Assembly (NCBI GenBank): GCA_030537935.1
Contig: JAUNUY010000001.1
Location: 145,139-209,138, forward strand
Origin: Eubacteriales bacterium
GTDB taxonomy: Bacteria; Bacillota; Clostridia; Lachnospirales; Lachnospiraceae
Length of the DNA: 64,000 nt
Reading direction: 5' to 3'
The notes under the pieces: generated by a model
Told to the model about the DNA's origin: nothing
Seen by the model: the letters and a program-made list of their open reading frames with translations, nothing else
Databases searched by the model: none
Shown: positions 1 through 64,000 of the stretch, piece by piece
Position numbering within the stretch: the stretch's first letter is position 1
Layout: each line of letters begins with the position of its first letter
Translations under genes and position numbers: made by a program

Positions 1-738
1 AATCGATGGGAAACCGTTACAAAGCATATTCGCATGGAGCAGATGATTCACGAAAAAAAGTTCGGCGAAGCATGGGGGAGTCTGGTACAAAATATTGAGG
101 AGGTACGGAAAGACCCGATTGACTACAAGCAATTTCTGATGGATTTTGCCGCCTTCGGCGAAGAGATGCACGTCAACCATGATGAATTTGATTATATTTA
201 TTATAACTACGGCATGGACTTATACGGGAATATACCGCTGATAGAACCGCTGGAGTACAGCAGTGAAAAGCGGGTACGGGAATTTGCCATCGTCCTTGAT
301 ACATCAGGCTCATGTACCGGAGAGGTGGTACAGTCATTTCTTGAAAAAACGTACTCGGTATTGATGACGGAGGAGACATTTTCGAATAAGGTCAATATTC
401 ATATTATTCAATCTGATACCGCCATACAGCAGGATTATAAAATCCGGTCGGTGGAGGAGATGGATGAATTTTTACGTACACAAAAGTTGACGGGATTTGG
501 CGGTACGGATTTTCGACCGGCCTTTGCTTACATTGATGAACTGATAGAGAACAAAGAATTTGAAAATCTTAAGGGTATATTGTATTTTACGGATGGATAC
601 GGCACCTATCCCGCGGAAATACCGGATTATAAAACGGCCTTTGTATTTGTCGATACGGGCACGGTCACCCCGAACGTCCCGTCCTGGGCGATGAAGGTCG
701 TCTTGGAAGAGGAGCGCCTGAGAAAGGAGAAGTCATGA
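1..738 (+). CDS. VWA-like domain protein (DUF2201-type), 5' end outside window
   Basis: The reading frame is open to the first base, so the N-terminus lies upstream. The visible part holds a von Willebrand A-like fold with a metal-ion-dependent adhesion site: DTSGS near nt 300, a Thr in GGTDFRP near nt 500 and FTDGYG near nt 590. It matches the C-terminal domain of VWA-like proteins that partner with MoxR ATPases. It overlaps the next gene by 4 bases (ATGA), so the two are translationally coupled. By analogy with MoxR/VWA pairs it probably acts as a cytoplasmic chaperone or metal-insertion adaptor, but no client is apparent. The family call is firm and the role is inferred. Confidence 0.8.
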   Translation, partial: NRWETVTKHIRMEQMIHEKKFGEAWGSLVQNIEEVRKDPIDYKQFLMDFAAFGEEMHVNHDEFDYIYYNYGMDLYGNIPLIEPLEYSSEKRVREFAIVLDTSGSCTGEVVQSFLEKTYSVLMTEETFSNKVNIHIIQSDTAIQQDYKIRSVEEMDEFLRTQKLTGFGGTDFRPAFAYIDELIENKEFENLKGILYFTDGYGTYPAEIPDYKTAFVFVDTGTVTPNVPSWAMKVVLEEERLRKEKS

Positions 739-2255
739 ATATAAAAGAAGCAAAAGAACAGATTATGAAGACCGTAAAGATATATTTGCAAAAAGATGAA
801 TATGGCGACTATGCCATTCCCTATGTCAGGCAGCGACCCATTTTCATGGTTGGGGCGCCGGGTATCGGTAAGACGGCCATCATGGAGCAGATTGCACAGG
901 AACTCGATATCGGTATTATTTCGTATTCCATGAGTCATCATACCAGACAAAGCGCTTTGGGATTGCCCTTTATCACCCATAAGGAGTATGACGGTAAAAC
1001 GTTTGATATCAGTGAGTATACGATGAGCGAGATTATCGCGACCATCTATAAGACGATGAATCTTTCAGGGATGCGCGAAGGAATTTTATTTTTGGACGAA
1101 ATCAACTGCGTAAGTGAGACCTTGGCACCAACCATGCTACAGTTCTTACAGATGAAGAAATTCGGTACGCATGCCATGCCGCCGGGCTGGATTATCGTAA
1201 CGGCGGGGAATCCGCCCCAGTATAATCGCAGCGTACGTGAGTTTGACATTGCAACGATGGATCGCCTGAAAATTATCGACGTGGAGCCGGACTATAAGGT
1301 GTGGCGCGAGTATGCGACAACACGGGGCATACACGGTGCGGTCCTGTCATATCTCGATATTCGGAAACATGATTTCTATACGATTGAAACTTCGGCGAAG
1401 GGGAAAAATTACGTGACCGCCCGCGGATGGGAAGACCTTTCCGCCATGCTGTATATGTACGAACAGAACGATTACATCGTCAATCAGACCTTTGTCATTC
1501 AGTATCTGAAGCACGAGGAGATTGCCACGGACTTTGCAGTCTATTATGAGCTGTACAACAAATATAAGTCCGATTATGAAGTGGAGACCATTCTGGCCGG
1601 GCAGGCCTCGGAAGAGGTCAATAAGCGTGCTGTCATGGCCAACTTTGATGAACGCCTCAGTTTACTCGGCATACTGCTGAATGTCCTACATGCCAAGATA
1701 CGAATGTTTCTCGAACGGGAGCAGATGATTATCAAGCTGCGACAGATTATGCTGGTTGTGAAAGAGGAGCGGATCGGTCATCGTCTGGACAATTTACTGC
1801 GTGAAAAGACGAGTCTCATCAATAAGGAGCTGAAACGTCGGCAGCTGGCCAACAGCATTTCCGATGAACAACGGATGACGGACAAGATTCTCATGAGAAC
1901 GCTCAATGACATGCTTCGTCTGGCCGTGTTACACAGTGACGACCAGGAGGCGGCTTTTCATCAGACGCGTGATGCTTTTAATGAGGCGGTTCATTCCCTC
2001 GAAGATGAGCGGGAAGAGATTCGGGTGATGATGGACAATATTTTTCGATTTGTCGAGGACAATTGGGGCATCAGTAAAGAAATGGTGATTGTAGTCAATG
2101 ACCTGACCATGAATGCATCAACGGCCCAATTCATTGCCGAAAACGGATGCGATAAGTACTATACGTATAATAAAGAGTTGCTGTTTACGGATAAAAAGCA
2201 GGCTTTATTACACGAAATTCGGGATGCGGAATACTTCATACCGGTCTCCTCGTAG
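735..2255 (+). CDS. MoxR-family AAA+ ATPase
   Basis: This 506-residue protein has an AAA+ module in its first 250 residues: Walker A GAPGIGKTAI near residue 42, Walker B ILFLDEIN near residue 118 and a sensor-1 Asn in TAGNPP near residue 157. MoxR proteins are usually 300-350 residues. This one carries a further helical region of about 200 residues, rich in charged residues, of no recognised type. The start overlaps the stop of the VWA gene, a typical MoxR/VWA pair thought to remodel or activate partner proteins. No terminator is seen after it; the next gene has its own possible promoter. Confidence 0.85.
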   Translation: MNIKEAKEQIMKTVKIYLQKDEYGDYAIPYVRQRPIFMVGAPGIGKTAIMEQIAQELDIGIISYSMSHHTRQSALGLPFITHKEYDGKTFDISEYTMSEIIATIYKTMNLSGMREGILFLDEINCVSETLAPTMLQFLQMKKFGTHAMPPGWIIVTAGNPPQYNRSVREFDIATMDRLKIIDVEPDYKVWREYATTRGIHGAVLSYLDIRKHDFYTIETSAKGKNYVTARGWEDLSAMLYMYEQNDYIVNQTFVIQYLKHEEIATDFAVYYELYNKYKSDYEVETILAGQASEEVNKRAVMANFDERLSLLGILLNVLHAKIRMFLEREQMIIKLRQIMLVVKEERIGHRLDNLLREKTSLINKELKRRQLANSISDEQRMTDKILMRTLNDMLRLAVLHSDDQEAAFHQTRDAFNEAVHSLEDEREEIRVMMDNIFRFVEDNWGISKEMVIVVNDLTMNASTAQFIAENGCDKYYTYNKELLFTDKKQALLHEIRDAEYFIPVSS

Positions 2256-2284
2256 AAAACGGTTATCGAATCGGGAAAAATGAC

Positions 2285-2313
2285 TGTAAATTATAAATGA
2301 TATATGCTAAAAT
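2285..2313 (+). promoter_or_regulatory. possible promoter of hom-lysC
   Basis: An extended -10 (TG-C-TAAAAT, TG at 2305 and hexamer at 2308-2313) lies 30 bases before the hom start. The -35 at 17-bp spacing (TGTAAA, 2285-2290) is poor. The same TGnTAAAAT form is seen at better promoters in this window (rplS, recA, upp). No T-box, lysine riboswitch or attenuator is visible in the 88-base gap. Confidence 0.4.
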
Positions 2314-2343
2314 ATGATGTAGGAAAAAAGTGAGGTGCAATAC

Positions 2344-3549
2344 ATGAAAATCGGTGTTTTAGGATATGGCGTTGTCGGTAAGGGGGTCGATCTTCTGTTA
2401 CAAAAGAATCGCGACCTCATAGCGCGAAAGACGGGGTTCGCACCGGAGGTAAATGCGGTACTCTGTCTCGAGACGAGTGAGGATGAACGATTCTGCAATG
2501 ATATTGAGGATTTCATGGCACGTGATTTTACCGTCGTTGCGGAGGCAATGGGCGGTGTAGAGCCGGCCTTTACGTACGTAAAGCGTTGCTTGGAAGCGGG
2601 GCATAGCGTTGTCACATCAAACAAGGCGTTGATTTGTGATCGCGGCGCGGAACTATTTGCAATCGCGCGGGCGAATCGGGTCGGTTTGTATTATGAGGCG
2701 AGCGTGGGCGGTGTGATTCCCGTGATAAAGACCTTGCGGGACAATCTGGCTCAAGATGACGTCCACACCGTTGCGGGTATCTTAAACGGTACGACGAATT
2801 ATATTTTCTCGGTCATGTTACCGGAGGACGGCAGCGAGGGAATTTCGCTGGATGCGGCCATCAGACGGGCACAGGAGCTCGGTTATGCGGAGGCGGATCC
2901 GGCGGCGGACGTCGAAGGCCATGATGCCGCACGGAAGATTGCCATTATCGCATCGCTGCTGACGGGATGTCAGGTCGGTCTGTCGGACGTGGACGTTCGC
3001 GGTATTCTGGATATTACCGAAGAAGACGTGGCGGTATGTAAAAGCGTCGGTTATAAGATTAAATTGATTGCCGAGGCGAAGATTGACGGTACGGCCGTCA
3101 GTGCCCGGGTTCGCCCCATGTTTGTTGCACCCACCCATCCGCTCTATCACATCGACGGGGTGACCAATGCAGTCGTGACCGAGTCGGATATGGCCGGAGA
3201 AATCATGTTGACGGGTGCCGGTGCGGGACGTTTCCCGACGGCATCGGCCGTGGTATCGGACATTGTATACGCTTTGGCAAGTGACTATGCTTCCGAAGCG
3301 GATTGTGACCTTCCGCGGGCCTGCAGGCATCGAGATTTCGGGTGGTCGGAAAAGTCGGCGGATAAATTGGCGGCGGACGCCTCGAAGACGCGTTATATTT
3401 GTAGCGTCAGGAGTCCGTTACCGGATTGCCGTGAGTTGGCGAAGGCGGGTCGTGAGACCATCGTTCTGACGGAGCCGCTGACGGAGGAGGAACTGAAGGC
3501 GCACGAAACCGTTTACGGCATCCGTTGGTGTCGGGCGGCACTCGTATAG
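2344..3549 (+). CDS. hom: homoserine dehydrogenase with shortened C-terminal ACT region
   Basis: It reduces aspartate semialdehyde to homoserine, the branch point to threonine and methionine. The N-terminal Rossmann motif is GVLGYGVVGKG and the family signature GILNGTTNYI sits near residue 165. The ATG at 2344 is preceded by GTGAGGTG; an upstream in-frame GTG at 2335 lies inside that ribosome site and is unlikely. The protein is 401 residues, against about 430 in Bacillus. The C-terminal ACT region keeps the first strand (RYICSV) and the last part but lacks the central helix-strand that normally binds threonine, so feedback control may be altered. It is followed after 8 bases by aspartokinase. 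Confidence 0.93.
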   Translation: MKIGVLGYGVVGKGVDLLLQKNRDLIARKTGFAPEVNAVLCLETSEDERFCNDIEDFMARDFTVVAEAMGGVEPAFTYVKRCLEAGHSVVTSNKALICDRGAELFAIARANRVGLYYEASVGGVIPVIKTLRDNLAQDDVHTVAGILNGTTNYIFSVMLPEDGSEGISLDAAIRRAQELGYAEADPAADVEGHDAARKIAIIASLLTGCQVGLSDVDVRGILDITEEDVAVCKSVGYKIKLIAEAKIDGTAVSARVRPMFVAPTHPLYHIDGVTNAVVTESDMAGEIMLTGAGAGRFPTASAVVSDIVYALASDYASEADCDLPRACRHRDFGWSEKSADKLAADASKTRYICSVRSPLPDCRELAKAGRETIVLTEPLTEEELKAHETVYGIRWCRAALV

Positions 3550-3557
3550 GAGGAAGC

Positions 3558-4757
3558 ATGTTAATCGTTAAAAAGTTCGGCGGCAGTTCCGTACGGGATG
3601 CCGAAAGAATTAAAAATGTTGCCGATCGTGTCATCAGGGATTATAACGAGGGGCACGACATTGTCGTGGTTCTTTCGGCCATGGGAGATACGACGGATAA
3701 TTATATCAAGTTGGCGCATGAATTAAATGAGCGGCCGTCCAAGCGTGAAATGGACATGCTGATGACGACGGGGGAACAGATTTCCGTTGCCCTTCTTGCC
3801 ATGGCCATCCAGGCGAAACGTGTGCCGGCCGTATCGCTCAATGCCTTTCAGGTTGGCATGGAAACGACCAGCGATTTCATGCATGCCCGTTTAAAGCGGA
3901 TTCAAACACAGCGTCTGAAAAACGAGCTCGAAAATCGAAAAGTTGTCATCGTCACCGGTTTTCAAGGCGTGAATCGTAATGACGACTTTACGACCTTGGG
4001 ACGGGGCGGATCAGATACGACCGCGGTGGCCCTGGCCTCCGTTTTACATGCGGATTTATGCGAAATATACACGGATGTTGACGGCATTTACACGGCGGAT
4101 CCGCGCGTTGTTCCGAACGCGAAAAAATTGGATGAAATTACGTATGACGAGATGCTGGAGTTGGCATCTTTGGGTGCCAAGGTATTACATAACCGTAGTG
4201 TTGAAATGGCGAAGAAGTACGGTGTTCCGCTTGTCGTCCGCTCCAGCTTGGTGGATGCCGAAGGAACCGTGGTGAAGGAGGATGTACCCGTGGAAAAAAT
4301 GCTGATTAAGGGTGTTACCTGTGATAAGAACGTTGCGAAGCTGGCCGTTATCGGATTAAAGAACGAGCCGGGTGTCGCTTTTAAGTTATTTAATATATTG
4401 GCGCGGTATGATGTCAATGTAGATATCATCCTGCAGTCCATCGGTCGTAACGAAACGAAGGATATCTCTTTCACCGTAGCGAAAGAATATTTGGATGATG
4501 CGATTGACGCCTTGAATGACGTCAATGCCGGTATCAGCTTTGAAAAAATCCACTATGATGTCGACGTGGCCAAGGTTTCCATCGTCGGTGCCGGCATGAT
4601 GACACACGCCGGCGTAGCCGCAAAGATGTTTGAAGCTCTGTATAATGCCAATGTCAACATCAATATGATTTCCACTTCGGAAATCAAAATAACGGTACTG
4701 GTCCATGCCGACGACGCAAACCGGACCGTAAAAGCCATACATGATATGTTTGAGTAA
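3558..4757 (+). CDS. lysC: aspartate kinase
   Basis: It phosphorylates aspartate, the first step to lysine, threonine and methionine. The N-terminus has the family motif KFGGSS and the kinase domain contains the GRGGSDTTA signature near residue 155. Two ACT domains follow (from about residue 265), one starting IGLKNEPGV, so allosteric control is likely. The start at 3558 follows AGGAGG at 3548-3553; an in-frame ATG at 3525 lies inside hom. The product is 399 residues, normal for a monofunctional class with C-terminal ACT pair. It sits in one transcript with hom and is followed 11 bases later by ptsH. Confidence 0.95.
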   Translation: MLIVKKFGGSSVRDAERIKNVADRVIRDYNEGHDIVVVLSAMGDTTDNYIKLAHELNERPSKREMDMLMTTGEQISVALLAMAIQAKRVPAVSLNAFQVGMETTSDFMHARLKRIQTQRLKNELENRKVVIVTGFQGVNRNDDFTTLGRGGSDTTAVALASVLHADLCEIYTDVDGIYTADPRVVPNAKKLDEITYDEMLELASLGAKVLHNRSVEMAKKYGVPLVVRSSLVDAEGTVVKEDVPVEKMLIKGVTCDKNVAKLAVIGLKNEPGVAFKLFNILARYDVNVDIILQSIGRNETKDISFTVAKEYLDDAIDALNDVNAGISFEKIHYDVDVAKVSIVGAGMMTHAGVAAKMFEALYNANVNINMISTSEIKITVLVHADDANRTVKAIHDMFE

Positions 4758-4768
4758 AGGAGGACAGA

Positions 4769-5026
4769 ATGAAGGAATTCGCTTATGTAATCAAGGATGA
4801 ATTGGGCATTCACGCCCGTCCCGCGGGTATGTTCGTGAAAGAGGCGGCGCGCTTCCAATCGAACGTAACCTTGACCAAGGGAGAAAAAACGGTTGATGCC
4901 AAGCGGATTATCGCCGTGATGAGTTTGGGCACGAAATGCGGTGATGAAATCACCTTACGTGTAGATGGTGATGATGAAGATACGGCATTCGACACGTTGA
5001 AGTCGTTTCTTGAAGAGAATCTGTAG
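4769..5026 (+). CDS. ptsH: PTS phosphocarrier protein HPr, lacking regulatory Ser46
   Basis: This 85-residue protein carries phosphate from enzyme I to the sugar-specific IIA proteins. The phospho-accepting His15 is present in GIHARPAG. Aligned without gaps from position 40 to the Bacillus protein, residue 46, the serine phosphorylated by HPr kinase for CcpA-type catabolite repression, is arginine (AKRIIAVMSLG where Bacillus has LKSIMGVMSLG). The transport role should be intact, but Ser46-dependent regulation should be impossible with this copy. It is followed 9 bases later by ptsI, the usual order. Confidence 0.96.
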   Translation: MKEFAYVIKDELGIHARPAGMFVKEAARFQSNVTLTKGEKTVDAKRIIAVMSLGTKCGDEITLRVDGDDEDTAFDTLKSFLEENL

Positions 5027-5035
5027 AGGTTTACC

Positions 5036-6661
5036 ATGGAAGTAATCAACGGCAAGAGCGTATTCGGAGGCATCGCCATCGGCAAAATCAAAGTTTACGA
5101 AAAGCGCGATGCAACGGTCAAACGGTCCCGTGTTGAGGATACGCAGGCTGAATATGCCCGCTTCGAAACGGCGAAAGAAGAGGCCAAACGACAGCTACAG
5201 GCACTTTATGACAAGGCGTTGAAGGAAGTGGGCGAAGTCAATGCACAGATTTTCGAAGTACATCAAATGATGTTGGACGATTTGGATTTCACTGAGAGTG
5301 TGGAAAATATCATTACCGACCAAGGTGTGAACGCGGAATACGCGGTAGCGACGACCGGTGACAACATGGCGACGATATTCGAAGCGATGGATGATGAGTA
5401 TTTCCGTGGTCGGGCCGCCGATATCAAAGACATATCGGAGCGTGTCATCCGAATTCTTCTGGGCTGTGAAGCGGATTTGGCGGAAAGCGACGAGCCGGTT
5501 ATTCTTGTCGCGGACGATTTGGCGCCGAGTGAGACGGTCCAGCTGGATAAGTCGAAGATTCTCGCCTTTGTAACGCGACATGGCTCCACTTCTTCGCATA
5601 CGGCAATCCTCGCCAGAACGATGAATATTCCGGCACTTATCGGTGTGGATTATGATGCTGCGGTGGACGGTGTCATGGGTGCCGTGGACGGTTATACCGG
5701 GCAGTTCTATATTGAACCGGAAGGTGACACCTTGACGGCCTTAAAAGAAAAGCGGGAGGAAGACCGCCGGAAGGCGGAGTTGCTGCGCGAACTGAAAGGT
5801 GAAGACAATGTAACGGTGGATGGCAAGCGTATTGACATATTTGCCAACATCGGTACCGTGGAAGACGTCAGCATCGTTCTGGATAATGATGCGGGCGGTA
5901 TCGGTTTATTCCGCAGTGAGTTTCTTTATTTGAATGCCGACGATTTTCCGACGGAAGAAGAGCAATTTCAGGCTTACAAAAAAGTACTGGAAGTGATGGC
6001 GGGGAAAAAGGTTGTTATCCGAACACTGGATATCGGTGCGGATAAGCAGGTTGACTACTTCAATCTGGATAAAGAGGATAATCCCGCCTTGGGCTACCGG
6101 GCTATCCGGATTTGTCTAACGGACCACGAGATTTTCAAGACACAGTTGCGTGCCATTTATCGTGCGAGTCGATATGGTCAGGCGGCCATCATGTTCCCGA
6201 TGATTACATCGGTGAAGGAAGTGCGGAAAATCAAAGAAATCGTGGCGGAGGTTCAGGCGGAATTACGAGCGTCGGACGTACCGTTTAAAGAAGATGTTGA
6301 ATTGGGCATCATGATTGAAACACCTGCCGCGGCTGTTATCAGTGACCTTTTGGCGAAGGAGGTCGATTTCTTCAGTGTCGGGACGAATGACCTGAGTCAG
6401 TACACGCTGGCCATCGATCGCCAGAATGATAAACTCGAACCTTTTTTTGACAGGCATCATCCGGCCGTCTTGCGATTGATTGAGACGGCATGTGAAAATG
6501 CCCATAAAGAAGGAATATGGATTGGCATCTGTGGTGAATTGGGCGCGGATGTGGCATTGACGGAGCAGTTTTTACGGATGGGTATTGATGAACTTTCGGT
6601 ATCACCATCCATGGTTCTTAAAGTAAGAGAAAAAGTAAGAAGCCTCGATTTATCGAAGTAG
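5036..6661 (+). CDS. ptsI: PTS enzyme I (phosphoenolpyruvate-protein phosphotransferase)
   Basis: It autophosphorylates from phosphoenolpyruvate and passes phosphate to HPr. The N-terminal HPr-binding and swivelling domains contain the active-site histidine in STSSHTAILAR near residue 190. The C-terminal PEP-binding barrel has the signatures GLFRSEFLY near residue 290 and the Cys-containing GICGELGAD near residue 500. At 541 residues it is slightly shorter than the 570 of Bacillus, with no key motif missing. It forms an operon with ptsH and is the likely phosphate source for the mannose-family PTS at 51-54 kb. Confidence 0.96.
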   Translation: MEVINGKSVFGGIAIGKIKVYEKRDATVKRSRVEDTQAEYARFETAKEEAKRQLQALYDKALKEVGEVNAQIFEVHQMMLDDLDFTESVENIITDQGVNAEYAVATTGDNMATIFEAMDDEYFRGRAADIKDISERVIRILLGCEADLAESDEPVILVADDLAPSETVQLDKSKILAFVTRHGSTSSHTAILARTMNIPALIGVDYDAAVDGVMGAVDGYTGQFYIEPEGDTLTALKEKREEDRRKAELLRELKGEDNVTVDGKRIDIFANIGTVEDVSIVLDNDAGGIGLFRSEFLYLNADDFPTEEEQFQAYKKVLEVMAGKKVVIRTLDIGADKQVDYFNLDKEDNPALGYRAIRICLTDHEIFKTQLRAIYRASRYGQAAIMFPMITSVKEVRKIKEIVAEVQAELRASDVPFKEDVELGIMIETPAAAVISDLLAKEVDFFSVGTNDLSQYTLAIDRQNDKLEPFFDRHHPAVLRLIETACENAHKEGIWIGICGELGADVALTEQFLRMGIDELSVSPSMVLKVREKVRSLDLSK

Positions 6662-6708
6662 AGACGGACCCGCCGGATTACGGGCCCACCGATACACGGA
6701 GGGAATAT

Positions 6709-8124
6709 ATGAAATTATTAATTATTAACGGGACCGTCGTCACGGAAGGGGAAGTCTTTTCGGGCGATGTCCTGGTAGAAGACGAAAAAATTAAAGCCAT
6801 CGGTCGTTTCCCGGATGAAACGGCGGATGAAATCATCGATGCGGACGGCATGTATGTCATGCCGGGGGCGATAGACCCGCACACGCATATGGAACTTCAG
6901 CAGTCGAAAAAGTATCGTGCCTGCGATGATTTCTACGACGGCACGGTGGCAGCTGCATGTGGCGGCACGACGATGATCATCGATCATATGGCATTCGGAC
7001 CGAACGGATGTTCGCTTCATACACCGTTTGAGACTTATCGCGAATTGGCAAAAAAGAGCGTGATAGATTACAGCTTTCACGGTGTATTCCAACGGGTGGA
7101 TGATCAAGTCTTAAATGAGTTGGAGCAGATTGTCACAATGGAGGGATTTCCGAGCTTTAAAGCTTATACGACTTACGGATATCCCATGTTTGATCGGGAA
7201 TTGATGGCCATTTTACGGGTCATGAAGCGGACGGGCGGTTTGTTGACGGTCCACTCCGAGAATGATGCCGTAACGAATGTATTACGGGAGCGATTTGCCG
7301 CAGAAGGAAAGACCGCGCCGATATATCAGGCGTTGAGTCGACCGAATGAGGCGGAAGCGGAAGCGGTGGAACGAGAGATTTACCTTGCGCGGATTGAGGA
7401 TGATGCACCCCTGTATATCGTGCATCTTTCCGCAAAAGAAAGCCTTCGTGCCGTGAAAAATGCACGGGCCATGGGTCAGCGTAATATTTTCGTTGAAACC
7501 TGTACGCAGTACCTGACCCTTACGGACCGTCTTTTTGAAGAGGGCGGCCCGGAGAAGGGCATCCTGTATATGTTGGCGCCCCCGCTGAGAAAACAGGCGG
7601 ATATAGATGAGCTGTGGGAAGGTGTCGCCAACGGCGATATTCAAGTCATTGCGACGGACCACTGTCCGTTTTTACCGCACGAAAAACTTGAAAATGTACA
7701 TGATTATCGGACTTGTCCGGGTGGCATTTCAGGTGTGGAAGAACGTGTGCGCATTGTATTCAGCGAGGGTGTGCAGAAGGGGCGTATATCACCGGAGCGG
7801 TTCGTGGAAGTCATTTCCACCAATGCAGCGAAAATATTCGGCATGTACCCAAGAAAAGGTTGCCTCTTGCCGGGGTCCGATGCGGATATCATGATTATCA
7901 ACCCGAATAAGAGCATGACGATTTCCAAAAACAATCTGCATACAAAGGCCGGATACAGTCCTTTTGAAGGATGGCAGGTTAATTGTGTGATTGACACGGT
8001 TATCTGTCGTGGGCGTGTTGTGGCACGGGAGAACCGTTTTGTCGGCGATCGCGGATACGGTAAGTTGATTCCCCGTGAAAACAATCATCTGGACAATATG
8101 GTTTTGAATAAACGATATATCTGA
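6709..8124 (+). CDS. hydA: D-hydantoinase / dihydropyrimidinase
   Basis: It is a cyclic amidohydrolase that opens dihydropyrimidine or hydantoin rings. The metal centre looks complete: DPHTHMEL near residue 60, a carbamylated-lysine candidate in SFKAYTTY near residue 149, TVHSEN near 182, IVHLSAKES near 239 and ATDHCPF near 314. Its length of 471 residues is normal. A GGAGGG site precedes the ATG. It lies 47 bases after ptsI and is closed by a terminator, so it may be the last gene of the hom-pts transcript. No other pyrimidine-degradation gene is near, so the true substrate is open. Related phenylhydantoinases and allantoinases are alternatives. Confidence 0.88.
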   Translation: MKLLIINGTVVTEGEVFSGDVLVEDEKIKAIGRFPDETADEIIDADGMYVMPGAIDPHTHMELQQSKKYRACDDFYDGTVAAACGGTTMIIDHMAFGPNGCSLHTPFETYRELAKKSVIDYSFHGVFQRVDDQVLNELEQIVTMEGFPSFKAYTTYGYPMFDRELMAILRVMKRTGGLLTVHSENDAVTNVLRERFAAEGKTAPIYQALSRPNEAEAEAVEREIYLARIEDDAPLYIVHLSAKESLRAVKNARAMGQRNIFVETCTQYLTLTDRLFEEGGPEKGILYMLAPPLRKQADIDELWEGVANGDIQVIATDHCPFLPHEKLENVHDYRTCPGGISGVEERVRIVFSEGVQKGRISPERFVEVISTNAAKIFGMYPRKGCLLPGSDADIMIINPNKSMTISKNNLHTKAGYSPFEGWQVNCVIDTVICRGRVVARENRFVGDRGYGKLIPRENNHLDNMVLNKRYI

Positions 8125-8150
8125 GAGACGGGCCGAAAGGCCCGTTTCTT
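8125..8150 (+). terminator. intrinsic terminator after hydantoinase gene
   Basis: A 7-bp perfect stem ACGGGCC/GGCCCGT with a GAAA loop, extended by further pairs, is followed by TTCTT. It directly follows the stop codon. Confidence 0.8.
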
Positions 8151-8263
8151 AATGAAATGGCAGTCTCCGGAGAGATTTTTCAGGCGCTTTCAAAGAAATA
8201 TGGAGCACGCCGGTTTATCCGGTAGTAATCCTGTCAAAAATAAAAAATAACCCCTGATTGTGC

Positions 8264-8292
8264 TTGATTTTTAGGCCCGGTCATGATAAAAT
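8264..8292 (+). promoter_or_regulatory. promoter of rplS
   Basis: TTGATT (8264-8269), a 17-bp spacer and an extended -10 TG-A-TAAAAT (hexamer 8287-8292) form a strong vegetative promoter. The start would lie near 8299, just before the folded leader. Confidence 0.8.
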
Positions 8293-8308
8293 GGGTTGTC
8301 ATTAAAAC

Positions 8309-8351
8309 GAATGTTCCTCTGTTTAGCCAAGGGGCGTAATTAAGAACATTT
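8309..8351 (+). promoter_or_regulatory. L19-type ribosomal protein leader
   Basis: The untranslated leader of rplS folds into an outer stem AATGTTC (8310-8316) with GAACATT (8344-8350) around an inner stem CTCT/AGGG (8317-8320 with 8330-8333) and a 9-base loop. Its position, about 15 bases before the start codon, and its shape match the L19 autoregulatory leader known from low-GC Gram-positive bacteria. Binding of L19 protein is inferred from that family. Confidence 0.6.
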
Positions 8352-8366
8352 CTAGAGGAGGAAGAA

Positions 8367-8714
8367 ATGAATCAAATCATTAAAGAGATTGAAGATGCTC
8401 AGATGAAAGAGTCCGTGACGAAATTCAAGGCGGGTGACACCGTCAGAGTTTATGCGAAAATCGTCGAGGGAACGCGGGAGAGAATCCAGATGTTCGAAGG
8501 CGTTGTCATCAAAAGACAAGGCGGCGGTAATCGCGAGACCTTCACGGTAAGAAAAAAATCGGGCGGTATCGGTGTTGAACGGACTTGGCCGTTACACAGT
8601 CCGCGTATTGATCGAATCGAAGTAATCCGTCGCGGTAAGGTACGTCGTGCGAAGTTATACTATCTGCGTGACCGTATCGGTAAAGCGGCAAAAGTAAAGG
8701 AAGAAATGAACTAG
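8367..8714 (+). CDS. rplS: 50S ribosomal protein L19
   Basis: This 115-residue protein sits at the 30S-50S interface. The conserved core [18 protein letters not shown] and the basic [11 protein letters not shown] stretch are all present. It is preceded by AGGAGGAAG and a structured leader and followed at once by a terminator, so it is probably transcribed largely alone. Genes for ribosome assembly (rbgA) and protein export follow, as in many Bacillota. Confidence 0.98.
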
Positions 8715-8720
8715 TCATAA

Positions 8721-8749
8721 AAGCTCATAGTGAAAACTATGGGCTTTTT
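8721..8749 (+). terminator. intrinsic terminator after rplS
   Basis: A 10-bp stem, AAGCTCATAG with CTATGGGCTT (one G-U pair), closes a 6-base loop and is followed by T residues. It covers the upstream candidate start codons of the next gene (GTG 8730 and ATG 8739), which argues for the later ATG at 8763. Confidence 0.8.
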
Positions 8750-8762
8750 CACGAATTACGGC

Positions 8763-9317
8763 ATGAAATTTATCAGAGGATTTATTCGACGTAGCCGGCG
8801 GAAGAAGACGCCGGCGGAGGGACTGAAGACCCTTATCATACTTACACCCGTGTTGCTCGTTGCGGCACTGTTGACGGTTTTGCTGCCGGCCCGACCGGTA
8901 CGCATGCCGGATGATGCCATGGCACCTCGTTTTGAGGCGGGTGGACTGCTGCTGGTGAATCGTATGGTGCCGAAGATTGGCACCTTGCACCATTCGGACG
9001 TCATTACCTATGTTCCGGACGCAAATTTCCCGGATAACTACCGCGTCGGACGCATCCATGCGATTCCCGGCGAGACCGTTTCTGTCGCGGAGGGAAGACT
9101 CCAGGTAAACGGAGAGGATACCGGTGAATCTGTCGGCACGCAGGCGGGAACGCTGACCACGGCGTTTCAGTTGGCACCGGGGGAATATGTGGTGCTGAAT
9201 GATAACCGTGCGAATGTGAATGATTCAAGGGCCGTAAATATCGGTGTCGTCAGTGAGAGCAAGATTACGGGACGGGTGCAGTTACAATTGACGCCGAAAC
9301 CGGCATGGACACGCTAG
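8763..9317 (+). CDS. signal peptidase I-like protein without catalytic dyad
   Basis: It aligns with type I signal peptidases along its length: a basic N-terminus, one membrane segment (about residues 22-42) and the box B to E blocks. The serine nucleophile of the G-x-S-M-x-P motif is alanine here (DDAMAP, Ala52), and the general-base lysine is glycine (YRVGRIHAIPG, Gly96). In the intact paralogue at 10170 these are GHSMDP and FIKRVIGLPG. It should therefore not cut signal peptides but may still bind them or the active enzyme. The frame is intact over 184 residues and rbgA follows after 8 bases. No good ribosome site is seen and a terminator lies just upstream, so the start at 8763 is tentative. 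Confidence 0.75.
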   Translation: MKFIRGFIRRSRRKKTPAEGLKTLIILTPVLLVAALLTVLLPARPVRMPDDAMAPRFEAGGLLLVNRMVPKIGTLHHSDVITYVPDANFPDNYRVGRIHAIPGETVSVAEGRLQVNGEDTGESVGTQAGTLTTAFQLAPGEYVVLNDNRANVNDSRAVNIGVVSESKITGRVQLQLTPKPAWTR

Positions 9318-9325
9318 GAGGCGGT

Positions 9326-10186
9326 ATGACTTATCAATGGTTTCCGGGCCATATGGCAAAGGCATTACGGCAGATGAAAAATGATCTGAAGCTGGTAGAT
9401 ATCGTCATTGAATTGGTGGATGCACGGGTACCCGTCAGCAGTGCGAATCCGGTACTCGATGATATTGCGGGAGAAAAGCCGCGCGTCGTCGTAATGAATA
9501 AGGCGGATATGGCGGAAGATGATTGGAATTTCCATTGGAAGGCACATTATGAGAAACTGGGGCGGCCGACCGTCCTTTGTGATAGTAGAAATAAGCGTGG
9601 TTTTCGAGCTGTTATTCCGACCGTGTTGGCGGCGTGTCACGAACGCATAGAACGAAATAAACGGCGCGGTTTGAAAGATAAGCCGATACGCGCCATGGTG
9701 GTGGGCGTACCGAATGTCGGGAAGTCCACTTTTATCAATGCGCTTTCCGGTAAACGGGCCGCCAAGACGGGCAATCGTCCCGGTGTCACCAAGGGCATGC
9801 AGTGGATTCGATTGAATCGTGAGTTGGAGCTATTGGATACGCCCGGTGTCATGATGCCCAAGTTTGAACGTCAAGAAACGGGACGAAAGCTGGCCATCAT
9901 CGGTTCGATTAAAGATGAACTGATCATTCCGGAGGAGTTGGCTATGGTTTTTCTACGATGGCTGGCGGCGCATGAACCCGGCTTTTTGCAAGAACGATAT
10001 GGTCTGTATGTCGACGATCCCCTGAAAACGTTGGAGGAAATTGCCGTAAAACGGGGCTGTCTCAAGCGTGGAGGCGTCCCTGACTATGAGCGTACGGCGC
10101 GAATTCTTTTGGATGATTTTAGAAATCTGCGCATCGGTCGATTGACGCTCGACAGAGAGGATGAACAATATGGAAGAGAATCATAA
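9326..10186 (+). CDS. rbgA: ribosome biogenesis GTPase RbgA (YlqF)
   Basis: It is a circularly permuted GTPase needed for late 50S assembly. The order G4-G5-G1-G2-G3 is visible: NKAD near residue 54, GVPNVGKST near 127 and DTPG near 171. The start ATG at 9326 follows TAGGAGGCGG; earlier in-frame codons lie in the preceding gene. The product is 286 residues. It lies between two signal peptidase family genes and its last 17 bases overlap lepB. The neighbourhood rplS-(lepB)-rbgA-lepB-rnhB is common in Bacillota. Confidence 0.95.
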   Translation: MTYQWFPGHMAKALRQMKNDLKLVDIVIELVDARVPVSSANPVLDDIAGEKPRVVVMNKADMAEDDWNFHWKAHYEKLGRPTVLCDSRNKRGFRAVIPTVLAACHERIERNKRRGLKDKPIRAMVVGVPNVGKSTFINALSGKRAAKTGNRPGVTKGMQWIRLNRELELLDTPGVMMPKFERQETGRKLAIIGSIKDELIIPEELAMVFLRWLAAHEPGFLQERYGLYVDDPLKTLEEIAVKRGCLKRGGVPDYERTARILLDDFRNLRIGRLTLDREDEQYGRES

Positions 10187-10754
10187 GGCGGAGATGACGG
10201 AGGAGAGCGGTGGTGACAAGCTTCTCAGACGTCTCAGGAGTATACGACGTACCCTGATTTCCTGGGTAGTCGTCTTGGTGGTCATTGTTTTGATTAACGT
10301 GTATATCGGCCGTCTCGTTCGTGTGGACGGTCATTCCATGGATCCGAACTTATCTCATGGTCAGTTGCTGATTATGGATAAGATAACCTATCGTTTCCGG
10401 GCGCCGAAACGAAATGAAATTGTTATCTTCCCGCATGGTGACAAGTTGTTCATCAAGCGAGTTATCGGTCTACCGGGGGAGACGGTTCAGATTCGAGACG
10501 GGCAATTCTATATTAACGGGCAATTATTGGCGGATAAATACGGGAAAGAGCCGATTGCTCAGACGATGTATGGACGAGCCGTACATGAGGTCCGGTTAGG
10601 TGCGGATGAATATTTTTGTGTCGGTGATAATCGTAATCACAGCGGCGACAGTCGTCTGGACAGTGTCGGCAACGTACATCGTGATGATATCCGGGGACGT
10701 GCCATCTTTCGTTTGACACCGTTCCGTGAGATAGGGGGCCTGAAATATGACTAA
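10170..10754 (+). CDS. lepB: type I signal peptidase
   Basis: This membrane-anchored serine protease removes signal peptides from exported proteins. The catalytic dyad is present: Ser56 in GHSMDPN and Lys96 in FIKRVIGLPG. The box E block GDNRNHSGDSR follows near residue 150. One membrane segment lies at about residues 28-47. ATG 10170 has GAGAGG 9 bases before it; an in-frame ATG at 10161 abuts that site and is less likely. The gene overlaps the ends of rbgA and rnhB. It probably provides the cleavage activity that the upstream paralogue lacks. Confidence 0.93.
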   Translation: MEENHKAEMTEESGGDKLLRRLRSIRRTLISWVVVLVVIVLINVYIGRLVRVDGHSMDPNLSHGQLLIMDKITYRFRAPKRNEIVIFPHGDKLFIKRVIGLPGETVQIRDGQFYINGQLLADKYGKEPIAQTMYGRAVHEVRLGADEYFCVGDNRNHSGDSRLDSVGNVHRDDIRGRAIFRLTPFREIGGLKYD

Positions 10755-11370
10755 GACGGAGCGGGAAGCGGCACGTTTTGAAGCGATGAAAGCATTTGAT
10801 GCGTCTTACCATGAACAGGGGTTGGTCTGTGGTGTCGATGAAGTCGGACGTGGTCCGTTGGCGGGACCGGTAACGGTTTGTGCCTGCATTCTGCCGGCAG
10901 ACTTCGCGGTACACGGTATCAATGATTCCAAGAAATTGTCGGAAAAGAGACGGGAAGCGCTGGCGGCTTTGATTGCTTCCGAGGCATTGGACTATCGCCT
11001 CGTATCCTTGGACGAACGCCGCATTGATGAAATCAACATCTTGGAAGCGACAAAAGAGGCCATGCGTCGTGCCGTTCGCGGTTTGACCTTGCGACCGCAT
11101 ATCGTTTTGACGGATGCGGTTCAAATTCCGGATTTACAAATTCCGCAGGACAATATCATCTCCGGCGATGCCAAGTCTTTGGTCATTGCGGCCGCCTCAA
11201 TATTGGCCAAGGTGGCACGAGACCGTTACATGGCGAAGATTCATGAAGAATGGCCGGCTTATGACTGGGTCAACAACAAAGGATACGGTACGGAAAAACA
11301 TCGTGATGCATTGTCCCGTTTCGGGCTGACCCCGTATCATCGCCGAAGTTTCTGTAAACGATATCTATGA
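10747..11370 (+). CDS. rnhB: ribonuclease HII
   Basis: It cuts RNA in RNA-DNA hybrids and removes misincorporated ribonucleotides. The family motif GVDEVGRGPLAGPV near residue 29 contains catalytic Asp and Glu. Further acidic residues lie in LTDAVQ near residue 124 and in ARDRYM near residue 157. Its length of 207 residues is normal. It overlaps lepB by 8 bases and yraN by 4, so the chain from rbgA to yraN is one tightly coupled operon. Confidence 0.96.
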   Translation: MTKTEREAARFEAMKAFDASYHEQGLVCGVDEVGRGPLAGPVTVCACILPADFAVHGINDSKKLSEKRREALAALIASEALDYRLVSLDERRIDEINILEATKEAMRRAVRGLTLRPHIVLTDAVQIPDLQIPQDNIISGDAKSLVIAAASILAKVARDRYMAKIHEEWPAYDWVNNKGYGTEKHRDALSRFGLTPYHRRSFCKRYL

Positions 11371-11708
11371 ATGACGGAAGAAAAACGGGCAGATTGTACG
11401 AGTCCCGTGCCGCAGACGCGTTGATTGCGGCCGGGTATGAATTGTTGGCCCGTAATTATTATTTTCGCGGGGGCGAGATTGATATTATCGCCCGAAAGGA
11501 TGACTGTATCATATTTGTAGAAGTCCGCTATCGAAAAAGTATGAGATACGGGTCGGCCATTTCTTCTGTGACGCCGGCTAAATGTCGCCGCATCCGACGA
11601 GGTGCCGCCTGCTATCTTTATGCGCACGGATTGACGGATGTGGCCGTTCGTTTTGATCTCATTTCCTTTGACGGCGAGACAATGACGCATTTGGCCGACT
11701 GCATGTGA
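11367..11708 (+). CDS. yraN: UPF0102 family nuclease-like protein YraN
   Basis: This 113-residue protein has the restriction-endonuclease-like core GEIDIIARKDD followed by FVEVRYRK, the UPF0102 signature. Family members follow rnhB in many genomes and are suspected of a role in DNA repair or recombination, but no reaction is established from sequence. It overlaps rnhB by 4 bases (ATGA). No terminator follows; the rpoB promoter lies about 50 bases on. Confidence 0.9.
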   Translation: MNDGRKTGRLYESRAADALIAAGYELLARNYYFRGGEIDIIARKDDCIIFVEVRYRKSMRYGSAISSVTPAKCRRIRRGAACYLYAHGLTDVAVRFDLISFDGETMTHLADCM

Positions 11709-11758
11709 GGCGGTCGGAATATATTGAGAGAAAAATGGTACAAGGCGGGGGCACTTGA

Positions 11759-11787
11759 TTGACTTCTTGACGTATTTATGTTAAGAT
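11759..11787 (+). promoter_or_regulatory. promoter of rpoBC
   Basis: TTGACT (11759-11764), a 17-bp spacer and an extended -10 TG-T-TAAGAT (hexamer 11782-11787). Transcription would begin near 11794, giving a leader of about 65 bases before the rpoB ATG. Confidence 0.78.
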
Positions 11788-11860
11788 AATAGATACTTTT
11801 ATTGTGGCTTATTTTGCCATAACAGCAGGTAAAGGATTAGTACGAGGGGTGTTCGAATCG

Positions 11861-14800
11861 ATGGAAAAAAACAGAATAAAGCCGTATCAAGTCGGGAAAA
11901 AGATGAGGATGAGCTATTCTCGTCAAGAGGATGTGTTGGAGATACCGAATCTGATAGAAATTCAGAAAAATTCGTATCAGTGGTTTCTGGACGAGGGACT
12001 TCAGGAAGCCTTTAACGACATCTCGCCCATTAATGACTTCGGCGGTCAGTACAGCTTGGAAATTATCAAGTTTGCTCTTAACAGAGAGGATAAGAAGTAC
12101 ACCATTCAGGAATGCAAGAAGCAGGATGCAACGTACTCGGCCCCTTTGCGCGTGACGGTTCGTCTTCATAAATTAAAAGAAGGCACGGCTACGCAACATG
12201 ATATCTTTATGGGTGATTTACCGCTGATGACCGAGACGGGCAGTTTCGTCATCAACGGTGCGGAGCGTGTCATTGTCAGCCAGTTGGTGCGCTCACCGGG
12301 CATTTACTATGCGGAAAGCCGGGATAAACTCGGCAAGAAACTGTACTCGGCCACCGTCATCCCGAACCGCGGTGCGTGGATTGAATATGAAACGGATACA
12401 AATGATGTGTTTCATGTTCGCGTCGATCGGACACGGAAATTACCCGTGACCGTCTTTTTGCGTGCACTGGGACTGGGCACGGACAGCGATATTATTGAGA
12501 TGTTCGGAGAAGAACCCAAAATCATGGCCACGTTGGAGAAGGACGTGTCGGAAGATTACAAATCCGGCATGCTTGAGTTGTACAAAAAGATTCGACCGGG
12601 AGAGCCGTTGAGCCTTGACAGTGCGGAGAGTCTCATCAACGCGATGCTCTTCGACCCCAAGCGTTACGATTTGGCGAAGGTCGGACGCTATAAATTTAAC
12701 AAAAAGCTGGCGTTGCGTTTTCGTATTGCGGGACGTCGTTTAACGCGTGATATCATCGACGTGCATACCGGTGAGGTCATTGCCAAGGCGGGTGAGCTCG
12801 TAGACCGTCCGTTGGCTGATCGGATTCAAGATACCGGTATTCAGAGCGTGTACATTGACCGGGACGGAACGGGCCGTGAATTTAAGGTTATTTCCAACCA
12901 GATGGTTCGCCTGGACGATTATATCGATTGTGACCCGGCAGAGTTGGGCGTGCACGAGCGCGTGCGATATATCATATTGGAAGAGTTGCTCGCCAAATAC
13001 GAAGATGATGAGGAACTCTATGAAGCGATCCGACAAAATGTCGGTGATCTCGTACCGAAGCACGTGACACCGGAAGATATTTATGCATCGGTAAGTTATG
13101 CACTTGGTATTGAGGAAGGCATCGGTCATATCGACGACATCGACCACCTCGGGAATCGTCGGATTCGTGCGGTGGGCGAGTTGCTGCAAAATCAGTACCG
13201 TATCGGTTTGTCCCGGTTGGAACGTGTCGTAAAAGAACGTATGGCGACGGTCGAAGCGGACAAGATTTCCGCGCAGACCTTGATTAACATTAAACCGGTT
13301 ACGGCAGCGATTAAAGAATTTTTCGGCAGTTCCCAGCTGTCTCAGTTCATGGATCAGAATAACCCCTTGGGTGAATTGACCCATAAGCGTCGTCTTTCCG
13401 CATTGGGACCGGGCGGCTTGTCGCGAGATCGTGCAGGTTTCGAGGTCCGGGACGTGCATTACTCCCATTACGGTCGGATGTGTCCGATTGAAACGCCGGA
13501 AGGACCGAACATCGGTCTCATCAACTCTTTGGCAACCTATGCCCGTATTAATGAATACGGTTTCATTGAGGCGCCTTATCGAGAACTGGATCGCAGTGAT
13601 CCCGAAAACCCGGTCGTAACAAATAACGTTGTTTATTATACGGCGGACGAAGAGGACGATCTCATCGTCGTACAGGCGAATGAGCCCGTAGACGAGAACG
13701 GACATTTCGTTAATGAACTGGTCGGTGGACGTCACCGGGATGAAATCCTGAAGTTTGATAAGCGGGCCGTTCATTTGATGGATGTTTCGCCCAAAATGCT
13801 TTTCTCCGTTGCGACGGCCATGATTCCCTTCTTGGAAAACGATGATGCAAACCGTGCGCTCATGGGTTCCAACATGCAGCGTCAGGCAGTACCCCTGCTT
13901 CGGACGGAAGCACCGGTTGTCGGTACGGGTATCGAGCGAAAGGCTGTCGTAGACTCAGGCGTATGTGTCGTTGCCGAAGAGGACGGAACGGTTACCGGTG
14001 TGTCCTATAATCGGATTACTGTAAAGAATGAACGTGGTGAAGAACGCAAATATCCGGTGACGAAATTTGAACGTTCGAATCAGTCCAACTGTTATAATCA
14101 ACGGCCCATCGTCAGCAAGGGGGATCAGGTTAAAGCGGGTGACGTGCTCGCAGACGGTCCTTCCACGGATATGGGTGAGATTGCCCTGGGCAAGAACCCG
14201 CTCATCGGGTTCATGACTTGGGAAGGCTATAATTACGAAGATGCGGTCCTGCTCAGCGAACGCTTGGTACAGGAGGATGTTTACACGTCCATCCATATCG
14301 AAGAGTTTGAAATCGAGTCTCGCGATACGAAGTTGGGACCGGAAGAAATTACGCGTGACGTGCCGGGGGTCGGTGACGAAGCGCTCAAAGATTTGAATGA
14401 GGACGGCATCATTCGCATCGGTGCGGAGGTTCGCGCCGGTGATATTCTCGTCGGCAAGGTTACGCCGAAAGGTGAGACTGAAATGTCTTCCGAGGAACGC
14501 TTGTTGCGTGCCATCTTTTCCGAGAAAGCACGCGATGTCCGGGATTCTTCGTTGAAGGTACCGCATGGTGAATACGGTATCGTGGTAGACACGAAGGTTT
14601 TCCGACGTGAAAACGGCGATGACCTGTCGCCCGGCGTTAACATGAAGGTTCGCCTGTATATTGCGCAAAAACGTAAGATTTCCGTTGGTGACAAGATGGC
14701 CGGACGGCATGGTAACAAGGGTGTCGTATCACGTATTTTGCCCGTAGAGGATATGCCGTTTCTGCCGAACGGTCGCCCGCTGGATATCGTATTAAATCCG

Positions 14801-15742
14801 CTCGGCGTACCGTCCCGTATGAATATCGGTCAGGTGCTGGAGATTCATCTCTCCCTTGCCGCCAAGGCGCTCGGTTTCAATGTAAGTTCTCCCGTTTTTG
14901 ACGGTGCGAACGAGTTTGACATCATGGACACCTTGGAAATGGCGAATGATTACGTCAATACGGATTTTGTTGATTTCAAAAAGAAATATGAGGGACAGCT
15001 CCATCCCGAGGTCATGAACTATCTTGAAAAGAATATCGACCATAAGAAGGAGTGGGCGGGTGTACCCATTACGCGTACCGGTAAAATCCGTCTTCGTGAC
15101 GGTCGGACCGGTGAATATTTTGACAGTCCCGTGACGGTCGGTCACATGCATTATTTGAAACTGCACCACCTTGTGGATGACAAGATTCATGCCCGTTCAA
15201 CGGGTCCGTACTCTCTTGTAACACAGCAACCGCTCGGCGGTAAGGCGCAGTTCGGCGGACAGCGTTTCGGTGAAATGGAAGTTTGGGCCTTGGAGGCCTA
15301 TGGTGCCGCGTATACCTTGCAGGAAATTCTGACGATTAAGTCGGACGACGTATTAGGTCGTGTCGAATCGTATGAAGCGATTGTCAAGGGTCGGAATATT
15401 CCGGCTTCCGGTATTCCGGAATCCTTTAAGGTGTTGGTAAAGGAATTGCAATCTCTCGCCCTGGATGTCAAAGTTCTGGACGCGGAGGATCATGAAGTAC
15501 ACCTGGAGGATGAAGGTTTCCGCGAGGTTGAAAATCCGGATGAAATGTTGGATATCATGTCCACCGCAGGCGATGAACACCGGTATGAAGATGAAGATAA
15601 AATCATGGACGGCGGCTATCTGCGGGAAGAATTCAACGAGGATGAAAAATTACAAATTGTCGAAGATGATCCTCTCGACGATGATGAGCCGGAGTTTGTT
15701 TATTCGCGAACAAACGGTACCGACGATGACGATGAAGAATAG
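11861..15742 (+). CDS. rpoB: RNA polymerase beta subunit
   Basis: It is the catalytic-core beta subunit. The start ATG at 11861 follows GAGGGGTG; an in-frame GTG at 11804 lies only about 10 bases from the predicted transcription start and lacks a ribosome site. Conserved blocks include the rifampicin region with [14 protein letters not shown] near residue 490, [14 protein letters not shown], and [13 protein letters not shown] near residue 943. The C-terminus ends in a long acidic tail. At 1293 residues it is somewhat longer than in Bacillus. It is followed after 8 bases by rpoC. No rplJ-rplL precedes it; instead it has its own promoter behind the rnhB-yraN operon. Confidence 0.98.
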
Positions 15743-15750
15743 GAGGTCAC

Positions 15751-18700
15751 ATGTCTGAATCTCATGAACATTCATATCACCCCGTAACTTTCGATGCCAT
15801 TCAAATTGCGCTGGCTTCGCCGGAGAAAATTATGGCATGGTCCTGTGGTGAGGTGACCAAACCGGAGACAATCAACTACCGGACCTTAAAGCCGGAAAAA
15901 GACGGTCTCTTTTGTGAAAAGATTTTCGGTCCGACGAAGGACTGGGAGTGTGCCTGCGGAAAATATAAAAAAAATCGTTACAAAGGCGTAACCTGCGATC
16001 GTTGCGGCGTTGAAGTGACGAAGAAAGAGGTACGCCGGGAACGGATGGGTCATATCGACCTGGCAGCCCCCGTGTCACATATCTGGTACTTCAAGGGGAT
16101 TCCGAGTCGTATGGGCCTGATGCTCGACTTGAGTCCTAAGGATTTGGAACGTGTACTCTATTTCATTTCCTACATCGTTACGGATCCAGGAGAATCCAAC
16201 CTTCAGTACAAACAGCTGTTGACAGAGGCGCAGTATGAGGAAGCGATACAGGAAAACGGTTTCGCCTCCTTTACGGCGGAGATGGGCGCGGAGGCCATTC
16301 AAAAGATACTGCAAAATATCGATTTGGATGAAGAGTCTGCACGTTTGATGCACGAACTGGAAACGGCGACCGGTCAAAAGCGCGTGAAGATTATCAAGCG
16401 CTTGGAAGTGGTCGATGCTTTTCGTCACTCGGAAAATCGTCCGGAGTGGATGATTCTCACCAAGATACCGGTTATTCCGCCCGAATTGCGCCCCATGGTA
16501 CAATTGGACGGCGGTCGTTTCGCAACCTCGGATTTGAACGATTTATATCGTCGGATTATCAACCGGAACAACCGCTTAAAGCGGCTGATTGAATTGCGGG
16601 CGCCCAAGATTATCGTCCGCAATGAAAAGCGAATGCTCCAGGAAGCGGTTGACGCACTGATTGACAACGGTCGCCGAGGCCGACCGGTAACGGGCCCGGG
16701 TAATCGGGCATTGAAATCGTTGTCCGATATGCTGAAGGGCAAGCAGGGACGATTCCGTCAGAACCTGCTTGGTAAACGTGTAGACTATTCCGGCCGTTCG
16801 GTTATCGTCGTCGGTCCGGAACTGAAGATCTATCAATGCGGTCTGCCGAAAGAGATGGCGATTGAGCTGTTTAAGCCGTTCGTCATGAAGGAACTGCTGG
16901 AAAATGAACAGGCACATAATGTGCGCGGTGCCAAGAAGATGGTGGAGAAGCTGGATCCCATCGTATGGGACGTTCTCGAGAAGGTTATTCAGGAACATCC
17001 CGTAATGTTGAACCGTGCACCGACATTGCACCGTTTGGGCATCCAGGCCTTTGAACCGAAGTTGGTCGAGGGTAAGGCCATCAAACTACATCCTTTAGTA
17101 TGTACGGCATACAATGCGGACTTTGACGGCGACCAAATGGCGGTCCATCTACCTCTATCCGTTGAGGCACAAGCGGAATGTAGATTCTTGCTGCTTTCCC
17201 CGAACAACCTGCTCAAGCCGTCTGACGGCGGTCCGGTTGCGGTACCTTCCCAGGATATGGTATTGGGTATCTATTATTTGACGCTCAAGAAGGATAACGA
17301 ACCCGGAGAGGGACGTCTTTTCAGAAATCTGAATGAGGCCATTATGGCCTATGAAAACGGTCAGATTTCACTGCATGCGAAAATCGGCATTCGTCGTCTT
17401 GTGAAGTCTTATGACGGGGAGACAATCAGCAGCATTGTCCACTCGACTTTGGGCCGTTTCATTTTCAATGAAAATATTCAACAGGACCTGGGCTTCATCG
17501 ACCGCAGCGTAAAAGAAAATTTGCCGCTGCTCGAGGTGGATTTCCTGGTTCGAAAGAAAGAACTCAAGCGTATTCTTGAACGGGTCATTCAGGTGCATGG
17601 TACGACACATGCCGCCGAAACCTTGGACAAGATCAAGGATATCGGTTACAAATATTCCACCCGCGCATCGATGACGGTATCCATTTCCGACATGGAGGTA
17701 CCGGAGGAGAAACCGGAAATCATCGCTGAAGCCGAACAGCAAATCAAGATGATTGAGAAGAAGTTCAAACGTGGTCTCTTAACGGAAGAAGAGCGTTATA
17801 AGGCGGTGGTTGAGACGTGGAAGCAGTCGGATGCCCGGTTGACGGGAGCACTGCTCAGCGGCTTGGATAATTACAACAACATCTTCATGATGGCTGATTC
17901 CGGTGCCCGGGGTAGTGATCAGCAGATTAAACAGCTGGCCGGCATGCGTGGCTTGATGGCCGATACGTCGGGACGTACCATCGAGTTGCCAATCAAATCC
18001 AATTTCCGTGAAGGTTTGGATGTGTTGGAATACTTTATTTCCGCCCATGGTGCTCGTAAGGGACTTTCCGATACGGCACTCCGTACGGCGGACTCCGGTT
18101 ATTTGACCAGACGTTTGGTTGATGTTTCCCAGGATCTCATTGTCCGGGAAGAGGATTGCTGTTGCGGTTCGGAGCATCATGCGGAGATACCCGGCATGGA
18201 GGTCAGCGCCTTCATGGACGGCCACGAGGTTATCGAATCACTGGAAGATCGAATCACCGGCCGTTTTCTGGCTGAGGATATTCTGGATGAAAACGGCGAC
18301 GTTCTCTACAACAAGAATACGATGATAACGGCGAAACGGGCCGCGGACATCGTTGCGACCGGTCGCGACAAGGTGCGTATACGGACCATACTGACCTGTA
18401 AGTCCAAGGTGGGTATCTGTGCCAAGTGTTACGGATTGAACCTGGCTTCCGGCGATCCTGTCCATACGGGCGAAGCTGTCGGCATTATTGCCGCACAGTC
18501 CATCGGTGAACCGGGTACGCAGCTGACGATGCGGACCTTCCACTTGGGCGGCGTGGCCGGTGATGATATTACGCAAGGTCTGCCGCGTGTCGAAGAATTG
18601 TTTGAAGCCAGAAAACCGAAAGGCCTGGCAATCATTACTGAAATCGGCGGCAAGGTGAGCATAAAAGAAAATAAGTCAAAACGTGAGATTGTCGTAACGG

Positions 18701-19428
18701 ACGATGAAAACGGAGATGCCAAGACCTACCTTATTCCATACGGTTCGCGTACCAAGGTACAAGAGGGCGATGTCCTTGTGCCGGGCGATGAGCTGACGGA
18801 AGGTAGCGTAAATCCGCACGATATCCTCAAGATTAAGGGCGTACGTGCCGTACAGGATTATATGTTGCGTGAGGTACAACGGGTCTACCGTTTGCAGGGT
18901 GTTGAAATCAACGATAAGCACATTGAAGTGATCGTACGTCAGATGTTGAAAAAGATTATCGTGGAAGCGGCCGGCGATACGGAACTCATTCCCGGCGAAA
19001 CGGTCGACCTCGTTCGTTTTGAAGCGGCCAATGAGCGTATTCGCCAAGAGGGCGGAGAAGAGGCCCGCGGCCGACGGATTATGCTTGGTATTACGAAAGC
19101 ATCCTTGGCAACGAATTCCTTCCTCTCTGCGGCATCTTTCCAGGAGACGACGAAGGTGTTGACGGAGGCGGCTATTTTCGGCAAGAAAGATCCGCTTATC
19201 GGTCTCAAAGAGAATGTCATCATTGGTAAATTGATTCCTGCCGGTACAGGATTGCCGATGTATTCCGATATGACGCTGGACAGTGATATCCGTATCCGCA
19301 AGGAGAAGGAGATGCTTGAGAAGGCGCGAATGGAGGCATTGGCCGCACGTAAGGCGGAAGAAATGGCGGAAGCGGCATTGTCCGAAGAAATGGATATACC
19401 GATGATGTCGGACGAAATTTTCGAATAA
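15751..19428 (+). CDS. rpoC: RNA polymerase beta' subunit
   Basis: It carries the active-site magnesium motif [12 protein letters not shown] near residue 455. The N-terminal zinc ribbon (CACGKYK with CDRCGVE) and the second zinc site ([14 protein letters not shown], with an earlier Cys cluster DCCCG) are present. The trigger-loop region [13 protein letters not shown] is intact near residue 920. AGGAGG precedes the ATG. The length of 1225 residues is normal for Bacillota. It is cotranscribed with rpoB, and no U-tract terminator is seen before yicC. Confidence 0.98.
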
Positions 19429-19457
19429 AAATAAAGACGCCTATGGACGTCACACAT

Positions 19458-19484
19458 CCGACCCGTATCGGTGATAGGGGTCGG
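19458..19484 (+). other. hairpin between rpoC and yicC without U-tract
   Basis: CCGACCC/GGGTCGG forms a 7-bp stem enclosing TATC/GATA. No run of T follows, so it does not look like an intrinsic terminator. It could protect or separate the rpoC and yicC parts of a shared transcript. Confidence 0.5.
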
Positions 19485-19509
19485 CATGTGCTATCATGAA
19501 AGGATTCGT

Positions 19510-20388
19510 ATGATTCATTCCATGACGGGATACGGGAAATCGTCAAGAGAGACGGAGCAATGGCAGGTCAGCGTGGAGATACGGAGTGTCAATCACCGTT
19601 TCTGCGAAATCACCTTGAATATGCCGCAAAATTTGGCAGCCATTGACTACAAACTTCGACATCGGGTGAAAAACGCCCTTGGTCGGGGCAAGGCGGATGT
19701 CGTCATTCGCGTTCGTTCAACGGGCCCGGCTACGGTCGTTCGCACGGATACCGTGCTTGCCGATGCCTATGTTCATGAATTTGAATTGCTGTGTAACCGT
19801 TACGGCCGTGAGGCTGACTGGCATTTGTCCGACCTTTTGAATCGCGAGGATATTCTGTATGTCGATCGGGATGCCGGCGATACGGATGCATTGTATGAGA
19901 CGGTGATTTCTTGTTGTGATGATGCTTTACGGGCCTTAAACGACGTTCGGGCAACGGAAGGGCAGTATCTCCGTGATGATTTACGGAAAAAGATAGCGGA
20001 GACCCGATCCCGGCTCCATGCTTTGGCTGAGCGTGTCCCGACTTTTCAGACAGAATATTTAGAGAAATTACGCAGTCGCGTCGATGAATTGGCCGAGGGA
20101 CACCTTATCGGGGAAGAACGACTGGCCATGGAGGTTGCGATGTTGGCCGACAAGGTCTGTATCGACGAAGAAATCGTTCGTTCAGAGAGTCATTGTGCTC
20201 AATTGGATGACCTTTTTGAGACGGAGAGCGGTCAGGTCGGTCGCCATGCGGATTTCATCTTACAAGAGTTACAAAGAGAAGCGAACACCATCTTATCGAA
20301 GGCGACGGATGCCGACATTACGACATATGGCATTGCGATAAAGTCTCTGATTGAGCAAATGCGTGAACAGGTACAGAATTTACTGTAA
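19510..20388 (+). CDS. yicC: YicC/YloC family endoribonuclease-like protein
   Basis: The start MIHSMTGYGK is the family hallmark, preceded by GAAAGGA; an earlier in-frame ATG at 19471 falls within the hairpin region and is rejected. The C-terminal DUF1732 part has the acidic-rich block MLADKVCIDEEIVR and the ending block REANTILSKA. Family members affect stationary-phase survival and RNA turnover, and an endoribonuclease activity has been reported for some. It is followed 9 bases later by gmk, the classical yicC-gmk-rpoZ order. Confidence 0.93.
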   Translation: MIHSMTGYGKSSRETEQWQVSVEIRSVNHRFCEITLNMPQNLAAIDYKLRHRVKNALGRGKADVVIRVRSTGPATVVRTDTVLADAYVHEFELLCNRYGREADWHLSDLLNREDILYVDRDAGDTDALYETVISCCDDALRALNDVRATEGQYLRDDLRKKIAETRSRLHALAERVPTFQTEYLEKLRSRVDELAEGHLIGEERLAMEVAMLADKVCIDEEIVRSESHCAQLDDLFETESGQVGRHADFILQELQREANTILSKATDADITTYGIAIKSLIEQMREQVQNLL

Positions 20389-20397
20389 GGAGAAGGT

Positions 20398-21036
20398 ATG
20401 TTGAACGATAAGGGATTACTACTCATTATTTCCGGTTTTTCCGGTGCCGGCAAAGGTACGATTATCAACGGTTTGATTAATAAGTATCGTGATCGTTATA
20501 CCTTGTCCATCTCCGCAACGACGCGAGGTCCGCGGGAGGGAGAAGTGGAAGGAATTTCCTACTTCTTCAAGACAAAGGATGAATTTACGACGATGATTGA
20601 GAATGATGAACTCATAGAATACGCCAATTACGTCGATAATTATTACGGGACCCCGAAAAAATATGTTGATGAATCTCTCGAGTCCGGAAAAAATGTAATT
20701 TTGGAAATTGAAATCCAAGGTGCTCTGCAAGTGAAAGAGATGTATCCGCAGGCGGTCTCCATCTTTATCATGCCGCCTTCTGCACAGATTCTCATCAAGC
20801 GACTTTTGGAACGCGGTACGGAAGACTTACAGACCATCAAAAAGCGCATGACGCGGGCGCAAAAAGAAGGCATGCGGGCAAAATACTATGATTACCTGAT
20901 TATCAATGATGATTTACAGCAGAGTATTGATTCCGTTGACCGGATTATCCGGTGTGAACATATGAAATGTAAGCGGAATTTTGATCTGATCGATAGTATA
21001 AATAAAGAAGTATATGAATTGACGAGGGGAGATTAA
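20398..21036 (+). CDS. gmk: guanylate kinase
   Basis: It phosphorylates GMP to GDP. The P-loop FSGAGKGT lies near residue 13, followed by the GMP-binding TTRGPREGEVEG near residue 40 and ILEIEIQGA near residue 100. At 212 residues it is of normal size. GGAGAAGG precedes the ATG. It overlaps nothing and leaves 1 base before rpoZ. Confidence 0.96.
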   Translation: MLNDKGLLLIISGFSGAGKGTIINGLINKYRDRYTLSISATTRGPREGEVEGISYFFKTKDEFTTMIENDELIEYANYVDNYYGTPKKYVDESLESGKNVILEIEIQGALQVKEMYPQAVSIFIMPPSAQILIKRLLERGTEDLQTIKKRMTRAQKEGMRAKYYDYLIINDDLQQSIDSVDRIIRCEHMKCKRNFDLIDSINKEVYELTRGD

Positions 21037-21037
21037 C

Positions 21038-21268
21038 ATGTTACATCCTGCCTATAGTGAGATTTTAGAGAAAGTAAATGAATATGCCGAGGAGCATGAC
21101 TTCTGTAAAATCGATTCCCGATACACATTGGTTTCGATGGCCTACAGACGTGCTCATCAAATTATCGAAGGTGATGAACCGCAGACGGATTGCAAAATCT
21201 ATAAGCCGTTGAGCAAGGCGGTTCATGAAATCTATGCCAATAAGGTTAACATCGTCAGCAAGAAATAA
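21038..21268 (+). CDS. rpoZ: RNA polymerase omega subunit
   Basis: This 76-residue protein helps RNA polymerase assembly. The conserved region KIDSRYTLVSMAYRRAHQI and the later KPLSKAVHEI match the family. The ribosome site GAGGGGA lies at the end of gmk. Its place behind gmk supports the call. Confidence 0.92.
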   Translation: MLHPAYSEILEKVNEYAEEHDFCKIDSRYTLVSMAYRRAHQIIEGDEPQTDCKIYKPLSKAVHEIYANKVNIVSKK

Positions 21269-21281
21269 GACAGGAGGCGGC

Positions 21282-21821
21282 ATGAATACCCCGAACAAAC
21301 TGACTTTAATACGTATCGTGCTTATTCCAGTATTCATGGTAGTATATGTTCTGCAGTTCGATATCCCCTATGGGAAGTACGTTGCGGCATTGATATTCTG
21401 TGCTGCGGCATTTACCGACTTTTTAGATGGCTATATTGCACGGAAGAACAATATCGTTACGGATTTTGGTAAGTTCATGGATCCTCTGGCCGATAAACTG
21501 CTGGTATCAACGGCTTTGATTCTTTTCGTATGGAATCAACGTTTGAATCCTTTTATTGTCATCATCATTGTCAGTCGTGACTTCATCATCAGCGGTGTCC
21601 GATTGATTGCGGCAAACAAGGGGAAGGTGATTGCAGCGAGTTATTGGGGAAAATTCAAGACACTGGTGCAGATGCTGATGATATTAATGCTGATTCTCGA
21701 TTGGTCATACCCGATTTACGTGCATTTGACCAATTTCGTGGTGGTATTGGCATTTGCATTAACGGTTATTTCCCTGGTTGATTATTTATGGAAAAACCGT
21801 GAGTTTTATATAAAGGGATAG
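21282..21821 (+). CDS. pgsA: CDP-diacylglycerol-glycerol-3-phosphate 3-phosphatidyltransferase
   Basis: It makes phosphatidylglycerophosphate at the membrane. The CDP-alcohol phosphotransferase signature D-x2-DG-x2-AR-x8-G-x3-D-x3-D is visible starting DFLDGYIARKN and ending GKFMDPLADK (about residues 46-74). Four or so membrane segments cover the rest of the 179 residues. GGAGG precedes ATG 21282; an in-frame upstream ATG lies inside rpoZ. A terminator follows directly. Confidence 0.95.
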   Translation: MNTPNKLTLIRIVLIPVFMVVYVLQFDIPYGKYVAALIFCAAAFTDFLDGYIARKNNIVTDFGKFMDPLADKLLVSTALILFVWNQRLNPFIVIIIVSRDFIISGVRLIAANKGKVIAASYWGKFKTLVQMLMILMLILDWSYPIYVHLTNFVVVLAFALTVISLVDYLWKNREFYIKG

Positions 21822-21824
21822 GAA

Positions 21825-21852
21825 GAGCGCATGGTGACATGCGCTTTTTTAT
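21825..21852 (+). terminator. intrinsic terminator after pgsA
   Basis: An 8-bp stem AGCGCATG/CATGCGCT with a GTGA loop is followed by TTTTTTA. Confidence 0.85.
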
Positions 21853-21980
21853 ATTATAAGATAAGTAGAGGTCTGACAGATAAGGGACAGATTCCGGTTG
21901 TTACGGCATGTGCCGATGGATCCGGATTCGGAGAATCCCGGGGTATGCCCGAATGCTGTTCGAAGAAAGGAGGAAATGAA

Positions 21981-22526
21981 ATGGAAAAAAGACGACTACA
22001 TCCGGCCTTGTGTCGATATGAAAGCCGGCAGGCGGTAAAGGCGCTGGCATCGTTGTTGATGGCGCAAGGGATGCATATCACGACGGCAGAGTCGTGCACC
22101 GGTGGTTTGATTGCGGCCACCCTGGTGGATGTAAACGGGATGAGTGAATGTTTTGACAGGGGATATATCACTTACGCCGACAGTGCGAAAGAGGCAATGT
22201 TGGGCGTCAATCCCGATATTTTAAAGCGCTATGGTGCGGTAAGTCGGGAGGTGGCCATCGCCATGGCGGAAGGTGCTTTACGTGTCAGTGGTGCGGACAT
22301 CGCATTGAGTGCCACAGGAATTGCCGGACCATCGGGCGGGACAAAGGAGAAGCCCGTCGGCCTCGTATACATTGCCTGTGGGATAAAAGATGCGCCAACA
22401 ACAGTGCAAGAGCTGCGGCTGAGTGGCGGGCGAGTTGAAAATCGTCACGAGACGGTTCTTCATGCCTTTCAACTGGCTATTGCGTGTATTGAAAATTTTC
22501 GGCCTGCTGCCTTGACGGACAAATAG
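21981..22526 (+). CDS. pncC: nicotinamide-nucleotide amidase (stand-alone CinA C-terminal domain)
   Basis: It deamidates nicotinamide mononucleotide in pyridine-nucleotide salvage. The signature ITTAESCTGGLIAATLVDV with the catalytic Ser lies near residue 30, and ATGIAGPSGGTKEKPVG near residue 115. Only the C-terminal PncC domain is present (181 residues); the N-terminal MoCF-like domain of full CinA is absent. AAAGGAGG precedes ATG 21981. In many Bacillota cinA lies between pgsA and recA, as here, although recA is inverted in this genome. The 129-base gap from pgsA holds a terminator and a small GATTC/GAATC hairpin. Confidence 0.9.
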   Translation: MEKRRLHPALCRYESRQAVKALASLLMAQGMHITTAESCTGGLIAATLVDVNGMSECFDRGYITYADSAKEAMLGVNPDILKRYGAVSREVAIAMAEGALRVSGADIALSATGIAGPSGGTKEKPVGLVYIACGIKDAPTTVQELRLSGGRVENRHETVLHAFQLAIACIENFRPAALTDK

Positions 22527-22735
22527 GATGATATAAGTAATACAGATATTATCTCTATATATCTTTATATAATACAATTTGGCCTGTCATTATGTAGAGC
22601 AGAAGTTTGCCACAGTGATATGCTGAGAAACGGAAGCGGTTCATCGTTCTCCGTAGTACTGCTTAATATATATTGTGAAAGGCGGTCTATCTTATTGATA
22701 GACCGCCTTTTGTGATGGGCTATGCCAATGGATTA
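22527..22735. other. gap between convergent pncC and recX; possible small RNA
   Basis: A TATAAT box (22568-22573, with poor -35) lies about 110 bases before a strong two-way terminator. Between them is a potential hairpin ACGGA/TCCGT. No open frame of note. A short transcript is possible but rests only on these signals. Confidence 0.25.
22678..22711. terminator. two-way terminator between pncC and recX
   Basis: A 13-bp perfect stem AAGGCGGTCTATC/GATAGACCGCCTT with a 5-base loop is flanked by A and T runs on the two sides, so it can serve both converging genes. Confidence 0.85.
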
Positions 22736-23347
22736 TTAATCCATGCCACTGCCGATACGGCGTTGTATGCCGTCCAAAATCTGTTCCAATCGGAATCCTT
22801 TTCCTGCCAACCTTCTCATAACCCGCTGTTTCAGTTTCATATCGGTACGTAATTTTAACGGGTCCTCTTTTTGCAGGAACTTGTCAATAAGGGCGTCATC
22901 ATCAACCGGCCGTTCCGCCATCAGTTCATCAATTAATACGGGGTCCAGTCCTTTCTGATACAAAGTCTGTCGGATTCTCATCGGACCGTAACGTTTACTA
23001 CGATTCTCTATCAAGGCCTCGCCATAGCGCCTATCGTCAACGAATCCGGCGGCAAGAAATTCGTTCATTACGGGTTTTGCGAAACTTCGGTGATAGCCGG
23101 CCCGCTCGATTTTACGATACAATTCTTCTACGGCATAATCGCAGCGCAGAAGCAGATCCTTCATGCGATATCGGATAGCCGGATGGATAATATTCGTTTC
23201 CAACTCGCTTAAATCTTCGACGTCATCCCCTTCCTTATAGTGGAGTCGACGCAATACTTTATTTGATATTTTAAAGAAACGGTCATCGTCGAGATTGACG
23301 ATGACCGAATACTTGTTTTTCGGTTTGATTTCCAGGATGACCGGCAT
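22736..23347 (-). CDS. recX: regulatory protein RecX
   Basis: RecX modulates RecA filaments. The 203-residue helical protein has the repeated three-helix pattern of the family, with RRYGEALIENRSKRYGP and IRQTLYQKGLD in the middle. The likely start MPVILEIK lies 1 base after the recA stop, with GGAG inside the recA end; longer in-frame extensions would run into recA. Cotranscription with recA is the expected arrangement. Confidence 0.9.
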   Translation of the reverse strand: MPVILEIKPKNKYSVIVNLDDDRFFKISNKVLRRLHYKEGDDVEDLSELETNIIHPAIRYRMKDLLLRCDYAVEELYRKIERAGYHRSFAKPVMNEFLAAGFVDDRRYGEALIENRSKRYGPMRIRQTLYQKGLDPVLIDELMAERPVDDDALIDKFLQKEDPLKLRTDMKLKQRVMRRLAGKGFRLEQILDGIQRRIGSGMD

Positions 23348-23348
23348 T

Positions 23349-24410
23349 TTATTTCTCCGCTTCTTCCGTTTTATCGGTTTTTTCCGCCCCGACTTCAGAT
23401 GTTGTTCCGTTGACGGGCGGCAAATCATAAAATGCTCGGACCTTGTCTTCGATGACGGCAACCATCTCAGGATGCTCGGTCAGATATTTCTTTGCATTTT
23501 CCCGTCCTTGACCGATTTTCTCACCATCGTAGGAGAACCAGGAACCGCTTCGTTGGATTAACTTCGTATCAACACCCAGGTCCAGTAAGGTTCCTTCCCG
23601 AGAGATGCCTTCACCGAAGTTGATGTCAAACTGTGCTTCTTTAAAGGGTGGTGCCACCTTATTTTTTACAACCTTTACCTTTGTTCTGTTACCGACGGTC
23701 TCACCGCTGAGCTTCAGTTGCTCTGCACGACGAACATCCAGACGGACGGAAGAGTAGAATTTGAGCGCCCGACCGCCGGTTGTCGTTTCCGGGTTACCGA
23801 ACATAATACCGATTTTCTCACGCAGCTGGTTAATAAAGATGACGACACAGTTGGATTTTGAGATGATACCTGTTAATTTACGTAGTGCTTTTGACATCAT
23901 ACGTGCATGCAGGCCGACTTGAAGTTCGGTCATATCCCCCTCGATTTCAGCCTTCGGTACCAAGGCTGCCACGGAGTCGATAACGATGATATCCAATGCG
24001 CCGGAGCGGACCATCGTTTCCGTGATTTCCAAGGCTTGTTCTCCATTATCCGGCTGAGAAATATAGAGCTCATCGATATCAACGCCGATATTTTTGGCAT
24101 ATACGGGATCCAGGGCATGCTCGGCATCAATGAAGCCGGCGATACCGCCGTGTTTTTGCGCTTCAGCGACCATATGGAGTGCCACGGTCGTCTTACCGCT
24201 TGATTCCGGACCGTATATTTCCACTACACGACCGCGGGGAACCCCGCCGACACCCAGGGCTATATCCAAGGACAGACAGCCGGTCGGAATGGTTTCTATG
24301 TTCATATTCGCGGTACTGTCTCCGAGCTTCATCAGGGCGCCTTTTCCATATTCTTTCTCAATATTGGCAATCGCCTGGTCAAGTGCTTTTATCTTTTGCT
24401 CTTTTTGCAT
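23349..24410 (-). CDS. recA: recombinase RecA
   Basis: It is the DNA strand-exchange ATPase. Walker A is GPESSGKTT near residue 66, Walker [11 protein letters not shown] near residue 140 and the L2 loop region [16 protein letters not shown] near 205. Its 353 residues are normal, with an acidic C-terminal tail (EEAEK). AGGAGG precedes the ATG. It has a strong promoter but no GAAC...GTTC type LexA box in the 340 bases upstream. The gene runs opposite to pgsA-pncC, unlike the common order. Confidence 0.98.
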
Positions 24411-24750
24411 GATTTCCTCCTATTTAGACACTGTGGTTATTTTACCATTAAGTGCCGCACTTCTCAAGTTTTAAGGTGGAATCCTTATGATTATTTCGTG
24501 ATACCTTATAATCCATCGTCATTTTCTACCGATATGGACGAAGTATTTTCCATTGTTGTGGTATTATGTCGTGCAGTGTCTTCGCTTTCGTTCATAAGCC
24601 TGGTCGGAAACATCTGTATCGAAGAGTAAGCACAACATCCGAATAACAATGTAGTTTATGTTAACGAAATATATATGAATATCTTGCGGAAAAGCTTTTA
24701 TTTCATGATAAACTTCGATATACTGTTAGCATAGTGAAAGGAGGTTGATA
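24411..24750. other. 340-base divergent gap between recA and the Fic gene
   Basis: It holds the recA promoter on the minus side. On the plus side a TATACT (24719-24724) and a TGATAAACT precede the Fic gene, but neither has a clear -35 at proper spacing. No open frame, RNA motif or repeat was recognised in the remainder. Confidence 0.6.
24439..24467 (-). promoter_or_regulatory. promoter of recA-recX
   Basis: On the minus strand TTGAGA, a 17-bp spacer and an extended -10 TG-G-TAAAAT. The leader is about 22 bases. No dyad resembling a LexA operator overlaps it. Confidence 0.8.
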
Positions 24751-25866
24751 ATGAGTAAGCAGAATAATACTTCGACTATGCAAGAGATGTTACTGCGTGA
24801 GATTCCGTATCCGATATATGACGCTTCTTTTATTCGCCGATTGGTGAGGGCTAATCAGATTTTGGCCGTTCTGAATGAACGGATAGAGCATGTCGGATTT
24901 CGGACACGATTTTTGTATGAATGTTTAACAAAAGAAGGTATCTATGCATCTGCATTGGCAGGTAGAGAGATTGCATTCCGGCAATTACTTCTGGCGGATG
25001 CCGCCGGAACGGAGAGAGAGGAACTGCCGATGATACCGGCCTATATGGCCGCATTGAATATCGGCACGGCATGTTTGTCGCAGGACGGTTTCTCCGAGCT
25101 TCTTTTTGATAAATTGCATGAGGCCTTGATGTTGTATGATGACGAGATGAAGAGCCATGGCGGGAAGCATCGTAAGCGTGATTCCTGTGCGCTGGAAAAA
25201 GATATACTGCCTGCTTCCGTCGTTCCGTTGATGAAATCGGCTCAAATATCCGATGCAATGCGTGAATTGGCCCGGTACATGAACGAGACGAAGGATGAAC
25301 CGCTCATCGCTGCTGCCCGTATCCATTATCAGTTTTTGCGAATCCGGCCTTATGCCGTCGGGAACTTGCAAATCGCAATAATACTCAGTGTATTGTTACT
25401 GATGCATCGGGGTGAACTGAAACATCCGATGATTTGTTTGGCTCGTATGATTTTCGAACGAAGAGAAGACTATTTATCGGCATTGCAGAAAATGACTTCA
25501 TCAGAAGACCCTATGACATGGTATGCGTTCTTTATGGACGGTATACATGATGCGGCAGATGCCTCGGCCCGTACGGCGACAAAAAGGATGGCACTCTACA
25601 AGGAAGATGCCGAACGGGTAAGAAAGGCCGAGCAGGGGGTTCGACGACAACAAAAAATACTTCGCATATTCGATTATATAATGACACACCCGATTTTCGG
25701 ACGGGCGCCAATGGCGGATACACTTTGCATGCCATATCCGGAGGTGACCCGCTTTGTGCAAACGTTATGTGAAATGAATGTGGTAGAAGCGCTGGAAGAC
25801 AGTGGACGCTGTCACGAATACCGCTACGGCGCTTTAATAGATATTTGGCGAGACAATATGCAGTAA
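24751..25866 (+). CDS. Fic-family protein with destroyed active-site motif
   Basis: Layout is that of two-domain Fic proteins: an N-terminal Fic-N like region, a helical core with MRELARYMNET before the motif helix, and a C-terminal winged-helix segment (from about residue 300). The canonical HPFxDGNGRxxR loop should transfer AMP or another group. Here the aligned segment is RPYAVGNLQIA near residue 200: the catalytic His is Arg, and the Asp, second Gly and Arg are lost. The preceding HYQFLRI anchors the alignment. AMP transfer should be impossible. AAAGGAGG precedes ATG 24751 and the frame is intact over 371 residues, so it is probably expressed. It may bind DNA or partners through the winged helix. 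Confidence 0.72.
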   Translation: MSKQNNTSTMQEMLLREIPYPIYDASFIRRLVRANQILAVLNERIEHVGFRTRFLYECLTKEGIYASALAGREIAFRQLLLADAAGTEREELPMIPAYMAALNIGTACLSQDGFSELLFDKLHEALMLYDDEMKSHGGKHRKRDSCALEKDILPASVVPLMKSAQISDAMRELARYMNETKDEPLIAAARIHYQFLRIRPYAVGNLQIAIILSVLLLMHRGELKHPMICLARMIFERREDYLSALQKMTSSEDPMTWYAFFMDGIHDAADASARTATKRMALYKEDAERVRKAEQGVRRQQKILRIFDYIMTHPIFGRAPMADTLCMPYPEVTRFVQTLCEMNVVEALEDSGRCHEYRYGALIDIWRDNMQ

Positions 25867-25875
25867 ATACCGAAT

Positions 25876-25915
25876 CCCCCTCGTCCATCGTCTTGACAAG
25901 CGATGGGCGAGGGGG
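25876..25915. other. long GC-rich hairpin after the Fic gene
   Basis: CCCCCTCGTCCATCG pairs with CGATGGGCGAGGGGG (15 bp, one G-U) around a 10-base loop, 9 bases after the stop codon. No T-run follows on either strand, so it may act as an RNA-stabilising end or a factor-dependent stop rather than a classical terminator. The next 145 bases show nothing recognisable. Confidence 0.5.
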
Positions 25916-26064
25916 AGATGACCCGCATATCTGTATACGGATTCGTTTGGGGGCTTTCCCATCCGTACATCGGATGATGATCTGCGGTGGAGCAGTCGGA
26001 CGGGCTGACACCCTGTCCATCATAATACGCAGTGGGATGGTTTGCAAGTACAATCATTCAGTAT

Positions 26065-26110
26065 AAAAAAAAACAGGTCACAGCGGAGTACGCCGACGAC
26101 CTGTTTCTTT
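26065..26110. terminator. two-way terminator between Fic gene and cell-wall-binding gene
   Basis: Stem AAACAGGTC/GACCTGTTT encloses a 18-base part that can pair further. A run of A precedes it and TTTCTTTT follows, so it can terminate both the minus-strand gene and plus-strand read-through. Confidence 0.8.
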
Positions 26111-26114
26111 TCAT

Positions 26115-27461
26115 TTATTTCGTATATACGTCGTAATGATTGCCGTAGGTACCGCGATCATAAACCTTACCATAGTAACCAAAGGGGGTCGGAACTACGG
26201 AGCCTATGGGCGCGTTGTTGGCTAAGACGATGTAACCGTCTCCGTCCGCAACGAAGCCGCCTTCGTTAACGTGTCGGCCCGGAATGTTCAATCCGCCGCC
26301 GGCCAATACCGATTGGCTGTAATATGTATACTTGTATCCGTTCCAGTTAATGACGCCGTTGAAACGTAAATCTCGTAGGCTGTAGATCTGGTTGGCATTG
26401 CTGCTCGGGGCAGCCGCTTCTTTTGCTTGTTCTGCCGGTTCCGATGCTTCCGTCACCGTTTTTTCGGTTGCGGGTGCGGCAGCGGCAGCTTTCTCCTCGC
26501 GGGGTTTTACTTCCGGCTCATCTTTTTGCAATACGCCGAGCTCATTAAAGCGATATTTTTTACCGTCAATTGTCTGTTCGCCGGTAAGCATCCGGCCGTT
26601 GTCATCAACATAATAGCGATTGCCATCTTTATCTACCCATGTTGACTTTTGCATCATGCCTTGTTCATTGAAGTAGTAGTACTGACCGTCGATTTCGACC
26701 CAAGTATTTTCCGCCATGGCACCGGTATCCTTTAAATAATACCAATGTCCATTATGCTCGACCCAGGTGGATTTCTGCATCACGCCGGCTTTACCGAAGT
26801 GATAAAATTGACCATCGGTCTTGACCCATTCTTCTTTTTGCATCCTGCCGTTTGCACCGAGATAGTACCATTGACCGTCATACCGTTTCCACTGAGACGT
26901 CAACATTTTTCCGTCCTTGCCCATGAAATACCAGTTTGCCGTCGCCGTATAAACCCATTGGTCTTCGGCCAGTTTGCCGCTTGGCTTCAGATAATACCAA
27001 GCATTGTCATTCAAGAACTTGTCTTGACGTAGTTCACCGTTTTCTTCCAGATAATACCGCTCACCGTCAATCTTGGTCCAACCGGTATTCATCTGACCCT
27101 TTTCATTGAAGTGGTAACGCTTTCCGTTACGACTCAGCCAACCGGTTTTCATGGCACCGTCTTTACCAAAGAAGTACCACTTACCATCAATTTTTAAAAA
27201 TCCGTTGGCGATCATTTGACCTTGTTCATTGAAGTAGTACTTATAAGTGTTAATTTCTTTCCATCCCCTTGCGGGATTATAATCCTCGTTTGCATAATAC
27301 CATTCCCCATCAACCTTATTCCATCCGATGGTCGAGAATGTACGCTCTTCCGCGGTAACGGCAAAACTGTTACCGGCCAAGAGATAGATTCCAATCATCA
27401 CGATGATGCTGAAGAGGATTGCTTTAAACGGAGAAAAGAACTTTTCCGTTCGTTTAAACAT
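26115..27461 (-). CDS. secreted cell-wall-binding repeat protein
   Basis: A signal peptide (about residues 1-38, hydrophobic core and NSFAVTA) precedes thirteen 20-residue repeats of the GW...DGxWYY...GxM type (residues 46-313), as in choline- or glucan-binding and clostridial cell-wall-binding proteins. An Ala/Glu/Pro linker then leads to a 90-residue C-terminal domain with YTYYSQSVL, IPGRHVNEGG and DGDGYIVLAN, a conserved module known from other secreted Bacillota proteins. No catalytic domain is evident. It probably sits on the cell surface through the repeats. It is monocistronic, with its own promoter and terminator. Confidence 0.85.
   Translation of the reverse strand: MFKRTEKFFSPFKAILFSIIVMIGIYLLAGNSFAVTAEERTFSTIGWNKVDGEWYYANEDYNPARGWKEINTYKYYFNEQGQMIANGFLKIDGKWYFFGKDGAMKTGWLSRNGKRYHFNEKGQMNTGWTKIDGERYYLEENGELRQDKFLNDNAWYYLKPSGKLAEDQWVYTATANWYFMGKDGKMLTSQWKRYDGQWYYLGANGRMQKEEWVKTDGQFYHFGKAGVMQKSTWVEHNGHWYYLKDTGAMAENTWVEIDGQYYYFNEQGMMQKSTWVDKDGNRYYVDDNGRMLTGEQTIDGKKYRFNELGVLQKDEPEVKPREEKAAAAAPATEKTVTEASEPAEQAKEAAAPSSNANQIYSLRDLRFNGVINWNGYKYTYYSQSVLAGGGLNIPGRHVNEGGFVADGDGYIVLANNAPIGSVVPTPFGYYGKVYDRGTYGNHYDVYTK
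26523..27326 (-). repeat. thirteen tandem cell-wall-binding repeats
   Basis: Protein-level repeats of about 20 residues with aromatic pairs (WYY, RYY, KYR) and G-x-M turns. Repeats 6, 7 and 13 are the least regular. The DNA copies have diverged, which suggests an old expansion. Confidence 0.85.
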
Positions 27462-27784
27462 ATAATTGCCTCCTGTGTTTAATTTTCTTAACGAGGCTTA
27501 TTATATGACATTATACGGAAATATCAAGCTTTTTGTACGAAAAAACACAATTTATTACAATTATGTAACAAAGTTGAAGCGATGAAAAAAGTTGATAATA
27601 CATCTAAAGTCCTTTATAGATAAAGCTTTTAAGCATATCAAAGAGATGTTATATTGTTAAAATTGTACTAAAATCGAAACAATACATTGATTCCAATCTA
27701 TTTCTCATATCGTGCGCCATCGGTATGCCGACTATGAAGCAGAGGAAGATAGAGTCCGTCACGCTAATGATACGGGCCGGTGTA
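27462..27784. other. 323-base AT-rich gap upstream of the cell-wall-binding gene
   Basis: It contains the minus-strand promoter above and, at its far end (27766-27789, overlapping the tmcAL stop), an AATGATAC/GTATCATT hairpin that may end tmcAL transcription. The middle 200 bases are AT-rich with no gene seen. Confidence 0.5.
27500..27527 (-). promoter_or_regulatory. promoter of the cell-wall-binding gene
   Basis: On the minus strand TTGATA, 16-bp spacer, TATAAT (hexamer at 27500-27505). A second TATAAT lies at 27510-27515. Confidence 0.55.
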
Positions 27785-28936
27785 TCATTTGTTTTCGTCA
27801 TAAGAAATAAAGTGCCGGCTTCGAACATCCCTAAATGGCAAGTCGTAGATAAGAGATTGTTTCTTCATATAATAATTATCCAGTTGAACCTGTCGTTCAT
27901 ATTCGCTGAGAGCCGACTGTTCGAGTTGGGCGGCATCCGCGTGGCGAACGATAACGGGCAAGCGGGCATTCCGCAATAGGGATAAGGCCCCCGGTTTCGC
28001 ACCGAGGACATGAATCCATTGTGGTTCGGCATAGTGTATATCCAACAGGCAGCGCATGAGGTAGCGCGATACGGTCGATGCATTAATGCCTTTGTGATTA
28101 CACCGACGGATAAGGTCCGGACAGCTGCAAGCCTTGTCATAGATGTTTAAAATTCTTTTTCGCAACGTCTCTTCGGATGCTTTATCCGCATGGAGGGAAT
28201 GAAAGCGGAGTACATACATCATGTCGTGAAAGAAGTCTCGTCCTCGCAGCTGATAGGCATAGTTCAGGCCCTCAGGAATGGAACGGTCGATTGGCAGGTT
28301 GACTTGCATGCGACGACGTATTGCGGTAGCGGAGCAGTAGTATTCTCGCCAACTTTCATCATTATAGGCGGCACCGCGTCGACGGACGATGAAAGGAACG
28401 ACGGGTATATGGTGTTGATGCAGTTCCCTCAAATATTCAAGAGCCAGAATAGCATTGCTGGCTTCGAGTATCGGCAGGCGTTTTCCCAGTCTTTCTTCCA
28501 TATATAGACGTCGAGCACGTGGATAGTGGATGCCGTTTGCTAAATAGGGTGCTACGCCATCATAGACGGCTTGCTCATCAGAGAGGATTTCGGCCAACTG
28601 CTGCAAGGCGTCCAGATCTTCCGTTTCGCAACCGAAAGAAAGATAGTCGACACATCCCGTACCTTCTACAAGGGTAATCGCACCATGGGCAAACAGACCG
28701 GCGTGGAAAAGGGTGCTGCTTGTCGGCAGTTCAATGACCAAGTCGGCCCCATGACGCAAGGCGGCACGCGTGCGTTGCCATTTATCGAAGACGGCAGGCT
28801 CGCCTCTTTGCACGAAGTTACCACTCATAATGACGATTACGGCATCCAAATCCAAAGCCATTCTGGTCTTGTCCAGATGATATTCATGTCCCAGATGAAA
28901 AGGATTGTATTCCGCAATGACGGCTCCGACTTTCAT
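27785..28936 (-). CDS. tmcAL: tRNA(Met) cytidine acetate ligase TmcAL (YlbM)
   Basis: It acetylates the wobble cytidine of elongator tRNA-Met using acetate and ATP. The nucleotidyltransferase motif EYNPFHLGHEYH is at residues 9-20, followed by VIVIMSGNFVQRGEPA near residue 33 and a second motif region near residue 170. The length of 383 residues is normal. It is a single gene with a divergent promoter region toward pheS. Confidence 0.92.
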   Translation of the reverse strand: MKVGAVIAEYNPFHLGHEYHLDKTRMALDLDAVIVIMSGNFVQRGEPAVFDKWQRTRAALRHGADLVIELPTSSTLFHAGLFAHGAITLVEGTGCVDYLSFGCETEDLDALQQLAEILSDEQAVYDGVAPYLANGIHYPRARRLYMEERLGKRLPILEASNAILALEYLRELHQHHIPVVPFIVRRRGAAYNDESWREYYCSATAIRRRMQVNLPIDRSIPEGLNYAYQLRGRDFFHDMMYVLRFHSLHADKASEETLRKRILNIYDKACSCPDLIRRCNHKGINASTVSRYLMRCLLDIHYAEPQWIHVLGAKPGALSLLRNARLPVIVRHADAAQLEQSALSEYERQVQLDNYYMKKQSLIYDLPFRDVRSRHFISYDENK

Positions 28937-28961
28937 AGATATTTCCTTTCTTATTATATAA

Positions 28962-28976
28962 CCGTAAAAATTACGG
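28962..28976. promoter_or_regulatory. palindrome upstream of tmcAL
   Basis: CCGTAA-AAA-TTACGG is a perfect 6+3+6 inverted repeat lying just upstream of a minus-strand TATAAT, about 26 bases before the tmcAL start. It could be an operator or a chance hairpin. Confidence 0.35.
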
Positions 28977-29185
28977 ATGGATATCAGATTCAGTATATCA
29001 TATTCTTTCGTCTGAAACAGTACCTCGGATACGGGATATCAAAAGTTCATGAATTATCCGCGCCGGCAATGACATTATCATAAGAAATTGTTTTATGAAT
29101 GAGATACAATTATCAATGCTTCTTTCGATGAGGGGATGCCCGGTGGTTGTGAACCAAGATTTAACTGGAAAGAACCCGTGAAAAG

Positions 29186-29194
29186 TGCTATAAT
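29186..29194 (+). promoter_or_regulatory. extended -10 of pheST-queA
   Basis: TG-C-TATAAT. The -35 region at 17-bp spacing (TGGAAA) is weak, which an extended -10 can compensate. Confidence 0.55.
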
Positions 29195-29249
29195 ACTTGC
29201 CGATGAATGTACGGAGGCTGGACCCGTAGCGATGAAAGAGGTTGAATTC

Positions 29250-30269
29250 ATGAAAGAGAAACTGCGTATTTTAAAGGAGCATGCGATTCGTGCTCTGAAC
29301 GATAGTAAAAATTTGGACGCCTTAAACGAGCTTCGTTTGAAATACTTGGGCAAAAAGGGTGAATTAACGGCCATGATGAAGGAAATGAAGAATCTGTCGC
29401 CGGAAGAAAGACCTGAGTTTGGCAAGCTGGTCAATACGGTGCGCGGCGAGATTGAAGATTTGTTGCATCAAACAAAGACAGAGTTGACCGCCGCCCTGCG
29501 TGATCGTCGACTCAAAGAAGAAGTCATTGATGTCAATCTGCCCGCCAAGCGTCAACCTTTCGGTCATCGGCATGTTAACAGTATTACCCTGCGAGAAATT
29601 CTGGACATTTTTACCGGCATGGGTTATGAAGTCGTGGAAGGGCCTGAAATCGAGCTGGACTACTATAATTTTGAGGCATTGAATACACCGGCAAATCATC
29701 CGGCGAAAGATGAGCAGGACACGTTTTATATCACGAAGGACATTTTGCTGAGAACACAGACGTCACCGGTACAGGTTCGGGTAATGGAAAAGAAGAAGCC
29801 GCCCATTCGTATTATTGCACCGGGTCGCGTCTTCCGATCGGATGAAGTAGACGCTACACACTCCCCGAGTTTTCATCAGATTGAGGGCTTGGTTATTGAC
29901 AAGAATATTACTTTTGCGGACTTGAAAGGTACCTTGGATCTTTTTGCCAAGCGACTTTTCGGTGATGATACCAAGGTGAAATTCCGACCGCACCATTTCC
30001 CTTTTACGGAACCCAGCGCGGAGGTTGATGTAACCTGCTTCAAGTGTCATGGTGAAGGGTGCCGTTTTTGTAAAGATGAGGGATGGATTGAAATTCTCGG
30101 CTGCGGTATGGTTCATCCGCATGTCCTGGAGATGAGCGGTATCGACCCCGCGGAATACAGCGGATTTGCATTCGGCCTCGGATTGGAACGGATTGCACTG
30201 TTCAAGTACGAGATTGACGATATGCGGTTACTGTATGAAAATGACATACGCTTTTTGAAACAGTTTTAG
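29250..30269 (+). CDS. pheS: phenylalanine-tRNA ligase alpha subunit
   Basis: It charges tRNA-Phe with PheT. The N-terminal coiled coil is followed by the class II core: FHQIEGLVIDK (motif 2 area, near residue 212), Phe-binding FPFTEPSAEVD near residue 250 and motif 3 FGLGLERIAL near residue 310. ATG 29250 has AAAGAGGTTG at proper distance; ATG 29232 has its GGAGG 14 bases away and is less likely. The product is 339 residues, close to Bacillus. Confidence 0.96.
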   Translation: MKEKLRILKEHAIRALNDSKNLDALNELRLKYLGKKGELTAMMKEMKNLSPEERPEFGKLVNTVRGEIEDLLHQTKTELTAALRDRRLKEEVIDVNLPAKRQPFGHRHVNSITLREILDIFTGMGYEVVEGPEIELDYYNFEALNTPANHPAKDEQDTFYITKDILLRTQTSPVQVRVMEKKKPPIRIIAPGRVFRSDEVDATHSPSFHQIEGLVIDKNITFADLKGTLDLFAKRLFGDDTKVKFRPHHFPFTEPSAEVDVTCFKCHGEGCRFCKDEGWIEILGCGMVHPHVLEMSGIDPAEYSGFAFGLGLERIALFKYEIDDMRLLYENDIRFLKQF

Positions 30270-30278
30270 GAGGACAAG

Positions 30279-32678
30279 ATGATTACACCCATTAATTGGA
30301 TTCGTCAGTTCGTGCCCGATTTGGATGCGGACGCAAAAACATTTGCGGACAGAATGACGCTTACGGGCTCCAAGGTGGAGACATGGAAAAAACTCGATGA
30401 TTGTTTCGATCGCGTTGTTGTCGGAGAAATTCTCTCCGTCGACAAACACCCTGATGCGGATAAACTCGTGATCTGTAAAGTGAATATCGGGGAGACGGAG
30501 CCGGTTCAAATTGTGACCGCAGCCAAAAATGTATTTGCAGGAGCCAAGGTTCCGGTCGTTCTTCCGGGCGGTTACGTGGACGACGGCCAAGGCGGTCGGA
30601 TGAAAATCAAAAAGGGAAAACTACGCGGTGAAGTATCGATGGGCATGTTCTGTTCCATTCACGAATTGGGCAGCAGCCCCGCCTTCTATCCGGAAGCGGC
30701 GGATGACGGTATCTACTTGTTTTCCGGAACGCCCGAACCGGGTGAGGCGGTTGCACCGCTTTTGGGATTGGATGATGTCGTTTTTGAATATGAAATCACC
30801 TCCAACCGGGTCGATTGTTTCAGCATCTACGGACTGGCCCGTGAGGCGGCGGCAACCTTCCGTTTACCTTTAAAACCGTTTACGGTTCGTGAGACGGGGA
30901 ATACGGAGGATGTTCGTGATTATGTCAAAGTGGAAGTGCGGAATACCAATCTGTGTTCACGTTATTGTGCACGGGTCGTAAAGAACATTAAAATCGGTCC
31001 GTCACCGGATTGGATGCGTCATCGGTTGGCCGCCGCCGGCATTCGACCGATTAACAACATCGTAGACATCACCAACTATGTTATGGAGGAATTGGGCCAG
31101 CCGATGCATGCCTTCGACTTGGACAAGATTGCGGGACGAACCATCATCGTGGACAATGCGACGACGGATACTTTTCAAACCTTGGACGAAGAAGAACGGA
31201 CCTTGGACGACTCCATTTTAATGATTCATGATATTGAAAAACCGTTGGCCATTGCCGGTATCATGGGCGGTGAGGATTCCAAGATAACGGATGGGGCAAC
31301 CACCCTTCTTTTTGAATCCGCATGTTTCGATGGAACAAATATTCGACTTTCAAGTAAAAAAATCGGACTTCGGACGGAGTCGTCCACGAAATTTGAAAAA
31401 GGTCTCGACCCGCATAATGCACTGTTGGCCGTTAACCGAGCCTGCGAGTTGATTGAAATGCTGGGTGCCGGTGAGGTAGTAGGCGGTGTAGTTGATGTCC
31501 ATCAACCCTTACCTACGGAGCGTGAAGTGCCGTTTCATCCGGCACGTTGTAATGCACTTTTAGGCACCGATATATCGGAAGCTGCGATGGACGAATACTT
31601 TAAAGCGCTGGAATTGTGTCGTTTCCCGGAGAAGGGAACGGTCAAGGTGCCGACTTTCCGCCAAGATATTGAGCGGGAGGCCGATCTGGTCGAGGAGGTG
31701 GTTCGTTTTTACGGTTACGACCGAGTGCCGAGCACCCTCCCCGCCATGACGACACCGGGTGGTCTCTCTCGAAACATGAGTTTACATGAAGAACTTGCCC
31801 GGGCGCTGTGTTCATTCGGATATGACGAAATCATGACCTATTCCTTTGAAGGGCCCGGCGTGTTTGATCGCTTGCAGCTGCGGTCGGATGATGAACGCCG
31901 ACAAGCCATCCGAATCGACAATCCGCTCGGAGAAGAGTACAGCATTATGCGCACATTGCCATATCACGGCATGTTAACGACACTTTCGTCAAACTATAAT
32001 AATCGAAACGGCGAGGTCCGGTTGTTTGAGTTTGCGAATACCTATATACCGAAGGCTCTGCCTTTAACAGAGCTGCCGGACGAGAGGCTTTGTCTCTCCC
32101 TCGGCATGTTCGGGTCGGGCGATTTTTACGACCTCAAGGGCGTTATCGAGGGTGTGCTCCGGGCATTGGGTCTGGACGAAAAGCCGCGTTATCTTACTTC
32201 GATAGATGCACCGTGGCTGCATCCGGGCCGTAAAGCGGCCATATACTACGGAGATGACACATTGGGTGAAATCGGTGAAGTTCATCCTGCCGTTGCGGAG
32301 AACTATGGTATCGGCACACGCGCATATGTGGCACGCCTGGATACGGCTGTTATTCAATGTCATGCGGATATTGAGCGTAAATATGTGCCCGTACCCAAGT
32401 TTCCTTCCGTTAATCGTGATCTCAGCTTTGTCATGGCACGGAATGACTCCGTCATTTTAATAGAAGACGCATTGGAAAAATATGGTAGAGCCTTATTGGA
32501 AAGTTATGAACTCTTCGATATCTATGAGGGCGAGAATATGGCGGACGGGAAAAAATCCGTCGCCTACCGGTTGAAGTTCCGTGCTAAGGATCGTACTTTG
32601 ACGGACGATGAGATCAATCCAATTATTACGGTCATTATCGATGAACTGCAGGAGAAAAACATCCTGCTCAGACAGTAG
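30279..32678 (+). CDS. pheT: phenylalanine-tRNA ligase beta subunit
   Basis: This 799-residue subunit has the N-terminal tRNA-binding (EMAP-like) domain with [12 protein letters not shown] near residue 50, the B3/B4 editing domain, B5, the catalytic-like fold and the C-terminal anticodon-binding domain starting [13 protein letters not shown] near residue 705. AGGAGGAC precedes the ATG. It follows pheS by 9 bases. Confidence 0.96.
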
Positions 32679-32679
32679 T

Positions 32680-33774
32680 ATGAAAACGAGTGATTTTTAT
32701 TACGACTTACCGAAGGAATTAATTGCTCAAACGCCCGCCGACACGCGGAGCGCATCACGATTGATGGTTTGTCATCCGTCGACACGTTCGGTAGAACACC
32801 GGCATTTCTACGATATTATCGACTATCTGAATCCGGGGGATTGTATGGTCGTTAACGACACGAAGGTTATTCCGGCCCGGCTTATCGGTCGACGAGCAGA
32901 TACCGGCGGGCAAGTCGAGGTTTTGTTGCTGAATCGATATCAAGTACGGGATGCGGCAACGGCGTTGGAACCCGTTCGGGAGGAACACATTCAAGAGGGT
33001 GAAAACGTTTGGGAATGTCTTGTTCACCCCGGTAAAAAAGCCAGACCGGGTCAAGAAATCGTCTTCGGTGACGGTCGTTTACGGGCGAAGGTTTGTGATA
33101 TCGGCCGGGAGGGCAACCGCATCATCACATTTTCCCACGAAGGTATATTTGAAGAAGTATTGGATGCCTTGGGGACCATGCCTTTACCGCCGTACATAAC
33201 CGAAACTTTGGCGGAAAAGGATCGGTATCAGACCGTGTATGCGCGTTATGAAGGTTCGGCGGCGGCACCGACAGCGGGGTTGCATTTTACACCTGCATTA
33301 TTGGACGCCATTCGTGCCAAGGGAGTGCATGTGGTACCTGTCACCTTACACGTCGGTCTGGGCACCTTTCGTCCCGTCAAGGTGGAAGACGTCAATCAAC
33401 ACGTCATGCACAGTGAATATTACGTCGTACCGGAAGAGACGGCGCGCATCATCCGCCGGACAAAGGAAGTCGGTGGCCGAATTATTGCCGTCGGCACGAC
33501 GGCTACACGAACATTGGAGGCGGCCTCATCCGACGGCATAACGGTCGCCGGCAGCGGTTATACGGATATCTTCATCTATCCGGGTTATCGTTTTCGTACG
33601 GTCGATGCTTTAATAACAAACTTTCATCTTCCTGAGTCCACGTTGATGATGCTCGTCAGTGCTCTGGCAGGAAGAGATTTCATGATGGAAAGCTATGCCG
33701 AAGCGGTGCGAGCGCGTTATCGTTTTTTCAGTTTCGGTGATGCGATGTTTATCAGCGAAAGCGGGTCTGAATGA
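32680..33774 (+). CDS. queA: S-adenosylmethionine:tRNA ribosyltransferase-isomerase
   Basis: It builds epoxyqueuosine on tRNA from preQ1. Family blocks: [14 protein letters not shown] at the start, [11 protein letters not shown] near residue 50, [12 protein letters not shown] near residue 194 and [11 protein letters not shown] near residue 224. The ATG lies 1 base after the pheT stop with no strong ribosome site, so coupled translation is likely. The length is 364 residues. Other queuosine genes (tgt, queG) are not in this window. Confidence 0.95.
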
Positions 33775-33787
33775 CCCGTTTTCTTTT
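33761..33787 (+). terminator. intrinsic terminator overlapping the queA stop
   Basis: Stem CGGGTC/GACCCG with a TGAAT loop is followed by TTTTCTTTT. The second arm contains the stop codon of queA. Confidence 0.8.
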
Positions 33788-33939
33788 ATCTGATCAACGG
33801 TTTGGTCAGCATTTGGCCGGAGAATCGATAGGGATTTGGTGATATTGGTCAACTCGTATGTATGACGACACGAGTCGGGACCGTTTTCGGAAAAAGCATG
33901 AAATGTCGCTTCGGGACGATATACAGGGCACGGAAATTA

Positions 33940-33948
33940 TGTTATACT
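33940..33948 (+). promoter_or_regulatory. extended -10 before radC and the mre operon
   Basis: TG-T-TATACT 31 bases before the radC start. No convincing -35. Confidence 0.45.
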
Positions 33949-33979
33949 GTTTGTGTCTTGTCGTACCCTGGAGAGATGT

Positions 33980-34663
33980 ATGAAAATTAAGGAACTCTGT
34001 CCGAGCGACAAACCCTATGAAAAATTGGAACGATTGGGCCCGAAAGCCCTGTCGGATAAGGAATTACTTGCCATTTTGATTCGAAGCGGTACGTCCCGTC
34101 AATCGGCACTGCAGATTGCCGAGGCCTTGCTTCTGCACACGGACAGCACGCTGTGCCTGAATCGTTTGCATACCATGACCATGGCCGAGCTGCTGGCGGT
34201 CCCCGGTATAGGTCGTGTCCGTGCCGTTCAAATCAAGGCCTTGGCGGAGCTTTCCATTCGGATGGCGAAACGACATTATCCGGAGCGACCGCTCATGAAC
34301 AGTCCGGAACGAATTGCAGACTATTATATGGAAGAACTGCGTCATCTCGATCATGAAGAATTATGGATGGCCAGCCTGGACATCAAAGGACGTCTGATTC
34401 ACACGGACAGTCTTTTTAAGGGGGCGGTCTCTTCCTGCACCGTATCACCGCGGGAAATATTTTTGACGGCCCTTAATCGACGTGCCGTCAATATCATTCT
34501 CATCCACAATCATCCCAGCGGCAATTGTGAACCCTCGCAGGCGGACATTGCCATTACGAGACGGGTTGCCGACGTCGGTGTAAAACTGGACGTGAGCCTC
34601 TGGGATCACATTATCATCGGGGATCGGGAATACTACAGTTTCAAGGAAAATAATTTATTTTAG
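33980..34663 (+). CDS. radC: RadC/YsxA family JAB-domain protein
   Basis: An N-terminal helix-hairpin-helix region (VPGIGRVRAVQIKAL, near residue 75) precedes a JAB/MPN metalloprotease-like domain with HNHPSGNCEPSQAD near residue 176, the metal-binding signature. The name radC is historical and a repair role is doubtful. It lies directly upstream of mreB in many Bacillota, as here. ATG 33980 follows GGAGAG. The product is 227 residues. Confidence 0.92.
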   Translation: MKIKELCPSDKPYEKLERLGPKALSDKELLAILIRSGTSRQSALQIAEALLLHTDSTLCLNRLHTMTMAELLAVPGIGRVRAVQIKALAELSIRMAKRHYPERPLMNSPERIADYYMEELRHLDHEELWMASLDIKGRLIHTDSLFKGAVSSCTVSPREIFLTALNRRAVNIILIHNHPSGNCEPSQADIAITRRVADVGVKLDVSLWDHIIIGDREYYSFKENNLF

Positions 34664-34671
34664 GTGGTGTC

Positions 34672-35661
34672 ATGAAACGAACGCTCGTCTTTAACTTGAG
34701 CTCATCGGATATTACGATATATGATTTACGGAAGAACAAGGTCATCCGTGAAAAAAATTATCTGGCATATCAGTTGGACTATGACTACTCGTATATCCAA
34801 CTGTTTGATCGACGTCTGTTGACATTCGGTGATGATGCCTACGAATACTTCGAGCGAAATCCGAAAGACGTGGAGGTTGTTCGTAATATCGTCAACGAGA
34901 AAATTGTCAAACCGGAAGAGCAGGCCCTGTTTTTACAGAAAATCATGGAGAAATATGATTTGCTTCGTGGTTTGAGTGCACCGGAAGGTTATCTGCTCAT
35001 ATCCGAGACGACGGATGGATTCAACCGATATAATTATCTGAAGAGCCTCAATCTGAAAAGTCATCGGGTCATCTATATTGAAGATGTACTCCTTTCAATT
35101 CCGGAAATCCGGGCTTCAAAAGGTGCTTTGATTATTTATCCCGGTCATGAGTCATCGTTTATGATGACGGTTGCCGGAGGAGATTGTATCTTTTTAAAGA
35201 AGATTGATTTCAACCTGGAAAAGTTGGATGAGACGGTCTGTCAATACATCAAACATCATTTTAAAGTCATGGTATCATTGAAGACCACCCGTAGGATGCG
35301 TAAGGAGTTGGGTCTCATTAGTGTTTCCGGAGAAGAAATCGTCTTACCGGCCGTTGAAATCGGATCCGGCCTACCGATAGAGATTAAACTCCGGGATACT
35401 TTATTACAGAAGATATACGAGGATTCGATCCTTCAGTTGATTACCGACATCCATTCGATGTTACGTCGGTTACCGATGGAAATGAATCGCAGCGTCCTTG
35501 CTTCGCCCATCTATTTTTGCGGACAGGCGGTAGATGACGCTTCCTTGATGGATATCATTGCCAAACGGTTTCGTACCGACTATCAACTCATCGACTTGGA
35601 CGAGGTGCTGTTGACGGCGGATGCGAAGACCATAGCGGAATGGAGTAAGAAACATGCGTAG
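34672..35661 (+). CDS. divergent MreB-like actin homologue with lost nucleotide motifs
   Basis: It occupies the mreB position before mreC. Several segments align with MreB: FGDDAYEYFERNPKDVEVVR (residues 52-71), HRVIYIEDVLLSIPEIRA (131-148) and DETVCQYIKHHF (186-197). The ATP-binding signatures are gone: phosphate-1 DLGTANT is FNLSSSD, phosphate-2 DIGGGTTE is IYPGHESS, and the adenosine loop GGGALLRG is CGQAVDDA. It is 329 residues, near MreB size, with an intact frame and coupled to mreC. It may be a non-polymerising scaffold or an elongation remnant in a coccoid cell. A PilM- or FtsA-like relative is a less likely alternative. Confidence 0.72.
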   Translation: MKRTLVFNLSSSDITIYDLRKNKVIREKNYLAYQLDYDYSYIQLFDRRLLTFGDDAYEYFERNPKDVEVVRNIVNEKIVKPEEQALFLQKIMEKYDLLRGLSAPEGYLLISETTDGFNRYNYLKSLNLKSHRVIYIEDVLLSIPEIRASKGALIIYPGHESSFMMTVAGGDCIFLKKIDFNLEKLDETVCQYIKHHFKVMVSLKTTRRMRKELGLISVSGEEIVLPAVEIGSGLPIEIKLRDTLLQKIYEDSILQLITDIHSMLRRLPMEMNRSVLASPIYFCGQAVDDASLMDIIAKRFRTDYQLIDLDEVLLTADAKTIAEWSKKHA

Positions 35662-36517
35662 GGGGCATAAGAAAAATCCGAAACATATCGGCATCGGGAA
35701 CAAAAGTCTCCTGATACTGTTGAGTATTTTATGTATCAGTTCCATCCTCTTTTCATTTGTAGCGGGGAAGAATACGGCACCCGTAACGAGAGTGGCCAAT
35801 TACGTACTGTCCCCCATGCAGGAAGGTATGAGTCATCTTGCCACGGGATTGCGGGATCTTTTCTCCGGATTCCGTTCGTCAAAAGCGTTGCAGGAAGAAA
35901 ATACGGCACTGAAAAAGCGTATTGAAGAACTGAATACCGAAAATACAACGTTAGCCGCACAGCGTGCCGAATTGGATCGCCTGCATAAACAGTTGTCCAT
36001 GACGGACGCTTACGGCGATCGGGAGGTTGTCGGAGCCCGTGTCATTGCCAAAGATCCGGGTAACTGGTTCAATATATTCACCATTAACGTAGGGACCAAG
36101 CAGGGCATTGAACCGAATATGAATGTTGTGGCGGATGGTGCCCTGGTCGGAATTGTTACTTCGGTAAGCCCGACATCGTCAACCGTTCGGACGGTCATTG
36201 ATGATTTAAGTGCCGTCAGCGGGGTTGTGCAAGGAAAAGACAATTTACTGATCGTGGAGGGGAACCTGAAAACCATGCGGGAGGGGTATATCCCGGCGAA
36301 GGATATTCACGCGGAAGCCGACATTCGTGTGGGCGACAAGATTGTCACCTCGGCTGTCAGCGAGCGTTTTTTACCGGACATCCTCATTGGTTACGTGACG
36401 GAAGTGAATGCGGACGACGCGTTATTGATTCGGGAAGCAAAGATTGCACCGGTGGTGAATTTCAATACGTTACGTGAGGTTTTGGTTATCAAGGAATTGA
36501 AGCAGACGGGAGAGTAG
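35654..36517 (+). CDS. mreC: cell shape-determining protein MreC
   Basis: It is a membrane-anchored scaffold of the elongation machinery. One N-terminal membrane segment (about residues 17-38) is followed by a coiled coil (about 76-115, SSKALQEENTALKKRIEE) and the beta-rich MreC core with VIAKDPGNWFN near residue 130. The length of 287 residues is normal. It overlaps the MreB-like gene by 8 bases. Confidence 0.93.
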   Translation: MRRGHKKNPKHIGIGNKSLLILLSILCISSILFSFVAGKNTAPVTRVANYVLSPMQEGMSHLATGLRDLFSGFRSSKALQEENTALKKRIEELNTENTTLAAQRAELDRLHKQLSMTDAYGDREVVGARVIAKDPGNWFNIFTINVGTKQGIEPNMNVVADGALVGIVTSVSPTSSTVRTVIDDLSAVSGVVQGKDNLLIVEGNLKTMREGYIPAKDIHAEADIRVGDKIVTSAVSERFLPDILIGYVTEVNADDALLIREAKIAPVVNFNTLREVLVIKELKQTGE

Positions 36518-36518
36518 A

Positions 36519-37064
36519 ATGATACGGAAATTTTTACGCGGCCTGATTCCCGTCATTATTCTGGCCATACTGCTCGTTTTACAATCCAGTTTTTTTAAAT
36601 TATTTACGTTTATACCTACGGGACCGAATTTGCTCATTGTTGTCGTAACAGGGACGGGTTTTATACGCGGTGCCCGAGGCGGGTTGTTAATCGGTTTGGC
36701 CGCCGGACTTTTACTGGATTTGCAATATGGTACGAATTTCGGGTTATATGGTTTGGTGTACATGCATATCGGCTATTTTTCAGGGTTGATGAATCGTATT
36801 TTCGTAAAAGACAACTTGCTGATGTTGATGTCCATGACCGCCGTATCGGACATTGCCTATAATGTCATTATCTATCTGTTTTCATTTCTGTTCCGGCAAC
36901 GATTCAGTTTTTTTAACTACCTGTTTTATACAATGCTCCCGGAAGTACTGTTGACATTATTGGTTACTTTGATTATCTACAAACCGTTATTGAGTTTGAA
37001 CCTGCGGTTGGATGCATCGCGTCTACGTACCGAAACGAAAAAAGGAGAGGACCGTTTTGTTTAG
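36519..37064 (+). CDS. mreD: rod shape-determining protein MreD
   Basis: A 181-residue integral membrane protein with about five or six hydrophobic segments. The family region GARGGLLIGLAAGLLLDL lies near residue 52. It starts 1 base after the mreC stop with GGGAGAG, and its 3' end overlaps the PBP2 gene. Confidence 0.9.
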   Translation: MIRKFLRGLIPVIILAILLVLQSSFFKLFTFIPTGPNLLIVVVTGTGFIRGARGGLLIGLAAGLLLDLQYGTNFGLYGLVYMHIGYFSGLMNRIFVKDNLLMLMSMTAVSDIAYNVIIYLFSFLFRQRFSFFNYLFYTMLPEVLLTLLVTLIIYKPLLSLNLRLDASRLRTETKKGEDRFV

Positions 37065-39825
37065 ACGGATTAAGGAATTCATATTCGACACCATGCAGCC
37101 GCGCTATTTTTTTATGACGGCTTTCATTACCGGCCTGTTTGTTATTTTAATCGGTCGGCTTTTTCTCATTCAAATTTTAAAGGGTGATGAATATTCCGGT
37201 AATCATAAAAAACGGATTGAAAAGGAGATTGTCATCCCCGGCGTTCGCGGTAAAATATTTGACCGAAACGGGAAACTGCTGGCCTATAATAAGATGAGTA
37301 AGTCGCTCGTGGTGGAGAACGTTATCAGCGATAATAATCTGAATGAGAAAGAATATAATGAAACGGTGAATCGAATTGCCATTCAAGTTGTACGGATTCT
37401 CAATCGAAATGCCGAGCAGATGAATCGGAGCGTTCCCATCGTCATCAACAGTACGGGCAATTATGAGTTCAGCGTGTACGACCAAACGCTGTTACAAAAC
37501 TTTTTAAAAAACGCATTTAACAAGCAGGATGTCAACCAATTGACGCCACGTGAAAAAAGTGTCACCGCGGATCAGTTTGTCCGTGCTTTTGCTTTCGGCA
37601 AGGCGGATGAAGAACTGTTGGAAAGCGTTACTTGCTTCCATCTGCCGGAGGATTTGACGCAGGAAGAGGTTCTGCAGGTCCTCAATATCCGCTTCAACAT
37701 GTTCTTGAACCGCTTTCGTAAATATCGCAAGAAAGTTGTAGCTGAGAATCTGAGTGACCGGACCATCGTGGATATTACGGAAAACAAGGCAAATCTTCCG
37801 GGTGTTACGATCGAAGATCGGATGACCCGAATTTATAACGATGCCTATGCCATGTCCAATATCATCGGTTATGTCGGTCCTGCTACCGGAGAGGAGCCGG
37901 ACAGCGATGCGAATGACATGATCGGAAAAATGGGCATCGAAAAGAACTTGAACGATGTATTAAAACCGGAAAACGGTTCGCGAAAGATTTATGTCGACAG
38001 CATCGGTAATGTGATTGAAGAGGGCGATGAAGTCCGCCCGGGTACCGGTGAAGATGTTTATCTGAGTATCGATGCAGACTACCAACGTTACATCTATAAT
38101 CTGTTGGAAGACTTTTTCATCGATTTTTGGCTTAAACACATGACGCCGTCCATGAATATCAAAAAAGATGTCCGTGAGTCGGATACTTATTGGATTTCCG
38201 CCGGTGAAATATACGATTCAATTCTATCGAACGGATTAATCAACCTGCATCGCCTAAGACGGGAGGATGCGACCGAAACCGAACGTAAACTCATGGAGAC
38301 GCTGGATGCCGGTGCAGTTGCGGCTTTGGACGACATGAAGTCCGCCCTTCTTTCGGAAACGCCGATGAAGGATATGGACGAGCAGAAATACGTGTATGTG
38401 AAATATTTCAATAAGGTGATGCGCGAAGAGAAGATTTTGCTGGCGGACGGTATTGATGAATCCGACAAAATTCCTCGACGGTGGCTCGACAACGAAATCA
38501 GTCCGAAGGAATACCTTTATTGGTTAATATCAGAGAATCACATCGACACCAACAGCTTGGAGATGGAAGAAAAGTATTCTTCCACGGAAGAGGTCAGCAA
38601 GCGGGTTATCGACAAGGTCACGGAAATTATTCGTCGACGGACGGATTTTATACCGATTATTTCCAAAAATATGGTTCGAGCCGGCACCTTCAACGGGACG
38701 GAGTTGCTGACCGTTCTCTATGACCAAGGTGTCTTGCCGAAAGATGACATGTATGAACAGTTCAAAGGGGGCGTGGATCCTTATGAATTTCTGCGCGAAC
38801 TGATCAGTTCAAAGCGGCTGACACCCGGTCAATTGGCCGTTGATCCGTTTTCGGCGGCGGTTACGGTGAATGACCCGCACACGGGTAAGGTGCTGGCCAT
38901 GGTTTCGTATCCCGGTTATGACAGCAACAAGATGGGAGACGACAATTACATCACTTATCTCCTCAGTACCGGGTCTACGCCGATGATTAATCGGCCCACG
39001 GGCATGATGAAGGCACCCGGTTCGACGTACAAACCATTGACTGAAATTGCCGCGCTGACGGAAGGAATTATCGGTGCAGGTGACGGAGTCGTTTGTACAG
39101 GACAGTTTGACCGAGTGACGCCGAGTCCGAAATGTTGGGTTTATCCAAATAACCACGGGACCGTCAATGCGGTGACGGGATTGGCCAACTCCTGTAACGT
39201 TTATTTCAACGAGTTGGGTTGGCGCTTCGGTCTGCAAAACGGATACTATAATTCGGAACGCGGATTGGCTCGCATGGCTGAATATGCAAAAATGTTCGGC
39301 CTTGACAGGACAACGGGGTTGGAGATTGACGAAGCAGTGCCTAAAATCTCCGATGATAACGCCATTTTTTCGGCCATCGGTCAGGGTAGCCATCTGTACA
39401 ATATCACCAATCTTAACCGCTATTTCAGTGTCATTGCAAATGGCGGTGACGTACTGGAATTTTCCGTTGTCAACAAAACTGTTGATACTGAAAGCGGTCA
39501 GGAGCATGTCTATGAACCGAAGGAACCGGAACATATTACGCTCGATTCAAACGCTTTGAGCACCGTGCGTCAGGGGCTTATCGAGGTGGTGAAGAAATCA
39601 TATAATGCACCATCCTTCGAGGATGTCGGTGCCGTTGTGGCCGGAAAGACCGGTACGGCGGAAGAGAATCTGGCCCGCAACAATCATAGTCTTTTTGTCG
39701 GCTATGTTCCGGCAGAGGCGCCTGAAATCGTTTCCGGTATTATCTTGCCGAATATTCCGGCATACACCTACCATACGGATTTGAGCGGGAAGATTATGAA
39801 ATATTACATAGAAAACTTACGTTAA
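37057..39825 (+). CDS. mrdA: class B penicillin-binding protein 2 (elongation transpeptidase)
   Basis: It cross-links peptidoglycan with RodA. One membrane anchor (about residues 17-37) precedes the dimerisation domain (GKIFDRNGKLLAYNK) and the transpeptidase with STYK near residue 656, SCN near 712 and KTGTAE near 863. A TTG start at 37057 is chosen because AAAGGAGAGG lies 6 bases before it; no in-frame ATG fits. The protein is 922 residues, well above the usual 600-720, because about 250 mostly charged residues lie between the LSIDADYQ block and the VNDPHTGKVLAMVSYPGYD block. Similar enlarged forms occur in clostridia. Start choice is moderately sure, function very sure. Confidence 0.93.
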   Translation: MFRRIKEFIFDTMQPRYFFMTAFITGLFVILIGRLFLIQILKGDEYSGNHKKRIEKEIVIPGVRGKIFDRNGKLLAYNKMSKSLVVENVISDNNLNEKEYNETVNRIAIQVVRILNRNAEQMNRSVPIVINSTGNYEFSVYDQTLLQNFLKNAFNKQDVNQLTPREKSVTADQFVRAFAFGKADEELLESVTCFHLPEDLTQEEVLQVLNIRFNMFLNRFRKYRKKVVAENLSDRTIVDITENKANLPGVTIEDRMTRIYNDAYAMSNIIGYVGPATGEEPDSDANDMIGKMGIEKNLNDVLKPENGSRKIYVDSIGNVIEEGDEVRPGTGEDVYLSIDADYQRYIYNLLEDFFIDFWLKHMTPSMNIKKDVRESDTYWISAGEIYDSILSNGLINLHRLRREDATETERKLMETLDAGAVAALDDMKSALLSETPMKDMDEQKYVYVKYFNKVMREEKILLADGIDESDKIPRRWLDNEISPKEYLYWLISENHIDTNSLEMEEKYSSTEEVSKRVIDKVTEIIRRRTDFIPIISKNMVRAGTFNGTELLTVLYDQGVLPKDDMYEQFKGGVDPYEFLRELISSKRLTPGQLAVDPFSAAVTVNDPHTGKVLAMVSYPGYDSNKMGDDNYITYLLSTGSTPMINRPTGMMKAPGSTYKPLTEIAALTEGIIGAGDGVVCTGQFDRVTPSPKCWVYPNNHGTVNAVTGLANSCNVYFNELGWRFGLQNGYYNSERGLARMAEYAKMFGLDRTTGLEIDEAVPKISDDNAIFSAIGQGSHLYNITNLNRYFSVIANGGDVLEFSVVNKTVDTESGQEHVYEPKEPEHITLDSNALSTVRQGLIEVVKKSYNAPSFEDVGAVVAGKTGTAEENLARNNHSLFVGYVPAEAPEIVSGIILPNIPAYTYHTDLSGKIMKYYIENLR

Positions 39826-39835
39826 CGGAGGGAAT

Positions 39836-40960
39836 ATGTTTAAGAAATTTCATATACGACAATATAATCTCCGCTTGTTACTTATGGTGACGGTCGCCAT
39901 TGTGTTCGGCATCATCATGGTCAACAGTGCGAACCCTTCGTTTACGAAAAAGAACATTATTGGTGCGACGCTGGCCATATGTGTCATGTTGGCGGTGACC
40001 CTGATTGACTACCGCCGACTGGCCCGATTCTCCTGGTTGTTCTACGTCATGAACTTATTGATATTGCTTCTTGTAAGAATACCCGGGATAGGCTATAATA
40101 TTAACGGAGCGACGCGTTGGATACGTTTTGGCGGAATACAATTTCAGCCTTCGGAGTTTTCCAAAGTTTTTTTGATTATTTTCGTTGCGGCTTATATATC
40201 GGAGCGTGCCAATCGACTGAATACGATACGTACTTTGGGTACATTGGCCTTACTGATGATTCCGCCGCTTGTCTTAATTAAGTCTCAGCCCGACTTGTCT
40301 ACCACACTGATTATCGCTTTCATCATGATTGCGATTGTATTTCTGGGCGGTCTCAGCATGAAGCTTATTGCCATCGTATCCGCCATACTGGTTCCGACAA
40401 CCATCGGCCTGCTTTGGTACATTCGTCAACCCTGGCAGAAACTGCTGCACGGTTGGCAACAACGACGCGTCTTGAGTTTTTTTCGTCCGCAGGATTATCT
40501 TTCAGCGGAGTCTTATCAACAGTTGAATTCCATGCTGGCAATCGGGTCCGGAAAATTATGGGGAAACGGGTTGAACAATGATTTGCCTTCATCCGTAAAG
40601 AATGCTAACTATTTGCCGGAACCGCAGACGGATTTTATTTTCGCCATCATCGGTGAGGATCTCGGGTTTGCGGGAACGGTTTTTACGATTATCATCTTAC
40701 TGATTATCGTTTATCTGCTTTTCGGCATTGCACGACGAACGGAAAGTCTGTTCGGTCGATTGCTTGCCGGCGGCACGGCCTGTTACATCGGCTTACAAAC
40801 CTTTGTCAATATCGGCGTTGTGACTTTATTGCTGCCGAACACCGGATTACCCCTGCCATTTATCAGCTACGGATTAACATCACTTTTCAGTTCATGCATC
40901 CTGATTGGCATTTGTCTGAACATTGATCGGCAAAACCGTTTGAGCTATACCAAGTTCTAA
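39836..40960 (+). CDS. rodA: RodA peptidoglycan glycosyltransferase
   Basis: It is a SEDS-family polymerase that works with PBP2. About ten membrane segments are visible in 374 residues. Conserved blocks are GATRWIRFGGIQFQPSEFSK near residue 90, SQPDLSTT near 149 and the C-terminal LPFISYGLTSL near 341. GGAGGG precedes the ATG. The pairing with the PBP2 gene and mreCD marks the elongation complex. Confidence 0.95.
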   Translation: MFKKFHIRQYNLRLLLMVTVAIVFGIIMVNSANPSFTKKNIIGATLAICVMLAVTLIDYRRLARFSWLFYVMNLLILLLVRIPGIGYNINGATRWIRFGGIQFQPSEFSKVFLIIFVAAYISERANRLNTIRTLGTLALLMIPPLVLIKSQPDLSTTLIIAFIMIAIVFLGGLSMKLIAIVSAILVPTTIGLLWYIRQPWQKLLHGWQQRRVLSFFRPQDYLSAESYQQLNSMLAIGSGKLWGNGLNNDLPSSVKNANYLPEPQTDFIFAIIGEDLGFAGTVFTIIILLIIVYLLFGIARRTESLFGRLLAGGTACYIGLQTFVNIGVVTLLLPNTGLPLPFISYGLTSLFSSCILIGICLNIDRQNRLSYTKF

Positions 40961-40986
40961 CGGTATTGACGGAATTGGAGGTACGG

Positions 40987-41370
40987 ATGAACATAGGTCT
41001 TATAGCAAATGATTCTAAGAAAAAACTGATGCAAAATCTCTGTATCGCATATAAGGGCGTTCTCAGTAAGCACACGGTTTATGCAACCGAAACAACGGGT
41101 ACGTTGATTGAACAGGTAACGAATCTTAGTGTGCATAAGTTTTTATCCGGGGAGTTGGGTGGCGAACAGCAGCTTGCCTCTCAGGTGGAGCATCATAATC
41201 TGGATCTTCTGATTTATTTAAAGGATACATCCAGAAACTCCATGTATAATGCAACGGCCATGAATATTTTGCATCTGTGCGATTTATACAACATCCCCAT
41301 TGCCACTAATTTGGCAACGGCGGAGCTTATTATCCGTGCATTGGATAGCGGTTATATGGATTGGATATAA
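40987..41370 (+). CDS. methylglyoxal synthase-like protein lacking catalytic residues
   Basis: This 127-residue protein aligns end to end with methylglyoxal synthases, which turn dihydroxyacetone phosphate into methylglyoxal. The phosphate pocket is kept: Lys12, Thr34, Thr36, Thr37 in YATETTG and Ser55-Gly56. The catalytic positions differ: the His of the AHD motif is Asn8, the catalytic Asp of GGDQQ is Glu60, and the PHEPDV block is YNATAM, replacing His (by Tyr87) and Asp (by Thr90). It probably binds a phosphorylated metabolite without the normal reaction, perhaps as a sensor. GGAGG precedes ATG 40987; it follows rodA by 26 bases, a position mgsA holds in other clostridia. Confidence 0.78.
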   Translation: MNIGLIANDSKKKLMQNLCIAYKGVLSKHTVYATETTGTLIEQVTNLSVHKFLSGELGGEQQLASQVEHHNLDLLIYLKDTSRNSMYNATAMNILHLCDLYNIPIATNLATAELIIRALDSGYMDWI

Positions 41371-41377
41371 TGAGATA

Positions 41378-41418
41378 AACCTGATAGCGCCTTCACGGAC
41401 CATCAGGTTTTCTTTTTT
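41378..41418 (+). terminator. intrinsic terminator after the mgsA-like gene
   Basis: AACCTGAT (41378-41385) pairs with ATCAGGTT (41402-41409) and is followed by TTCTTTTTT. It ends the radC-mre-rodA transcript. The ribosome site of the next gene lies immediately after. Confidence 0.85.
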
Positions 41419-41429
41419 GGAGAGAAACT

Positions 41430-42572
41430 ATGAAGAGACAACGGACCTTAGTGGGTTGGATTGCAGTCATTATTTTATGCTATATCATCGTTTCCGTTAC
41501 ATACGGATTATTCGGCAAGCGCAAAATCGATTTTTTTGAAGTGCATACCGTAGAAATCAATAAAGACATCTATAAAAATACGTTGATTGTCCGAGAAGAG
41601 CAGTTGTTAAAAGCGCGGGAAGCCGGGCATATCCTTTTTTACGTGAATAATTTTGATAAGGTCGGACAGGGTGATATGTTGTACTTCAGCGACCCCGATG
41701 GCGGTTTCCAAGAATTAATCCGTCGTAACCAGCCGGATCGTGAGAAATTACCGCCATCCGTAAAGGATGAGATCGGCCGACGGATTAAAACGCTGAGTAA
41801 CAGCCGGGATGAACCGGATTTAAATCTTATTCGTATGAACCGACAAGTCCTGCATGACGTATATTTTTCCAATCTGACGGAAGAGCAACTATTGCCGTTG
41901 ATTCAATCCTACCGGAAGGAGCATCCCCTGACCGTCGTTGAATCGGAAATGAGCGGAATCTTTGTTAATATCGTTGATGGTGATGAAGGACTGAGCACGG
42001 ATAAATTGACGACGCGTCTTTTTGATGACTCGGAGACCGACAGTCATATTTTCCTCCCGAATACGAAGGCGAAACCGGAACAACCACTCGGAAAGTTGAT
42101 TACATCGGAATACTGGTCCGTCATCTTCCCGGTCAGTGAGGCGGAACGCGCACAGTTTAATGAGGACGATATTTGCAGAGTCCGTTTTCCTGCGGACAAT
42201 CGGGAAGGCAGCGGTACGATAAAGCACCGTACCGTAAACGGAGAGCACTATATTGAGTTGCAATTCAGTCAAGGAGTCATCCGCTATGCGGGTCTGCGAA
42301 AGATGCCCGTCAGCATTCCGCAGCAGAGTCTGAGGGGGCTTCGGGTGCCGAAGGAATCAATTGCCAAGCAAGAGAATTTGACAGGTGTTTATGTCTTGAA
42401 TAGCGGTTTGCCGACATTTTATCCGGTTCAAGTTTTGGCCGAGGATGGGAACTATCAGATTGTTCTGCCGGCCGAAAACACATCAACCGAACGCCAATTA
42501 AAGGCCTATGACCGTATCCTGCCGGATGCCGGTACTTTTCAACAAAAGGAAACGCAGGCAAAACGCCAATAA
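41430..42572 (+). CDS. HlyD-like membrane-anchored adaptor protein of the ylmE-sepF locus
   Basis: A single N-terminal membrane segment (residues 8-28) is followed by a beta-rich extracellular part resembling HlyD/secretion-adaptor proteins: an early strand block NTLIVREEQLLKA, a HILFYVNNFDKVGQGDMLYF lipoyl-like hairpin and a barrel-like C-terminus. Similar proteins sit just upstream of ylmE-sepF in clostridia, which suggests a link to division or envelope work, but the function is unknown. The gene lies 10 bases before ylmE, so it shares the division operon. Confidence 0.7.
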   Translation: MKRQRTLVGWIAVIILCYIIVSVTYGLFGKRKIDFFEVHTVEINKDIYKNTLIVREEQLLKAREAGHILFYVNNFDKVGQGDMLYFSDPDGGFQELIRRNQPDREKLPPSVKDEIGRRIKTLSNSRDEPDLNLIRMNRQVLHDVYFSNLTEEQLLPLIQSYRKEHPLTVVESEMSGIFVNIVDGDEGLSTDKLTTRLFDDSETDSHIFLPNTKAKPEQPLGKLITSEYWSVIFPVSEAERAQFNEDDICRVRFPADNREGSGTIKHRTVNGEHYIELQFSQGVIRYAGLRKMPVSIPQQSLRGLRVPKESIAKQENLTGVYVLNSGLPTFYPVQVLAEDGNYQIVLPAENTSTERQLKAYDRILPDAGTFQQKETQAKRQ

Positions 42573-42582
42573 GGAGGAAAGG

Positions 42583-43275
42583 ATGTTAAAAGAACGATAT
42601 GAAGCGGTTGTATGTGAAGTACGACTGGCAGCGGAAGCGGCAGATCGACCTGCCGAGTCGGTAACACTGATTGCCGTCGGTAAGACACATCCGGCGGAAG
42701 CCATTCAAGAGGTCTATGACTTGGGCCATCGTGACTTCGGTGAAAACAAGGTACAGGAGCTGACGGAAAAGTACGAGTGCTTGCCGAAAGATATCCGCTG
42801 GCATTTCATCGGCCATCTACAGCGCAATAAGGTAAAATACCTGATGGGTAAAACGGCCCTCATACACAGCTTGGATTCCGTCAAGCTGGCTCGCAAGATT
42901 GAATCGGAGAGTTTGAAGAAGGATGTTCACACGGATGTTTTGATTCAGGTAAATATTTGTGATGAAGAACAAAAATTCGGTGTTTCCATTGCGGCACTGC
43001 CGGCGCTTCTCCAATTTTGTGAAAGTTGTGAGCGACTTCATGTTCAAGGATTGATGTTGATACCGCCATTCGACTTGTCAAATACCGAATTGGAGCGTGT
43101 GTTCAACGAATTTTATGCATTAAGCCTTGACATTAAGAGGCAAAAATTAGATAATATCAACATGAATGTCCTATCGTTCGGTATGAGCGGTGATTTTCCG
43201 GAAGCCATACGTCATCATTCCACGATGGTTCGTGTCGGCACCGGAATCTTCGGCGAAAGAGATTATAACAATTAG
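42583..43275 (+). CDS. ylmE: YggS/YlmE family PLP-binding protein
   Basis: It is a fold-type III PLP protein involved in vitamin B6 homeostasis. The PLP lysine is in LIAVGKTHP near residue 36. GENKVQEL and WHFIGHLQRNKVK follow, and the phosphate-binding SFGMSGDFPEAI lies near residue 200. ATG 42583 follows AAGGAGGAAAGG; earlier in-frame starts lie in the previous gene. The product is 230 residues. It precedes sepF, as in Bacillus. Confidence 0.94.
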   Translation: MLKERYEAVVCEVRLAAEAADRPAESVTLIAVGKTHPAEAIQEVYDLGHRDFGENKVQELTEKYECLPKDIRWHFIGHLQRNKVKYLMGKTALIHSLDSVKLARKIESESLKKDVHTDVLIQVNICDEEQKFGVSIAALPALLQFCESCERLHVQGLMLIPPFDLSNTELERVFNEFYALSLDIKRQKLDNINMNVLSFGMSGDFPEAIRHHSTMVRVGTGIFGERDYNN

Positions 43276-43286
43276 GAGAATCGGAA

Positions 43287-43910
43287 ATGTTTAAAGACAA
43301 AATCAAAGGTTTCATGGATAAATTCAAAGTTGAAGATGAATTCAATGAAGCATATTATGAAGAAGACGGCAGCGACTACGGATTCGATGAAGTCCGGACC
43401 GCTTCAACGGATACCTTGTCCTATGATGATATCGAATATGCCACTCCGGGATATGCGGGTACGGGCGGAAAAGAGATGTCATTTGATACGGTTGACAGCG
43501 ATTCGGTGACGGACGGGGAAGAGAAGGGTTTTTCTTTTGCTAAAAAACAGGTGCGCCCTCGCGGTCGGACCGTATCGTCGGGTGAGAAGGTCCCTACCAT
43601 TAATACCGTCAAGCCGAAGGTCGTCGAGGATTGGCGTGTCATTTGCGATTATCTCCTCAGAAATCAAGTAGCCATCATTAATCTTGAAGGAACCGAAGCC
43701 GGTTTACCGCAGCGTATCACGGATGCCTTGAGCGGTGCCTGCTACGCCTTGGACGCCAAGTTCCGCTATATCAATCCTTATATCATGATTGTAGCACCGG
43801 AAAACGTGGAACTCAAAGGGGCGGTTATGAAGTCGCTGAACGACACCGTCAACGAGATGACGACGAGCACGGATTCGTACGGGTATGAAAACCTGGACGA
43901 TATTTATTAA
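43287..43910 (+). CDS. sepF: cell division protein SepF
   Basis: SepF anchors and bundles FtsZ. The N-terminal amphipathic membrane-targeting helix (MFKDKIKGFMDKF) and the conserved C-terminal domain with VAIINLEGTEAGLPQRITD and YINPYIMIVAP are present. The linker between them is acidic and longer than in Bacillus (207 residues in total). AGGAGAA precedes the start. It lies between ylmE and divIVA. Confidence 0.95.
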   Translation: MFKDKIKGFMDKFKVEDEFNEAYYEEDGSDYGFDEVRTASTDTLSYDDIEYATPGYAGTGGKEMSFDTVDSDSVTDGEEKGFSFAKKQVRPRGRTVSSGEKVPTINTVKPKVVEDWRVICDYLLRNQVAIINLEGTEAGLPQRITDALSGACYALDAKFRYINPYIMIVAPENVELKGAVMKSLNDTVNEMTTSTDSYGYENLDDIY

Positions 43911-43922
43911 CAGGAGGTCAAC

Positions 43923-44672
43923 ATGTTAACACCTATCGATATACGGGAAAAAGAATTTGATCGCGGTCGTGGCTATACGAGAGAAGTTCGTACATTTCTG
44001 GCAAAGGTGGCCGGGGAGTATGAAGTACTGTATTCTAAAAACGCTGAGCTGACAGATCGCATCGCACAGTTGGAGGCATTGCTTAACAACTACGAGAACA
44101 TGGAAGATTCCATGAAAAACGCATTGGTCCTCGCACAACGTACGGCGGACAGCTCGATTGAATCGGCAAATAAAGAAGCGCAGAACATTCTACTCAACGC
44201 CAGAATGAAGGCGGAAGAATTGCTGATTGAAAGTATCGATAAAAATAATCGCATCAAGTTGGCGAACAAGAATCTTATGGAACGATTCAATCTGTATAAA
44301 CAGCAATGTGCACAGTTCCTGGAGCAGCACAAGTTGCTTTTGGAGAATACACAGATAGAGTTTGATGAGGAAGACATTAACGTCACCTTGGAAAAAATCT
44401 ATCCGGAAATCGTTTCAGAGACGGAAGAAGCTTTGGGCTACGGCGATTATGCCGACGATTATTATTATGAGGATGAAGAGCTCGCGGAAGACGATTTGAC
44501 AGATGAATACGAAGTATTCGACGAGGCTGGTGACGATCCGGTTTATGACGAATTGTCACAGCCCGAGAATATTGATAGGGAAGAAATTCAGGATATCGAA
44601 GAAATGGACGACTTCGATGAGCTGGTTGACGAAGAACCTGCGGATGAAGCATCCGACGAGAAGAAGGAGTAA
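43923..44672 (+). CDS. divIVA: DivIVA-domain cell division protein
   Basis: DivIVA binds curved membranes at poles and septa. The N-terminal domain has MLTPIDIREKEFDRGRGY and a conserved RGY turn, followed by coiled coil to about residue 140. An unusually long acidic tail rich in Asp, Glu and Tyr (about residues 160-249) follows. AGGAGG precedes the ATG. It sits 12 bases after sepF. Confidence 0.93.
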   Translation: MLTPIDIREKEFDRGRGYTREVRTFLAKVAGEYEVLYSKNAELTDRIAQLEALLNNYENMEDSMKNALVLAQRTADSSIESANKEAQNILLNARMKAEELLIESIDKNNRIKLANKNLMERFNLYKQQCAQFLEQHKLLLENTQIEFDEEDINVTLEKIYPEIVSETEEALGYGDYADDYYYEDEELAEDDLTDEYEVFDEAGDDPVYDELSQPENIDREEIQDIEEMDDFDELVDEEPADEASDEKKE

Positions 44673-44678
44673 GATCGC

Positions 44679-45782
44679 ATGTTGGAGGAATTACTTGTCC
44701 GTGATACGGAAAGTACCTATTCCATCTACATCGATGATTCATATGACGATTTAAACCGCATCTTGCGGGAACATTATTCTTCCGACATTAAGATTTGTGT
44801 CATCACGGATACGAATGTCGGAAGAATTTATTTAAATGACATGACGGAACGTCTGCAAAACGATTTTCCGAATGTACATTCATTTGTCTTTCCCGCGGGT
44901 GAAGCCGCCAAGCGGATGGACACGGTATTATCGATTTACCGATTTCTTTTAGATCGTCATTTTAACCGAAAAGATATTATCATTGCTCTGGGGGGCGGCG
45001 TCGTCGGCGACATGGCCGGCTTCGCCGCCGCTACTTATATGCGCGGCATTGATTATATTCAACTGCCCACATCCTTATTGGCACAGGTGGACAGCAGTAT
45101 CGGGGGTAAAACCGGCATCGACTTGGATGGATATAAGAATATTGTCGGCGCATTTAAAAAGCCGGCATTTGTTTATGCAAATGTGCATGTATTGCGGACC
45201 TTGGAGCAGCGGCAGTATTATAACGGTATGGGTGAGGTCTTAAAACACGGCTTCATACTGGATGCAGACTATTTGAACTATATTGAACGCCGAGCAAAAG
45301 ATATTGAAATGCTTCATGAACAGGCGGTTGCACGAATGGTGGTCGGCAGTTGCCGTATCAAACAGAGCATTGTTGCCCGTGATTTTCGGGAGTCATCGGT
45401 CCGCGCCTTATTGAACTTCGGGCATACGATAGGACACGCTGTTGAGAAATATGCCTATCGGGATTTGTGTCACGGGGAATGTGTCGCCATCGGCATGATG
45501 GCCGCCGCACACATTGCGTTGCAACGGAAAATGATTGATGATTGGTATTTTCATCGGATGCATAGCCTGCTTTCAAGATTTCAACTGCCTGCACGTATTC
45601 CGGCAGATATCATTCAATATTTGAATGCCGGTATGATTCTTGATGCCGTATTGTCTGATAAAAAAGCAGATACCGCGGGCATAAAATGGATATTACCGGA
45701 TGGCATCGGCAAGGCGGTCATTCTGAATGACGTTACATCGGGAGAAGTAGAGGAGGCGGTCTTATATGCACTTGGTCAATGA
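44679..45782 (+). CDS. aroB: 3-dehydroquinate synthase
   Basis: It catalyses the second shikimate-pathway step. NAD-binding GGGVVGDMAGFAAATYMRG lies near residue 103 and SSIGGKTGIDL near 142. The metal ligands are in GEVLKHG near 186 and in LNFGHTIGHAVE near 246. The length of 367 residues is normal. It is the only shikimate gene in the window, placed between division genes and lspA in an apparent single transcript; its end overlaps lspA by 17 bases. Confidence 0.95.
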   Translation: MLEELLVRDTESTYSIYIDDSYDDLNRILREHYSSDIKICVITDTNVGRIYLNDMTERLQNDFPNVHSFVFPAGEAAKRMDTVLSIYRFLLDRHFNRKDIIIALGGGVVGDMAGFAAATYMRGIDYIQLPTSLLAQVDSSIGGKTGIDLDGYKNIVGAFKKPAFVYANVHVLRTLEQRQYYNGMGEVLKHGFILDADYLNYIERRAKDIEMLHEQAVARMVVGSCRIKQSIVARDFRESSVRALLNFGHTIGHAVEKYAYRDLCHGECVAIGMMAAAHIALQRKMIDDWYFHRMHSLLSRFQLPARIPADIIQYLNAGMILDAVLSDKKADTAGIKWILPDGIGKAVILNDVTSGEVEEAVLYALGQ

Positions 45783-46284
45783 CACGGCAAAAAAGCTGAC
45801 AGCTCTGACAATGACAATCGGATTGATACTTATCGATCTTCTCGTTAAGCATCAGATAGCCTCATCACTGACCGTAACGGGGACACGTCCACTCATTGAA
45901 GGGGTCTTGAGTTTACATTATGTCGAGAATCACGGTGCGGCCTTCAGTATCCTGTCAGGCCATGCCTGGATATTTATCTTGACGGCCGTCATATTTACGG
46001 TGGTGGCCCTGTTCTTTTTTTTCAAATATCCCTATCAGGCGGACTTGACTCGTGTGGGGATTCTTTTGGTCGCCGGGGCAATCGGCAACCTTTACGACCG
46101 TGTCGCCTTAGGCTATGTAAGAGATTTTTTCCGCTTTGATTTTATAAATTTTCCCGTCTTTAATTTGGCGGATGTTTATATTACGATGGCCGCATGCATC
46201 ATCGTATTCGGTATTCTTTTCGGAAAACATCAGAAAGCGAGCCATAATGAAGAGACGAGAAATAAAAATAACGAAGGCGAATAA
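45766..46284 (+). CDS. lspA: lipoprotein signal peptidase (signal peptidase II)
   Basis: It removes signal peptides from prolipoproteins. Four membrane segments are visible. The catalytic aspartates are in AGAIGNLYDRV near residue 110 and FNLADVYIT near residue 132. The NHGAAFSIL block is present near residue 50. GAGGAGG inside aroB precedes the ATG. The last 38 bases overlap the pseudouridine synthase gene. Confidence 0.95.
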   Translation: MHLVNDTAKKLTALTMTIGLILIDLLVKHQIASSLTVTGTRPLIEGVLSLHYVENHGAAFSILSGHAWIFILTAVIFTVVALFFFFKYPYQADLTRVGILLVAGAIGNLYDRVALGYVRDFFRFDFINFPVFNLADVYITMAACIIVFGILFGKHQKASHNEETRNKNNEGE

Positions 46285-47197
46285 AGAACGATTGGATCGC
46301 TTCATAAGCCCCATATTATCGGACAGCTCCAGAAGTCAAATACAGAAACTCATCCGGACGGGTGCAATCACGGTTAACGGAAACGGGGTGCGCCCGTCTT
46401 TCGTACCGCAGGTCGGCGACGTAATTTCCATTATTTGTGAAACGACGATACGGGAAGTAGGATTGGCAGCGGTACCTCTTCCGCTGGAGATTCTTTATGA
46501 AGACGAGGCGCTGACGGTTATCAATAAACCGGCCGGCCTGGTCGTTCATCCGGGGGCGGGAGAGGAGCGAGAGAGTGTTGCAGCCGCTGTACTGGCAATG
46601 TACGGAGAAGAGGGCTTGTCCCATTTAAATGGTCCTCTGCGGCCCGGCATCGTCCATCGTTTAGATAAAGATACTTCCGGTGTGCTGATTATCTGTAAAA
46701 CGGACCAGGCACATGAAGCCGTCGCTGCCCAATTGGCCAATCGATCGGTGGAGCGGGGTTATATCGGTATCGTACAAGGACTTGTGAATGAGGCGGGCGT
46801 CGTAGATGCGCCTATTGCCCGACACCCCAAGGCACGAATGAAAATGGCCGTGATATCCGGCGGCAGAGAGGCGATAACCCGTTACGAACCGAAAGCCCGC
46901 GATGAGCGTGTAACCCTGATGCATTTTTTCCTGGAGACGGGAAGAACCCACCAGATACGAGTGCATATGCGTCATATCGGACATCCGATTATTGCGGATC
47001 CCATATACGGTTTTAAGAAAACACCGCATTACGGTCTGGAAAGACAGGCACTGCATGCACGAATGGTCGGATTCAAGCATCCCATCACAAATAAAGCCAT
47101 AAGAATTTATGCACCGGTGCCGCCGGATTTGGCCGCTGCGGCCGATCGATTGGGTTATGTTGATCCATCCATCCGCGGTGCTTCATCATGCGATTAG
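46247..47197 (+). CDS. rluD: RluD-type 23S rRNA pseudouridine synthase
   Basis: It has an N-terminal S4 RNA-binding domain (about residues 12-70) and the RluA-family core with the catalytic Asp in HRLDKDTSGVL near residue 140. GRTHQIRVHM lies near residue 232. It is 316 residues. ATG 46247 lies within the lspA end with a weak AAAGCGAG site, so it relies on coupled translation. The order lspA-rluD is common in Bacillota. Confidence 0.93.
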   Translation: MKRREIKITKANKERLDRFISPILSDSSRSQIQKLIRTGAITVNGNGVRPSFVPQVGDVISIICETTIREVGLAAVPLPLEILYEDEALTVINKPAGLVVHPGAGEERESVAAAVLAMYGEEGLSHLNGPLRPGIVHRLDKDTSGVLIICKTDQAHEAVAAQLANRSVERGYIGIVQGLVNEAGVVDAPIARHPKARMKMAVISGGREAITRYEPKARDERVTLMHFFLETGRTHQIRVHMRHIGHPIIADPIYGFKKTPHYGLERQALHARMVGFKHPITNKAIRIYAPVPPDLAAAADRLGYVDPSIRGASSCD

Positions 47198-47266
47198 TTG
47201 TTCCCGGATACATAAATTGAAACTTTGTATAAAAACGGAATGGATATAGCAAATTGCGGGTTAAGG

Positions 47267-47275
47267 TGCTATAAT
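47267..47275 (+). promoter_or_regulatory. extended -10 of the cytidylate kinase-like gene
   Basis: TG-C-TATAAT 41 bases before the ATG, without a clear -35. Confidence 0.5.
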
Positions 47276-47316
47276 ATCAGCGATAAGAAGTTCCGATTTT
47301 AGACAGGAGGCCGATT

Positions 47317-48030
47317 ATGAAAACAATCATTACCATCGGACGGCAATTCGGCAGTGGCGGCCGCGTTATCGGAAAAGCCTTAGCCGAACATTACCAAATA
47401 CCGTATTACGACAAGGATATCTTGACTATGGCGGCAAAGGAAAGCGGCTTGTGTGAAGAACTGTTTGAGTCTCATGATGAGAAGCCGACCAACAGTTTTT
47501 TATACTCTTTGGTTATGGATACCTATTCATTAGGCTATTCCACCTCCGCATTTACCGATATGCCCATCAACTACAAGGTTTTTCTGGCACAGTTTGATGC
47601 CATTAAAAAGATTGCGGCGGAAGGTCCGTGTGTTATTGTCGGACGTTGTGCGGACTATGCCTTGACAGACTTTGATAATGTTGTCAATGTATTCATCCAT
47701 GCGGATTTGGACAAACGGGCCGAGATCATCGCCCACCGTTACGATTTAGAAGTCGACAAGGCGAAGGACAAAGTCCTGAAGATGGATAAGAAGCGTGCAA
47801 GCTATTATAATTATTACTCCAATAAAAAATGGGGTGACGCAAAGGGCTACGATATCTGTATCAACTCCGTTTGCGTGGGTATCGAAGGTGCGACCAATCT
47901 GATCATCGATTTGGTGAATGCTTTTGAGGCGGAACGCGGGAAAAACGTCGTGGCGGAGATTATTCAACGAAAAACCGAGTTTGCCGAAAAGAGTGGACAA
48001 GAGCCTAAGAAAGAGGGAAATAAAGAGTAA
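47317..48030 (+). CDS. cytidylate kinase-like family protein
   Basis: The first 200 residues match the cytidylate-kinase-like P-loop family: ITIGRQFGSGGRVIGKALA at the start, IPYYDKDIL near residue 29 and IVGRCADYAL near residue 108. These proteins are common in anaerobic Bacillota, but the substrate is not established; it is not the classical Cmk. The C-terminus is a charged tail. CAGGAGG precedes the ATG. It is a single gene with a following terminator. Confidence 0.82.
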   Translation: MKTIITIGRQFGSGGRVIGKALAEHYQIPYYDKDILTMAAKESGLCEELFESHDEKPTNSFLYSLVMDTYSLGYSTSAFTDMPINYKVFLAQFDAIKKIAAEGPCVIVGRCADYALTDFDNVVNVFIHADLDKRAEIIAHRYDLEVDKAKDKVLKMDKKRASYYNYYSNKKWGDAKGYDICINSVCVGIEGATNLIIDLVNAFEAERGKNVVAEIIQRKTEFAEKSGQEPKKEGNKE

Positions 48031-48079
48031 TCGGAACCTGTGAAAATGCAAAGACGTATCAACACATAATCATGTATTC

Positions 48080-48120
48080 GCAAAAGCCAACTTTAACGAA
48101 TAGTTAAAGTTGGCTTTTGC
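48080..48120. terminator. strong two-way hairpin after the kinase-like gene
   Basis: An 18-bp perfect stem (48080-48097 with 48103-48120) with a GAATA loop. The T and A runs lie inside the stem ends, so it may act on either strand. It also marks the left edge of the AT-rich PTS block. Confidence 0.75.
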
Positions 48121-48140
48121 AATAGGTGTTAAAAATATTA

Positions 48141-48181
48141 AAAAAGCTGCCATATAATATATGTTATATACGGCAGCTTTT
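48141..48181 (-). terminator. terminator of the PTS operon
   Basis: On the minus strand AAAAGCTGCC pairs with GGCAGCTTTT around an AT-rich inner stem and is followed by a T-run. It lies just after the stop of the GntR gene. Confidence 0.8.
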
Positions 48182-48186
48182 ACTTA

Positions 48187-48915
48187 TCAACGCTCATTCG
48201 ATACTTGAAGTTTCAGCTTATATTTATATTCATCCGAACGATAATACATTTCGACGTATTCAATTGTTCTTTCATACTTATCAAAAGTGGTTTGTTCTCG
48301 ATAAAACACCGGTTGCATCTCATCAATCCCCAAAAGTTGTCGATAATATTGATCCGGCATAATGGCCTCAATGCTTTCTTCTGCAGACTGCAGATGGATA
48401 TCAAATGATCTTAAGATATCATACAAAGAGGCCGTTTCATCAAGAAAGTCTTCCGTCTTTAAATAAATACCGAATTTGTCTACAATATAGCTGACTTGAA
48501 CACCTATCGGTCGTTGATTAATCTTTCGCAGCCGTTCAATTCGATACACCTTTTCGTTCTTCAACAGATTCAGGGCCGATCGAATTTTTTGTTTTGGCAC
48601 AATCTTATCAAATGAAATCAAATGAGACGTGGAATGAATCCCACGTCGTTTCGTCTCATTACTGAAACTATCGAGTTTCTGCATGTCAAAAACGACTTTA
48701 TTTGACTTAATAATCGTACCGATTCCGGAAAGTTTGATGACATAACCGTCATCCTGTAAATCCTGGATTGCCCGTCGAACGGTAATCCGACTGACACCAT
48801 AATAATTTTGTATTTCTTTCTCCGGTGGAAGTTTATTACCTTCACTAAATTCACCTTCCAGAATTCTCTGTAAAAGGTTGTCATAGATTTTTGAATGTAA
48901 AAACTGTTTACTCAT
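48187..48915 (-). CDS. GntR/HutC-family regulator with UTRA domain
   Basis: An N-terminal winged helix with GVSRITVRRAIQDLQDDGYV (about residues 40-59) is followed by a UTRA effector domain (about 80-240). Such regulators bind phosphorylated sugars or related ligands and repress neighbouring PTS operons. The start ATG at 48915 follows GGTGGAGGT; an upstream in-frame codon would add nine residues. It is the last gene of the operon, 36 bases after the BtpA-like gene, so it probably controls itself with the operon. The palindrome at 54667 is its best candidate site. Confidence 0.88.
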   Translation of the reverse strand: MSKQFLHSKIYDNLLQRILEGEFSEGNKLPPEKEIQNYYGVSRITVRRAIQDLQDDGYVIKLSGIGTIIKSNKVVFDMQKLDSFSNETKRRGIHSTSHLISFDKIVPKQKIRSALNLLKNEKVYRIERLRKINQRPIGVQVSYIVDKFGIYLKTEDFLDETASLYDILRSFDIHLQSAEESIEAIMPDQYYRQLLGIDEMQPVFYREQTTFDKYERTIEYVEMYYRSDEYKYKLKLQVSNER

Positions 48916-48951
48916 TGCATACCTCCACCAGTATATTATCATTTTTAACCG

Positions 48952-49740
48952 TTAATTTCTATTTTTTTGAACGATTTCCATGAAATAGTTAGCTTTTTCA
49001 GGGTTGATGGGGTTTCTCATATTTCCATCCTTAATCCAGGTTGCAATGGATACACCGTCGTATACTTGAATTAATGTTCCTATATTATCTCCGTTTGCGC
49101 CACCACCTAAGTAAACAGGAGTATTCGGTACGCGCTTTTTGATTGCTGCAATAATTTCCAGACTTTCTTCTATCGTTTTTCCGGAAACGAATAAGCCGTC
49201 GGCAAAAGCTTCATGTACGGCTTCCCATGCAGCATCTCCCCAAGTTTTTCTACCAATTGGAACGCCGTGAACTTCATAAATGTCGGCCATAATAGGCATC
49301 TTTGAGCCGATTTTCTTCTTTAAGGAAAGAATGTCGACACACTGTGCCTCCAACAATCCGGCACTTGTGACATTGACACCGGTGTATAGATGCTCAACGC
49401 GGATAAAGTCCGCGCCGGAAGCTTCTGCGATTGTCAAGGCGGCGACACCGTCCCAATTTACGAGAATACCCAGCAATAGATCCGGAAATGCTTGTTTTAT
49501 GGAGCATGCGATTCTGGTCATAAATGCAACTGTTTCAAAGTTGCTGTGTTGTTTGATGGGCATATCATTCATGTTTTGTAATATAATGCCGTCAAATCCG
49601 TTCTCCATAATCATACGGGCTTCTCGTACACACTGGTCGACAATCTCATTGATATCGATGCCTGACCAGGTATATGTCCCCGGCAATGCCGGCGGTTGTA
49701 GCATGGCAAAGGCAGGCTTATTTAATAGTCTTTTATTCAT
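48952..49740 (-). CDS. BtpA/SgcQ-family TIM-barrel protein
   Basis: It aligns with the BtpA family: PPALPGTYTW near the start, DGIILQNMNDMP near residue 60, GADFIRVEHLYTGV near 120 and YLGGGANGDNI plus DGVSIATWIKDG near the end. SgcQ of the enterobacterial sgc PTS cluster is of this family. The reaction is not established. It is 262 residues and its start overlaps the eIF2B-like gene by 8 bases, with GGGAGAG before it. In this operon it probably acts on a sugar phosphate formed by the PTS. Confidence 0.82.
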   Translation of the reverse strand: MNKRLLNKPAFAMLQPPALPGTYTWSGIDINEIVDQCVREARMIMENGFDGIILQNMNDMPIKQHSNFETVAFMTRIACSIKQAFPDLLLGILVNWDGVAALTIAEASGADFIRVEHLYTGVNVTSAGLLEAQCVDILSLKKKIGSKMPIMADIYEVHGVPIGRKTWGDAAWEAVHEAFADGLFVSGKTIEESLEIIAAIKKRVPNTPVYLGGGANGDNIGTLIQVYDGVSIATWIKDGNMRNPINPEKANYFMEIVQKNRN

Positions 49741-50707
49741 CCGTCTCTCCCATCTTTTCTTCAATGTATTGCAATGCAACGGCCAACATTTGTGTTGCCG
49801 GAATCACGCCATATTCCGTCACAAATCCGCTAATCCACTCCGGTGGAACACCGATTAATTCCGGTGTTTCAAAATCGATATTGTCAATATCGATATCCCC
49901 GGACCACTCCTTTGCAAGTTTATCTTTCAAATCTTGACACACCGTCTTCTTTTTAAGGCCAAATAATTGCTGACTATACAGTTTAATCATCGGTGTTATG
50001 AAGTACAACGGTGTATGATAATATTGACAAATGAGTGCCACGATATCGGACCCGGTTGTATTAAATCCCGTGCCGTCCGGATAAAGTGTTTCGGCACCCA
50101 TAAAACACATATCAACGTGCTTCATACAGTAGAACAAGGAACAGTCCGGTATGAATTTTAATTTGATACCGGAAACCTTATGTAATGTTTTAACATATGG
50201 ATAACCGCCGTTAATGATTCTACTTTCCGGAATGATGAGCATACGTTCTCTGCCATCTTCCGATAATTGTATTATGAATTTCTCAACAGTGCTGGAATAA
50301 TCGTAGATTAATATCGTTTGACAGTTTTCGGCCAAATGTACGCTATAGCTAAGAATTTTACGGAGATTTTCGTCGACATCGGAAAAATACTTGTTCTTTT
50401 CCCGGATAATGATATCCGAAAAGTCCGGGCTCATTTCATCAAGAGAAGACAATTTATTGGTCATGATTTTCAGTGCATTTCGAATGGCATGGCTCGCTTC
50501 TCCCCGAGTCTTAATGTAATAAGCCGTCACCTCTGTAATGCGCTTCTTTTTTTCTTCGTTGTTCAAGTTTGTCAATGCGATATTTTCAATCATATTGCCG
50601 ATGACTTGTATGTGATTCGAGGCGCCCAGTAACTCGTGATTTTCAATTTGATCAAACAGCCCCTGATCGGTCCCTGAAAGATAGTCTCTAATTTTACTTT
50701 TATTCAC
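49733..50707 (-). CDS. eIF2B-fold protein related to sugar-phosphate isomerases, active residues changed
   Basis: The C-terminal half matches the eIF2B alpha/MtnA/ribose-1,5-bisphosphate isomerase superfamily: TILIYDYSSTVEKFI, LIIPESRIINGG, FIPDCSLFYCMKHVD, MGAETLYPDGTGFNTTGSD and TPLYFITP follow in the family order. In the isomerases the first block holds a catalytic Cys (THCN-like) and the fourth a GAD Asp followed by NK; here they are IYDYSS, GAE and FNT. It therefore resembles non-catalytic eIF2B subunits and may bind a sugar phosphate as a sensor or partner. A GTG start at 50707 with GAGAGGG is preferred to the ATG at 50737, which overlaps the previous stop. It is 324 residues. Confidence 0.7.
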   Translation of the reverse strand: MNKSKIRDYLSGTDQGLFDQIENHELLGASNHIQVIGNMIENIALTNLNNEEKKKRITEVTAYYIKTRGEASHAIRNALKIMTNKLSSLDEMSPDFSDIIIREKNKYFSDVDENLRKILSYSVHLAENCQTILIYDYSSTVEKFIIQLSEDGRERMLIIPESRIINGGYPYVKTLHKVSGIKLKFIPDCSLFYCMKHVDMCFMGAETLYPDGTGFNTTGSDIVALICQYYHTPLYFITPMIKLYSQQLFGLKKKTVCQDLKDKLAKEWSGDIDIDNIDFETPELIGVPPEWISGFVTEYGVIPATQMLAVALQYIEEKMGETDE

Positions 50708-50730
50708 ACTTTCATCCCTCTCTGTTTTAT

Positions 50731-51447
50731 TTAACATTCGATTTTTAATAACTTCTTTCCGTTATTAAAAATTTTTTCTTTTTGTTCATCATCCCAGTCT
50801 GTCATGTCAAAAACAAGGATGCCACTACTGCTGAGCCGATGTGGATAAGTTGTACCAAATAGTATTTTAGACACATCAAGGTTTTTGGCTGCTTTTCTCA
50901 AAATTTGTAACTCGTATTGGTTTGATGATTCCGTATAAATGTTGTCATTTCTTTGTACGACATCAATACAAGTATACCCATAGTCAAAGCACCCCATGTG
51001 TAAAAAAATAAACGGTATGGAAGGATATCTCTCAGCCCACAGTTCCCACTGTTGTGGAATGGAATAAGCCCCAAGGCCGACGAAAACTTTAATCGGTTTA
51101 TCGGTTTCGGCAATCGTTTGAAACAGTTCCTTCAAGTTCTCCTGTCTTTCCGGATAATATCCGTTATAATAGGAATCAAATTCAAACATTCTGATACTAG
51201 GATCTTTGACACACATCCTTACTGTAGTTAATGCATCATCACGTCGGGGATTTATAAAAGCACAACCTAAGAGTTTTGGACTTCTTGAACACAGTTTTGT
51301 TACAGCCTTATAATTGGCAATATTCGAATCATCTCTTTTAACACTGATAACACGGTAGTCAATGTGATTCGTCGTCATATCTTCCATCAAACGGCTGAAT
51401 TCAGCGTCATCATCCGGATTGATTATATATGAATGTACATCTATCAT
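50731..51447 (-). CDS. amidohydrolase-2-like protein without metal ligands
   Basis: It is a clear paralogue of the amidohydrolase at 53916-54650: shared blocks are CAFINP / YAFINP, NGYYPE / HGYYPD, WELWAERYPSIPF / WAEWARRYPEIDF and FDYGYTCID / FEFGYSTIE. The metal and catalytic residues have changed: the HSH motif is HSY, the KLH block is FEF, the T-H-V-G-T His is lost (FVGLGA) and the FGTDWP aspartate is Thr200 (FGTTYP). His150 remains. It is 238 residues, with an intact frame and good spacing (8 bases) after IID. It may form a heteromer with the intact paralogue or bind the same ligand. Confidence 0.72.
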   Translation of the reverse strand: MIDVHSYIINPDDDAEFSRLMEDMTTNHIDYRVISVKRDDSNIANYKAVTKLCSRSPKLLGCAFINPRRDDALTTVRMCVKDPSIRMFEFDSYYNGYYPERQENLKELFQTIAETDKPIKVFVGLGAYSIPQQWELWAERYPSIPFIFLHMGCFDYGYTCIDVVQRNDNIYTESSNQYELQILRKAAKNLDVSKILFGTTYPHRLSSSGILVFDMTDWDDEQKEKIFNNGKKLLKIEC

Positions 51448-51455
51448 TGCTTCAC

Positions 51456-52268
51456 CTATCCCAGGAAACCAAGATATACACCGGCAATACCGAAAGCCAT
51501 GGTGACCAATATCAATATAGTAGGTGATATTTTTTTCTTTTTGATGAAATAATACATCAATAAGGTATATGCGAGACCCAAGATGCCCGGCATCAAGTCA
51601 TCAAAGGTAGCTTGCAGATCCAAGACCGATTCTCCTGAGCCGATTTTAATCGGCGTTGTAATTTGCACCAATGCCGGAATGAAGCCACCGACAATCATGA
51701 ATGCGGCCAGAGAAGCCAATTCCGTAATGTTGTCAATAATCCCACTGTTTTGAATGGTGTCCAGCAATTTGATACCTTGGTCATATCCTTTGAATACGCC
51801 GAGGTAGCGAATTCCCAGCGAAACCAAAGACATTCCGATAACGAAGAATAATGGACCAATCCACCCGAGACCACTGGTTATAAAAGATATAGCCAGACTG
51901 GCCAAGATAGGTCTAGCCGTACCGTTCAGCAGGGAATCACCAAGACCTGCCAAAGGTCCCATGAGTGCCGTTTTAATGTCTGTCACAATACTGCCGTCGA
52001 AGTCTTCATTATTGGCACACTCTTCTTCTATTGCAGCGCTAATACCAACAGGGATTGCCGATGTAATGTCATTCGTCAGAAAATATTCCATGTGCCGTTC
52101 ATATGCAGCTTTTTTCTCTTCGTCATTATCATAGAGTTTTTCTACAACGGGCATCATTGCTTGTGTAAATCCGGCATTTTGCTGACGCTCATAGTTATTA
52201 CAGGTTCTTATGGTCAGCTGATTTCGAAATACTCTTCTTAAATCTTTTTTTGTCAATTTTTTGTTCAT
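51456..52268 (-). CDS. PTS mannose/fructose/sorbose-family IID component
   Basis: It forms the membrane channel with IIC. The family N-terminus MNKKLTKKDLRRVFRNQLTI and the block ALMGPLAGLGDSLLNGT near residue 110 are present, and membrane segments cover the C-terminal half. It is 270 residues. The substrate cannot be read from sequence. It follows IIC by 12 bases. Confidence 0.92.
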   Translation of the reverse strand: MNKKLTKKDLRRVFRNQLTIRTCNNYERQQNAGFTQAMMPVVEKLYDNDEEKKAAYERHMEYFLTNDITSAIPVGISAAIEEECANNEDFDGSIVTDIKTALMGPLAGLGDSLLNGTARPILASLAISFITSGLGWIGPLFFVIGMSLVSLGIRYLGVFKGYDQGIKLLDTIQNSGIIDNITELASLAAFMIVGGFIPALVQITTPIKIGSGESVLDLQATFDDLMPGILGLAYTLLMYYFIKKKKISPTILILVTMAFGIAGVYLGFLG

Positions 52269-52280
52269 CGCACCAACCTC

Positions 52281-53027
52281 CTATTTTACCTGTTTTTGAA
52301 TACCGAAATAATAGTAAATTGCACAGAAGGCAACAGCCATTAATGCGATACCAATCATATTTACATGAAGATATGAGGCGAAGAAAAACCCCATAATAAA
52401 GAACGGCCACATTTTTTTTGATTTGATGGTCGTCAGTAATAAAGCAAATCCGACCGCACCGATCATGCCACCACCTATGGCCAGACCCGTAATGATTTTA
52501 GCGGGTATCGAAGCAATAATTTTAGCGACAAAGTCGGCACCGAAATAGACAGCTAAAAAAGTTGGTATGCCATATAAAATGATGTTCATAAGCATTGGAT
52601 ATACCGTATTATTGCGAACCATTGCTTTTCTGTCCATCCGCTCAACAGCCTTATCCATTCTGTGCATAAAATAAACGTTAATGACCGAGTTTTGAACGGT
52701 AGAGGCGATTTGACCGATGAAGGAGACGGGTAATGCCGTTGCCACCGCCAACTCAGTACCCCCACCACCCAATATAGCAACTGCCGTTGCAATGGCCGTC
52801 GAGATGGTAGGATCAGGCGGCACTGCAGTCCCGACAAAGATAACGGCTAAAAACATTAATTCAACGGTAACACCAACCGTGAATCCGGTTTGCACATCGC
52901 CCATAATCAGACCGACAACCGGCCCTACGACTACGGGGCGAAAAATATGTGTTTGTAAAGTGTGAGAGTCTATAAATGCAATCGTGACAAAGATTGACAC
53001 GAGCAATGCTTGCATAAAAATCGACAT
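52281..53027 (-). CDS. PTS mannose/fructose/sorbose-family IIC component
   Basis: A 248-residue polytopic permease with about seven hydrophobic segments. The blocks VGPVVGLIMGDVQTG near residue 32 and FVGTAVPPDPTISTAIATA near residue 63 are typical of the family. It gives the transporter its sugar specificity, which remains unknown. It follows IIB by 17 bases. Confidence 0.92.
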   Translation of the reverse strand: MSIFMQALLVSIFVTIAFIDSHTLQTHIFRPVVVGPVVGLIMGDVQTGFTVGVTVELMFLAVIFVGTAVPPDPTISTAIATAVAILGGGGTELAVATALPVSFIGQIASTVQNSVINVYFMHRMDKAVERMDRKAMVRNNTVYPMLMNIILYGIPTFLAVYFGADFVAKIIASIPAKIITGLAIGGGMIGAVGFALLLTTIKSKKMWPFFIMGFFFASYLHVNMIGIALMAVAFCAIYYYFGIQKQVK

Positions 53028-53044
53028 AATAATCCTCCTGATTT

Positions 53045-53521
53045 TTATAATCTATTGAGTAATTCGTAAGCGTCTTTGCTTTGATCATTCGGAACCGTTC
53101 TGAATTCGCATCGAATGCCTTTTTTCTTTAATGCCTGAAATGCTTCAATATCTTCTTGAAACAGCCAAAAATTATCGAGTATCTTTTGCTTTCCTTTTTT
53201 CATGTTTTGGTTGCCAACGTTAATGGAATTAAGATTTTCGATTTTATCAACTAGTGCTAAAGCTGTCGAGGCATTACCGACCAGAAGCAACGTGTTATCG
53301 GTCGAATCATCTTTCAACCTCTTTTTCCCTTCTTCAATCGTCAGAACTTGCAGTAAGATATCTTTCGGTGTTGCCATGCGCAACAGCTGCTGTCTCATTG
53401 CATTTTTTGCTGCGTCATCATCAACCACGACAATTTGGTTTGCATCTGCATATTGCAACCACGCAGTGACAATTTGTCCGTGAATCAAGCGATCGTCGAT
53501 TCTGAATACAGTTACGTTCAT
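53045..53521 (-). CDS. PTS mannose-family IIB component
   Basis: This 158-residue cytoplasmic phosphocarrier has the active-site histidine His14 in RIDDRLIHGQI. QIVVVDDDAA near residue 30 and a C-terminal VPNDQSKDAYEL match the family. It passes phosphate from IIA to the sugar. It is a separate polypeptide from IIA, as in AgaB/SorB-type systems. Confidence 0.93.
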   Translation of the reverse strand: MNVTVFRIDDRLIHGQIVTAWLQYADANQIVVVDDDAAKNAMRQQLLRMATPKDILLQVLTIEEGKKRLKDDSTDNTLLLVGNASTALALVDKIENLNSINVGNQNMKKGKQKILDNFWLFQEDIEAFQALKKKGIRCEFRTVPNDQSKDAYELLNRL

Positions 53522-53535
53522 ATCTTCCTCCTTAA

Positions 53536-53919
53536 CTATAGATTGCTTTTCCCAATAGTCTCGTTTTTGATGCCATCTAAATAATTGACAAGCTCTTCAA
53601 AAGTCATCATATCTTTGTTCATGTATGCCTCAACGAATAATGGTAAATTGATGCCGTAAAAAACGGCAATCCGCTCATTCTCATAGGATTCCATAGATGC
53701 AACGTTAAAAGGTGTCCCACCCATAATGTCCGTCATGATTAAGATAGATTCATCATTGTTATTATTTAAATATTCCCGAACATCTTCCGTCAATGCTTCA
53801 ATACCCATCGACTCAGAAAATGAAATGAAGTCTACATCAGAAAGTGTGCCGATTAACATGGTTACCGAATGTAGTAAGCCCTCAGCCAATTGACCATGCG
53901 TCAATAATAAGATTTTCAT
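53536..53919 (-). CDS. PTS mannose-family IIA component
   Basis: The 127-residue protein starts MKILLLTHGQLAEGL, with the phospho-accepting His8. MTDIMGGTPFNVAS near residue 70 is the second family block. The start at 53919 follows GGAGGGAGAA and overlaps the amidohydrolase stop by 4 bases. It takes phosphate from HPr. Confidence 0.92.
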   Translation of the reverse strand: MKILLLTHGQLAEGLLHSVTMLIGTLSDVDFISFSESMGIEALTEDVREYLNNNNDESILIMTDIMGGTPFNVASMESYENERIAVFYGINLPLFVEAYMNKDMMTFEELVNYLDGIKNETIGKSNL

Positions 53920-54650
53920 ATCTTCTCCCTCCATAAGGATGCTGCATTTCTGTAAAAAATGTCTTCCAATTCATTATCTTTCAGATTAAAATGACTGAAT
54001 TTTTCGATTTCTATATTAACCGGCTTATAGGGCCAGTCTGTCCCGAAAACCATCCGCTTAGGCCCCAATATATTGATAGCCGCCTTTAGAACACCGACAT
54101 CCATCTGACCCGAAGTTTCGACCTTAACATTAGATAGGTTTTTTACCGCTTCTATGGTTGAATAGCCAAATTCGTAGTAACCCGTATGGGTGAAAACAAA
54201 ATCAATCTCTGGATATCGCCTTGCCCACTCTGCCCAGATATACGGAGTACTTAAGGGCGCTGTACCGACATGTGTTTGAACATGAACATCATATTTTTTA
54301 ATTTCATCAAATATGGCATGAAGCTCAGGCCGGTTATCCGGATAGTATCCATGCTTCCATGAATGCAGTTTTATGCCATTCATTTTATATACACTTAAAC
54401 ATTTTTCCACCTCTTCTACAGCGTCGGGTGCTTTAGGATTAATAAATGCATAGCCTTCAATAAAGTCCGGAGATGCTTGCATTGCCCGATAAATTAGGTC
54501 ATTTTGCATGCTCATTGAATTTCCGGACAAACATGAAATCCCGACCTTGGATATACCGAAACTTTGCAGAGTACACTGCATTTCATGTACGGAAGTATCT
54601 TCGCCGGAAGATGTTGGTCCAAAATGCGAATGAATATCGAATATTTTCAT
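53916..54650 (-). CDS. amidohydrolase-2 family metal-dependent hydrolase
   Basis: First gene of the operon. The metal site looks complete: His7 and His9 in DIHSHF, Lys94-x-His96 in IKLHSW, His127 in QTHVGT, His155 in FTHTGYY and Asp205 in FGTDWPY. This PF04909 family includes lactonases for sugar acids, decarboxylases and related hydrolases. In a PTS operon, hydrolysis of a phosphorylated lactone or cyclic derivative is a reasonable guess but unproved. It is 244 residues. The predicted promoter and palindrome lie just upstream. Confidence 0.85.
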   Translation of the reverse strand: MKIFDIHSHFGPTSSGEDTSVHEMQCTLQSFGISKVGISCLSGNSMSMQNDLIYRAMQASPDFIEGYAFINPKAPDAVEEVEKCLSVYKMNGIKLHSWKHGYYPDNRPELHAIFDEIKKYDVHVQTHVGTAPLSTPYIWAEWARRYPEIDFVFTHTGYYEFGYSTIEAVKNLSNVKVETSGQMDVGVLKAAINILGPKRMVFGTDWPYKPVNIEIEKFSHFNLKDNELEDIFYRNAASLWREKI

Positions 54651-54666
54651 ACAGCCTCCTTATGGA

Positions 54667-54678
54667 TATAACGTTATA
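54667..54678. promoter_or_regulatory. candidate operator for the GntR regulator
   Basis: TATAACGTTATA is a perfect 12-bp palindrome, extended by GG and CC arms at 54664-54665 and 54680-54681. It lies 14 bases downstream of the -10 and overlaps the leader, a usual repressor position. The base pattern fits HutC-type sites loosely. No second exact copy was noticed in the window. Confidence 0.55.
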
Positions 54679-54692
54679 ACCTTTGTGAGCGT

Positions 54693-54721
54693 ATTATAGC
54701 TTTCATGGAATTAAAAAGCAA
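54693..54721 (-). promoter_or_regulatory. promoter of the PTS operon
   Basis: On the minus strand TTGCTT, a 17-bp spacer and TATAAT (hexamer at 54693-54698). It is the only strong promoter seen for the nine-gene operon. Confidence 0.8.
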
Positions 54722-54901
54722 GTATTTTCGTCGATTTTAAATTAAAATTATACAGAATATAAAACTGTACCGTCATCTTAATTCGGTTTCAGTGCATTAA
54801 AAAGATTTATTCTAACAAAATAAACGACATGCTTAGCGTCTTACTTTAGGGAAAATTTTTCAGCTTATTGCAATGAATCTTCTACGATAGTCCCTTTCCT
54901 C

Positions 54902-54930
54902 TTGTTCTGTATCTTTATCCATGATAAAAT
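54902..54930 (+). promoter_or_regulatory. promoter of upp
   Basis: TTGTTC, a 17-bp spacer and an extended -10 TG-A-TAAAAT. Confidence 0.82.
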
Positions 54931-54960
54931 ATGGTAAGAAATCACGGATAAGGAGAAAAT

Positions 54961-55596
54961 ATGGAAGATAATAAAGTCATTATTTCAAAGCACCCGTTAA
55001 TCAAACATAAAATATCAATTTTACGAGATACACGAACGGGTACAAACGAGTTCCGTCGTCTTTGTGATGAAATCGGTGTCTTACTGGGATTTGAGGCCCT
55101 ACGGGATCTGCCGATTGCCGAGCATGAGATTGAAACCCCCATGTGTTCCATGAAGGCCCCGTTTTTAACCGGTAAAAAATTGGCCATTGTACCGGTTCTA
55201 CGTGCCGGTCTGGGAATGGTCAACGGTATGCTCACCCTGGTACCCAGTGCAAAAATCGGTCATGTAGGTCTTTATCGTGATCACGAAACACTTGAACCGA
55301 AAGAATACTACTGTAAATTACCGGAAAGTATTGCGGAACGTTTGGTCATCATCATTGACCCGATGCTGGCCACGGGAGGTTCCGCCTGTGCTGCCGTAGA
55401 CTTTATTAAGCAACGTGGCGGCACACAGATTAAGTTCGTCTGCATCATTGCGGCACCGGAGGGTGTTAAGCGTCTGCAGGAAGAACATCCCGATATTGAA
55501 ATTTATATCGGGATGTTAGATGATCATTTGAATGAGGACGGTTATATCGTTCCCGGTCTGGGCGATGCCGGTGATCGTATCTTCGGTACAAAATAA
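54961..55596 (+). CDS. upp: uracil phosphoribosyltransferase
   Basis: It salvages uracil to UMP. The PRPP-binding loop [12 protein letters not shown] lies near residue 127 and the uracil-binding [12 protein letters not shown] closes the protein. The early block [13 protein letters not shown] is typical. It is 211 residues. AAGGAGA precedes the ATG. Single gene between its own promoter and terminator. Confidence 0.97.
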
Positions 55597-55606
55597 TCAA
55601 TAAAAC

Positions 55607-55648
55607 AATAATAAAAACACCGCTGCATGCAGCGGTGTTTTTATTATT
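55607..55648. terminator. two-way terminator, 42-base perfect palindrome
   Basis: The sequence from 55607 to 55648 is its own reverse complement. A GC core (ACACCGCTGC and complement) is flanked by A and T runs, ideal for terminating upp and the opposing membrane-protein gene. Confidence 0.9.
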
Positions 55649-55654
55649 CCGTGA

Positions 55655-56533
55655 TTAATGACTGAGATTCGGCTCATAATCGATTTCATCATATCCCTCC
55701 AGTGGATAGTCCGATAATAAATCCCAAAAATCCATCTGTGTTAACATTTTGGGATCAAGTTTCCATCCATCCTGTTCCTTTGTTACAATAACGGGCAATG
55801 GAAACTCCTCCTGACTTCCTTCAATACCTTCTGCCTCGATATATATTTTGAATTTTGCCTTATCCCCTTCAGGCGGACCGTTAACTTCATAAGTAAAATG
55901 AAGCATCTCTTTATAATTGGCCATTTCCGGGAATTTGTCGATATTCTTATTGAGTTGCTCCTCAACGGCATTCATTACGACTTCAATGCTTTCCCGTTCA
56001 CCTTCCGTCAGTCGCCAGAATTTCAATGCTTCATGATATTCACCCCGGTTCAACGTCTCACAGAAATCATCCACGACTTTTTCCGGGTTGTTATAGTTTC
56101 CGTTACGGAGTACGAAAAATAACGTCACCGCGATTGCAGCAATAACCAATACGGATACGAGAGATATGATAATGGCCTTTTTCTTCCCCCGCTTTTTATT
56201 CGGTTCACCCGGGTAGGGGGCCTGCGGATAGGCTTGATATGGTACACCCTGTTGTGGATAGCCCTGTTGTTGCGGTATACCCTGCTGCGGATAGCCCTGT
56301 TGTTGCGGCATATCCTGCTGTGGATAGGTTTGATATGGTACGCCCTGTTGGAGATAGCCTTGTTGCTGTGGCATGCTCTGTTGTAAATTGTCTTGTTGCT
56401 GCAGGACATCTCCTCCCTTGCTCATACCCTCCGACCGGGGTGGTGTGACACCCATGACCGAATCCTTACCTCCTTCTTCTATGGCCGACTTTCCATCAAT
56501 ATTCGGATTGTAGTCTTCCCTATTTTTTTCCAT
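55655..56533 (-). CDS. membrane protein with Q/P/Y-rich repeats and extracytoplasmic domain
   Basis: The 292-residue protein has a low-complexity cytoplasmic N-terminus with PQQQGYPQQG-type repeats (residues 44-108), a basic stretch, one membrane segment (about 120-142) and an outer domain of about 145 residues. That domain starts NNPEKVVDDFCETLNRGEY, like the NTF2-like lipoprotein/DUF4878 type domains, then helices and strands ending in an acidic tail. No signal peptide; topology is N-in. The function is unknown. GGAGGG precedes the ATG. It runs against upp. Confidence 0.7.
   Translation of the reverse strand: MEKNREDYNPNIDGKSAIEEGGKDSVMGVTPPRSEGMSKGGDVLQQQDNLQQSMPQQQGYLQQGVPYQTYPQQDMPQQQGYPQQGIPQQQGYPQQGVPYQAYPQAPYPGEPNKKRGKKKAIIISLVSVLVIAAIAVTLFFVLRNGNYNNPEKVVDDFCETLNRGEYHEALKFWRLTEGERESIEVVMNAVEEQLNKNIDKFPEMANYKEMLHFTYEVNGPPEGDKAKFKIYIEAEGIEGSQEEFPLPVIVTKEQDGWKLDPKMLTQMDFWDLLSDYPLEGYDEIDYEPNLSH
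56210..56404 (-). repeat. short tandem repeats encoding PQQQGY / PQQG units
   Basis: Imperfect repeats of about 18 to 33 bases (units such as CCTGTTGTTGCGG on the plus strand) encode the Gln/Pro/Gly/Tyr-rich segment. Copy number could change by slippage. Confidence 0.75.
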
Positions 56534-56594
56534 ATAATCCCTCCATTTCGATACAAACGATTTCCGTTCCGTTGGTTCGTTAGATTTTACCTGC

Positions 56595-57152
56595 CTATAT
56601 CAACCCCCTTTCGTGCATTATCAAATATCCGAAAACGCCTGATATGGTTTTACCGTCCACAATCTCACCGCTGTTTATCATCTGCAGTACCGTTTCCAGT
56701 GGAAAGGTATCGGCAATAAGATATTCATCCGGATCCAGATTCAATGCACCCTTTTGCAAATCGGTCGCCAAATAATAATGAATACGCTCCGTACAAAAGC
56801 CGATGGATGAGTACGGTGCAAACATATACGTCAAGTGACCGGCTTTAAACCCGGTCTCCTCTTCCAGTTCCCGGGCGGCACAGTGTATCGGCTCTTCTCC
56901 TTCCGATAAACCGCCTGCCGGGATTTCCCAAACATATTCGTCCGCCGTATTGCGATACTGCTTTACAAGAACGATTTCGTCATTCTCGGTAACCGCAACA
57001 ACGGCCGCAGCTCCGCCATGTTCAGCCAGAACCCAGTCTACTTCCCGTCCACCGGGGGTCAGAATGCGTTCCGTATAAACATCGATGACCCGACTACTGT
57101 AGGCCAGCTTTTTTCCACGTTTTTTAAAGACACCTATTCTTGCTTCTCCCAT
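56595..57152 (-). CDS. Nudix hydrolase, ADP-ribose pyrophosphatase type
   Basis: The Nudix box G-x5-E-x7-REUxEExGU is complete, starting GGLSEGEEP and ending RELEEETGF (about residues 79-103). The surrounding IVLVKQYR and the SSIGFCTE segment match ADP-ribose pyrophosphatases. The length is 185 residues. It lies 10 bases after the aminotransferase gene, a frequent two-gene arrangement. Substrate specificity within the family is not fixed by sequence. Confidence 0.88.
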   Translation of the reverse strand: MGEARIGVFKKRGKKLAYSSRVIDVYTERILTPGGREVDWVLAEHGGAAAVVAVTENDEIVLVKQYRNTADEYVWEIPAGGLSEGEEPIHCAARELEEETGFKAGHLTYMFAPYSSIGFCTERIHYYLATDLQKGALNLDPDEYLIADTFPLETVLQMINSGEIVDGKTISGVFGYLIMHERGLI

Positions 57153-57162
57153 ACTTACCTCA

Positions 57163-58368
57163 TCATTTCGTTTCTATTTTTGACAAGAAAACCGCAATCT
57201 GCCGCACGCCGTCTCGAATTTCATCCTCATGCACCGCATATGAAAGGCGGATATGATTCGGATATCCGAAATCCGCACAGGGAATGACGGCGACGGCATA
57301 ATCCCGTAATAATATATCCGCAATCATCGCCGCATCTTTTAAGCAAACGCCGTCATAGACGGTATCAATTAAAGCCGTACAATCGACAAGTACATAGAAC
57401 GCACCCTGTGGTTCTTGGAAATGGATATGAGGTAAAGGCCGCAGTAATTTGAGTAATAATTCCCGCCGGTCGGTGAATGCGCGTACCATGGCATCCCTTT
57501 CATCATGTGGCCCCGTCAACGCCTCATAGGCGGCCTTTTGCGTGATGGATGATATGTTCGATGTCTGATGACTCTGAATCCCTGCTACGGCCCTTGCAAC
57601 GGACAGAGGGGCACCGATATAACCCATGCGCCATCCCGTCATGGCATAGCTCTTTGACAGGCCGTTTACCGTGACGGTTCGTTCATAGATGGCGGGTCCT
57701 AGAGAGGCGATGCTGACATGCGGTTCCCCGGTATAATTCAAATACTCATAAATCTCATCGGAAACAACGTAAATATCATGCTGCACGGCGAAGTCCGCGA
57801 TGGCCTTCAGTTCCTTGCGACTGTACATCATTCCCGTCGGGTTATTCGGTGTATTGATAATCAATGCTTTCGTTTTTGGGGTTATGACCTGCTCCAGTGC
57901 TTTCACACAAACCTTGTAATCGGTCGAGGCATCCGTCATAACATAGACGGGGACACCGTCAGCCAGTTTAACGATTTCGGGATAACTGAGCCAATAGGGA
58001 CCGGGGATTAGGACCTCATCTCCGGGATTGAGTAAAACGGAAAAAACATTCATTAGGGAATGCTTGCCGCCGTTGCTGACGACAATCTGTTCCGGGGTAT
58101 AGTCCAGTCCATTTTCTTGCTTAAATTTATCCGAAACGGCTTGTAGTAGTTCGGGATAGCCGGCTACGGCCGTATATTTCGTAAAGCCCGTATCAATCGC
58201 TCGTTTTGCCGCTTCACGGATATTCCGGGGTGTAATAAAATCCGGCTGTCCCACCGTAAAGCTCACAACATTTTTGCCGGCTGCGCGCATTGCCGTTACG
58301 GTTGCGGCAATGTTCAAGGTTGATGACGGCTTGACCGCCGTCGCCTTGACCGATAATTCTAAACTCAT
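57163..58368 (-). CDS. class I pyridoxal-phosphate aminotransferase (aspartate type)
   Basis: It matches bacterial Ib-type aspartate aminotransferases. The PLP lysine is in VNGLSKSYAMTGWRMGY near residue 236. FTVGQPDFITP near residue 37, NTPNNPTGMMYS near residue 170 and VSDEIYEYL near residue 202 complete the fold. It is 401 residues. GGAGAAGAG precedes the ATG. The likely reaction is aspartate or related amino group exchange with 2-oxoglutarate, though other amino acids are possible. Confidence 0.9.
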   Translation of the reverse strand: MSLELSVKATAVKPSSTLNIAATVTAMRAAGKNVVSFTVGQPDFITPRNIREAAKRAIDTGFTKYTAVAGYPELLQAVSDKFKQENGLDYTPEQIVVSNGGKHSLMNVFSVLLNPGDEVLIPGPYWLSYPEIVKLADGVPVYVMTDASTDYKVCVKALEQVITPKTKALIINTPNNPTGMMYSRKELKAIADFAVQHDIYVVSDEIYEYLNYTGEPHVSIASLGPAIYERTVTVNGLSKSYAMTGWRMGYIGAPLSVARAVAGIQSHQTSNISSITQKAAYEALTGPHDERDAMVRAFTDRRELLLKLLRPLPHIHFQEPQGAFYVLVDCTALIDTVYDGVCLKDAAMIADILLRDYAVAVIPCADFGYPNHIRLSYAVHEDEIRDGVRQIAVFLSKIETK

Positions 58369-58396
58369 CTCTTCTCCTATCGTCCGTTATCTATTA

Positions 58397-58426
58397 GAAA
58401 AGCAGTCCTTTCGGACTGCTTTTTTA
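58397..58426. terminator. intrinsic terminator after rny
   Basis: AAAAGCAGTCC/GGACTGCTTTT with a TTTC loop, flanked by A and T runs. On the minus strand it directly follows rny and precedes the aminotransferase gene. Confidence 0.85.
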
Positions 58427-60004
58427 TTTGGCATAATTAATTACGCGTGATTCCCGAATCACATTAACCTTAATCTGACCCGGATAATTCATGGTAGACT
58501 CAATCTCGTTGGAAATTTCTCTTGCCATTAAAACCATCTTATCGTCATCAACCTTTTCAGGGATGACCATAATACGAACTTCCCGACCGGCCTGCACGGC
58601 AAACGATTTTTCTACACCGTCGAAACCGCTCGTAATTTCTTCAAGCTGCTTCAAACGATTGGTATACGCTTCCATCGTTTCCCTACGTGCGCCGGGCCGT
58701 GCCGCACTGATCGTATCAGCAATCTGAACTATTACCGATATTAAGTTATCAGGTTCACAATCACCGTGATGTGATGCAACCGAATTGATCACCGCCGGAT
58801 GTTCCTTGTATTTGGTGACAAGTTCCACACCTAATTCGACATGGGAGCCTTCCATCTCATGATCAATCGCTTTACCGATATCATGCAAAAGGCCGGCTCG
58901 CTTCGCCAATTTAATATCTTCACCGAATTCTGCAGCCAATATACCGGAAACATGTGCAACTTCCACACTGTGCCGTAAGACATTTTGGCCATAGCTGGTA
59001 CGGTATTTTAATTTTCCCAAGTGTTTTACCAGTTCGGGATGCACTCGTTGAATGTTCAGTTCCAACACGGCATCTTCTCCCGCCTGACGTATTTCTTCTT
59101 CAACTTCACGACCGGCCTTCGCAACGAGTTCTTCAATGCGTGCCGGATGAATGCGTCCGTCCATAATCAGCTTCTCTAAAGCGATACGGGCGATTTCTCG
59201 TCGAACGGGATCAAAGCATGACAACACCACTGCTTCCGGTGTATCATCAATGATAAGCTCCACACCCGTCTGACTTTCGATGGCCCGGATATTACGGCCT
59301 TCTCGACCGATAATCCGTCCCTTCATTTCATCGGACGGTAAGGCGACAACGGATACGGTGTTTTCCGAAACGGTTTCAGAAGCATAGCGTTGAATCGTCT
59401 TTAAGACGACTTCATTCGCGCGTTTTCGCGCCTCATCCTTTGCTTCCTGCTCCATTTCACGTATCATACGCGCCTTATCATGAACCAGCTCGTCTTCTAA
59501 GCTGTCCAGTAGGAAATCTTTGGCTTCGTCGGAGGTCATATTTGAGATTCGTTCAAGTTCTCCTTGCTGTTTCACGCGCAGTTGCTCGATTTCATCCTCT
59601 TTTTGTCTCAATGCTTCTTCCCGGGAAAACATTTTGTCTTCTTTTTCGGAAAGATTATTATACTTGTTTTCAATCGTCTCTTCTTTTTTACGGATTTTAC
59701 GCTCAATTTCCGCGATTTCTTTTTCGCGTCCTTTGATTTCTTCGTCCATGCGGTTTCGTGCTTCCAAGGTTTCTTCTCTAATTTCAACCTTGGCTTCGCG
59801 AATTCGTTCGTCCGCATCGCGCTCCGCTTCTTTGATGATTTGTTTCGCACGCGTTTCCGCCGTGCCGATGGTCATTGCATCTTCGGCTTCTTTCTTTGCC
59901 AAAGCCTTTTTGACCGCCGATTTTGATACAAGTATCGAGACAACGATTATCAGGATGACTGCTGCAACGATTATGCCGATTAATAATGGCATAACATCGC
60001 TCAT
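58424..60004 (-). CDS. rny: ribonuclease Y
   Basis: It is a membrane-anchored endoribonuclease that starts mRNA decay. An N-terminal membrane segment (about residues 5-27) is followed by a long coiled coil to about residue 190, a KH domain with [15 protein letters not shown] near residue 230 and an HD domain with [12 protein letters not shown] near residue 370. The length of 526 residues is normal. AAGGAGGT precedes the ATG. It has its own strong promoter and terminator. Confidence 0.97.
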
Positions 60005-60048
60005 TACAGGAGTACCTCCTTATATTTTCGTACAAATTGTACTCCTTA

Positions 60049-60077
60049 ATTGTAGCCCACTTCAGTCGGAAAGTCAA
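60049..60077 (-). promoter_or_regulatory. promoter of rny
   Basis: On the minus strand TTGACT, a 17-bp spacer and TACAAT (hexamer at 60049-60054). Confidence 0.8.
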
Positions 60078-60238
60078 GGCATGGAAAATCATAACTTCAA
60101 ATCATATCGCCGATAGACGGTGTCATGAATCGACGCCGTTTGTGTTGCGGATTTGATCCGAGCGGCCTCAGTTCTCCGCTTAGGTTTTGTGTCCATATCA
60201 TCATCAGTACGGCGATCCTTGCGTACGGTGCCGTAAGA

Positions 60239-60273
60239 AGACGTCCGCACACCGACAGGCGATACGGACGTCT
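60239..60273 (-). terminator. hairpin after lepA
   Basis: AGACGTCCG/CGGACGTCT form a 9-bp stem with a 17-base loop three bases after the lepA stop. The T-run on the minus strand is weak (TTCTT). The rest of the 272-base gap up to rny shows only the rny promoter. Confidence 0.55.
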
Positions 60274-60276
60274 CGT

Positions 60277-62082
60277 TTATTCGTTATCCAATTTCAGTAC
60301 GGACATAAATGCCTTTTGCGGAATCTCCACGCTACCGAACTGGCGCATCCGCTTTTTACCGCGCTTCTGTTTCTCCAGTAACTTTTTCTTACGGGAAATA
60401 TCACCGCCGTAACACTTGGCCAATACATCCTTACGAAGTGCGCGTATGGTCTCCCGTGCAATCACCTTTGAACCGATGGCCGCTTGAATCGGCACCTCAA
60501 ACAAGTGCCGCGGTATCTCGTCTTTTAACTTGATACACATCTTGCGGCCTCGTTCCCGTGCCGTATCCTTGTGAACGATAAATGAGAGGGCGTCAATTTC
60601 CTCCTTGTTCACCAAAATATCCAACTTCACCAATTCCGCCGGCACATAGCCTTTGAAATCATAATCAAAGGAAGCATAGCCGCGGGAACGGGATTTCAAA
60701 GCATCGAAAAAGTCGTAGATAATTTCATTCAACGGCAGTTCATAGCGTAGAACCGCACGGGTTTCCTCCAGATATTCGAGGTCAATGAATTGGCCCCGCC
60801 GTTCTTGACAAAGCCCCATAATTGCACCGATGAACTCTTCTGTCACCATGATTTCAGCCCGTACGATGGGTTCTTCCATGTGGTCAATATCTGTTGCATC
60901 CGGCAAGTTGGACGGGTTGGTCAGCTCAATCATGCTGCCGTCATTCTTGTAGACGTGATAGATCACGCCGGGCGCCGTCGTGATAATATCCAGATCGTAC
61001 TCCCGTTCCAGACGTTCCTGAATAATCTCCATGTGCAGCAACCCCAGAAAACCGCATCGAAAACCGAAGCCCAGAGCCACGGACGTTTCCGGTTCAAATT
61101 GCAGCGCCGCATCGTTAAGATGAAGTTTCTCCAAGGCATCCCGCAAATCATCGTAATCGGCGCCGTCCACGGGATAGATCCCGCAATATACCATGGAGTT
61201 GACCTTCTTATAGCCCGGCAGGGCTTCTGCACAGGGATTGTCCGCATCGGTCACGGTATCACCCACCTGCGTATCATGAACGTCCTTAAGCGAGGCGGTA
61301 ATAAAGCCGACCTCGCCCGCCTGCACGGCCTCACAGGGAATGAATTGACCGGCACCGAAATAACCGACGGATACCACCTCCGCTTCCGCACCGGTTGCCA
61401 TCATTCGAATCACGCTGCCTTTTTTGACCACACCGTCAAAAACACGGCAAAAGATGATAACGCCCTTATAGCTGTCATACAGGGAATCGAAAATCAGGGC
61501 CTTGAGCGGGGCATTCGCGTTTCCCGTCGGTGCCGGAATGTGCTTGACAATACCTTCCAGTACATCTTCAATATTCAGACCCGTTTTTGCGGAAATACGC
61601 GGTGCGTCTTCTGCCGGTATACCGATGACATCTTCAATCTCCCGCGCAACACGGTCCGGATCGGCACTTGGTAAATCGATTTTATTAATAACCGGCATAA
61701 TCTCAAGGTCGTGGTCCAAGGCGAGATAAACATTCGCCAATGTCTGCGCCTCGATACCTTGAGCGGAATCGACAACCAAAACAGTTCCCTCGCAAGCCGC
61801 CAAGCTCCGGGATACCTCATAATTAAAATCGACATGTCCCGGTGTATCGATGAGATTGAAGATATACTCCTCACCGTTTTTCGCCCGGTATACAATTCGG
61901 ACGGTCTGCGCCTTGATGGTTATACCCCGTTCCCGTTCCAAATCCATATTATCCAGAACCTGGGTCTGCATCTCCCGCTTAGTCAGATGCCCCGTCAACT
62001 CAATGATACGGTCCGCCAAGGTGGATTTACCATGGTCAATATGGGCAATGATACAAAAATTCCTGATATTCTCTTGATTCAT
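60277..62082 (-). CDS. lepA: elongation factor 4 (LepA) translational GTPase
   Basis: It back-translocates or remodels stalled ribosomes. GTPase motifs are AHIDHGKST near residue 13, DTPGHVDF near residue 79 and [10 protein letters not shown] near residue 133. The LepA-specific C-terminal domain with [20 protein letters not shown] closes the protein. It is 601 residues. Its ATG overlaps the radA stop (ATGA), so translation is coupled. Confidence 0.97.
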
Positions 62083-63428
62083 TGATTAATCAGCTGCCGG
62101 ATTTCAGACACCGCGGTCAGCTTCACTCCTTCTATATTTTTCAATCGCTTTGCATTGCCTTCCGGAATGATGGCCGCGGAAAAGCCGATTTTCTTCGCCT
62201 CCTGAACCCTTTGTAACGCATGACTCACGGCGCGAACTTCACCGGCAAGACCAACTTCACCGAAGGCGACTACGTTCGTACCGAACGGTTTATTGTAATA
62301 ACTGGATAAGAGAGCGAGGATAATCGCCAAATCCAGCGAGGGTTCCGAAACCCGCATCCCGCCGACCACGTTGACATAGGCATCATAGTCGGACAATTGA
62401 ATCCGTAACCGCTTTTCAATGACCGCTATTAAAAGATTGACCCGGTTATAGTCGACACCGACGGCCGTCCGGCGCGGCGTACCGAACCCGGTTTTACTGA
62501 CCAATGCCTGTATTTCAATGAGGAGGGGTCTTGTTCCTTCCATAACACAGGCAACAATGGATCCCGGCGCATCCGCCATCCGACCCGCCAGCATCAGTTC
62601 CGACGGATTGCGTACCTCCCGCAACCCGGTTGACGTCATTTCAAATACACCAACTTCATTTGTCGGGCCGAACCGATTTTTCACGCCCCGTAAAAGGCGG
62701 TAATTATCAAAGCGTTCTCCTTCGATATACAAAACCGTATCCACCATATGCTCCAGCAAACGAGGCCCCGCCACCTGTCCCTCCTTGGTCACATGACCGA
62801 TGATGAGTACGTTAATACCGGTTGATTTGGCAAGGTTTAATAAACTTGCCGTACTCTCCTTGACCTGACTGACGCTCCCCGGAACACCCTGTATGGCCGG
62901 GTTGACCATGGTTTGGATGGAATCGATGATGAGAAAGTCGGGCTTTTCAAAGGAAACGGTTGCGAGAATTTCACTCAGATTCGTTTCACAATAGAGTCGA
63001 AAACCGTCTTCGAATGCACCAATGCGATCGCTCCTGAGTCGAATCTGACGCTCGGACTCCTCACCGGAGACGTAAATGACATCTTGTCCTGCGGCTGCCA
63101 AATGACGACAAATTTGCAATACCACGGTTGACTTACCGACACCGGGATCCCCGCCGATTAAAATCAACGAGCCCGGGACGACACCGCCGCCCAGGACCCG
63201 GTCAAATTCCGCCATGCCGACGGAGATACGTTCTTCTTTTGTTCGGTCAATTTCATGCAGGCGTACGGGCTTGGTACCGCGCGTTATGGCGGACACGCCT
63301 TTTTCATCATGATGTTTCGGGGCTTCCGTCAAAGTATTCCATGCCCGACATCCCGGACATTGTCCGACCCATTTGGCTGACTCATACCCGCACGACGAAC
63401 AGAAGAATGCAGTGCTCTTCTTTGCCAT
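62079..63428 (-). CDS. radA: DNA repair protein RadA (Sms)
   Basis: It is a RecA-like ATPase and helicase in branch migration. The N-terminal zinc finger [18 protein letters not shown] (residues 11-28), Walker [11 protein letters not shown] near residue 93, the KNRFG motif near residue 250 and the C-terminal Lon-like domain with [13 protein letters not shown] are all present. It is 449 residues. GGAGG precedes the ATG, which overlaps the preceding stop by one base. The position after a Clp ATPase gene is usual in Bacillota. Confidence 0.96.
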
Positions 63429-63835
63429 CAGGCCTCCGGATTTTTCTGAACCAATACGTGAACGGGACCGTCTCCTTCAAAGGTTACGTTGATGTTTAAT
63501 TTACCCGGGGCAATATAAGATGTGTTATCGTACACGATACCGTCGATGTCCAACATGAAATTCGTCTTGTCTTCGACCGCGAGAATGATGGACGCATCCG
63601 CATCACCGTAAACGTCAAACTCAATCCGCTCTTCCGCCGTTACGAAGTTTTCCACCCGAGTGCCCGGAACAGACTCAAAAACCATGACATTATTCCGTGA
63701 TAAGCGTGTCACCTGATTATGACTTTTAATTTTATAGAGGTCTCCCTCAAATTCCATCTGTTCTTTTTGCTTTTCCGTCACCTTGTAGTCACCGAATGCG
63801 AGCTTGCCGCCCGACACTCCTATTACTTTACTCAT
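63428..63835 (-). CDS. small protein of unknown function between Clp ATPase gene and radA
   Basis: No family was recognised in this 135-residue acidic protein. There is no signal peptide or membrane segment. The pattern of short alternating hydrophobic residues and turns (IEFDVYGDADASIILAVED, LDIDGIVYD, LNINVTFEG) suggests an all-beta fold. GGAGGAACGGAAG precedes the ATG; the gene overlaps the Clp gene by 8 bases and radA by 1, so it is certainly translated in this operon. A role near stress proteolysis or repair is only a guess by position. Confidence 0.65.
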   Translation of the reverse strand: MSKVIGVSGGKLAFGDYKVTEKQKEQMEFEGDLYKIKSHNQVTRLSRNNVMVFESVPGTRVENFVTAEERIEFDVYGDADASIILAVEDKTNFMLDIDGIVYDNTSYIAPGKLNINVTFEGDGPVHVLVQKNPEA

Positions 63836-64000
63836 CTTCCGTTCCTCCGATCAAATCAAATTTAATTTCTTTTCGTTGCTGATAACATTTTATTGCCCGC
63901 GGTAATGCCCTGTAATGATTCAACAAGATATCCGCCACGGGGTCTTCCACCTTCATTCGAAAATGACGCGCCAGTTCCCGTGCACCGTGCCTCGGATCAT
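63828..64000 (-). CDS. clpC: C-terminal end of a ClpC-type AAA+ ATPase, cut by window
   Basis: Only the last 56 codons (from 63998) lie in the window. DPRHGARELARHFRMKVEDP matches the end of the D2 small domain of ClpA/ClpC/ClpB proteins (the GAR-x-L-x-R sensor-2 region and the following VEDP). Its place upstream of radA favours ClpC, which unfolds proteins for ClpP. The final 25 residues are variable and basic to acidic. Confidence 0.75.
   Translation of the reverse strand, partial: DPRHGARELARHFRMKVEDPVADILLNHYRALPRAIKCYQQRKEIKFDLIGGTEDE

Follow-up and report, generated by a model that had tools for sequence, protein, structure and literature searches.

A divergent mreC-linked MreB paralog without nucleotide-binding signatures in the elongation operon of a member of the Lachnospiraceae

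Introduction

Whether MreB needs ATP for anything beyond filament turnover is debated, and its filaments can form in vitro without nucleotide hydrolysis (PMC10718530, PMC9195046). The residue roles used here are those of ScMreB5 (D12, E134, D156 and T161; PMC9195046). The catalytic motif E...T-X-[D/E] is conserved in 95.8% of MreBs from outside Spiroplasma, and Spiroplasma MreB3, which is without it, still forms filaments and has been proposed as an anchor for other MreBs (PMC9597168). The MreB paralogs of B. subtilis copolymerise in vitro (PMC7641798). In the open-licence literature we found no description of a loss of the catalytic glutamate in Lachnospiraceae MreB or of a nucleotide-free MreB; the closest precedent for the gene presented here is Spiroplasma MreB3, which binds AMPPNP.

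This gene, designated mreB', lies in a stretch of 64,000 nucleotides of a Eubacteriales bacterium assigned to the Lachnospiraceae (GCA_030537935.1, contig JAUNUY010000001.1, positions 145,139 to 209,138), referred to as the window. It stands immediately upstream of mreC.

Results

mreB' is an intact gene of the elongation operon

The following genes were identified, numbered from the first letter of the window.

33953..34663, + strand: radC (Pfam RadC), the upstream neighbour, which abuts mreC in relatives without mreB'
34672..35661, + strand: mreB', mreC-linked MreB paralog without nucleotide-binding signatures, 329 amino acids (open reading frame, Pfam, profiles and predicted fold)
35654..36517, + strand: mreC (Pfam), its start overlapping mreB' by 8 nt
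36519..37064, + strand: mreD (Pfam)
37012..39825, + strand: PBP2, the elongation transpeptidase (Pfam, NCBIfam)
39836..40960, + strand: rodA (Pfam FtsW/RodA, NCBIfam)

The gene order is radC–X–mreC–mreD–PBP2–rodA with mreB' as X, which is the radC-mreB-mreC-mreD position of an MreB. Translation would begin at an ATG located 9 nt downstream of radC and preceded by a Shine-Dalgarno-like AGGTGG, and this site together with the 8-nt mreC overlap holds mreB' in the operon. Codon usage and coding score equal those of the neighbouring genes, and the frame is open over 329 codons, an event whose chance is about 7e-7 given the positional base frequencies of the gene itself. A local frameshift artefact was rejected, the other frames being devoid of MreB similarity and the codon usage being neighbour-like. 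The preliminary description of this locus, made from the letters alone, had reported an intact gene coupled to mreC and followed by normal mreC, mreD, PBP2 and rodA; the open frame and the overlap with the mreC start confirm the former, and the Pfam matches the latter.

The PBP2 open reading frame (37012-39825) encodes 937 amino acids, which is long for PBP2, with about 280 residues separating the Pfam dimerisation and transpeptidase matches. Its annotated start overlaps mreD by 53 nt and a later start is possible. For RodZ, considered as a possible partner, only weak and partial HTH_25 matches were recovered, in the host and in its relatives.

mreB' belongs to the MreB/Mbl family

By descent and by fold, the mreB' product is a member of the MreB/Mbl family. 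It matched Pfam MreB_Mbl with 64.2 bits (gathering cut-off 27), and no other Pfam family was recovered at E≤0.001. The NCBIfam MreB cut-offs were not reached (NF010539, 52.0 vs 293 bits; TIGR00904, 35.3 vs 365.75 bits), nor was that of MreBH (54.6 vs 515 bits); typical mreB' products of the family, such as L006 and L083, pass the NF010539 cut-off and the divergent L005 falls short of it. An AlphaFold2 model based on a 44-sequence alignment reached a pLDDT of 87.7 and a pTM of 0.81 and retained the two-domain architecture, although it indicates compatibility with the MreB fold and is not independent proof of it, since the alignment held MreB homologs that favour this fold. A Foldseek search of the PDB returned MreB or Mbl as all 25 top matches (E about 1e-20), MamK coming next (1e-15). 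A better match to another actin-like family, named in the preliminary description as a finding that would overturn it, was rejected, here with regard to FtsA, ParM, MamK and Hsp70, on the grounds that MreB_Mbl is the sole Pfam family and that MreB/Mbl are the 25 best PDB folds.

The nucleotide site of mreB' is degenerate

The segments of mreB' that align with the functional motifs of MreB are as follows.

34687..34725, + strand: degenerate phosphate-1 segment VFNLSSSDITIYD (canonical GIDLGT...), with Asp12→Asn and Gly14→Ser, from alignments
34849..34869, + strand: FERNPKD, with Arg at the position of the intra-protofilament Lys57 of ScMreB5, from alignment (residue role, PMC9195046)
35071..35109, + strand: degenerate connect-1 segment IYIEDVLLSIPEI, the catalytic Glu134 column falling in a 4-residue gap (role, PMC9195046, PMC9597168)
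35128..35172, + strand: degenerate phosphate-2 segment LIIYPGHESSFMMTV (canonical VDxGGGTTEVAV), with Asp156→Tyr, from alignments
35281..35313, + strand: degenerate adenosine segment KTTRRMRKELG (canonical TAExIKxxIG), from alignments
35356..35391, + strand: retained domain II segment EIGSGLPIEIKL, whose GLP Gly and Pro are shared with all, or almost all, orthologs
35461..35487, + strand: LRRLPMEMN, a retained segment of domain IIA that includes the PPEL-motif Glu, from alignment
35509..35538, + strand: degenerate adenosine glycine segment IYFCGQAVDD (canonical IYLTGGGS), from alignments

GIDLGT is replaced by VFNLSSS, DxGGGTT by YPGHESS, the connect-1 EEP helix by IED-VLL with the 4-residue gap, the adenosine TAExIK by TTRRMRK and LTGGG by FCGQA. 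At the level of single residues, Thr161 has become Ser, the adenosine Glu has become Arg, the GG pair reads GQ and the catalytic Glu134 is deleted or shifted. The signatures of a functional MreB, namely phosphate-1 D-x-G, phosphate-2 D-x-G-G-G-T and the adenosine E and GG, thus read N and S, Y-P-G-H-E-S, R and GQ, respectively, and in the catalytic motif a gap stands in the Glu column and S-S-F in place of T-X-[D/E]. The loss of ATP motifs first noticed at 34672-35661 is therefore borne out by the alignments for phosphate-1, phosphate-2, adenosine and the connect-1 Glu, all replaced or gapped, and with Pfam and the predicted fold they agree with the initial view of an actin-fold MreB relative whose ATP signatures are replaced. 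The assignment of the LRRLPMEMN Glu to SpeMreB3 E285, which makes the IIA-IIB' contact (PMC9597168), comes from inspection of the alignment and assumes a 3-residue tag in the chain numbering.

We discarded the alternative that only the ATP site has decayed, since conservation has dropped over the whole protein: mreB' keeps 2 of 8 conserved nucleotide columns vs 18 of 55 other conserved columns, of which the next most divergent relative keeps 35.

Not every letter of the cleft has changed. The first Gly of phosphate-2 and the first Gly of the adenosine pair survive, and two swaps are conservative (Ser for Thr161 and Arg for Lys). These residues, along with the two-domain architecture of the model, would suit a cleft that accommodates another small molecule, or nucleotide in a divergent manner, mreB' then being a ligand-gated regulator of elongation. 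We regard this reading as improbable: replacement has affected the aspartates for Mg and phosphate, the glycine of phosphate-1 and the adenosine GG that every relative has, and no particular ligand is indicated.

A canonical MreB is encoded in the same genome

The host assembly is a 1.37 Mb draft of 42 contigs, 85% complete with 0.28% contamination, and is small for the family. It contains, at G000:C37:144005-144973, an ordinary MreB scoring 430.7 bits to MreB_Mbl, in which the motifs GIDLGTT, IEEP, VDVGGGTTD, TAEQIK and SGGG are intact, flanked by recD2-like and XTPase-like genes (names from sequence reading). Because of this second copy, the cell is not losing MreB and mreB' is a paralog. 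A search for a second, normal mreB, suggested in the preliminary description, thus succeeded, and the idea that the window gene fills the only MreB position of the cell was abandoned.

The same result bears on whether mreB' is a stage in the loss of MreB towards an MreB-free, coccoid elongation system. A degenerate copy at the mreBCD position of an otherwise normal operon would fit such a transition, but the presence of a canonical MreB with all its motifs largely refutes it, unless the C37 contig is foreign. Moreover, 38 of the 40 sampled relatives have a canonical-type MreB, whether mreB' is present or absent, the other two (G175 and G189) being incomplete. We consider this explanation highly implausible.

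At E≤1e-40, loci L035 (G175) and L127 (G189) provided the only MreB of their incomplete genomes, mreC-linked and devoid of the catalytic Glu; assembly gaps, or genomes without canonical MreB, are both possible.

mreB' is an ortholog of the mreC-linked MreB of the Lachnospiraceae

Where relatives carry an MreB-like gene at this position, radC and mreC flank it in nearly all cases, and mreB' is identified by profile scores and phylogeny as an ortholog of the mreC-linked MreB paralog found across Lachnospiraceae. Against profiles from which it had been left out, mreB' scored 109.2 bits with the family mreB' (108 orthologs), 53 bits with the mreC-linked MreBs of the order and 33.0 bits with the canonical ones. 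In a tree of 97 MreBs, a branch with an SH-aLRT of 99 parts the family mreB' and the window copy from all canonical and order-level sequences; the end branch of the window copy measures about 7 changes per site, and its exact place within the clade is unsure, with the usual caveat on long branches. Identity to the mreB' products of relatives is only 15-23%, and no close homolog of the protein was found in the GTDB contigs. Named records with the orthologous gene belong to Lachnospiraceae (Kineothrix, Eisenbergiella, Acetatifactor and others). The set searched covers more than 330 genera of this family; the host is the sole member of its genus there, and no relative searched has a PheT more than about 59% identical to that of the host.

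Motif loss looks stepwise across the family

The columns of the nucleotide site were compared among 19 canonical MreBs, 36 mreC-linked copies of the order and 108 family mreB'. This last sample is not random, many of its members being best matches to the window copy and 14 coming from genomes where no such match was recovered. Every sequence of the three groups has D12 and G14 (19/19, 36/36 and 108/108), which are Asn and Ser in the window copy. Likewise, the adenosine GG is invariant in the 19, 36 and 108 sequences and has become GQ in the window copy. Given these counts, the window copy has changed beyond what ordinary divergence produces. Of the canonical MreBs 18 of 19 retain the catalytic Glu, as do 31 of 36 order copies; 104 of 108 family mreB' have Lys or Arg there, and the window copy has a gap in this column. 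D156 has become Asn in 57 of the 108 and Tyr in the window copy. The five order copies with Lys at the catalytic site come from three other families (f4, f21 and f22) and branch beside the family mreB'. Finally, all 80 copies examined from named Lachnospiraceae (L232-L311) carry Lys in place of the catalytic Glu and an unchanged phosphate-1 D-x-G. The replacement of the catalytic Glu by Lys or Arg, often with Asn at Asp156, is a feature of essentially the whole family (loci L005-L170 and the named L232-L311), shared by f4, f21 and f22, and extends beyond the window gene.

From these alignments, the decay looks stepwise. The catalytic glutamate went first, no later than the family ancestor and in an ancestor shared by several families; further phosphate-2 changes followed within the family, and the binding residues then disappeared from the window lineage, the only one among those sampled. 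The family copies have lost the catalytic Glu yet keep the binding residues, and the window copy stands at the end of this series.

The gene itself is often missing. Family genomes with mreC but without a match to the window copy at 1e-8 number 69, and in 55 of them mreC is not preceded by an MreB gene. RadC could be recognised in 53 of the 55, with a radC–mreC gap of 6-93 nt where both were read and a single exception of 374 nt. On a weakly supported RadC tree, the fewest changes in presence number 15, and well-supported branches require at least 4 of these. In family f22 of the same order, 4 of 6 sampled loci have no mreB'. Clean absence between radC and mreC was seen at many loci (L105-L169; L218-L221 and L223 in f22), apparently through several losses. 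Because it is repeatedly missing at this position, mreB' is dispensable in many lineages. The stage proposed in the preliminary description stands in part: relatives do display an earlier one, with the Glu lost and the ATP-binding residues kept, and a later one, with the gene deleted, but the path does not lead towards MreB-free elongation, canonical MreB being present.

These absences feed the main rival to a role of mreB' as adaptor or copolymer, namely that the window copy is a nearly decayed paralog, almost functionless, doing nothing important and shortly to be deleted. In its favour are the at least 55 sampled genomes in which radC lies directly beside mreC, the 15 state changes of the RadC tree, a divergence that covers the entire protein, and a genome that is small for the family (1.37 Mb at 85% completeness). 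Against it, stop codons would be expected in a neutral frame at a divergence of about 7 changes per site, and the frame, start, Shine-Dalgarno-like site, mreC overlap and codon usage are all intact, with a fold predicted at high confidence. The decay may nevertheless be recent, if most of the divergence built up under earlier selection. We judge this rival unlikely.

Discussion

An intact and normally coded frame after such extreme divergence argues that the window copy still works. Most likely it would serve the canonical MreB–MreCD machine as an adaptor or copolymer subunit that does not depend on ATP, and we lean, by a modest degree, to a nucleotide-free subunit carried on canonical MreB and tied to MreC/MreD/RodA-PBP2. 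The paralog lost its catalytic glutamate and then, in this lineage, the nucleotide-holding residues, while the frame stayed intact and, by prediction, the MreB fold was kept. The protein would no longer bind or hydrolyse ATP nor cycle between filament and monomer on its own. Using the contacts of domain II, which are better preserved, it would attach to filaments of canonical MreB or insert into them and link them to MreC/MreD/RodA-PBP2, with ATP-driven polymerisation supplied by canonical MreB. The half of the protein that sequence comparison can still align to solved MreBs is domain II (residues 146-287), which carries the IIA-IIB' protofilament contact; the PPEL-motif Glu and the Arg at the Lys57 position remain. 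Precedents for such a role are the filaments formed without nucleotide hydrolysis in vitro (PMC10718530, PMC9195046), the anchoring proposed for Spiroplasma MreB3 (PMC9597168) and the copolymerisation of B. subtilis MreB paralogs (PMC7641798). The scaffold role without ATP-driven polymerisation suggested in the preliminary description is thus plausible.

Two considerations weigh against a refined scaffold. The degeneration is global, which fits general relaxation equally well, and mreB' has been deleted repeatedly in relatives, so that it may be almost dispensable. Overall, mreB' looks like an actin being converted to a passive helper or discarded.

At the level of the family, the data predict that the mreC-linked MreB of essentially all members is ATPase-dead and partnered with an active MreB. 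A broader proposal, that Lachnospiraceae elongation runs on such a pair, one ATPase-active and one ATPase-dead and mreC-linked, the window copy having become an obligate structural subunit free of nucleotide, is put forward tentatively. If true, this subunit would be a bacterial counterpart of actin-related proteins or pseudo-enzymes and would reveal nucleotide-independent functions of MreB. An MreB devoid of a nucleotide site, in a normal mreCD-PBP2-rodA operon and alongside a normal MreB, offers a natural case of separation of function, and the family provides a series in which the catalytic Glu is lost, Asp156 is lost in half, the binding site is lost once and the gene is deleted many times. 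Cultured Kineothrix and Eisenbergiella are hosts in which to ask what an ATPase-dead MreB does.

Among known systems, the mreB' genes of Kineothrix alysoides KNHs209 (L284) and Eisenbergiella porci (L236) share operon position, length and profile with the window copy, and are also without the catalytic Glu, with Lys in its place; unlike it, they retain Asp12, Gly14, the phosphate-2 core and the adenosine GG. Canonical MreB, including the copy on C37, shares the fold (TM 0.76-0.83 to our model for C. crescentus, T. maritima and G. stearothermophilus), the domain II motifs and the operon with mreC and mreD, but has the ATP signatures that mreB' has lost; mreB' also scores far below the NCBIfam MreB cut-offs (52 vs 293 bits). 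Bacillus Mbl and MreBH are likewise paralogs that coexist with MreB and copolymerise in vitro (PMC7641798), although the NCBIfam MreBH profile gives mreB' 54.6 bits only. Spiroplasma MreB3 (SpeMreB3, PDB 7e1c/7e1g) is, like mreB', a paralog without E...T-X-[D/E] found beside ATPase-active MreBs (PMC9597168), and is among the closest folds to our model. It differs from mreB' by its genomic context and its wall-less host, and it was solved with bound AMPPNP, whereas mreB' is also without the binding residues.
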